Shown here piece after piece: positions 1-26,552 of a stretch of 26,552 nt of DNA. Made by a program: the position numbers and the translations under genes. A model generated the notes under the pieces. It made no database searches, had not been told where the DNA came from, and saw only the letters and a list, made by a program, of their open reading frames with translations. Position 1 is the stretch's first letter, and each line of letters opens with the position of its first letter. The stretch comes from a virus. The DNA is taken from IMG/VR virus record IMGVR_UViG_3300028025_002519, positions 1 to 26,552 of that record; one strand, given 5' to 3'.

Positions 1-1
1 G

Positions 2-346
2 GCTGGTTATGCGTACAGATGGATTAGGGTATCTACTTTAAATCAATCGGACCCCCGTAATCTCTCAGCAAAACTGAGGGAAGGTTGGGAGCCAGTGCGA
101 ATTGAAGAACAACCTAAGTTTCAACTGCTAGTTGATCCCAATAGTCGATATAAAGACAATATTGAGATTGGCGGTTTGTTGTTATGCAAAACCCCTGAAG
201 AATTTGTTGAGCAACGTAATTCACATTACCAAAAGCAAGCAGAAAATCAGATGGTGGCTGTAGACAACACTCTTATGCGCCAAAGTGACCCACGGATGCC
301 CCTTTTTAATGAAGGAAAATCCACGACGAGCTTTGGTAAAGGTTAA
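2..346 (+). CDS. Phage protein upstream of head genes, 5' truncated
   Basis: The reading frame is open from the left edge, so the start lies outside the window; 114 residues are visible. The visible part begins near a YRWIR segment, passes through an EGWEPVR segment and ends in a polar tail rich in Gln, Ser and Lys. An internal GTG at 95 could be called as a start, but the frame continues upstream with sensible phage-like sequence, so I read it as the C-terminal part of a longer protein. It lies 21 nt before the putative decoration gene, with the order expected of a head-assembly gene. A scaffold or a head-associated protein is possible by position only; I do not recognise a catalytic motif and the function is unknown. 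Confidence 0.7.
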   Translation, partial: AGYAYRWIRVSTLNQSDPRNLSAKLREGWEPVRIEEQPKFQLLVDPNSRYKDNIEIGGLLLCKTPEEFVEQRNSHYQKQAENQMVAVDNTLMRQSDPRMPLFNEGKSTTSFGKG

Positions 347-367
347 TTTTAATTTAGGAGTATAAAA

Positions 368-994
368 ATGGCTTATCCAAGCGTTTCAGCTCCATCCGGC
401 TTAGTTCCGATCAACAGCGTAGATGGCAAACCCTACGCTGGTGCAACCCGTCAATTGCCAATCGCAAGTACTTATAACACTGCGATTTTTAACGGGGATA
501 TCGTAGCTGTAGTCGATGGTGGCACAATTGAAAAATCAGGCGTTACAGACGACTCTACAACTACCCCTGCTAACTACACTTATGGTGTGTTTGTTGGTGT
601 TCAGTATGTAAACAGTCAAGGTCAAACCGTTCAAGCTCAATATTACCCAGGTAATGCTGCTGCTACTTCGGCTGTGGCTTATGTTGTTGACGATCCTATG
701 GCTGCTTTCAAAGTAGCTGTTGTATTTGCAAACAGCGTTGTAACAACCGTTAATCAAAGTGTTGTAGGTATTAACATGGCAATTGACCAAGGTACTGGTA
801 ATACAACTACTGGTAACTCTGGCACAGGCGTTCTTGTTCCTACCAACAATCAAGGTAATGCAGCGACTCTACCTGTTCGTGCTGTTTCTGTAATTCCAGA
901 GACCGCTACTGGCACAAATGCCTTCACTGAAGTAGTAGTGAAGTTGAACAACCCACAAATACTCCGTACAACGGGTATTGATTACGCCGCTTAA
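368..994 (+). CDS. Putative capsid decoration/structural protein
   Basis: A 208-residue protein rich in Ala, Val, Thr, Asn and Gly with almost no charged residues, a composition typical of beta-rich virion proteins. No signal peptide or transmembrane segment is evident. The ATG is preceded by TTTAGGAGTATAAAA, a strong Shine-Dalgarno site at good spacing. It ends 11 nt before the major capsid gene, where phages commonly place a head decoration or cement protein. The role is inferred from position and composition; I recognise it as a type often found beside the capsid gene of uncultured tailed phages but cannot name a characterised family. Alternatives are a scaffold-replacing head protein or another minor head protein. 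Confidence 0.6.
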   Translation: MAYPSVSAPSGLVPINSVDGKPYAGATRQLPIASTYNTAIFNGDIVAVVDGGTIEKSGVTDDSTTTPANYTYGVFVGVQYVNSQGQTVQAQYYPGNAAATSAVAYVVDDPMAAFKVAVVFANSVVTTVNQSVVGINMAIDQGTGNTTTGNSGTGVLVPTNNQGNAATLPVRAVSVIPETATGTNAFTEVVVKLNNPQILRTTGIDYAA

Positions 995-1005
995 GGAGCT
1001 TAAAA

Positions 1006-1914
1006 ATGGCTATTTCTCGTGCCCAACTACTTAAAGAGCTCCTCCCAGGCCTAAACGCATTGTTTGGTTTGGAGTATGCGACTTATGGTGAACAACATAA
1101 AGAGATCTATGATACTGAGACCTCTGAACGTTCGTTCGAAGAAGAAACTAAGTTGTCTGGCTTTAGTGCCGCCCCAGTGAAAAACGAAGGCAGTGCAATT
1201 GCTTATGACAACGCACAAGAGGCTTTCACAGCTCGCTATACCCACGTAACGATCGCTCAAGGCTTCAGCTTAACTGAAGAAGCTATTGAAGATAACTTGT
1301 ATGACAGCTTATCCGCTCGTTATACCAAGGCGTTAGCTCGTTCCATGGCGTATACCAAGCAAGTTCGTGCTGCTTCTGTGTTAAACAATGGCTTTAGCGC
1401 TAGTTTTCCAGGCGGTGATGGCGTAGCTTTATTTGCTACTGACCATCCACTAGTCTCTGGCGGAACTAACTCAAACGAACCTGCTGTTCCAGCTGACCTT
1501 AACGAAACTTCCTTGGAAGCCGCTGTTATTCAGATTGCTGCATGGACGGATGAGCGTGGTCTGTTGATCGCTGCTAAACCTAAGAAGTTAATCGTTCCAC
1601 CCGCACTACAGTTCGTGGCAACTCGTTTGCTAGAAACCGAACTCCGTGTTGGTACAGCGGATAACGACATTAATGCATTAAAGAACAACGGTTCGATCCC
1701 AGGAGGTTATACAGTTAATAACTACCTGACCGACACCAATGCTTGGTTCTTGTGCACTGATGTTCCAAACGGCATGAAGCACTTTATTCGTACACCATTG
1801 CAAAACAGCATGGACGGTGACTTTGACACCGGTAACGTACGTTACAAGTCTCGTGAGCGTTATTCCTTCGGATTCTCGGATCCACTAGGAATGTTTGGTT
1901 CGCCAGGAGCGTAA
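1006..1914 (+). CDS. Major capsid protein, HK97-fold (Mu gpT-like)
   Basis: A 302-residue protein that builds the icosahedral head shell. The N-terminal part is acidic and helical (about residues 1-60), followed by a mixed alpha/beta body. The segment around FATDHPLVSGGTNSN (about 142-156) and the late segment NVRYKSRERYSFGFSDP (about 279-295) are typical of the Mu-like major head subunit gpT group of HK97-fold capsid proteins. Length fits that group, which often lacks the long scaffolding delta domain. Start: ATG with TAAGGAGCTT upstream, 11 nt after the preceding gene. A strong terminator follows the stop, as expected for a highly expressed capsid gene. Assignment to the capsid is fairly secure; the exact subfamily is from memory. 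Confidence 0.85.
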   Translation: MAISRAQLLKELLPGLNALFGLEYATYGEQHKEIYDTETSERSFEEETKLSGFSAAPVKNEGSAIAYDNAQEAFTARYTHVTIAQGFSLTEEAIEDNLYDSLSARYTKALARSMAYTKQVRAASVLNNGFSASFPGGDGVALFATDHPLVSGGTNSNEPAVPADLNETSLEAAVIQIAAWTDERGLLIAAKPKKLIVPPALQFVATRLLETELRVGTADNDINALKNNGSIPGGYTVNNYLTDTNAWFLCTDVPNGMKHFIRTPLQNSMDGDFDTGNVRYKSRERYSFGFSDPLGMFGSPGA

Positions 1915-1924
1915 TGTAGTAAAG

Positions 1925-1957
1925 AAAAGGGGGGCTAAAAACTCCCCTTTTTTATTT
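1925..1957 (+). terminator. Rho-independent terminator after capsid gene
   Basis: An AAAAGGGG arm (1925-1932) pairs with CCCCTTTT (1944-1951) around an 11-nt loop, followed by further T residues. It starts 10 nt after the capsid stop codon. The stem, loop size and T-tract match an intrinsic terminator and would separate head transcripts from the downstream block. Because the A-run pairs with the T-run, it may also act on the opposite strand. Confidence 0.75.
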
Positions 1958-1991
1958 GTTTGTAGTAAGATTATTGAAACTGGGTGAAGCG

Positions 1992-2032
1992 CCTATCAAA
2001 CTGCCCCAGCAGACGCATACACGATTGATAGG
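1992..2032. repeat. 8-bp perfect inverted repeat in largest intergenic gap
   Basis: CCTATCAA (1992-1999) is matched by TTGATAGG (2025-2032) with 25 nt between; a flanking G-T pair can extend it to 9. It lies between the capsid terminator and the gene at 2061, in the only gap above 100 nt in the window. It could be a hairpin in a 5' leader or a spaced protein-binding site. I found no convincing sigma70 promoter around it. Function is not established. Confidence 0.4.
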
Positions 2033-2060
2033 TTGATCTTTGTATGAAGGACAATTTAAA

Positions 2061-2801
2061 ATGGCAAGAACTACTTTTTCAGGCCCAGTGCGGGCTGGTT
2101 ATCAAGGCGGAGACGCAAGCGCACAACAACCCTTAACCCCTACCACTATCAATACTGGTAGCGTAATTCCAGTTAATGAGGGAACGGCAGCTTCTGGCTT
2201 CTATTCTCGAGTTATGCCAACCACAGGTTTTGGCTCAAGTGCTTACGAAACTCCTGGCGAGGCTTTTTCTGTATTTGGACGTGTCCAGTGCGGCACTCCT
2301 TTCGCTGTAGCTCCTTCTACTACTTTTAACCACATGGCTGGTGCAGTAGGTGAGTTTGCAGTTATTGGCACATATGCTAACTTTGGCTTAATGGCTGGTG
2401 TAATGGGTATTATTAACACCAATACCCTGTCAGGCGATGCTGCTGTTATGGCATTTATGGACGGCGATGCTGGTGTAACTACCGCTCGTTGCGCTTTTGG
2501 TGTTGCAATGGCTCAAACCACAGCTGGTTCTGGTTTTGAGTATGGTATTGACCTGAAGATGCAAGACCCTGTAGCTGATGCTGGTGGTCCTTCTGGCGTT
2601 AAAGCATATACCAAAGCTAATATCCGTATGGAAGATGACGTTGTAGTTATGGTTGATGCAGGTGCTCCTGTTGATGGCACTACTGGTGATAACTTTGCTG
2701 GCATCGGTTCTATGTACATAGATAGCACCGCTGGAAACCTTTATATTCAAACAGGAGCAATTACTAGCCCGGTTTGGAAGTTGGTTACCAGAGCTGCTTA
2801 A
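2061..2801 (+). CDS. Putative virion structural protein
   Basis: A 246-residue protein rich in Gly, Ala, Thr and Met, without signal peptide or convincing membrane helix. I chose the ATG at 2061 because GAAGGA lies about 9 nt upstream; the frame is open to a TTG at 2040 but that lacks such a site. The N-terminus (MARTTFSGPVR) and the C-terminal segment GNLYIQTGAITSPVWKL look like phage head or appendage proteins, the latter like a beta-strand closing motif often seen in virion proteins. It follows the capsid terminator and overlaps the next gene by one base (TAATG). Specific role unknown; a head fibre or a minor head protein is plausible. Confidence 0.6.
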   Translation: MARTTFSGPVRAGYQGGDASAQQPLTPTTINTGSVIPVNEGTAASGFYSRVMPTTGFGSSAYETPGEAFSVFGRVQCGTPFAVAPSTTFNHMAGAVGEFAVIGTYANFGLMAGVMGIINTNTLSGDAAVMAFMDGDAGVTTARCAFGVAMAQTTAGSGFEYGIDLKMQDPVADAGGPSGVKAYTKANIRMEDDVVVMVDAGAPVDGTTGDNFAGIGSMYIDSTAGNLYIQTGAITSPVWKLVTRAA

Positions 2802-2971
2802 TGTTGACTCATAAAGATCCAGAAGTTCAGGTAATGCTTGGGCTTCTGGAATCACAAAGAGATCACGTTATGGGTATCGTAGCAATGCAGGCTAAGCAAA
2901 TTGAAGAGCTAAAAGCCAAGCTTGCTGCTCAACATACAGATCAGGAGAACAAAGATGGCAATGCAATATGA
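2801..2971 (+). CDS. Small coiled-coil protein, unknown
   Basis: A 56-residue protein starting at the ATG that overlaps the preceding stop (TAATG). The middle and C-terminal part form one predicted amphipathic helix, with the run MQAKQIEELKAKLAAQ showing heptad-like spacing of hydrophobic residues, so a short coiled coil is likely. The tail is polar. It overlaps the following gene by 17 nt, which indicates translational coupling. I do not recognise a family. Such small coiled-coil proteins between head genes could be assembly factors or trimerisation partners, but that is a guess. An in-frame GTG at 2774 would add nine residues inside the previous gene and is less likely. Confidence 0.5.
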   Translation: MLTHKDPEVQVMLGLLESQRDHVMGIVAMQAKQIEELKAKLAAQHTDQENKDGNAI

Positions 2972-3443
2972 CGTAAAGTCAGTCCACGCAACTGTTTCAG
3001 GTCTTATTTATGGTGAAAGAACACGTTTAAAAGGCGTGGTTATTTCCCCAAGCACGTCTGTAACATTTAACTCAACTTTTGCGGATACTGCTGGAGCTTT
3101 AACTGGAACGTATGACATTCCAGGGTCAACCGTTTGCACAGTGACTATCACCAATCATGGCTTATCAAACGGTGCCGCAGTTGGATTAAACTTTACTTCT
3201 GGTACAGCAATAGATGAGGCTTACACTGTAGCAAACGCAACAGCCAACACATTCACTGTAACAACAACAAGTTTAACTACTAGCGGTAATGTAACAATGT
3301 ACCCTAAAATCCTTGCGGAATTTGACTCTTCTTCAGGCACTGCTTATTACGTACTAATTCCAGGTGAAGGCATTCTTGCAACAGAAGGATTGGTTGCTTT
3401 ATTGCCAAGTGCTAACGTAACTGCGACTGTTTTTCACGGATAA
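2955..3443 (+). CDS. Beta-rich virion protein, paralogue 1
   Basis: A 162-residue protein. Start chosen at the ATG at 2955 because AGGAG lies 7 nt upstream; the longer open frame from a TTG at 2922 lies inside the preceding gene. The centre carries a small beta motif, VTITNHGLSNGAAVGLNF then FTVTTT (about residues 62-105), of the HGLxxG type that recurs in phage virion proteins and is sometimes matched by the E1 FCCH-domain model. The C-terminal part has LIPGEGI and ends in NVTATVFHG. The next gene has the same layout (VKS start, LIPGEGI, TVTATVYYG end), so the two are tandem duplicates. Likely a head or appendage component; precise role unknown. Confidence 0.6.
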   Translation: MAMQYDVKSVHATVSGLIYGERTRLKGVVISPSTSVTFNSTFADTAGALTGTYDIPGSTVCTVTITNHGLSNGAAVGLNFTSGTAIDEAYTVANATANTFTVTTTSLTTSGNVTMYPKILAEFDSSSGTAYYVLIPGEGILATEGLVALLPSANVTATVFHG

Positions 3444-3449
3444 ATTGCT

Positions 3450-3935
3450 ATGATGCAAACCGATGTTAAATCGTATCGTGCGGCAGCGTCTGGAGTCGCT
3501 ACCACAAACCCTGTACGCTTAAAAAACGTAACAGTTACTAGTGCTACTGTATCTGCAAGAAATATAGCAGTTGCAGATCCAACGGTTTCAAAATCTGGCA
3601 CTTGGAGTCGTACTGGAACACTAGTTACGGTTACGATTAACAACAATGGTTTAACAAATGGTCAGCGGGTGTTTTTGGATGTTGCTGCTGGAACCACTAT
3701 GCGTGATGGGGTATATGAAGTATCTAACGTTGCAACCAATACGTTTACAGTTACTTCCGCTACAACAGGGTCTGCAACTGGTACGGTAACGATGTACACA
3801 AATATTTATGTTGAACTAGATACATTTAACACAATAGGTTTGCCTGTTCTTATTCCAGGTGAAGGCATTAATTGCCCTAACGGTATTTTTGTTGGGGTTG
3901 GATCAAGCGTAACAGCAACGGTGTACTATGGCTAA
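3450..3935 (+). CDS. Beta-rich virion protein, paralogue 2
   Basis: A 161-residue protein aligned along its whole length with its upstream neighbour: a DVKS motif near the start, the beta motif VTINNNGLTNGQRVFLDV and NTFTVTS in the middle, VLIPGEGIN near residue 140 and a SVTATVYYG end. Only the framework residues are shared, so the duplication is old. It begins 6 nt after the first copy. Its end overlaps the next gene by 8 nt. Two divergent copies suggest different sites on the virion or a hetero-oligomer; neither can be shown here. Confidence 0.6.
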   Translation: MMQTDVKSYRAAASGVATTNPVRLKNVTVTSATVSARNIAVADPTVSKSGTWSRTGTLVTVTINNNGLTNGQRVFLDVAAGTTMRDGVYEVSNVATNTFTVTSATTGSATGTVTMYTNIYVELDTFNTIGLPVLIPGEGINCPNGIFVGVGSSVTATVYYG

Positions 3936-4248
3936 ATCCCCTGCATGGACTCGCAAAGAGGGTAAGAACCCTGAAGGCGGCTTAAATGCTAAGGGTAGAG
4001 CTTCGTACAATGCAGCCAATCCTGGCAAACCTGGACTTAAACGTCCACAGCCAGAGGGTGGTTCAAGGCGTGATTCCTTCTGCGCCCGTATGAAGGGTAT
4101 GAAGAAAAAGCTAACCAGCGCTAAAACTGCTAACGATCCAGATAGCCGCATCAATAAGTCCCTACGGGCTTGGAACTGCAAAGAAGGCGGAGCCGTGCGT
4201 GGTGATGGATGTGAAGTTCGTGGTAAGACTAAAGGGAAAATGGTGTAA
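3928..4248 (+). CDS. Small basic protein with GKTKG tail
   Basis: A 106-residue, strongly basic protein with no membrane segment. The N-terminal half is rich in Lys, Gly, Asn and Pro (PAWTRKEGKNPEGGLNAKGR); the centre has SRRDSFCARMKGMKKKLTSA and then INKSLRAWNC. From memory this arrangement matches a domain of unknown function seen in phages (DUF6321-like), which I cannot check. The last 23 residues (EGGAVRGDGCEVRGKTKGKMV) form the first, divergent copy of the GG-to-GKTKG tail found in the next genes. It overlaps the preceding gene by 8 nt and is 2 nt from the following one, so it is in the same operon. A DNA-binding or virion-internal role fits the charge but is unproven. Confidence 0.65.
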   Translation: MAKSPAWTRKEGKNPEGGLNAKGRASYNAANPGKPGLKRPQPEGGSRRDSFCARMKGMKKKLTSAKTANDPDSRINKSLRAWNCKEGGAVRGDGCEVRGKTKGKMV

Positions 4249-4250
4249 TC

Positions 4251-4547
4251 ATGGACTTAATTAAACAGCAAGGTAATGTAATTAAACAAATAGGAAGTGG
4301 TTTAGTTGCTCCTGGGATATCTGATGCTATTAATAGTTTTGTAGACACCGCTACCGGTGATGCTGGTAAATCCCAAGACGAAAAGATTAGAGCTTTGGAA
4401 GCTGAAGTTGCTGCGGGTAGAAAAACCAAACAACAGGCTCAAGCGGAAGTCGGTATGAAAAAAGGCGGTAAGGTAAAAGTATCCTCCGCTTCTAAACGTG
4501 CTGACGGCATAGCAGTTAAAGGTAAAACCAGAGGACGGATAGTCTGA
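4251..4547 (+). CDS. Small protein with RADGIA-GKTRGRIV tail
   Basis: A 98-residue protein in two parts. Residues 1-65 are helical and mixed-charge, with a GKSQDEKIRALEAEVAAGRK segment likely to form a coiled coil. Residues 69-98 form the fullest copy of the shared basic tail: MKKGGKVKVSSASKRADGI then AVKGKTRGRIV. The stop overlaps the next start (TGATG). The N-terminal part has no counterpart in the neighbours, while the tail does, so the tail behaves as a portable module. Function unknown; the tail could be a targeting, DNA-binding or processing element. Confidence 0.65.
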   Translation: MDLIKQQGNVIKQIGSGLVAPGISDAINSFVDTATGDAGKSQDEKIRALEAEVAAGRKTKQQAQAEVGMKKGGKVKVSSASKRADGIAVKGKTRGRIV

Positions 4548-4789
4548 TGGAAATGATGCTATGGAACATGGTGTTAACGGTGCTTCTTGGGGTGCTTGCC
4601 TATATTGGGCATGAAAAAGCCTCTGAAATACAACGCCTTAACATATTATTAAACAAAACTCGTGAGGAGATAGCTCGTGATAACGTTACTCAAGCAGAAA
4701 TTGACCGCATTATGCAGCACATTGACCAGCGCTTTAACAAGCTTGAAAGCAAAATTGACCAACTTATTCAAAGCAAAATAAATGCCTAG
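4547..4789 (+). CDS. Membrane-anchored coiled-coil protein
   Basis: An 80-residue protein with one N-terminal transmembrane helix (about residues 5-21, MLWNMVLTVLLGVLAYIG) followed by a long charged helix to the end, with heptad-like spacing in ITQ- and LESKIDQLIQ-type segments. This is the architecture of many small phage membrane proteins, including inner-membrane spanins, but it lacks the length and Pro-rich end of a typical spanin and sits far from the lysis genes. It starts on the TGATG overlap with the previous gene and overlaps the next gene by 8 nt. It is the only member of this cluster without the basic tail. Role unknown. Confidence 0.6.
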   Translation: MEMMLWNMVLTVLLGVLAYIGHEKASEIQRLNILLNKTREEIARDNVTQAEIDRIMQHIDQRFNKLESKIDQLIQSKINA

Positions 4790-5252
4790 TGTAAGTAAAA
4801 AGCAACATAATTTCATGGCGGCTGTGGCTAATAACCCAAAGTTTGCCAAAAAAGCAGGTGTATCTTCCGCTGTAGGGAAGGAATTTTTAACTGCCGACAA
4901 AGGCAAAACTTTTAAAGAAGGTGGAACTATGAAAAAGATGAATCCAGGAATGATGGCTATCATGGCTAAAAAGAAACCTATGAAAATGGCTGACGGCGGT
5001 ATGCCGATGGTTGAGAAGGACGGCAAAAAAGTCCCAGCGTTTGCTGCTGATGGCGTAGGCAAAATGAAAAAAGGCGGTATGGCGCATTCAGACATTGCCA
5101 AAGACAAACCAATGATGAAGAAAGTTGCTGCTAAAGCTGTTAAAGGTCATGAGAAGCGTTTGCACGGTATGGCTAAAGGCGGCGGCATTGAGATCAAAGG
5201 CAAAACTAAAGGCAAAATGATTAGAATGAACAAAGGCGGAAGAGCCTGCTAA
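4782..5252 (+). CDS. Lys/Met/Gly-rich basic protein with repeated GG motifs
   Basis: A 156-residue protein with a very high Lys, Met and Gly content. The N-terminal 45 residues (PSVSKKQHNFMAAVANNPKF, then AKKAGVSSAVGKEFL) are a recognisable module of phage proteins, superficially like DUF3008-type SKKQxxFM motifs. The rest is low-complexity with spaced motifs EGGTM, ADGGMP, KKGGMAHSDIA, KGGGIEIKGKTKGKM and a final NKGGRAC. The GKTKGKM element is a copy of the shared tail, here followed by 10 more residues ending in Cys. Strong positive charge suggests nucleic-acid contact inside the head, an inference only. It overlaps the preceding gene by 8 nt and abuts the next without a gap. Confidence 0.65.
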   Translation: MPSVSKKQHNFMAAVANNPKFAKKAGVSSAVGKEFLTADKGKTFKEGGTMKKMNPGMMAIMAKKKPMKMADGGMPMVEKDGKKVPAFAADGVGKMKKGGMAHSDIAKDKPMMKKVAAKAVKGHEKRLHGMAKGGGIEIKGKTKGKMIRMNKGGRAC

Positions 5253-5648
5253 ATGGTTAAGCGTGTAAACCCTATTTCTTCTACATCCCAAATAGATTTG
5301 GGATTTGGGGCTGATCCTGAGCAATTGCAAAAGGGTAGACCTGCAGATCCGGGGTACAAAGAAATACACGAGAAACACAATCCACCAGAAAAGGACCAAA
5401 AAGGTAAAGCCGCCGAGAACAAAGAGTTTGCAGATAAACGTCAACCACAAAGTCCTTTAATTCGTCAAGAAGCCCTTAATCAGATGAAACAAATGCTAAA
5501 TATGGCGGGCACTGCCGGTGATCTTGAAAAAGGTATGATGGGTAGCAGGCTTAAAAAGCCAAACTATAAGTCTGGTGGCAAAGTAAGTGCATCATCCCGT
5601 GCTGATGGTATAGCCAAGCGTGGTAAAACTAAAGGAAGGATTGTGTAA
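5253..5648 (+). CDS. Basic protein with RADGIA-GKTKGRIV tail
   Basis: A 131-residue hydrophilic protein. The N-terminal 60 residues are disordered-looking, with many Pro, Lys and Glu (KGRPADPGYKEIHEKHNPPE); the centre is helical (SPLIRQEALNQMKQMLNMAG). The last 27 residues repeat the shared tail: YKSGGKVSASSRADGIAKRG then KTKGRIV, almost the same as the tail at 4460-4545 though codons differ at many positions. The stop shares one base with the next start (TAATG). The unrelated N-terminus attached to a conserved tail again supports a modular element. Function unknown. Confidence 0.65.
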   Translation: MVKRVNPISSTSQIDLGFGADPEQLQKGRPADPGYKEIHEKHNPPEKDQKGKAAENKEFADKRQPQSPLIRQEALNQMKQMLNMAGTAGDLEKGMMGSRLKKPNYKSGGKVSASSRADGIAKRGKTKGRIV

Positions 5649-5941
5649 TGCCTGATTATCGTAAACCCACAGAAAAAGAAACCGAAAAGCTCAATAAAGC
5701 CCGCAAAATGATGGGCGAGGGTATTGAAGGTGAAAAAGATATTTTTTCTAAAATCTCTACTATTGCTGCTAAAAACGCTCGTGGCGACATACGAGCAGCT
5801 AGAAAATTAGCCGAATCTGTTCCTGCAGACGCCCGTGAGGGTGAGGCATATGAGTATGCTGGGTATAAAAAAGGTGGCAAAGTATCTAGTGCTTCCAAAC
5901 GAGCTGATGGCATAGCAATTAGAGGGAAGACAAGAGCATGA
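5648..5941 (+). CDS. Small helical protein with shortened RADGIA tail
   Basis: A 97-residue protein. Residues 1-70 are charged and helical, with segments TEKETEKLNKARKMMGEG and AARKLAESVPADAREGEAY. The tail runs YKKGGKVSSASKRADGIAI then RGKTRA and stops, lacking the GRIV end seen in its relatives. The stop overlaps the next start by 4 nt (ATGA), so the end may have been trimmed when that overlap formed. The start lies on a TAATG overlap with the previous gene. The protein resembles small phage proteins of unknown role; the tail ties it to the neighbouring set. Confidence 0.65.
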   Translation: MPDYRKPTEKETEKLNKARKMMGEGIEGEKDIFSKISTIAAKNARGDIRAARKLAESVPADAREGEAYEYAGYKKGGKVSSASKRADGIAIRGKTRA

Positions 5942-6219
5942 GAGCTAGTCGTGGTATGGGCGCCATAAGCCCTTCTAAGATGCCTAAAGGGGTTAAGAGA
6001 GCTCGCAGAGATGACACGGACTTTACGCAATATAAAGAAGGCGGTAAGGTTTCAAAGGTTAATGAAGCAGGTAACTATACCAAGCCTGGTTTGCGTAAAC
6101 GGATCTTTAACAGTATCAAAGCCGCTGCGGTACAAGGCACTGGCGCAGGTCAATGGTCAGCCCGCAAAGCCCAGTTAATGGCTAAACGCTACAAAGCAGC
6201 AGGCGGGGGCTACAAGTGA
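5938..6219 (+). CDS. Basic protein, N-part of a DUF5872-like domain
   Basis: A 93-residue basic protein. It begins MRASRGMGAISPSKMPKGVK and continues with ARRDDTDFTQYKEGGKV, which carries the GG element, then a segment NYTKPGLRKRIFNSIKAA and finally GQWSARKAQLMAKRYKAAGG before GYK at the end. From memory the QWSARKAQ...YKxxGGGY segment is the first half of a DUF5872-like region known from large DNA viruses and phages, whose second half here begins in the next gene. It overlaps the previous gene by ATGA and the next by 4 nt (GTGA). Function unknown; likely a virion or DNA-associated basic protein. Confidence 0.65.
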   Translation: MRASRGMGAISPSKMPKGVKRARRDDTDFTQYKEGGKVSKVNEAGNYTKPGLRKRIFNSIKAAAVQGTGAGQWSARKAQLMAKRYKAAGGGYK

Positions 6220-6563
6220 AATGGTCAGACAAGCGCAAAAAGTCGATCAACTGCGACAGCCCAAAGGGGTTCTCGGAGAAGGCTCATTGCGCCAGCAAAA
6301 AGAAGAAGATGGTGGGGGGTGGTTTAGCAAAATCACAGCAATCTTTAAAAGCTTGGGGCGACCAAGAGTGGACAACCAAGTCAGGGAAGAAGTCATCCGA
6401 GACGGGCGAGAGATACCTGCCCAAGAAGGCAATCGAAGCGTTAAGCCCACAAGAGTACGCAGCAACGACACGGGCAAAACGGCAAGGAAAAGCACAGGGA
6501 AAACAGTTCGTGCCCCAGCCAAAAACAGTAAAAGCAAAAGTAAAACCGTATAGGAAGATATGA
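6216..6563 (+). CDS. Basic protein, C-part of a DUF5872-like domain
   Basis: A 115-residue basic protein using a GTG start that overlaps the previous stop (GTGA). The N-terminal 38 residues contain INCDSPKGFSEKAHCASKKK, with two Cys, and a GGGLAK turn. The rest, from SLKAWGDQEWTTKSGKKSSE through TGERYLPKKAIEALSPQEY and AATTRAKRQGKAQGKQFV to the basic end, looks like the second half of a DUF5872-like region (recalled, not searched). A 110-residue open frame at 6221-6553 overlaps it but gives low-complexity sequence without these motifs. Its stop overlaps the adaptor start by 4 nt (ATGA), coupling the basic cluster to the adaptor. Function unknown. Confidence 0.7.
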   Translation: MKWSDKRKKSINCDSPKGFSEKAHCASKKKKMVGGGLAKSQQSLKAWGDQEWTTKSGKKSSETGERYLPKKAIEALSPQEYAATTRAKRQGKAQGKQFVPQPKTVKAKVKPYRKI

Positions 6564-7492
6564 CTACTACAGGTACCACATCTTTTAATCTAGACATGAA
6601 CGACCTCATTGAGGAGGCGTTTGAACGAGTTGGTATGGAAGTTCGGTCTGGTTATGATTTCCGTACTGCACGACGGTCTTTGAACTTGCTTACCATTGAG
6701 TGGGCAAACCGGGGTATTAATCTCTGGACGGTTGAGCAGGGTCAAATTGTTATGAACACAAGACAGGCTATTTATGCTCTGCCTGTGGATACGATTGATA
6801 TTCTAGATGCCGTGACTCGTACAAATAACGGTAGCCAGTCTAATCAGATTGACATTAATTTAAGTCGTATTAGTGAATCTACCTATATTACGATCCCAAA
6901 CAAAAATACCAGCGGACGTCCTATTCAGATGTGGATTAACCGCCAAAGTGGGGGTAGCTCTTCTCTTGCCCAAACAACCCTAAACGGTGGAATTGACGCA
7001 GATGACACAACTATTACCTTAGTTAATGCTGCTAACCTCCCAACTCAGGGGTTTGTCAATATTGACAACGAGACCATTGGCTATCAGAACATCGTAGGGA
7101 ATCAGATCTTAAACGCTTGGCGTGGTCAGAACGGTACCACAGCTGCGTCTCATTCAACAGCGGCAAGCGTGTTTAACAACCAGCTTCCTTCAATTAATGT
7201 CTGGCCTACCCCTAACCCACCAGGCAATCAATTTACTTTAGTTTATTACCGTATGCGTCGTATTCAAGATGCTGGTGGTGGTATCCGCACCCAAGATATC
7301 CCATTTCGTTTTATACCCTGCATGGTGGCAGGGCTTGCGTATTACCTTAGCATGAAGATTCCTGGTGTTGACCCCGGACGCATCCCAATGCTTAAATCCG
7401 ATTACGAACAACAATGGGACTTAGCTTCTACGGAAGATAGGGAAAAAGCCGCTATTCGCTTTGTACCTCGTAACTCGTTTTATTACAGATAA
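6560..7492 (+). CDS. Head-tail adaptor protein 1 (T7 gp11-like) with insert
   Basis: A 310-residue protein. The N-terminal helices (MNDLIEEAFERVGMEV and RRSLNLLTIEWANRGINLW, residues 13-55) and the segment after them (IYALPVDTIDILDAV) match the adaptor or tail-tubular fold of podoviruses, a ring docking under the portal and receiving the nozzle. The helical C-terminal part (PFRFIPCMVAGLAYYLSMKI, then YEQQWDLASTEDREKA) closes the fold. Residues about 131-206 form an inserted beta domain with FVNIDNETIGYQNIVGNQI and WRGQNGTTAASHS, common in phage virion proteins. Start ATG overlaps the previous stop by 4 nt. Adaptor assignment is from motif memory and context; a head-completion protein of another type is the alternative. 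Confidence 0.75.
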   Translation: MTTTGTTSFNLDMNDLIEEAFERVGMEVRSGYDFRTARRSLNLLTIEWANRGINLWTVEQGQIVMNTRQAIYALPVDTIDILDAVTRTNNGSQSNQIDINLSRISESTYITIPNKNTSGRPIQMWINRQSGGSSSLAQTTLNGGIDADDTTITLVNAANLPTQGFVNIDNETIGYQNIVGNQILNAWRGQNGTTAASHSTAASVFNNQLPSINVWPTPNPPGNQFTLVYYRMRRIQDAGGGIRTQDIPFRFIPCMVAGLAYYLSMKIPGVDPGRIPMLKSDYEQQWDLASTEDREKAAIRFVPRNSFYYR

Positions 7493-7497
7493 ATGAT

Positions 7498-7923
7498 ATG
7501 CCGAGTAAATTTGCTTCAGGTAAGTATGCAATTGCCGAATGTGACCGATGTGGTCAGCGGTATAAGCTTAAGGAATTAAAGATTCAGATATTAAAGACAA
7601 AACCGTATCAAGTTAAGGTATGTTCCTCTTGTTGGGATCCAGATCAGCCTCAGTTGTTATTAGGCTTGTATCCAGTAAATGACCCACAGGCGGTGCGGGA
7701 TCCAAGACCAGACGTAAGTTATTTAGTATCTGGACAAAGTGGTTTACAGATTAATATTACAGGTGTAGGCCCAGATGGGTTTGGTAGTCCAGAAATGGGT
7801 AGTAGAGTAATACAATGGGGTTGGAACCCTGTAGGGGGTAGTAGAGGACCCGATGCAGGATTAACCCCAAATGACTTGGTACAACAAGTAATTGTTGGTA
7901 CAGTAACGGTAACGACAACTTAA
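7498..7923 (+). CDS. Zinc-ribbon phage structural protein
   Basis: A 141-residue protein. An N-terminal zinc ribbon is visible: C15-x2-C18 and C42-x2-C45 separated by 23 residues, within AECDRCGQRYKLKELKI and VKVCSSCWD. The remainder is Gly/Pro/Val rich, with a RDPRPDVSYLVSGQSG segment and an end in VGTVTVTTT. A similar end, LGTVTVTTV, occurs in the small protein at 20450-20791. The gene starts 5 nt after adaptor 1 and is followed by two small basic proteins and adaptor 2, so it may be a neck component. The zinc ribbon is visible in sequence; the virion role is inferred from position. Confidence 0.6.
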   Translation: MPSKFASGKYAIAECDRCGQRYKLKELKIQILKTKPYQVKVCSSCWDPDQPQLLLGLYPVNDPQAVRDPRPDVSYLVSGQSGLQINITGVGPDGFGSPEMGSRVIQWGWNPVGGSRGPDAGLTPNDLVQQVIVGTVTVTTT

Positions 7924-7933
7924 GGAGTTAAAA

Positions 7934-8125
7934 ATGTATAAATCAGGCGCAGACGGCATTACCAAACAGGGCAAAACCAAAGGTAAAAACCTAGGTAATT
8001 CAGGTCCAACAGTAGCTATTGAAAAAGGTCCAAAACACAGCGGCTCTAAAGGCGGCAAAACCAATGCAGATATGAAAAAAATGGGTCGTGGTCTTGCAAA
8101 GATTGCTGCTCAAAAGAAAGGTTAA
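7934..8125 (+). CDS. Small basic protein with N-terminal GKTKG motif
   Basis: A 63-residue, very basic protein that begins with the shared element: MYKSGADGITKQGKTKGKNL. Elsewhere this element is at the C-terminus; here it opens the protein. The remainder is Lys/Gly-rich (IEKGPKHSGSKGGKTNAD, MKKMGRGLAKIAAQKKG) with a short helical end. Start ATG has TAAGGAG upstream at good spacing. It is separated from the main cluster by the adaptor and the zinc-ribbon gene, which suggests that the module is distributed across the virion operon. A DNA- or RNA-binding function fits the charge but is not shown. Confidence 0.6.
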   Translation: MYKSGADGITKQGKTKGKNLGNSGPTVAIEKGPKHSGSKGGKTNADMKKMGRGLAKIAAQKKG

Positions 8126-8127
8126 TC

Positions 8128-8391
8128 ATGGCTAAATTTTCTATGAAAAAAGGCGGCAAAGAAGTAGGACCTGCTGATGTTTATGCTGCACCGCACACAA
8201 TGGATGGTAAGAAAATAACTACAGTAAAGTCTGCTGTTACTAAGCCTGGGAATGGCGTGAATGAAGTTAACATGTCTGTTGCGGGTATTAGCAAAGGTAA
8301 CTACACCCCTGAAAACAAAAACGGTGCAATTAAGATTCGTGGTACTGGCGCAGCAACTAAGGGTGTAATGGCTAGAGGACCGATGGCATAA
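8128..8391 (+). CDS. Small basic protein with KKGGKE start and RGTGAATKG end
   Basis: An 87-residue basic protein 2 nt downstream of the previous gene. It opens MAKFSMKKGGKEVGPADVYA and ends AIKIRGTGAATKGVMARGPM plus A. The opening carries the KKGG element of the basic cluster; the ending resembles RGTGAATKG tails that I recall from small phage proteins. The middle contains HTMDGKKITTVKSAVTKPGN, likely a beta hairpin. The final ATA ATG overlaps the start of adaptor 2 by one base (8391). I assign it to the basic-protein group by composition and motifs. Function unknown. Confidence 0.6.
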   Translation: MAKFSMKKGGKEVGPADVYAAPHTMDGKKITTVKSAVTKPGNGVNEVNMSVAGISKGNYTPENKNGAIKIRGTGAATKGVMARGPMA

Positions 8392-9299
8392 TGAATTTCC
8401 AGCAGCTATCTGAAGCCATACAGGCGTACACGGAATCAACTGAGCAGTTATTTGTTCAGAACATTCCTAACTTTGTGCAACTCTGCGAAGAGCGGGTGTA
8501 TAACGCCGTTCAGATTCCTGCTATCCGTAAAAATGTCATTGGTAGCTTTACAAGTGGGGATACGTATCTTGCCTTGCCTGACGATTATTTGGCATCTTTC
8601 TCCCTTGCTGTAATTGATGCAAGCGGAAACTACGAGTATTTGATTGATAAAGATGTCAACTTTATTCGCCAGTCTTACCCAAATCCAACAACTGATACTG
8701 GCACACCTAGGTACTACGCTCAGTTTTTACCCTATACCTACATCGTTGGGCCGACTCCAGACGACAATTATCAGACCGAGCTGCATTATTACTACTACCC
8801 GACCACGATTGTTCAAGGTGGTCTTTCTGGTTTTGGTACGATTGTTGGGGGTTCTGGCTATACCAATGGGGTATACGAGAATGTGGCGTTAACAGGTGGT
8901 GATGGTTCAAATGGCACAGCTACAATAACCGTATCAGGTGGCGCAGTAACTGCAGTTACTTTAATAAACCCAGGATTTTTATATCTTGTAGGCAACTCTT
9001 TAAGCGCTGCTACCTCTACAATAGGGGGTACTGGAAGTGGATTCTCAGTGCCTGTAAATAATATTCAGAACGCAGCTGGCACTTCTTGGCTGGGTGATAA
9101 TTTTGAAAGTGTTTTGTTGTATGGTTCGTTGCGTGAGGCTATCATCTTCCAAAAAGGTGAACAAGACTTAGTTACATATTACGAGCAGAAGTACCAAGAA
9201 TCCTTAGCGTTACTCAGAGATTTGGGTGATGGTAAAGATAGACGCAGTGCTTATCGTGATGGACAATTACGATTACCTGTACCTGGACCCGTTAGATAA
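8391..9299 (+). CDS. Adaptor protein 2 (SU10-type adaptor fold) with insert
   Basis: A 302-residue protein. The N-terminal helices (FQQLSEAIQAYTESTEQLFV and FVQLCEERVYNAVQIPAIRK) followed by the YLALPDDYLASFSLAV strand region resemble the adaptor proteins of SU10/phiEco32-like podoviruses. Residues about 144-224 form an inserted Gly/Thr-rich beta domain (GGSGYTNGVYENVALTGGDG, TATITVSGGAVTAVTLINPG), a module common in phage appendages. The C-terminal helix (LYGSLREAIIFQKGEQD, then YYEQKYQESLALLRDLGDG) completes the fold. It starts at the one-base overlap with the previous stop. Together with the gene at 6560 this gives two adaptor-fold proteins; one probably docks on the portal and the other in a lower ring, but which is unclear. 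Confidence 0.75.
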   Translation: MNFQQLSEAIQAYTESTEQLFVQNIPNFVQLCEERVYNAVQIPAIRKNVIGSFTSGDTYLALPDDYLASFSLAVIDASGNYEYLIDKDVNFIRQSYPNPTTDTGTPRYYAQFLPYTYIVGPTPDDNYQTELHYYYYPTTIVQGGLSGFGTIVGGSGYTNGVYENVALTGGDGSNGTATITVSGGAVTAVTLINPGFLYLVGNSLSAATSTIGGTGSGFSVPVNNIQNAAGTSWLGDNFESVLLYGSLREAIIFQKGEQDLVTYYEQKYQESLALLRDLGDGKDRRSAYRDGQLRLPVPGPVR

Positions 9300-9301
9300 A
9301 T

Positions 9302-9326
9302 TTTTAGGAGCAAAAAATGGCAATTA
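9302..9326 (+). promoter_or_regulatory. Translation-initiation cassette, copy 1
   Basis: A 25-nt stretch covering TTTTAGGAGC, the A-run, the ATG and the first codons of the gene at 9317 is identical to 13784-13808. It includes a strong Shine-Dalgarno site, TAGGAG, with an A-rich spacer, suggesting efficient initiation. Confidence 0.6.
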
Positions 9327-9748
9327 CCCAAGCAATGGCGACAAGTTTCAAGGTTCAACTCTTGGAAGGTCAACACAATTTTTCAGCAAACACGTTTAAA
9401 TTAGCGCTATACACCAGCTCAGCTACTCTAAATGAGAACACAACTGCATACTCCACAAGCAACGAAGTGGCTTCTGCTGGTAACTACAGTGCTGGTGGCA
9501 ACACTTTATCAGTTAGCGTAACCCCAACTAATACTGGAAACGTAGCTTTTATCTCGTTTACTAATAGCTCTTGGGCAAATGCAACCATTACTGCTAATGG
9601 CGCTTTGATTTATAACGCTAACTTGGCAAATGCGGCTGTTGCTGTATTAGCTTTTGGTGGTGATAAGACATCGACTAACGGTACTTTTGCAGTGAATTTC
9701 CCAACTGCTGATGCAAGCAACGCTATTATTCGTTTGACCGCTTCGTAA
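9317..9748 (+). CDS. Small phage structural protein, tail-associated
   Basis: A 143-residue protein with little charge and many Asn, Thr, Ala and Ser. The layout KLALYTSSATLNENTTAYST, then EVASAGNYSAGGNTL, then GALIYNANLANAAVAVLAF and DASNAIIRLTAS is a recognised phage beta-rich protein found beside tail-fibre or baseplate genes; I do not know a demonstrated function. No signal or membrane segment. It has a strong AGGAG leader identical to that of the polyglycine gene at 13799 and lies 13 nt before the large fibre gene, so it is likely a fibre-adjacent virion protein. Confidence 0.65.
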   Translation: MAITQAMATSFKVQLLEGQHNFSANTFKLALYTSSATLNENTTAYSTSNEVASAGNYSAGGNTLSVSVTPTNTGNVAFISFTNSSWANATITANGALIYNANLANAAVAVLAFGGDKTSTNGTFAVNFPTADASNAIIRLTAS

Positions 9749-9761
9749 TTAGGAGAGCCTT

Positions 9762-12287
9762 ATGGCTTTGATTCTGAAAGATAGGGTTAAAGAATCCAGC
9801 TCTAGCTCTGGCACAGGCAGTATTACGCTTGGTGGTGCATTCCCTGGCTACCAGACTTTTAATGCCGCTATAGCTACTGGTTCTACCGTTTATTACACTA
9901 TCCATAACTTAACCGCTGGTGATGATGACGAGTGGGAAGTTGGTGTTGGTACATTTACGTCTCCAGCTACATTAAGTAGGGATACGGTTCTTTCATCTTC
10001 TGCTGGGGCGCCAACCAAAACTAATTTTACCGCTGGTGTAAGCGGCCTTGAAGTATTTGTAACCCAGCCATCTGAAGAAGCAGTTTATTTAAACAACGCT
10101 ACAGGCAAAGTTGAAATTGGTGGTAACGGCACAAATACAGTTACATTTACCAACATTAACACCACAAACTTAACGGCTACAACGGTAACACTTACAAACG
10201 GAACGATTACTACTAACGCTGCAAGTGCCACGGATATTACCAATAAGACTTATGTTGATGGGCTTTTCTCAACAGGTATTTCGTACCACGATCCTGTTTT
10301 AGTTGAAGAAGATGTAGCTTTAGACGCTGTGTATGTTCAGCCAAACGGTGCTAGTAACGGTGTAGGCGCAACACTTACAAATAACGCTGCTAATGCTGCT
10401 CTTATTGTTGATGGTGTAAGCGTATCTAACACAGCCCGTATTTTGGTTTATGCACAATCTAACGCAGTGCAAAACGGTGTATATACAGTCACTAATCCAG
10501 GTAATGCTTCTGCACAATGGGTTTTAACCCGTGCAACCGATGCCGATACCTTTGGTCTTGCTAATCCCAATACGCTAGGTCAGGGCGATGCGTTTTTTGT
10601 AACTTCTGGCGATACAGGTGCTGGACGTACTTATATATGTAATACACCAGGCACAATTACGTTTGGCTCAACTAATATTACGTTTGCAGAAATTAGTTCT
10701 TCTCAGATCTATGCAGCTGGTACAGGCTTAAACCTTGCCAACCTGACATTTAGCATTTCAAATACAGCGGTTACTGCAGCGCAATATGGCAATGATGGGG
10801 CTGTTGGACAATTTACAGTTAATGCCCAAGGCCAGCTAACTAACGCTGCTAACGTATCCATTAACGCTTCTAGTATCTCTGTAGGCACTTTAGCCAACGG
10901 AAGAACCACAGCAGCTTCAGCAAACGGTGCATCAACCATCGTAGCCCGTGACGCAAACGGCGACTTTACTGCTAATACCATTACGGCAACCACATCCAAC
11001 GCCACAACATTTAATGGTACAACAGGTTCGTTTACCAACGTGTCAGGCAACGGCGTAGCTCTAACGGCTATCAATGCCTCTAATGTTACCTCTGGTACTT
11101 TAGATAACGCCCGTACTACAGGCAACACGGCTAACAGCGCAAGCACAATAGTCCTTCGGGATGCAAATGGTAGTTTTGGGGCGAATATTATTTCTGGTGC
11201 TTTTAGTGGTGACGGTTCAGCAATTAACGCAATTAACGCTTCTAACATCTCGTCTGGGACAATTGATAATTCTCGTACTTCTGCAGCTTCTGCTAACGGA
11301 GCTTCAACTATAGTATTGCGTGATAGTTCTGGAGGCTTTGGTGCAGGCGATATTACCGCTAATTCTATCTCTGGTAATGGTGTAGCTTTATCTGCAATTA
11401 ATGCCTCTAATATTGCTTCAGGGACTATTGCAAATGCAAGAACGACTGCTGATACTGCTAATGGTGCTAGTACTATTGTCCTTCGTGGAGCATCTGGTGA
11501 GTTCGCTGCTGGGGCAATAACAGCTAATTCTATCTCTGGTAATGGTGTAGCTTTATCTGCAATTAATGCCTCTAATATTGCTTCAGGGACTATTGCAAAT
11601 GCAAGAACGACTGCTGATACTGCTAATGGTGCTAGTACTATTGTTGTACGTGACGCTGACGGGTCATTCGCTGGTAATGTAATAACTGGAACTACGGGTG
11701 CATTTACTAGTGTGTCTGGTAACGGGGTAGCCTTAACCGCAATCAATGCATCGAATATTACATCAGGCACGGTTGCTACAGCTAGGTTGGGTACTGGTAC
11801 GGCTAATAGTTCTACTTTTTTACGTGGCGACCAAACATATGCAACTGTTTCTGGTGGTATCACGCTTACTGACGATACAAGCACTAATGCAACTTATTAC
11901 CCATTATTAACTACGTCTACTTCTGGATCAATTAGTACAGCAAACGTATCTAGTAGTAAGTTAACTTATAACCCATCGACTGGTAACTTGGTTGCTACGA
12001 TCCACCATTCTTCTTCTGATGAACGCCTTAAAACAGACATTCAACCAATTCCAAATGCGTTAATAAAGATTAGTCAAATTAATGGTGTTACGTATTTGCG
12101 TACTGATACACCAGAAACTGTGCGACATACTGGTGTGATTGCCCAAGAAGTTGAAGCGGTACTACCAGAAGTCATTGCTATTGGACTTGATGGATATAAA
12201 GTTGTAGCTTATGGAAACATGATTGGTTTACTGGTTGAGGCTATTAAGGAGTTGAAGACCGAAGTTGATGCTCTGAAAGGTAAGTAA
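9762..12287 (+). CDS. Tail fibre with C-terminal S74 intramolecular chaperone
   Basis: An 841-residue tail fibre. Residues 1-110 (MALILKDRVKESSSSSGTGS, WEVGVGTFTSPATLSRDTVL) form a virion-attachment type module. Residues about 165-310 form a phage appendage beta domain (QNGVYTVTN, RATDADTF). Residues about 366-700 are a shaft of roughly 55-residue repeats (GNGVALTAINASNIxSGT). Residues 747-841 are a Peptidase S74 chaperone: S752 and K757 in SDERLKTDI fit the Ser/Lys pair, followed by HTGVIAQEVEAVLPEVI and a C-terminal coiled coil. In characterised relatives this domain trimerises the fibre and then cuts itself off before the Ser. Start ATG has GGAGAG upstream. Host-receptor binding is the likely job. 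Confidence 0.85.
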   Translation: MALILKDRVKESSSSSGTGSITLGGAFPGYQTFNAAIATGSTVYYTIHNLTAGDDDEWEVGVGTFTSPATLSRDTVLSSSAGAPTKTNFTAGVSGLEVFVTQPSEEAVYLNNATGKVEIGGNGTNTVTFTNINTTNLTATTVTLTNGTITTNAASATDITNKTYVDGLFSTGISYHDPVLVEEDVALDAVYVQPNGASNGVGATLTNNAANAALIVDGVSVSNTARILVYAQSNAVQNGVYTVTNPGNASAQWVLTRATDADTFGLANPNTLGQGDAFFVTSGDTGAGRTYICNTPGTITFGSTNITFAEISSSQIYAAGTGLNLANLTFSISNTAVTAAQYGNDGAVGQFTVNAQGQLTNAANVSINASSISVGTLANGRTTAASANGASTIVARDANGDFTANTITATTSNATTFNGTTGSFTNVSGNGVALTAINASNVTSGTLDNARTTGNTANSASTIVLRDANGSFGANIISGAFSGDGSAINAINASNISSGTIDNSRTSAASANGASTIVLRDSSGGFGAGDITANSISGNGVALSAINASNIASGTIANARTTADTANGASTIVLRGASGEFAAGAITANSISGNGVALSAINASNIASGTIANARTTADTANGASTIVVRDADGSFAGNVITGTTGAFTSVSGNGVALTAINASNITSGTVATARLGTGTANSSTFLRGDQTYATVSGGITLTDDTSTNATYYPLLTTSTSGSISTANVSSSKLTYNPSTGNLVATIHHSSSDERLKTDIQPIPNALIKISQINGVTYLRTDTPETVRHTGVIAQEVEAVLPEVIAIGLDGYKVVAYGNMIGLLVEAIKELKTEVDALKGK
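11358..11479 (+). repeat. Perfect 122-bp direct repeat, copy 1
   Basis: This 122-bp stretch is identical by direct comparison to 11523-11644, 165 bp downstream and in the same reading frame. It covers most of one shaft unit. Confidence 0.85.
11523..11644 (+). repeat. Perfect 122-bp direct repeat, copy 2
   Basis: Second identical copy of 11358-11479. The flanks differ (CCTTCG versus TGTACG just downstream), so the identity ends sharply. Complete identity amid otherwise diverged units indicates a recent duplication or gene conversion, or an assembly artefact. Confidence 0.85.
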
Positions 12288-12991
12288 TGTTTGCTGGCTT
12301 TCCCTACGGCGGTGCCCCGTTTGCCGATGTAGGCGATAGCAGCCTTGGTATTTCAGTACAGTTAACTGGTGTAACTGCAGTTGGTGTAGTAGGCACAGTT
12401 GACTTAAGTCTTGGATGTACAGTTGATTTAACAGGCGTAAATGCTGTAGGTGCAGTTGGTAGTGTAACGATTGTAGCTAATGGAAACGTTGTACCAACAG
12501 GTGTTAATGCTGTAGGTGTAATTGGCACGGTTGCGATAGTTGAAAGCGTTACGATTGAGTTAACAGGTGTAAGTGCAATTGGCACTTTAGGTAACGTAAC
12601 TGCAGCGGCTGGAGCAGAGGTAAATCTTACAGGCGTAAATGCAATTGGTGTAATAGGCACGGTTGATTTAAGTCTTGGATGTACGGTTGATTTAACTGGT
12701 GTTAGCGCTGTAGGCGTAATTGGTAACGTTTCAGTAATTGAAAGCGTCACTATTGATTTAACTGGTGTTTCGGCTATTGGCACCTTGGGTAATGTAACCG
12801 CAACGGCGGGAGCAAATGTTAATGTTACGGGTGTAAATGCTGTAGGTGTAGTGGGCACTGTAGATGCGCAAGCAAGTTCAGTAGTTAATTTGACTGGTGT
12901 GCGTACCAGGGTTAGACTTAACAGGACTAATGTTTGGAGTCTTATTGATACTGCGCAAACCCCAAATTGGACAGAAGTACAAGCAGCTTAA
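12287..12991 (+). CDS. 22-residue-repeat protein, fibre-associated
   Basis: A 234-residue protein. After a short opening (MFAGFPYGGAPFADVGDSSL) residues 24-199 consist of eight 22-residue units of the pattern VxLTGVxAVGxxGTVxxxxx, with a partial ninth unit. The regular hydrophobic/Gly spacing suggests a beta-solenoid or a stacked beta structure. The C-terminal 30 residues (RTRVRLNRTNVWSLIDTAQT) differ and may bind another component. The start overlaps the fibre stop by one base (TAATG), so it is translated with the fibre. A tail-fibre part, attachment or capping protein is likely by position; function unproven. Confidence 0.7.
   Translation: MFAGFPYGGAPFADVGDSSLGISVQLTGVTAVGVVGTVDLSLGCTVDLTGVNAVGAVGSVTIVANGNVVPTGVNAVGVIGTVAIVESVTIELTGVSAIGTLGNVTAAAGAEVNLTGVNAIGVIGTVDLSLGCTVDLTGVSAVGVIGNVSVIESVTIDLTGVSAIGTLGNVTATAGANVNVTGVNAVGVVGTVDAQASSVVNLTGVRTRVRLNRTNVWSLIDTAQTPNWTEVQAA
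12356..12883 (+). repeat. Eight tandem 66-bp units with higher-order pattern
   Basis: Units start at 12356, 12422, 12488, 12554, 12620, 12686, 12752 and 12818. Unit ends fall into types: DLSLGCT (units 1, 5), ESVT (3, 6) and a TLGNVTAxAGA form (4, 7), so parts of the array copy one another at three- or four-unit steps. Units 1 and 5 share a 17-bp exact stretch. Confidence 0.8.
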
Positions 12992-13000
12992 GGATAAATT

Positions 13001-13783
13001 ATGGCAAGTACATATTCGACAAGTTTAAAACTAACCCTGATCGGGGATGGCGATCAATCGGGTATTTGGGGACAAACAACCAATACCAACCTAGGCACCC
13101 TTTTGGAACAAGCTATTACTGGTGTTGAGAGTATTACGATGGTTGATGCAAACTACACGTTAACTAACTTTAACGGGGTAACAAACGAAGCTAGAAATGC
13201 TGTTTTGGTGGTTACTGGAACAAACAATGCCATCAGAGACTTAATTCCCCCAGTTGTAGAAAAGCTATATACCATCGTAAACAATACTACGGGTGGGTTT
13301 GCAATCCGTGTAATCGGTGGTTCTGGTACTGGTGTAAATATCCCTAACGGTGCTACGTGTCTTGTCTATTGCGACGGCACAAACTTTGTTAATGGGTTGT
13401 CTGGTTCTGCTGGTAACTTTAGTGTAAATGGCACTTTAACCGCCACAACTGCAAACGCCACAACATTTAATGGTACTACTGGTGCCTTTACTTCGATTTC
13501 TGGAAACGGCGTAGCCCTTACTGCTATTAATGCCTCTAATATTGCTTCGGGTACCGTAGCTACCGCTAGACTTGGTTCTGGTACAGCTAATAGCGCTACG
13601 TTTTTGCGAGGTGACCAAACTTATGCCGTACCCTCCGTGTCAGCAATTAACACAGCTAATTTTACAATTCAACAAGTTGGCAGTGCCTTGGTATTTCAAT
13701 ACAATGGTGCTAATGTAGCAGTAATGGATTCAGGGGGTAATCTCGCTTCTGCTGGAGAATTTACAGCTGGTGGCAGTGTTTAA
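13001..13783 (+). CDS. Second tail-fibre-like protein sharing the shaft module
   Basis: A 260-residue protein. The N-terminal part (MASTYSTSLKLTLIGDGDQS, GIWGQTTNTNLGTLLEQAI) is a known phage-appendage opening; the middle is beta-rich (VEKLYTIVNNTTGGFAIRV). Residues about 154-210 repeat the shaft module of the large fibre, including GNGVALTAINASNIASGTVA and TFLRGDQTY. The C-terminus (FTIQQVGSALVFQYNGANVA) differs and has no S74 domain. It has an AAGGA site 8 nt upstream. Likely a fibre or a fibre adaptor; the shared module suggests recombination between fibre genes. Confidence 0.75.
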   Translation: MASTYSTSLKLTLIGDGDQSGIWGQTTNTNLGTLLEQAITGVESITMVDANYTLTNFNGVTNEARNAVLVVTGTNNAIRDLIPPVVEKLYTIVNNTTGGFAIRVIGGSGTGVNIPNGATCLVYCDGTNFVNGLSGSAGNFSVNGTLTATTANATTFNGTTGAFTSISGNGVALTAINASNIASGTVATARLGSGTANSATFLRGDQTYAVPSVSAINTANFTIQQVGSALVFQYNGANVAVMDSGGNLASAGEFTAGGSV

Positions 13784-13808
13784 TTTTAGGAGCAAAAAAT
13801 GGCAATTA
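13784..13808 (+). promoter_or_regulatory. Translation-initiation cassette, copy 2
   Basis: Identical over 25 nt to 9302-9326, covering the TAGGAG Shine-Dalgarno, A-rich spacer, ATG and first codons of the polyglycine gene. Confidence 0.6.
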
Positions 13809-14521
13809 ATATAAGTGGTACAACAATAACGTTTAACGATGCAACTACGCAGACTACTGCGGCGGTTCCTGGTGGTAATTATATAATGCGGTCATATACC
13901 TCTCCTACTACTTGGACAAAACCCGCTGGAATAAAGTCGGTTAAAGTTACAGTGGTTGGTGCTGGGGGGTCTAGTTCGCCATTTCCTCCTGGGTCAGGTG
14001 GGAATAGTGGCGGCGGTGGCGGCGGTGGTGTTTCTATGGGGTACGTGGCTGCCCCTAGTATGCCAGGTCCAGTAAGTGTTACTGTTGGTGCGGGATCTAC
14101 TGGTGGCACAGGGGGAACATCTTCTTTTGGTGCTTTTTTATCCGCTACTGGTGGTGCGGCAGGTACTAGGAACTTCCCTGGTAATGGCGGTGCTGGGGGG
14201 AGTGGTTCTGGTCCCGGGTCTTTAGTTAACATTTCAGGTGGTCCGGGAGGAGAGTCTCAACCTGGTGATCCTGGTACTGGGGGTGGTGGAGGAGCTGCTG
14301 GAGGTGGCAGTGGAATGCGTGGTGGAGACAACACACAACCTAATAGTGGTGGTGCTGGGGGTGCTTTTGGTAGGGGTGGGCTCTCGGGCCAAACATCAAC
14401 TGCCGCTTCTGCAGGCGTTGGTTTTGGAAGTGGGGCTGGAGGCGCAGGTACATACCCTGGTGGTAATACCCCTGGACTGGCAGGCACAGGCGGACTCGTT
14501 ATTGTTGAGGAGTTTTATTAA
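13799..14521 (+). CDS. Polyglycine adhesin-like tail tip protein
   Basis: A 240-residue protein. Residues 1-50 (MAINISGTTITFNDATTQTT and WTKPAGIKSVKVTVVGAGG) are a typical opening of phage glycine-rich proteins. Residues about 55-230 are dominated by Gly runs (GGNSGGGGGGG, GTGGGGGAAGGGSG) with Ser, Thr and ten Pro-Gly pairs, ending in LVIVEEFY. This resembles the polyglycine-helix adhesins at the tip of T-even-like long fibres, which determine the host receptor, though homology cannot be proved by eye. Its leader is identical to that of the gene at 9317. A 3-nt gap separates it from the next gene. Gly loops between helices would be the variable receptor contacts. Confidence 0.75.
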   Translation: MAINISGTTITFNDATTQTTAAVPGGNYIMRSYTSPTTWTKPAGIKSVKVTVVGAGGSSSPFPPGSGGNSGGGGGGGVSMGYVAAPSMPGPVSVTVGAGSTGGTGGTSSFGAFLSATGGAAGTRNFPGNGGAGGSGSGPGSLVNISGGPGGESQPGDPGTGGGGGAAGGGSGMRGGDNTQPNSGGAGGAFGRGGLSGQTSTAASAGVGFGSGAGGAGTYPGGNTPGLAGTGGLVIVEEFY

Positions 14522-14523
14522 TT

Positions 14524-14790
14524 ATGAAAGCACTTATTTCACTTAACGAACTTTTTATTTATACATGGGTTACTTCTTGGAAACAAGAAGACGGTAAATG
14601 GGTTCCGAATACTACAGATTCTATTACCGACTGTCAACGAGTAGTTGAGGTAGAACCCGACGATAAAGTGTTTGAAGTAGCACAACCTTTGTATTGGTTT
14701 GATTGCCCAGAGGATTGTGTTGCTGATGAGTGGTACTTTAAAGATAATCAAGTTCAAATTAAACCACAAAACGTACCACAACCAGAATAG
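14524..14790 (+). CDS. Small acidic protein downstream of adhesin
   Basis: An 88-residue acidic protein. The segment VFEVAQPLYWFDCPEDCVAD with two Cys, then WYFKDNQVQIKPQN, is a pattern I recall in small phage proteins next to fibre genes. It begins MKALISLNELFIYTWVTSWK. GAGGAG lies about 10 nt upstream, inside the end of the adhesin gene, so it is translationally close to it. It may be a fibre-assembly helper or a capping protein; evidence is position only. No membrane segment or catalytic motif is evident. Confidence 0.6.
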   Translation: MKALISLNELFIYTWVTSWKQEDGKWVPNTTDSITDCQRVVEVEPDDKVFEVAQPLYWFDCPEDCVADEWYFKDNQVQIKPQNVPQPE

Positions 14791-14803
14791 TAATGCGCAA
14801 AAG

Positions 14804-14820
14804 AGTAATATCCAATTACT
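14804..14820. repeat. Short AT-rich hairpin before oxygenase gene
   Basis: AGTAAT (14804-14809) and ATTACT (14815-14820) are perfect arms around a 5-nt loop, ending 3 nt before the GAGG Shine-Dalgarno of the next gene. Six AT-rich pairs make it weak; an effect on translation is possible but unproven. Confidence 0.3.
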
Positions 14821-14835
14821 TTAGAGGAGAGTTTA

Positions 14836-16005
14836 GTGTGTGAACAAATGAATATTTTTAACTCGCAAGGATATGTACATTTACAAGATTTTTTGGATAA
14901 AGAAAATTGCGCACAACTTATAACTGAACTGCGCAAATTAATCGGACAAGGTAAAACAGTTAAAGATGAGCAATGTCCTTTATCACAAGCTATTCATGGA
15001 GCATCCGTATTTGATTCTTTACTTGAGCAACTTACCCCGCATTTTGAACAAGCTTCTGGCAAAAAACTATACCCAACTTATGCGTACGCAAGATTATATG
15101 CTCCGGGCGAAGAGTTAAAGATTCATACGGATCGTTCGGCTTGTGAGATTAGCGCCACCCTAACCCTTGGATTTAATGGCGATGTCTGGCCCATTTATGT
15201 TGGTGACTACACTGATGCTGGGCAGGGTAGGGAAGTGACCATTGAAGATGGGTCTACCAAATACCTTACCAACGAAGCTGAAATTATTATGTCTGCGGGC
15301 GATGCAGTGCTTTACCGTGGTATGAACAAGGCTCACTGGAGAAACCCATACAAAGAGGGTAACTGGCAGGCTCAAGTTTTCTTACACTATGTAGATGCTG
15401 ATGGTCCACACGCTGAATGGAAGTACGATAAGCGACCTAAACTTTCTCATCACAGAGAACCAGACTATACCTTTTGGCATTTTTCTGATGCTATGACTCC
15501 TGAAGCGGCTAAAAAACTAATTGAAAGTCTTGAGATACAGACACATGGCGTCGATGCGCAGGTTGGCATAGGTCTTGACGGAGTGCTTAACAAAGAAATT
15601 CGTGATGTAAAAAAAGTTACTTTACATTCATATCGTGGTATTGGTGCAACCATGGCTGGTATGGGGATGGCGGCTAATCGACAAGCTTGGAAGTTTGACG
15701 TAACCCACTCCAATCAAACCGACTATCTTAGGTACGACAAAGATGGTCACTATAAGGCGCACGTAGATACATTTATAAAACCAGACGATAAAGAAACACG
15801 TAAATTAACGGTGCTTGTGTTTCTTAATAATGACTTTGAGGGCGGCAAGTTATTCCTACAAAATGGTGACGAAAAAATATATCCACCTCAAGACCCCGGC
15901 ACATGTTTAGTGTTCCCGTCATTTATGATGCACGGTGTGGAACCCGTTACAAAAGGTATTAGAAGGTCAATTGTGACTTGGCTGGTTGGGCCCTGGTTTA
16001 AATAA
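14836..16005 (+). CDS. Double-domain 2OG-Fe(II) oxygenase
   Basis: A 389-residue protein with two dioxygenase domains. Domain 1 (about 5-195) has H97-x-D99 (KIHTDRSACE) and distal H167 (KAHWRNP), with QVFLHYVDADGP at its end. Domain 2 (about 210-389) is prolyl-4-hydroxylase-like: H309-x-D311 (YKAHVDTF), distal H366 (MMHGVEP) and R376 (KGIRRS) as the likely 2OG-binding residue. These enzymes use Fe(II), O2 and 2-oxoglutarate to hydroxylate protein, nucleotide or small-molecule substrates. The GTG start at 14836 is preferred over ATG 14848 because GAGG sits 8 nt upstream. Domain 1 lacks the Arg at H+10 (a Trp there), so its cofactor binding may differ. Its place after the Pro-Gly-rich adhesin suggests a virion substrate, an inference. 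Confidence 0.85.
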   Translation: MCEQMNIFNSQGYVHLQDFLDKENCAQLITELRKLIGQGKTVKDEQCPLSQAIHGASVFDSLLEQLTPHFEQASGKKLYPTYAYARLYAPGEELKIHTDRSACEISATLTLGFNGDVWPIYVGDYTDAGQGREVTIEDGSTKYLTNEAEIIMSAGDAVLYRGMNKAHWRNPYKEGNWQAQVFLHYVDADGPHAEWKYDKRPKLSHHREPDYTFWHFSDAMTPEAAKKLIESLEIQTHGVDAQVGIGLDGVLNKEIRDVKKVTLHSYRGIGATMAGMGMAANRQAWKFDVTHSNQTDYLRYDKDGHYKAHVDTFIKPDDKETRKLTVLVFLNNDFEGGKLFLQNGDEKIYPPQDPGTCLVFPSFMMHGVEPVTKGIRRSIVTWLVGPWFK

Positions 16006-16017
16006 AAAGGAATTAAT

Positions 16018-16227
16018 ATGATTAAAACAATTCAAGACTCTATAGACGGTGGCGAATTTAAGCCACGCCATACTATTGAAATTTACTGCCCTAACTGTGG
16101 GCGGGATGTAGACGAGACCGAACTTGCCATGAAAGTATGCGGTGACTGCGGGTTTGATTTGTCCGAGCCAGAGCAGCACGTAGCCATCGTAGTAGCCAAT
16201 ATGTCGTTTGGTGGTTCTACTCTTTGA
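16018..16227 (+). CDS. Small zinc-ribbon protein
   Basis: A 69-residue protein with a compact zinc ribbon: C24-x2-C27 (YCPNCGRD) and C41-x2-C44 (VCGDCGFD), the usual zinc-finger spacing. The N-terminus (IKTIQDSIDGGEFKPRH) and the C-terminus (HVAIVVANMSFGGSTL) flank it. It is 12 nt after the oxygenase, with AAAAAGGAA upstream of the ATG. Not similar to the zinc-ribbon protein at 7498 beyond the knuckles. Possibly a regulator or a virion-assembly factor; role unknown. Confidence 0.65.
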   Translation: MIKTIQDSIDGGEFKPRHTIEIYCPNCGRDVDETELAMKVCGDCGFDLSEPEQHVAIVVANMSFGGSTL

Positions 16228-16245
16228 GGCAAAGAACAGTGAGAT

Positions 16246-16698
16246 ATGTCAGACGAACTGGGGTTATCGGCTGGTGCCAAGGGGATCAGCGAGGGGCTTA
16301 AGACTGGGCGTGAGGCTGGGCGGGAGATTGGTAAGAACATCGAGGATGTTCAAAAAGAAGCAGTAGATGTAGCAAAGGAACGGGCAAATGCCAAGATTCG
16401 TGAGCGCAGAGAAGCAGAGTTTAGAAAAGAGCGGGCGATATTCAAAGCCCTTGAGGAGTACAAGCACCGTAAGAAGATTACGGACGAAGAATACAAGTTA
16501 CGGATTGACTTTATCAAGCAGTACGGCACAAAAGAGTGGCAAAAGCTAATAGACATTAAGACCGAAATTGAGAAGCTGGAGAAGGAAGACCGCAAGTATT
16601 TTGATGCGGAGTTGTCAAAGGTTAAATGGGTGCAGTTTTGGTGCTTTCTGGCAGCAGGTTGGATAGCTTATTTTATTGTATGGGGTGGTAAAAAGTGA
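16246..16698 (+). CDS. Coiled-coil protein with C-terminal membrane anchor
   Basis: A 150-residue protein with a basic and acidic helical body and a C-terminal transmembrane helix (about residues 128-146, FWCFLAAGWIAYFIVW), followed by GGKK. The N-terminal segment GLSAGAKGISEGLKTGREAG is a motif I recall in phage membrane proteins. The helical middle is highly charged (RREAEFRKERAIFKALEEYK). It overlaps the next gene by 4 nt (GTGA). Located just before the holin and endolysin genes, it may assist lysis or act as an envelope-associated protein; a spanin-like role is possible but it lacks a known motif. Confidence 0.6.
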   Translation: MSDELGLSAGAKGISEGLKTGREAGREIGKNIEDVQKEAVDVAKERANAKIRERREAEFRKERAIFKALEEYKHRKKITDEEYKLRIDFIKQYGTKEWQKLIDIKTEIEKLEKEDRKYFDAELSKVKWVQFWCFLAAGWIAYFIVWGGKK

Positions 16699-17303
16699 TA
16701 AAAAAACCAGACGATGCACTATCTAAATTACTAGCATACGTGGACTCACCGTTTAAATTATTTGCAGTTATTTTGATGGCGGTTTTAACTTTTGGTGGTT
16801 GGTTATTTTACGAAAATCAAGAGCTGATTGTTGGCACTTATAAAGAGAGTCAGAAGCTACCAAGTATCGTTGAAGATAGAGTAGATGATGCTGCAGTTCA
16901 TTTATTTAAAACGACTGATGCAACTGTAGTAGCAATATTTAAAGTTAATCCTTTGTTTGACACTAGAGTCCAGTATCGAGCCTATACCAAGACGGGTCGG
17001 GATAAAACGAATGATGGTTTAGACGTAGGGTTGTTTACTTCTAATCAAGCAAATAACCAAGATGTAGTAGCTTTAATGGCGGGTAATGTTCCTTGCGGTG
17101 AGTACAAGGCGGCACAGTCAGAAATTGGGCTTTGGTATATTGAAAAAGGGATGACATTTGGCTGTAGAATTAGTGTACCGCCAGACCCCAGTAGGTTTAT
17201 AGGGCAGATTACCGTTGGTTGGGATAAACCCCCAGCCGATTTAGAGCAAACTAAAGCAATGCTTTTTATTGCTGCAACCATGTTATCAAGGAGTAAGAAA
17301 TAA
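16695..17303 (+). CDS. Membrane-anchored protein near lysis genes
   Basis: A 202-residue protein starting at GTG 16695, which overlaps the previous stop. It has one transmembrane helix near the N-terminus (about residues 20-40, KLFAVILMAVLTFGGWLFY) and a mainly soluble remainder, predicted to be on the periplasmic side. Two Cys occur in that part (VPCGEY, FGCRIS) and could form a disulfide in the periplasm. The stop overlaps the holin-like gene by one base (TAATG). Role unknown; lysis timing, superinfection exclusion or membrane sensing are all possible. The order anchor protein, holin, endolysin argues for a lysis-cassette link. Confidence 0.6.
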   Translation: MIKKPDDALSKLLAYVDSPFKLFAVILMAVLTFGGWLFYENQELIVGTYKESQKLPSIVEDRVDDAAVHLFKTTDATVVAIFKVNPLFDTRVQYRAYTKTGRDKTNDGLDVGLFTSNQANNQDVVALMAGNVPCGEYKAAQSEIGLWYIEKGMTFGCRISVPPDPSRFIGQITVGWDKPPADLEQTKAMLFIAATMLSRSKK

Positions 17304-17788
17304 TGTTTACCCTAATATCCACAGCGCTGTCCTTCCTCATGGGGGGTTTGCCTAAACTACTGGACTTCTTCCAAGACAAGGCTGATAAAGCCCATGAACT
17401 AGAACTTGCCGCCATGCAGATGGAGCGGGAACTAAAAATGATGGAAGCGGGCTATATAGCCCAAGCCCGTATTGAAGAAATCAAGACAGAACAAGTCCAG
17501 ATGGAGACCCAAGCCCAAGAACGCACGGCTATGTACCAGCACGACATTGAGATTGGTAAGGGTGCTTCTCAGTGGATTATTAACCTCCGTGCTTCGGTAC
17601 GCCCAGTTGTGACCTATCTGTTTGTTTTTCTTTTAATTATCGTAGACGTAGCGTCTATCTGGTGGGCGTGGTCTAGCGGCGTTGCGTTTGCCGAGGCTAT
17701 CCCAATGGTCTTTGATGCAGATGAGATGCAGATTTTGGCGTCTATCATAGCTTTCTGGTTCGGGACTCAGGCATTTTCTAAGAAATGA
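17303..17788 (+). CDS. Holin-like protein (GTA-holin type)
   Basis: A 161-residue protein. An N-terminal amphipathic segment (1-23, FTLISTALSFLMGGLPKLLD) is followed by a charged coiled coil (about 25-80) and two C-terminal transmembrane helices (101-122, PVVTYLFVFLLIIVDVASIW; and 141-156, MQILASIIAFWFGTQAF). The LRASVRPVVTYLF and FWFGTQAFSKK motifs match, from memory, the family 'holin of 3TMs, for gene-transfer release'. It would form membrane lesions that let the endolysin reach the wall. AAGGAG lies just upstream, and the gene overlaps the endolysin by 4 nt (ATGA), so they are coupled. Assignment is fairly secure by family motif and position. Confidence 0.8.
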   Translation: MFTLISTALSFLMGGLPKLLDFFQDKADKAHELELAAMQMERELKMMEAGYIAQARIEEIKTEQVQMETQAQERTAMYQHDIEIGKGASQWIINLRASVRPVVTYLFVFLLIIVDVASIWWAWSSGVAFAEAIPMVFDADEMQILASIIAFWFGTQAFSKK

Positions 17789-18261
17789 AAGTAAGCGATA
17801 AAGCAATCAAAATGATTAAGCACCACGAGGGTGTACGCCAGCGTCCATATCGCTGTCCCGCTAAATTGTGGACGATTGGTGTTGGGCATGTACTTTACCC
17901 ACGGCAAGGTGCTTTGAAAATAGACGAGCGGGATGCCTACCCACTAGAAGAACGGGATAACCGCACATTCTCAATGGAGGAAGTAGATGGAATTCTTAGA
18001 GACGATCTTAATCGTTTTGAGCGAGGTGTTGAACGCTACTGTCCCGTCAAGCTCACTCAAGGTCAGTTCGATGCTCTTGTTAGCTTTAGCTTCAATATTG
18101 GTTTGGGAGCATTACAGCGTTCAACCCTCCGTCAGAAGGTTCTTCGGGGCGAAATGGAAGGGGCGGCAGAAGAGTTCTTGAAATATACGCTCGCTGGCGG
18201 TAAAGTACTAAAAGGCTTAGTTACTCGTAGAAACGATGAACGAGCATTGTTCTTATCCTAG
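17785..18261 (+). CDS. Endolysin, GH24 lysozyme with catalytic Cys
   Basis: A 158-residue lysozyme of the T4/P22-like glycoside hydrolase family 24. The catalytic region reads HHEGVRQRPYRCPAKLWTIG followed by VGH. Aligned with T4 lysozyme (E11, D20, T26), the positions are E15, C24 and T30: the spacing is exact but the Asp is a Cys. A Cys at this site is known in phage P1 lysozyme. The C-terminal part has FDALVSFSFNIGLGALQRST and TRRNDERALFL, typical of the family. There is no signal peptide or signal-anchor helix, so release depends on the holin just upstream, with which it overlaps by 4 nt. Confidence 0.9.
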   Translation: MKVSDKAIKMIKHHEGVRQRPYRCPAKLWTIGVGHVLYPRQGALKIDERDAYPLEERDNRTFSMEEVDGILRDDLNRFERGVERYCPVKLTQGQFDALVSFSFNIGLGALQRSTLRQKVLRGEMEGAAEEFLKYTLAGGKVLKGLVTRRNDERALFLS

Positions 18262-18272
18262 GGTAAACCCGT

Positions 18273-20450
18273 ATGCCATTACAAAAACTACAATTCCGCC
18301 CAGGTCTTAACCGAGAAGGCACAGACTACTCTAACGAGGGTGGTTGGTATGATGCCGACAAGGTGCGTTTTCGTTCTGGTTTTCCTGAGAAGATTGGTGG
18401 CTGGACTCGCATGGCTAACGCTCAGTTTTTAGGATTAGCTCGGTCTTTGTGGAACTGGTTAGCATTAAATAGTTCTAATTTTTTAGGGGTTGGCACAACC
18501 GTCAAGTACTACATAGAGCAAGGCGGCACCTATAACGACATCACCCCAGTTGTATATACGTCTAGCCCAGCGTTAGATAATTGTTTTGTAGTAACTAGTG
18601 GTTCAAACGTCGTTACGGTAATTGATGGGCAATATAGCTTTAGTTTAGGTGACTATGTAACCTTTTCGGGTGCCGTTACAGTAACAGGAACTAACGTAAC
18701 AGGCACAATACTAAATGCCGAATACGAAATATCTTCTATAGTTAATGCAGCAGCTTACAATATTGTTGTCTCAGTAATCGCAAATGCAAGTAATACTGGG
18801 GGTGGTAATGCAGTAATAGCTGCCTATCAAGAGCCTATTGGTTTAAACGTGTATGTAATAGGTACTGGATGGGGTGCTGGTTCTTGGCCTGTTACAGGAA
18901 CAACTTCTACCCTAACCGACCCTTTTACTACAACAAACGGCAGTAACGTGGTTACAGTAACTCAAACAGCCCATAATTTAACCAACGGAAAAGCGGTTAT
19001 TTTTTCTAATGCCACGGCTACAGGTGGTATTTCAGCGGTGTTGCTTAATACTTTGTTTTATCCAAGTGTCATTAATGCCAATGCTTATAGCATCACAGCT
19101 CAAGTTAATGCTAATGCTTCTGTAACAGGGGGCGGCACTGTAATTGTCTATGCCGAAACTGGCACTCGTGGTTGGGGTACGGCGTTTACATCAGGTATTG
19201 GCAAGCAGTTGCGTCTTTGGACTAACGACAATTTTGGACAAGATTTAATAATTGCTCCTCGTGGAGGACAAGTTTCATATTGGTCTGCGGCTAATGGGGT
19301 AGCTACTAGGGCAATTCTTTTATCAACCGCATCAAACGCCGCTGCATATTCTGGGCAATTTGTACCAACCGCAACTAATCAAGTTGTAGCTTCGGCAATT
19401 CAGCGTTTTGTTATTTGTTTTGGGGCTAATCCGTACGATCCAAACGATTCTAGTACAGCTTTTGACCCCATGTTAGTACGTTGGTCTGACCAAGAAAACC
19501 CCTACGAATGGGTGCCAGCAGTAACTAATCAATCAGGCGAATTTAGGCTTTCCGCTGGGTCATTTATTATGTGTGCCCGCAACACCCGCCAAGAGATTCT
19601 AGTTTGGTCTGACTCTGCTATTTACTCCATGCAGTATTTAGGGCCCCCTTATGTTTGGGGCTTTCAGGTTTTGATGGACAACACCTCCATCATGTCGCCT
19701 AATGCCGCTATTACAATAAATAACATTACCTACTGGATGGGGGTTGATAAGTTTTATATATACTCAGGACGTGTAGAAACCTTACCCTGCGCCTTATGGC
19801 AGTATATTTTTAATGACATTAATAAAGATCAAGCTTTCCAAGTCTTTGCAGGCAGTAACGAGGGTTACAGCGAGATTTGGTGGTTCTACTGCTCACAAGG
19901 GTCAAACGATATTGACAAATATGTTATATACAACTACCTAGAGCGTGTATGGACGTATGGCACTATGGCTAGAACGGCTTGGCTAGATTCAGGTATCCGT
20001 CAATACCCCATGGCAGCAGACTACAACAATCGCATGTTGTTCCACGAGGCGGCAGTTGATGATGTATCTGGCACACAACCCGTAGCAATAGATGCGTATA
20101 TCCAGTCTTCTGACTTTGATATCGGTGACGGGCATAACTTTGGCTTTGTCTGGCGCATCCTGCCCGACATTAACTTTAACGGTTCAAACGTTAATAATCC
20201 CTTTGTTACTATGCAAGTCAAACCCCGTCAAAACTCAGGTGCGCCCTATGGTACGGCAGATGACCCATCTGTAATTAGTGCAGATAATTTTGCTAATGCT
20301 CCAGCATTTGACATTCAAGAATTCACAGGTCAGGTTTATACCCGTCTAAGAGGACGCCAGCTTGCTTTTAGGATTGCTTCTAACAGTTTAGGTGTTAGGT
20401 GGCAGCTAGGTAGCCCCCGTATTGATATTCGCAACGATGGACGTAGATAA
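18273..20450 (+). CDS. Tail nozzle-like protein (T7 gp12 / P22 gp10 type)
   Basis: A 725-residue protein whose opening (MPLQKLQFRPGLNREGTDYS, NEGGWYDADKVRFRSGFPEK) matches a widespread podovirus family annotated as packaged-DNA stabilisation or nozzle protein. The body is beta-rich, with repeats that suit a propeller: VRWSDQENPYEWVPAV, WSDSAIYSMQYLGPPYVWGF, WMGVDKFYIYSGRVETLP, YCSQGSNDIDKYVIYNY. Residues about 103-180 and 216-280 hold two inserted beta motifs like those of the tandem paralogues (VTVTQTAHNLTNGKAVIF). It would close the tail below the adaptor. Upstream there is only a weak SD (TAGGG) and the ATG at 18273 is 11 nt after the endolysin stop. Confidence 0.75.
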   Translation: MPLQKLQFRPGLNREGTDYSNEGGWYDADKVRFRSGFPEKIGGWTRMANAQFLGLARSLWNWLALNSSNFLGVGTTVKYYIEQGGTYNDITPVVYTSSPALDNCFVVTSGSNVVTVIDGQYSFSLGDYVTFSGAVTVTGTNVTGTILNAEYEISSIVNAAAYNIVVSVIANASNTGGGNAVIAAYQEPIGLNVYVIGTGWGAGSWPVTGTTSTLTDPFTTTNGSNVVTVTQTAHNLTNGKAVIFSNATATGGISAVLLNTLFYPSVINANAYSITAQVNANASVTGGGTVIVYAETGTRGWGTAFTSGIGKQLRLWTNDNFGQDLIIAPRGGQVSYWSAANGVATRAILLSTASNAAAYSGQFVPTATNQVVASAIQRFVICFGANPYDPNDSSTAFDPMLVRWSDQENPYEWVPAVTNQSGEFRLSAGSFIMCARNTRQEILVWSDSAIYSMQYLGPPYVWGFQVLMDNTSIMSPNAAITINNITYWMGVDKFYIYSGRVETLPCALWQYIFNDINKDQAFQVFAGSNEGYSEIWWFYCSQGSNDIDKYVIYNYLERVWTYGTMARTAWLDSGIRQYPMAADYNNRMLFHEAAVDDVSGTQPVAIDAYIQSSDFDIGDGHNFGFVWRILPDINFNGSNVNNPFVTMQVKPRQNSGAPYGTADDPSVISADNFANAPAFDIQEFTGQVYTRLRGRQLAFRIASNSLGVRWQLGSPRIDIRNDGRR

Positions 20451-20791
20451 TGGCACAAGTCACCCTTCGTCCGTCAAAAGCCCCCAACTTGTTGGTTGCG
20501 CCAGTTAGTTATCAACAATACTATATAGACCAAACAAACAACGCCTTACGCCTGTACTTTAACCAAATTGACAACTTTACTCAAAGCGTTACGGTTCCTG
20601 CTTCGGGTACTACGGCAAATAGACCGACTGAAAGCCTACAAGTAGGACAGTTTTACTTTGACACAACGCTTGGTTTCCCTATCTATTGGAATGGTGCACA
20701 GTGGATTAACGCTCTTGGATATCCAATAATAGAAATAGTAAGTGTAAAAACAGTAGGTAGATTAGGCACAGTAACGGTTACAACTGTCTGA
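20450..20791 (+). CDS. Small virion protein
   Basis: A 113-residue protein that begins at a one-base overlap with the nozzle-like gene (TAATG). The segment NRPTESLQVGQFYFDTTLGF then PIYWNGAQWINALG is a widely used phage fibre or appendage motif, resembling an Asn/Trp-rich beta hairpin that I recall in many virion proteins. The end (VKTVGRLGTVTVTTV) resembles the end of the zinc-ribbon protein at 7498. It is likely attached to the nozzle or a fibre, but no specific role can be assigned. Confidence 0.6.
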   Translation: MAQVTLRPSKAPNLLVAPVSYQQYYIDQTNNALRLYFNQIDNFTQSVTVPASGTTANRPTESLQVGQFYFDTTLGFPIYWNGAQWINALGYPIIEIVSVKTVGRLGTVTVTTV

Positions 20792-20816
20792 CAACATGAT
20801 AAAGTACTACTTAAAT
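20788..20816 (+). promoter_or_regulatory. Weak candidate sigma70 promoter
   Basis: CTGACA (20788-20793, five of six to the -35 consensus) and TTAAAT (20811-20816, four of six to the -10 consensus) are separated by 17 nt. It lies in the 42-nt gap before the gene at 20834. The start point would fall very near that gene's Shine-Dalgarno site, so the leader would be very short; a chance match is quite possible. Confidence 0.25.
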
Positions 20817-20833
20817 TAGGCGAGGTATATCTT

Positions 20834-22420
20834 ATGGGAACCGGTGTAGGCGAGGCGATGTTAATTGGAGCTGCTGTTGGTGGCGGTACATCCGCTATTA
20901 CGGGCGGTGATCCTCTAAAAGGTGCCATAATAGGTGCTGCTGGTGGTGGTTTTGGTTCTGCTCTTGGCGCTGCGGGTACTGCATTTGATCCAACGGCTTT
21001 AGCTGGGGCAACTGAACTTGGTTCTGTAGCTGGTACAAGTTCATTAAATGCTGCAATAGACCCTAGTTTAGCTAGTGTTAATTTTGGCACAATGACCCCC
21101 CAAGCCGTAGGTCAGGGTGTTTCTTCCGGCACAATTCCTATAGAAGCTGCTAACCAATATGGTCAATCTTTCAGTCAAGCTTTTGAAGGTATTAAACCGA
21201 CAAATACACCCTTTTCAATTAGAGACTTTATTAGCAAAGCCCCAACGCCGGATATTACAGGAAGCCCAGAGGCTCAAAAACAAGTTGCCCAAGCAACAGG
21301 TAAGAATATTTTTGGATACATGCCTGGAGACAAAGGATTTTTGTCTGACACTACATTAGCCGCAATTGGTGGTGGTAGCGCTCTTTTAGGGAGAAAAGAT
21401 TCTTCAGGTTTGCCTGGCGAAGAAGACTATGTAAGTAGTTTTGATCCATCTAAATTTATACGATCCACCCCAACATACGCCCCTGGAAGCGTGTATGTGC
21501 CTGAGTATAAAACTTATGCTGCCGAGGGTGGGATTATGCAAGCCTATCAAGCTGGCGGCCCCGTAGAACGTATGTCGATGATGAACACGGCTATGAATCC
21601 CCAAGGAGGTCTATACCCCCAAGGCATGATTGATAAGACCCAGTACGCCACTCCTACACAGCGCCCAGTAAGTGCTGAGATGGTAGATGCAGCCCCTGCC
21701 TATGAGCGATCTAATCCCATGTTAATGGCTGAAGGTGGTCAAATTCCAATAAGCTTACAAGGGTCAGTTAATTTAAACCCAAATAACATGGCTTCACGAG
21801 CATTTTCAGGGGCAGCGACTAGCGGACCTAGTATGGGTAACAGCACCGATATGATGCTCCCGCAGCCAGCTCTTCTTCCACGATTTGAAGGACAAAGGAC
21901 TGGCGGTCCTGGTATGGGTCCACAAGGGCAAATATCTCCAGGAGGACCAGGAGGAATCGGTGCGGCACAACTAGCTGTTTTGCCAAGGACAATGGCTGAA
22001 GGTGGTATTGCAGGAATCCTAGAAGCTGCTAAATCACAAGGATATACCCCTATGGAGTACGACCAGATCTATGGACGGGGTAACGCCTTACAAGACATGC
22101 AAGCAGCCATGAAACGGGCTAAATACGCTAGTGGCGGTATTTCTTCATTAGGAGGCTACTCCGACGGCGGCAGAATGCTTAAAGGTCCTGGTGATGGTAT
22201 GTCTGACTCCATTCCTGGCGTTATTGCTGGTAAGCAGCCTGCTCGTTTGGCTGACGGAGAATTTGTAGTACCTGCTGATGTTGTTAGCCACCTAGGTAAT
22301 GGTTCAACTGATGCTGGCGCTAAACGGCTATATTCTATGATGGATAAGGTTCGTAAGGCTAGAACAGGCAATAAAAAGCAAGGCAAACAGATTAACCCGA
22401 ATAGATTTATGCCCGCATGA
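20834..22420 (+). CDS. Putative internal virion / ejection protein
   Basis: A 528-residue protein. Residues 1-60 are Gly/Ala-rich, membrane-active in look (LIGAAVGGGTSAITGG, then GAIIGAAGGGFGSALGAAG). The middle is low-complexity with repeated GG motifs at about 230 (YAAEGGIMQAYQAGGPV), 300 (MAEGGQIP), 385 (MAEGGIAG) and 431 (YASGGISS). The C-terminal part (about 440-510) has GPGDGMSDSIPGVIAGKQPA then RLADGEFVVPADVVSHLG, a motif I recognise in large internal phage proteins. The GG motifs resemble those of the basic cluster. It overlaps the next gene by ATGA. An ejected or internal core protein is likely; the motif's function is unknown to me. Confidence 0.65.
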   Translation: MGTGVGEAMLIGAAVGGGTSAITGGDPLKGAIIGAAGGGFGSALGAAGTAFDPTALAGATELGSVAGTSSLNAAIDPSLASVNFGTMTPQAVGQGVSSGTIPIEAANQYGQSFSQAFEGIKPTNTPFSIRDFISKAPTPDITGSPEAQKQVAQATGKNIFGYMPGDKGFLSDTTLAAIGGGSALLGRKDSSGLPGEEDYVSSFDPSKFIRSTPTYAPGSVYVPEYKTYAAEGGIMQAYQAGGPVERMSMMNTAMNPQGGLYPQGMIDKTQYATPTQRPVSAEMVDAAPAYERSNPMLMAEGGQIPISLQGSVNLNPNNMASRAFSGAATSGPSMGNSTDMMLPQPALLPRFEGQRTGGPGMGPQGQISPGGPGGIGAAQLAVLPRTMAEGGIAGILEAAKSQGYTPMEYDQIYGRGNALQDMQAAMKRAKYASGGISSLGGYSDGGRMLKGPGDGMSDSIPGVIAGKQPARLADGEFVVPADVVSHLGNGSTDAGAKRLYSMMDKVRKARTGNKKQGKQINPNRFMPA

Positions 22421-22848
22421 ATTTAAGGATTCAGCCAGTTGGAGTCGATTATGTTGCACAGACTTGGACTTTTGTTGAAGAGTTTTTAAAAGAAGCTTTA
22501 GAAAAAGGAGACCCTGTTCCGCAGTGGAGTGATAACTACGATATATCGCATGTACAAGGATTTTTGACTTCTGGGGTGTGGACGTTGTTAGTAGCCACTG
22601 ACAAAGAGAATAAAATACATGGTGCTGCAACGGTATCGTTTGCTAATTATCCTAAGAACAGAGTAGCTTTTATAACGCTTATTGGTGGAAAATTAATATC
22701 TAATCAGGATACGTTTGCACAAATGAGCAACATACTAAGACATGCTGGAGCAACAAAGATTCAAGGAATGGCTCGTCCCGCTATAGCCAGATTGTGGAAG
22801 CGGTATGGGTTTGAAGAACGCACTACTTTAGTGGAAGTAAAACTATGA
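22417..22848 (+). CDS. GNAT-like protein in virion operon
   Basis: A 143-residue protein with a GNAT N-acetyltransferase-like layout: a helical N-terminus (YVAQTWTFVEEFLKEALEKG), a strand ILVATDKENKIHGAATVSFA-type central region (actual text around VATDKENKIHGAATVSFA), and a C-terminal WKRYGFEERTTLVEVKL, the usual last strand. I see no clear R/Q-x2-G-x-G/A acetyl-CoA loop. It overlaps both neighbours by 4 nt, inside the internal-protein operon. Phages such as T7 have a GNAT-like internal core protein at this position (gp13), so a structural role is as likely as an enzymatic one. Confidence 0.65.
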   Translation: MNLRIQPVGVDYVAQTWTFVEEFLKEALEKGDPVPQWSDNYDISHVQGFLTSGVWTLLVATDKENKIHGAATVSFANYPKNRVAFITLIGGKLISNQDTFAQMSNILRHAGATKIQGMARPAIARLWKRYGFEERTTLVEVKL

Positions 22849-25253
22849 GCATATTAAGATCAAAACACAGCGGTTGGACCTGGGAAGGTAGACGTACTCC
22901 TTTTGGTGGTCCTAGTGGTGGAGGCGGTCCTCAACAAACTACTTCTTATCAAACTAACCTTCCTGAATACGCCAAACCTTATGTAGAAACCATGTTGGGC
23001 ACTGCTCAGAAGCAGGCTTATAAATATGACCCCGAGGGCAATGTTGTAGGTTTCCAACCTTATATACCTTATGGTGCCACCGTAGGTCCTGGTGGGGAGA
23101 TTACTAATACAGCGCAAGAACAAGCCCAAGCAGCAGTGGCTGGGTTTAGTCCTATGCAAGAACGGGCGTTTCAACAAACGGCAGATTTAAGAGTTCCGGG
23201 TCAGTACGGTGTTGGTAGTCAGTTTGCTGGTGCAGGCGGTATGGGTGCGGCGAATATAGCGCAACAAGCTGCGGGGATTGGGCAGGGATATTATGGGATG
23301 GCTACTAATCCATATGCTCAACAAGCATTTATGTCGCCCTATATGCAGAATGTGGTGGATGTTCAAAAGCAAGAAGCTATCCGTGACTATGGAAAAATGT
23401 TACCAGGCATGCAGGCACAAGCTACTCGTCAAGGAGCGTTTGGTGGAAGTCGTCAAGCTATTGAAGCAGCTGAAGCTCGCCGTAATTTAGGTACACAACT
23501 AGGACAGATTCAAGCTCAAGGATCGCAAAAGGCATTTGAAGCTGGTCAACAAGCTCAACAGTTTGGAGCTAATTTAGGTCTTCAAGGTCTTCAAACAGGA
23601 CTTCAAGGCACTGGGCAATTAACTAGCGCAGGTAAAGCTTTAGCCGATATTGGTGGACAAGAACTACAAGCCCGTCAGGGTATTATTGGTCTACAGTCTC
23701 AAGCTGGTGCACAACAACAGGCTCTTGAACAGCAACGAGTTAACCAGGCTATTCAAAATTACGCTTTGCAGCAACAAAACCCACAGATGCAGTTATCTTT
23801 AATGAGCAGTTTGCTACGGGGTTTACCTTTACAACAAGCTACTACACAAACATATCAAGCATCTCCAAGTGCTCTTTCTCAAATTGGTGGTCTGGGTGCC
23901 GCAGGTGTAGGTATGTATGGTATGGGTCGCTCTGCCGGTATTTTTGGTAAAGAAGGTGGACATGTTAAGAAGTTAGCTAGTGGTGGTATTACAGGGCTGT
24001 CTAAGAAAGTATTGTTAAATCCTGAAGACTTTTCTACTGAACAAGTTAAAAGCATGACTGATAAAGGTATGATTTCCCAGTTAGTCGGTGCCCCGATTCT
24101 TGATGCCAAGATGAAAGACGAGCAACGCATGAAGCTTGCTCAAGCTGCTCAACAACCTAAGCCTATTGATACTATCGCCGCTGACATTATGGCTAGAGCC
24201 GCAGCCAGCCAAGGTATTGATAATGCGCAAAGTAACTTACCTGTTATGTCCGCATTTGACGGTGGTATTGTTGCCATGGCTGATGGTGGTGAAGTAGATG
24301 ACGATGGAGTAGCACGATTCCAAACTGGTGGTAGATCAGCGTTTATGGAAGACATAGAACGGTTTGGAGACTATGCAGTACCAAATCTAGGTATTACTAA
24401 AAAATTAAAAGAACTTGGTAGTTACTTTACAAAACCTCGTCAATCTACCATGTCTCCTGGTGACGTTGACGTACAGCCAGGATATACCCCAAGTTCAGCC
24501 CCAGCTCCATTTCCTCCAGAAGCAGCAAAACCACGTTTTCTACCTGACGAACCTAGAGCAAATGCAGCTGCACCCACAGCTCCAGCCCCTTCTGTTGCAG
24601 ATACAGGTGGTAAGGGTATTGCTGACATTCTTAAGAGATTTGAAGAAGCTCAGGGCAAAGGCGAACAAAGGGATACAGAAGCTAAAAAGATGGCGTTCTG
24701 GTCTTCGTTGGCTCAGCTTGGCTTTGGTGCTATGGGCGGTACTTCTCGTGACGCTCTTACTAATATTGGTCAAGCAGGTGCTCCAGCCGTAGCTTCTGGT
24801 ATGAAAGCATTAGCTGATATTGAGGGACGCCAAGAAAAACGTGGTCTTGCCCAGCTCCAAGCTGCACTTGAAGGTGAAAAACTTAAAGCCGAATACAGCA
24901 AACTTGGCATGATGCAACCATACTACAAAGAATATGCAAATTATTTAGCTCGTCGTCAAGGTTCTACAGGTACGGCTGGTATGGGTAGTGTTCCTTTCGG
25001 TGAATTCCGTAAACTTAAATCACAGTATGATGGTTATCTAACGGATGGTAAAACTGTGCAAGCTTCTCCATTAGCTAAATACTTAACTAAAGATGAACTT
25101 AATGCCTTAAAAGCTAGCCCTGGCACTCCTTCTTATGACCGAGGTATGGCTAGAGCAGCTGAGGTTGCAAAACAAAGAATGGACGCAGAGTTACGAGAAG
25201 GCATGCAATACACTGCTAAACAAAGAGTTGCTTCACCCGTAGAAGATCTTTAA
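22845..25253 (+). CDS. Large Gln/Ala/Gly-rich internal virion protein
   Basis: An 802-residue protein. The N-terminal part contains PEYAKPYVETMLGTAQKQAY and FSPMQERAFQQTADL, followed by a Gln/Ala-rich helical segment (about 180-330) with ATRQGAFGGSRQAIEAAEAR and many QQ pairs. GG motifs recur at about 369 (KEGGHVKKLASGGITG) and 470-495 (FDGGIVAMADGGEVDDDG, RFQTGGRSAF). The C-terminal part has MMQPYYKEYANYLARRQG. I recall such proteins in podovirus-like environmental phages as internal or ejection proteins. Start ATG overlaps the GNAT-like stop by 4 nt; TAAGGAG follows at its end for the next gene. Role: probably part of the internal core that is ejected with DNA; not proven. Confidence 0.65.
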   Translation: MSILRSKHSGWTWEGRRTPFGGPSGGGGPQQTTSYQTNLPEYAKPYVETMLGTAQKQAYKYDPEGNVVGFQPYIPYGATVGPGGEITNTAQEQAQAAVAGFSPMQERAFQQTADLRVPGQYGVGSQFAGAGGMGAANIAQQAAGIGQGYYGMATNPYAQQAFMSPYMQNVVDVQKQEAIRDYGKMLPGMQAQATRQGAFGGSRQAIEAAEARRNLGTQLGQIQAQGSQKAFEAGQQAQQFGANLGLQGLQTGLQGTGQLTSAGKALADIGGQELQARQGIIGLQSQAGAQQQALEQQRVNQAIQNYALQQQNPQMQLSLMSSLLRGLPLQQATTQTYQASPSALSQIGGLGAAGVGMYGMGRSAGIFGKEGGHVKKLASGGITGLSKKVLLNPEDFSTEQVKSMTDKGMISQLVGAPILDAKMKDEQRMKLAQAAQQPKPIDTIAADIMARAAASQGIDNAQSNLPVMSAFDGGIVAMADGGEVDDDGVARFQTGGRSAFMEDIERFGDYAVPNLGITKKLKELGSYFTKPRQSTMSPGDVDVQPGYTPSSAPAPFPPEAAKPRFLPDEPRANAAAPTAPAPSVADTGGKGIADILKRFEEAQGKGEQRDTEAKKMAFWSSLAQLGFGAMGGTSRDALTNIGQAGAPAVASGMKALADIEGRQEKRGLAQLQAALEGEKLKAEYSKLGMMQPYYKEYANYLARRQGSTGTAGMGSVPFGEFRKLKSQYDGYLTDGKTVQASPLAKYLTKDELNALKASPGTPSYDRGMARAAEVAKQRMDAELREGMQYTAKQRVASPVEDL

Positions 25254-25262
25254 GGAGTATTT

Positions 25263-26552
25263 ATGCCACGAGTAGAAATACCGGGTGTAGGGATTGTACG
25301 TTTTCCAGATAACCTATCTCGTGAAGATATTATGGCTCAGGCTACGGCTATGCAGCAAAAGGCTAGCCAACCTATATTCGACCCAAAAGACTTACCCACT
25401 TCTGAGCTTATCAAGGGTGGATTTAGTCGTGGTATTGAAGGACTCAAAGGCACTGCATTTGACTTAATACCTGCTTTAGCTGGGTCAATCATTGGTAAAG
25501 ACGATTACGCCAAAGAACAACTAGGCGAATTTAGAGACCGCATGGCTGCCGCAGAAATGGAGTCGCCCACTGCGTACAAGTCCTATAAAGATATTGGTAG
25601 CATAGGTCAGGCATTTGACTTCGCCGCTGAGACAGTTGGTGAACTCGGTCCTGATATTGCCTCGTTTATGGTGGGTGCTGGTGTTGGTACCACTGCTGGT
25701 AAAGTCATTGCTAAAAAATCCTTAGAAAAACAAATTCGTGAACAAGCAGCCGAGACCGCCGCTCGAAAAGGTTTGGATGAAGTAGGGGAAAAAGCCCTAG
25801 CAGAACGCTTAATGTCCCGTGCCAAGCAAGGTGCTGTCGGTGCTAAAGCCACCGAGGCTGGTGCTAATGTAGGTTTAAAGACGGGTCTATGGGGCTCGTC
25901 CATGGGTCTAAACATACCTGACGTGCTTAATAGTGTGTACGAAGATACTGGTGAGTTATCACCTGGTATTGCTTTAACGATCGGCTCCCTGGTTGCAGCG
26001 CTAGATACCTACCTCCCACAAAAGATCTTAAGCCAACTTAGCCCATCTGCTAAAGAGCGCATTGCTGCACAGATGCTTGAAAAGTCTACCCTTGTTCCGA
26101 CTACATTTAAACGGGCTTTTGTTGGAGAAATACTAAAAACTGGCACAGGTGAAGCCTTAACTGAAGGTGCACAGGAAGCTATTACTAAGCTTGGTTCTCA
26201 GATTGCTGGTGATAAAGACCCATTCTTCTCCCAAGAGAACATCGACCAGATCCTTACTGCGTCATTGAAAGGCTTTATTGGTGGTGGTACGTTTGGTGCG
26301 CCTGGTGCTGCATTTGAAGCTAAACGGATTAAAGATGAGCGTAATCGTCAGATTGCCGAAAGAGCAGCACTACAAGCTCCTCCAACTACGCCGGGTGCGA
26401 CAACAGATGCTCAACAAATAGAGACTGACCCTAACAAAGTACCAAAACAAGTAGCCCCTGGAATTATTTATGATCCAAAGACAGGCACATACGTACAGCA
26501 ATCCGAGGCAGTTGAACCTCTTGGTCGTGAAATAAAACAACAAGTGCCACCT
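25263..26552 (+). CDS. Large internal/polyvalent virion protein, 3' truncated
   Basis: The frame is open to the right edge (430 codons visible), so the C-terminus is missing. The N-terminus (MPRVEIPGVGIVRFPDNLSR, then EDIMAQATAMQQK) is a motif that often opens very large phage virion proteins. A Gly/Ala-rich helical stretch follows (ELGPDIASFMVGAGVGTTAG), then GEALTEGAQEAITKLGSQIA and AGTFGAPGAAFEAKR-type sequence (text GGGTFGAPGAAFEAKRIKD) resembling large polyvalent proteins. The visible end is Pro/Gln-rich and likely a linker before further domains. TAAGGAG at 25251-25257 supports the ATG. Probably the largest ejected protein, comparable in position to the gp16-like lytic proteins; no catalytic motif lies in the visible part. 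Confidence 0.65.
   Translation, partial: MPRVEIPGVGIVRFPDNLSREDIMAQATAMQQKASQPIFDPKDLPTSELIKGGFSRGIEGLKGTAFDLIPALAGSIIGKDDYAKEQLGEFRDRMAAAEMESPTAYKSYKDIGSIGQAFDFAAETVGELGPDIASFMVGAGVGTTAGKVIAKKSLEKQIREQAAETAARKGLDEVGEKALAERLMSRAKQGAVGAKATEAGANVGLKTGLWGSSMGLNIPDVLNSVYEDTGELSPGIALTIGSLVAALDTYLPQKILSQLSPSAKERIAAQMLEKSTLVPTTFKRAFVGEILKTGTGEALTEGAQEAITKLGSQIAGDKDPFFSQENIDQILTASLKGFIGGGTFGAPGAAFEAKRIKDERNRQIAERAALQAPPTTPGATTDAQQIETDPNKVPKQVAPGIIYDPKTGTYVQQSEAVEPLGREIKQQVPP

What the first reader, a model, noticed from the sequence alone, without database searches (positions are those of the whole stretch)
3928..8125. Portable basic tail shared by a run of small phage proteins
Seen: five genes carry related tails at or near the C-terminus. 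Those at 4251, 5253 and 5648 read GGKV...SRADGIA (or SKRADGIA)...GKTxG; those at 3928 and 4782 keep GG...RGKTKGKM or KGKTKGKM. The bodies in front of the tails are unrelated. Between the tails at 4251 and 5648 I count eleven synonymous codon differences among conserved residues (both Gly of GG, Lys, three Ser, Arg, Asp, Gly, Lys, Thr). Inference: the peptide is selected and is not a recent DNA duplication. It could be a virion-loading tag, a DNA-binding tail or a processing site. I know of no described function for it.
Basis: partly seen in the sequence, partly recalled or inferred. Interest (0 to 1): 0.8.

Follow-up and report, generated by a model that had tools for sequence, protein, structure and literature searches.

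The report
Shared end-tag on phage operon proteins
A large group of freshwater and soil phages attaches the same short, conserved peptide to the ends of several otherwise unrelated small basic proteins made next to the capsid genes, most likely an address label that brings them into the virus particle, although this has not been shown experimentally.

Summary
Six window genes carry the peptide: five at or near the C-terminus, and a sixth (7934) at its N-terminus. An HMM trained without the window finds exactly these six. A profile over 120 IMG/VR contigs finds 329 copies, against 2 in reversed decoys. Consensus of the C-terminal form: GG-x-V-SSAS-[KSR]-R-A-D-G-[IC]-A-x-[RK]-G-K-T-[RK]-G-[KR]-[MIF]-[VCI]-COOH. 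Bodies fall into about 94 families. dN/dS between copies on unrelated bodies in one contig is 0.18 (0.14-0.22). In the DUF6321 family, 43 members end bare at ...W[NK]C and 14 add exactly this tag, so it is portable. Carriers always lie between head genes and the portal adaptor. All 30 MCP-selected relatives with at least 5.5 kb of downstream sequence have it, with none in 223 kb upstream. Held literature, Pfam, NCBIfam and PDB have no description. I favour a virion-loading or docking tag, working like T4 capsid-targeting sequences or encapsulin cargo-loading peptides but homologous to neither (0.45). A DNA-binding hook is the main rival. No virion proteomics was available, so mechanism is inferred.

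The parts
4180..4245 (+). C-terminal tag of gene 3928-4248, a 22-residue extension after the DUF6321 domain (KEGGAVRGDGCEVRGKTKGKMV)
   Evidence: HMM E 3e-7
3928..4179 (+). DUF6321 (PF19846) body; homologues in 43 of 57 cases end here without a tag
4464..4544 (+). C-terminal tag of gene 4251-4547 (GGKVKVSSASKRADGIAVKGKTRGRIV)
   Evidence: E 2e-14
5178..5222 (+). near-C-terminal tag of gene 4782-5252 (GGGIEIKGKTKGKMI, followed by RMNKGGRAC)
   Evidence: E 4e-4; same place in the homologues
4782..4913 (+). N-terminal 3-helix module (SKKQHNFMAAVANNPKFAKKAGV...) shared with phiKZ-like jumbo phages; the rest of the protein is predicted disordered
5574..5645 (+). C-terminal tag of gene 5253-5648 (GGKVSASSRADGIAKRGKTKGRIV)
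   Evidence: E 3e-13
5873..5938 (+). C-terminal tag of gene 5648-5941, truncated (GGKVSSASKRADGIAIRGKTRA); its last codons overlap the start of gene 5938
   Evidence: E 7e-13
7949..7987 (+). N-terminal copy of the tag core in gene 7934-8125 (the protein starts MYKSGADGITKQGKTKGKNLGNSGPTV)
   Evidence: E 4e-5; same arrangement in more than 20 contigs
5938..6219 (+). companion small basic gene with GG element but no tag; family found in all tagged genomes tested, absent from tag-less relatives
6216..6563 (+). companion small basic gene (phrog_14910), no tag; family found in all tagged genomes tested, absent from tag-less relatives
1006..1914 (+). major capsid protein (Mu gpT type, phrog_371), always upstream of the tag cluster
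6560..7492 (+). portal-adaptor protein; its homologue in phage DSL-LC04 matches Pfam SU10_adaptor; lies immediately downstream of the cluster

Best explanation
The peptide is a portable docking tag that takes a set of 3-6 small, basic, mostly disordered late proteins into the assembling virion, most likely the procapsid interior or the head-adaptor vertex. Shown: it is one conserved sequence on many unrelated bodies. It sits at a protein end (mostly the exact C-terminus, sometimes 10-20 residues in, and N-terminal in one family), usually behind a GG/Ser linker. It is gained or lost as a unit, kept by purifying selection, and encoded only in the block between the head genes and the adaptor genes. 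Inferred: a virion component (scaffold, portal, capsid protein or adaptor) binds the ADG[IC]Ax[RK]GKT[RK]G core, so any protein carrying it is loaded, perhaps to neutralise DNA or to be ejected with it. This works like T4 capsid-targeting sequences or encapsulin cargo-loading peptides, without homology to either.
For: Portability: about 94 body clusters; DUF6321 proteins end bare (43) or carry exactly this tag (14), never another extension, with at least 2 and most likely about 6 gains or losses on their tree. An EF-hand-like body (DLTGDGK...KGRGVF) carries the tag in L009, L044 and L053 but a different C-terminus in HTVC027P and G001. Selection: dN/dS 0.18. Specific sequence rather than charge alone: D -14 176/181, G -13 181/181, G -8 181/181, K -7 179/181, T -6 181/181, G -4 173/181, while R and K swap freely at -9, -5 and -3. 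Location: no contig of 119 has a head gene downstream of its tags; 99 have tail or adaptor genes downstream and 59 head genes upstream; all tags in a contig share a strand. MCP-selected relatives: 30 of 30 have tags, 94/94 on the MCP strand and downstream, 0 in 223 kb upstream. In ten large contigs (about 580 kb) no convincing copy lies outside this block. Carriers: pI median 10.2, 293/310 disordered by charge-hydropathy, against 28/329 and pI 5.0 for other virion and packaging proteins. The GG element before the tag is also enriched in two tail-module proteins, one with a weak match to a DNA-ejection family. T4 internal proteins are likewise small and basic with a shared terminal targeting peptide (PMC9026906). 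Encapsulin tags may be C- or N-terminal, with the cargo gene beside the shell gene (PMC7355545).
Against: No carrier phage has virion proteomics in the sources held. No receptor is identified: tag similarity correlated only weakly with any head or adaptor protein and not with the MCP. Relatives with capsid proteins 63-66% identical to the window's (HTVC023P, DSL-LC04, 023Pt) assemble without the tag. No carrier body has a recognisable enzyme or effector domain, unlike T4 Alt or encapsulin cargo. Position in a virion operon shows late expression at best, not incorporation. In homologous-body pairs the tag is no more conserved than the matched part of the body.
Confidence: 0.45

Rival explanations
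1. The tag is a DNA-binding hook: paired [KR]-G-[KR] units ([KR]GKT[KR]G[KR]) on flexible basic proteins bind the minor groove or the phosphate backbone and condense or protect packaged or replicating phage DNA.
For: Carriers are very basic (median pI 10.2); R/K exchange freely at three positions; [KR]G[KR] resembles AT-hook or Lsr2/H-NS type hooks (own knowledge). The invariant spine fits the Walker-A pattern G-x4-GK-T in 179/181 tags, a phosphate-binding signature.
Against: Invariant acidic D and A/G/T residues, a K almost never replaced by R at -7, and hydrophobic residues at the last two positions are not needed for a charge-based hook. The usual AT-hook core RGRP is absent. No P-loop fold context: no hydrophobic strand before it and a Gly right after it.
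Confidence: 0.27
2. The tag is a processing site: a phage protease cuts at the GG before the tag or inside it during head maturation and releases the body or a basic peptide.
For: A conserved GG precedes the tag, and GG elements recur in other virion-module proteins. T4 targeting sequences are cleaved propeptides.
Against: No protease was recognised in the conserved head module (portal, scaffold, 152-aa, deco, MCP) by PHROGs or NCBIfam, nor by Pfam in the DSL-LC04 homologues. The conserved part extends 19 residues beyond GG to the terminus, more than a cleavage site needs, and the N-terminal copies lack the GG.
Confidence: 0.08
3. The tag acts in the infected cell rather than in the virion, for example as a localisation, degradation or host-complex-binding signal on proteins that are made late or injected.
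For: A terminal short linear motif on unrelated proteins is the usual form of such signals; the last two residues are hydrophobic.
Against: Strict linkage to the block between capsid and adaptor genes and absence elsewhere in about 580 kb of related phage contigs. A general localisation signal should also appear on early or replication proteins.
Confidence: 0.12
4. The tag is a recombinational or gene-conversion relic: a short coding segment that spreads between neighbouring small genes without function.
For: Within one contig tags are more alike than between contigs (0 of 2000 shuffles as high), and synonymous codons are also shared more than codon usage predicts (0.52 against 0.37), so the copies share DNA ancestry.
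Against: dN/dS 0.18, upper bootstrap bound 0.22; fixed core across more than 100 contigs; dS about 1.6 between copies in one contig.
Confidence: 0.04

Closest known systems
T4 capsid-targeting sequences (internal proteins IPI, IPII, IPIII)
   Same: Short shared terminal peptide on small basic proteins with otherwise divergent bodies (PMC9026906).
   Different: T4's is N-terminal, 10-19 residues, loads into the scaffold core and is removed by gp21. Here it is mostly C-terminal, unrelated in sequence, with no recognised head protease, in phages with a Mu gpT-type capsid protein.
Encapsulin cargo-loading peptides
   Same: Short conserved peptide, usually C-terminal and sometimes N-terminal, on unrelated proteins encoded beside an HK97-fold shell gene (PMC7355545).
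   Different: Different sequence, no enzyme cargo, a phage rather than a nanocompartment; docking to the shell not shown.
DUF6321 (PF19846)
   Same: Body of gene 3928; widespread in marine T4-like cyanophages and pelagiphages.
   Different: DUF6321 is a body that may or may not carry the tag; the tag is not part of the Pfam domain.
UMO75986.1 of cultured Planktothrix phage Pag-Yong1 (same locus in MinM2 and Pra-JY27)
   Same: Ends ...YASGGMIGRDGCAKRGRTKGRFI and lies between the capsid/minor capsid and portal-adaptor genes.
   Different: Only one tagged protein seen in the stretch read, with a more diverged tag.

Membership tests
T4-type capsid-targeting sequence | terminal peptide shared by several proteins with divergent bodies | tested here: met
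T4-type capsid-targeting sequence | N-terminal position | tested here: not met
   197 exactly C-terminal, 97 within 10-22 residues of the C-terminus, about 24 N-terminal
T4-type capsid-targeting sequence | removed by a prohead protease | tested here: inconclusive
   no protease recognised in the head module; cleavage itself needs mass spectrometry
T4-type capsid-targeting sequence | sufficient to package a fused protein into the head | not testable with these tools
   needs a phage or expression experiment
Encapsulin cargo-loading peptide | conserved peptide at the end of unrelated proteins encoded beside an HK97-fold shell gene | tested here: met
   MCP assigned to phrog_371; HK97 fold of that family from own knowledge
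Encapsulin cargo-loading peptide | binds the inner surface of the shell | not testable with these tools
   no tag-bearing solved structure; no multi-chain prediction available
Encapsulin cargo-loading peptide | enzyme cargo | tested here: not met
   140 carriers scanned, no enzyme family
AT-hook or Lsr2/H-NS DNA-binding motif | [KR]G[KR] core | tested here: met
   [RK]GKT[RK]G[KR] in the consensus
AT-hook or Lsr2/H-NS DNA-binding motif | binds AT-rich DNA | not testable with these tools
   needs a binding assay
P-loop NTPase (Walker A) | G-x4-G-K-[ST] within a strand-loop-helix fold | tested here: not met
   pattern in 179/181 tags but no hydrophobic strand before it and Gly after it; the tag of 4782 is predicted disordered
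DUF6321 (gene 3928 body) | PF19846 above gathering score | tested here: met
   68.7 bits against 28.5

The most novel reading that the evidence does not exclude
A widespread uncultured lineage of short-tailed-type phages uses one short terminal peptide as a general address code for loading a variable set of disordered basic proteins into its heads: a phage counterpart of encapsulin cargo tags, independent of T4's, with new cargo recruited by acquiring the tag.
Probability: 0.4. Interest if true: 0.8.

Novelty: new variant of a known kind. Interest (0 to 1): 0.62.

Why it matters
If the tag loads proteins into the virion, it gives a sequence rule for finding internal proteins in a very common uncultured phage group. 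Such proteins are otherwise invisible because they are short, disordered and share no similarity. It would also be a second, independent instance of targeting-peptide loading in phage heads. Even without that function, it is an undescribed, strongly conserved and portable peptide that sorts hundreds of unannotated proteins into one functional group.

Tried and rejected
Tblastn of the tag alone in cultured phages and in plasmids found nothing; the Pag-Yong1 copy was found only by reading its locus. A library search for the tag letters gave only chance strings. The match in a Patulibacter MAG (613-aa acyltransferase ending in a tag, L172) sits at a contig end and looks like a chimeric assembly, so I discarded it. 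Co-variation between tag and partner proteins was weak and not decisive. Families present in all tagged and no tag-less genomes (65-aa gene after portal; 5938 and 6216 families) were considered as receptors, but nothing beyond co-occurrence supports it. AlphaFold2 of 4782 gave only an N-terminal helical module, the rest disordered. Walker-A and AT-hook readings were kept only as leads. Regex-based dN/dS is biased by the fixed residues, so the HMM-based value is used; that set still has one copy per contig chosen by DNA pattern. My codon-usage expectation comes from long ORFs and is rough. The GG-element pattern was chosen after seeing the sequences.
Full report
What was checked. Its count of eleven synonymous codon differences between the tails of 4251 and 5648 is correct: 22 aligned codons, 8 identical, 11 synonymous, 3 nonsynonymous. 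A profile HMM built from 155 tags of other contigs, with none from the window, finds six window genes: 3928, 4251, 4782, 5253, 5648 and, new, 7934, where the peptide is at the N-terminus. No other window ORF matches significantly. The 5648 copy is cut short (RADGIAIRGKTRA) because its end overlaps the next start codon.

Recurrence. With a profile, 329 copies are found in 120 contigs against 2 in reversed decoys. The C-terminal form reads, from -19 to -1: A S [KSR] R A D G [IC] A x [RK] G K T [RK] G [KR] [MIF] [VCI], usually preceded by GG and Ser-rich residues. Placement: 197 end exactly at the C-terminus, 97 lie 10-22 residues before it with a second GG-containing end, and about 24 are N-terminal in one small-protein family downstream of the adaptor gene. 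About 94 body clusters are found among 151 bodies.

Portability. DUF6321 (PF19846, the body of 3928) gives a natural test. Of 57 members in these contigs, 43 end at ...W[NK]C and 14 continue with this tag; none has another extension. The tag changes state about six times on the best tree (4-7 in bootstraps, at least 2 forced; the tree has few columns). An EF-hand-like body occurs with the tag (L009, L044, L053) and with a different C-terminal module (HTVC027P, G001).

Selection. Between copies on unrelated bodies in one contig (90 pairs, 56 contigs) dS is 1.59, dN 0.28, dN/dS 0.18, bootstrap range 0.14-0.22. Copies within a contig are more alike than between contigs (variable-site identity 0.50 against 0.40, 0 of 2000 shuffles) and also share more codons than codon usage predicts, so they share ancestry, but not a recent one. 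Fixed residues are D, G, G, K, T, G, while R and K swap freely at three sites, which points to specific recognition rather than charge alone. One caution: in homologous-body pairs the tag is no more conserved than the locally aligned part of the body (73.7% against 77.5%).

Genomic setting. The window is a 26.5 kb virus record. Its capsid protein belongs to the Mu gpT type (phrog_371), with relatives in Planktothrix phage Pag-Yong1, DSL-LC04, pelagiphages HTVC023P/027P and Roseobacter phages. In larger tagged contigs the order is TerL, portal, GroES, coiled-coil scaffold candidate, 152-aa protein, deco, MCP, cement-like genes, tagged cluster, adaptor, second adaptor-like gene, tail genes. Over 119 tag-bearing contigs, 59 have head genes upstream, 99 have adaptor or tail genes downstream, none has a head gene downstream, and tags are always on one strand per contig; the three contigs without landmarks are short. 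Four contigs have an adaptor gene upstream of a tag, and in these the tag is an N-terminal copy. As a check not selected by the tag, 30 contigs chosen only by capsid protein (about 86% identity or more) with at least 5.5 kb downstream all have 1-5 tags, all downstream on the same strand; none lies in 223 kb upstream. Eight matches exist in 85,000 bacterial genomes: four contigs hold tag-like protein ends (all metagenome bins, one of them probably a chimera, plus further chance matches). More distant relatives (HTVC023P, HTVC027P, DSL-LC04, 023Pt, CRP-902, Caulobacter RW) show no tag in the stretches read; several (HTVC023P, DSL-LC04) keep small basic genes at this place. So the tag belongs to one lineage, with a single diverged copy in Pag-Yong1.

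Nature of the carriers. Tagged proteins are short (median 126 aa), very basic (median pI 10.2) and 293 of 310 are predicted disordered by charge and hydropathy, against 28 of 329 capsid, portal, packaging, adaptor and tail proteins. AlphaFold2 of 4782 gives an N-terminal three-helix module and a disordered remainder including the tag. That module also forms small proteins of phiKZ-like jumbo phages and begins proteins annotated as virion structural, which is suggestive only. No enzyme domain was found in 140 carriers. The GG element in front of the tag ([YFMLI][AKSRN]xGG) is enriched about 19-fold over shuffles in tagged proteins and 4-5-fold in two tail-module proteins, one of which weakly matches a DNA-ejection family.

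Mechanism. Most likely the peptide is a docking tag for virion incorporation. Shown: conservation, portability, terminal placement, selection and location. Inferred: the binding partner and the incorporation itself. The main rival is a DNA-binding hook ([RK]GKT[RK]G[KR]); the two need not exclude each other. A processing site is less likely because no protease is recognised in the head module and the conserved segment is long.

Relation to known systems. It works like T4 capsid-targeting sequences (PMC9026906) and encapsulin cargo-loading peptides (PMC7355545), but it is a member of neither: position, sequence and cargo differ, and sufficiency for loading is untested. No description was found in the held literature, Pfam, NCBIfam or PDB. 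Absence from open-licence papers does not prove that it is undescribed.

Noticed in passing
20834-22420 and 22845-25253: Two large tail-module proteins carry many [YFM]AxGG elements like those before the tag; one weakly matches a DNA ejection family. The GG element may be a wider virion-associated motif.
   Followed up: partly
L137:17268-17465 (G002), between portal and GroES: A 65-aa acidic protein family (CGxIRGLxxA motif) present in all seven tagged genomes tested and in none of seven tag-less relatives.
   Followed up: partly
window 5938-6563: Two further small basic families (phrog_17747, phrog_14910) found with the tag cluster in nearly all contigs but themselves untagged; absent from tag-less relatives.
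   Followed up: partly
14836-16005: Protein matching PHROGs labelled ferrochelatase in its first half and 2OG-Fe(II) oxygenase in its second half, in the tail region; related genes lie in the tail region of HTVC023P.
   Followed up: no
L172:165-2003: Patulibacter MAG contig ends in an acyltransferase reading frame fused to a tag; probably a chimeric assembly with phage DNA.
   Followed up: yes
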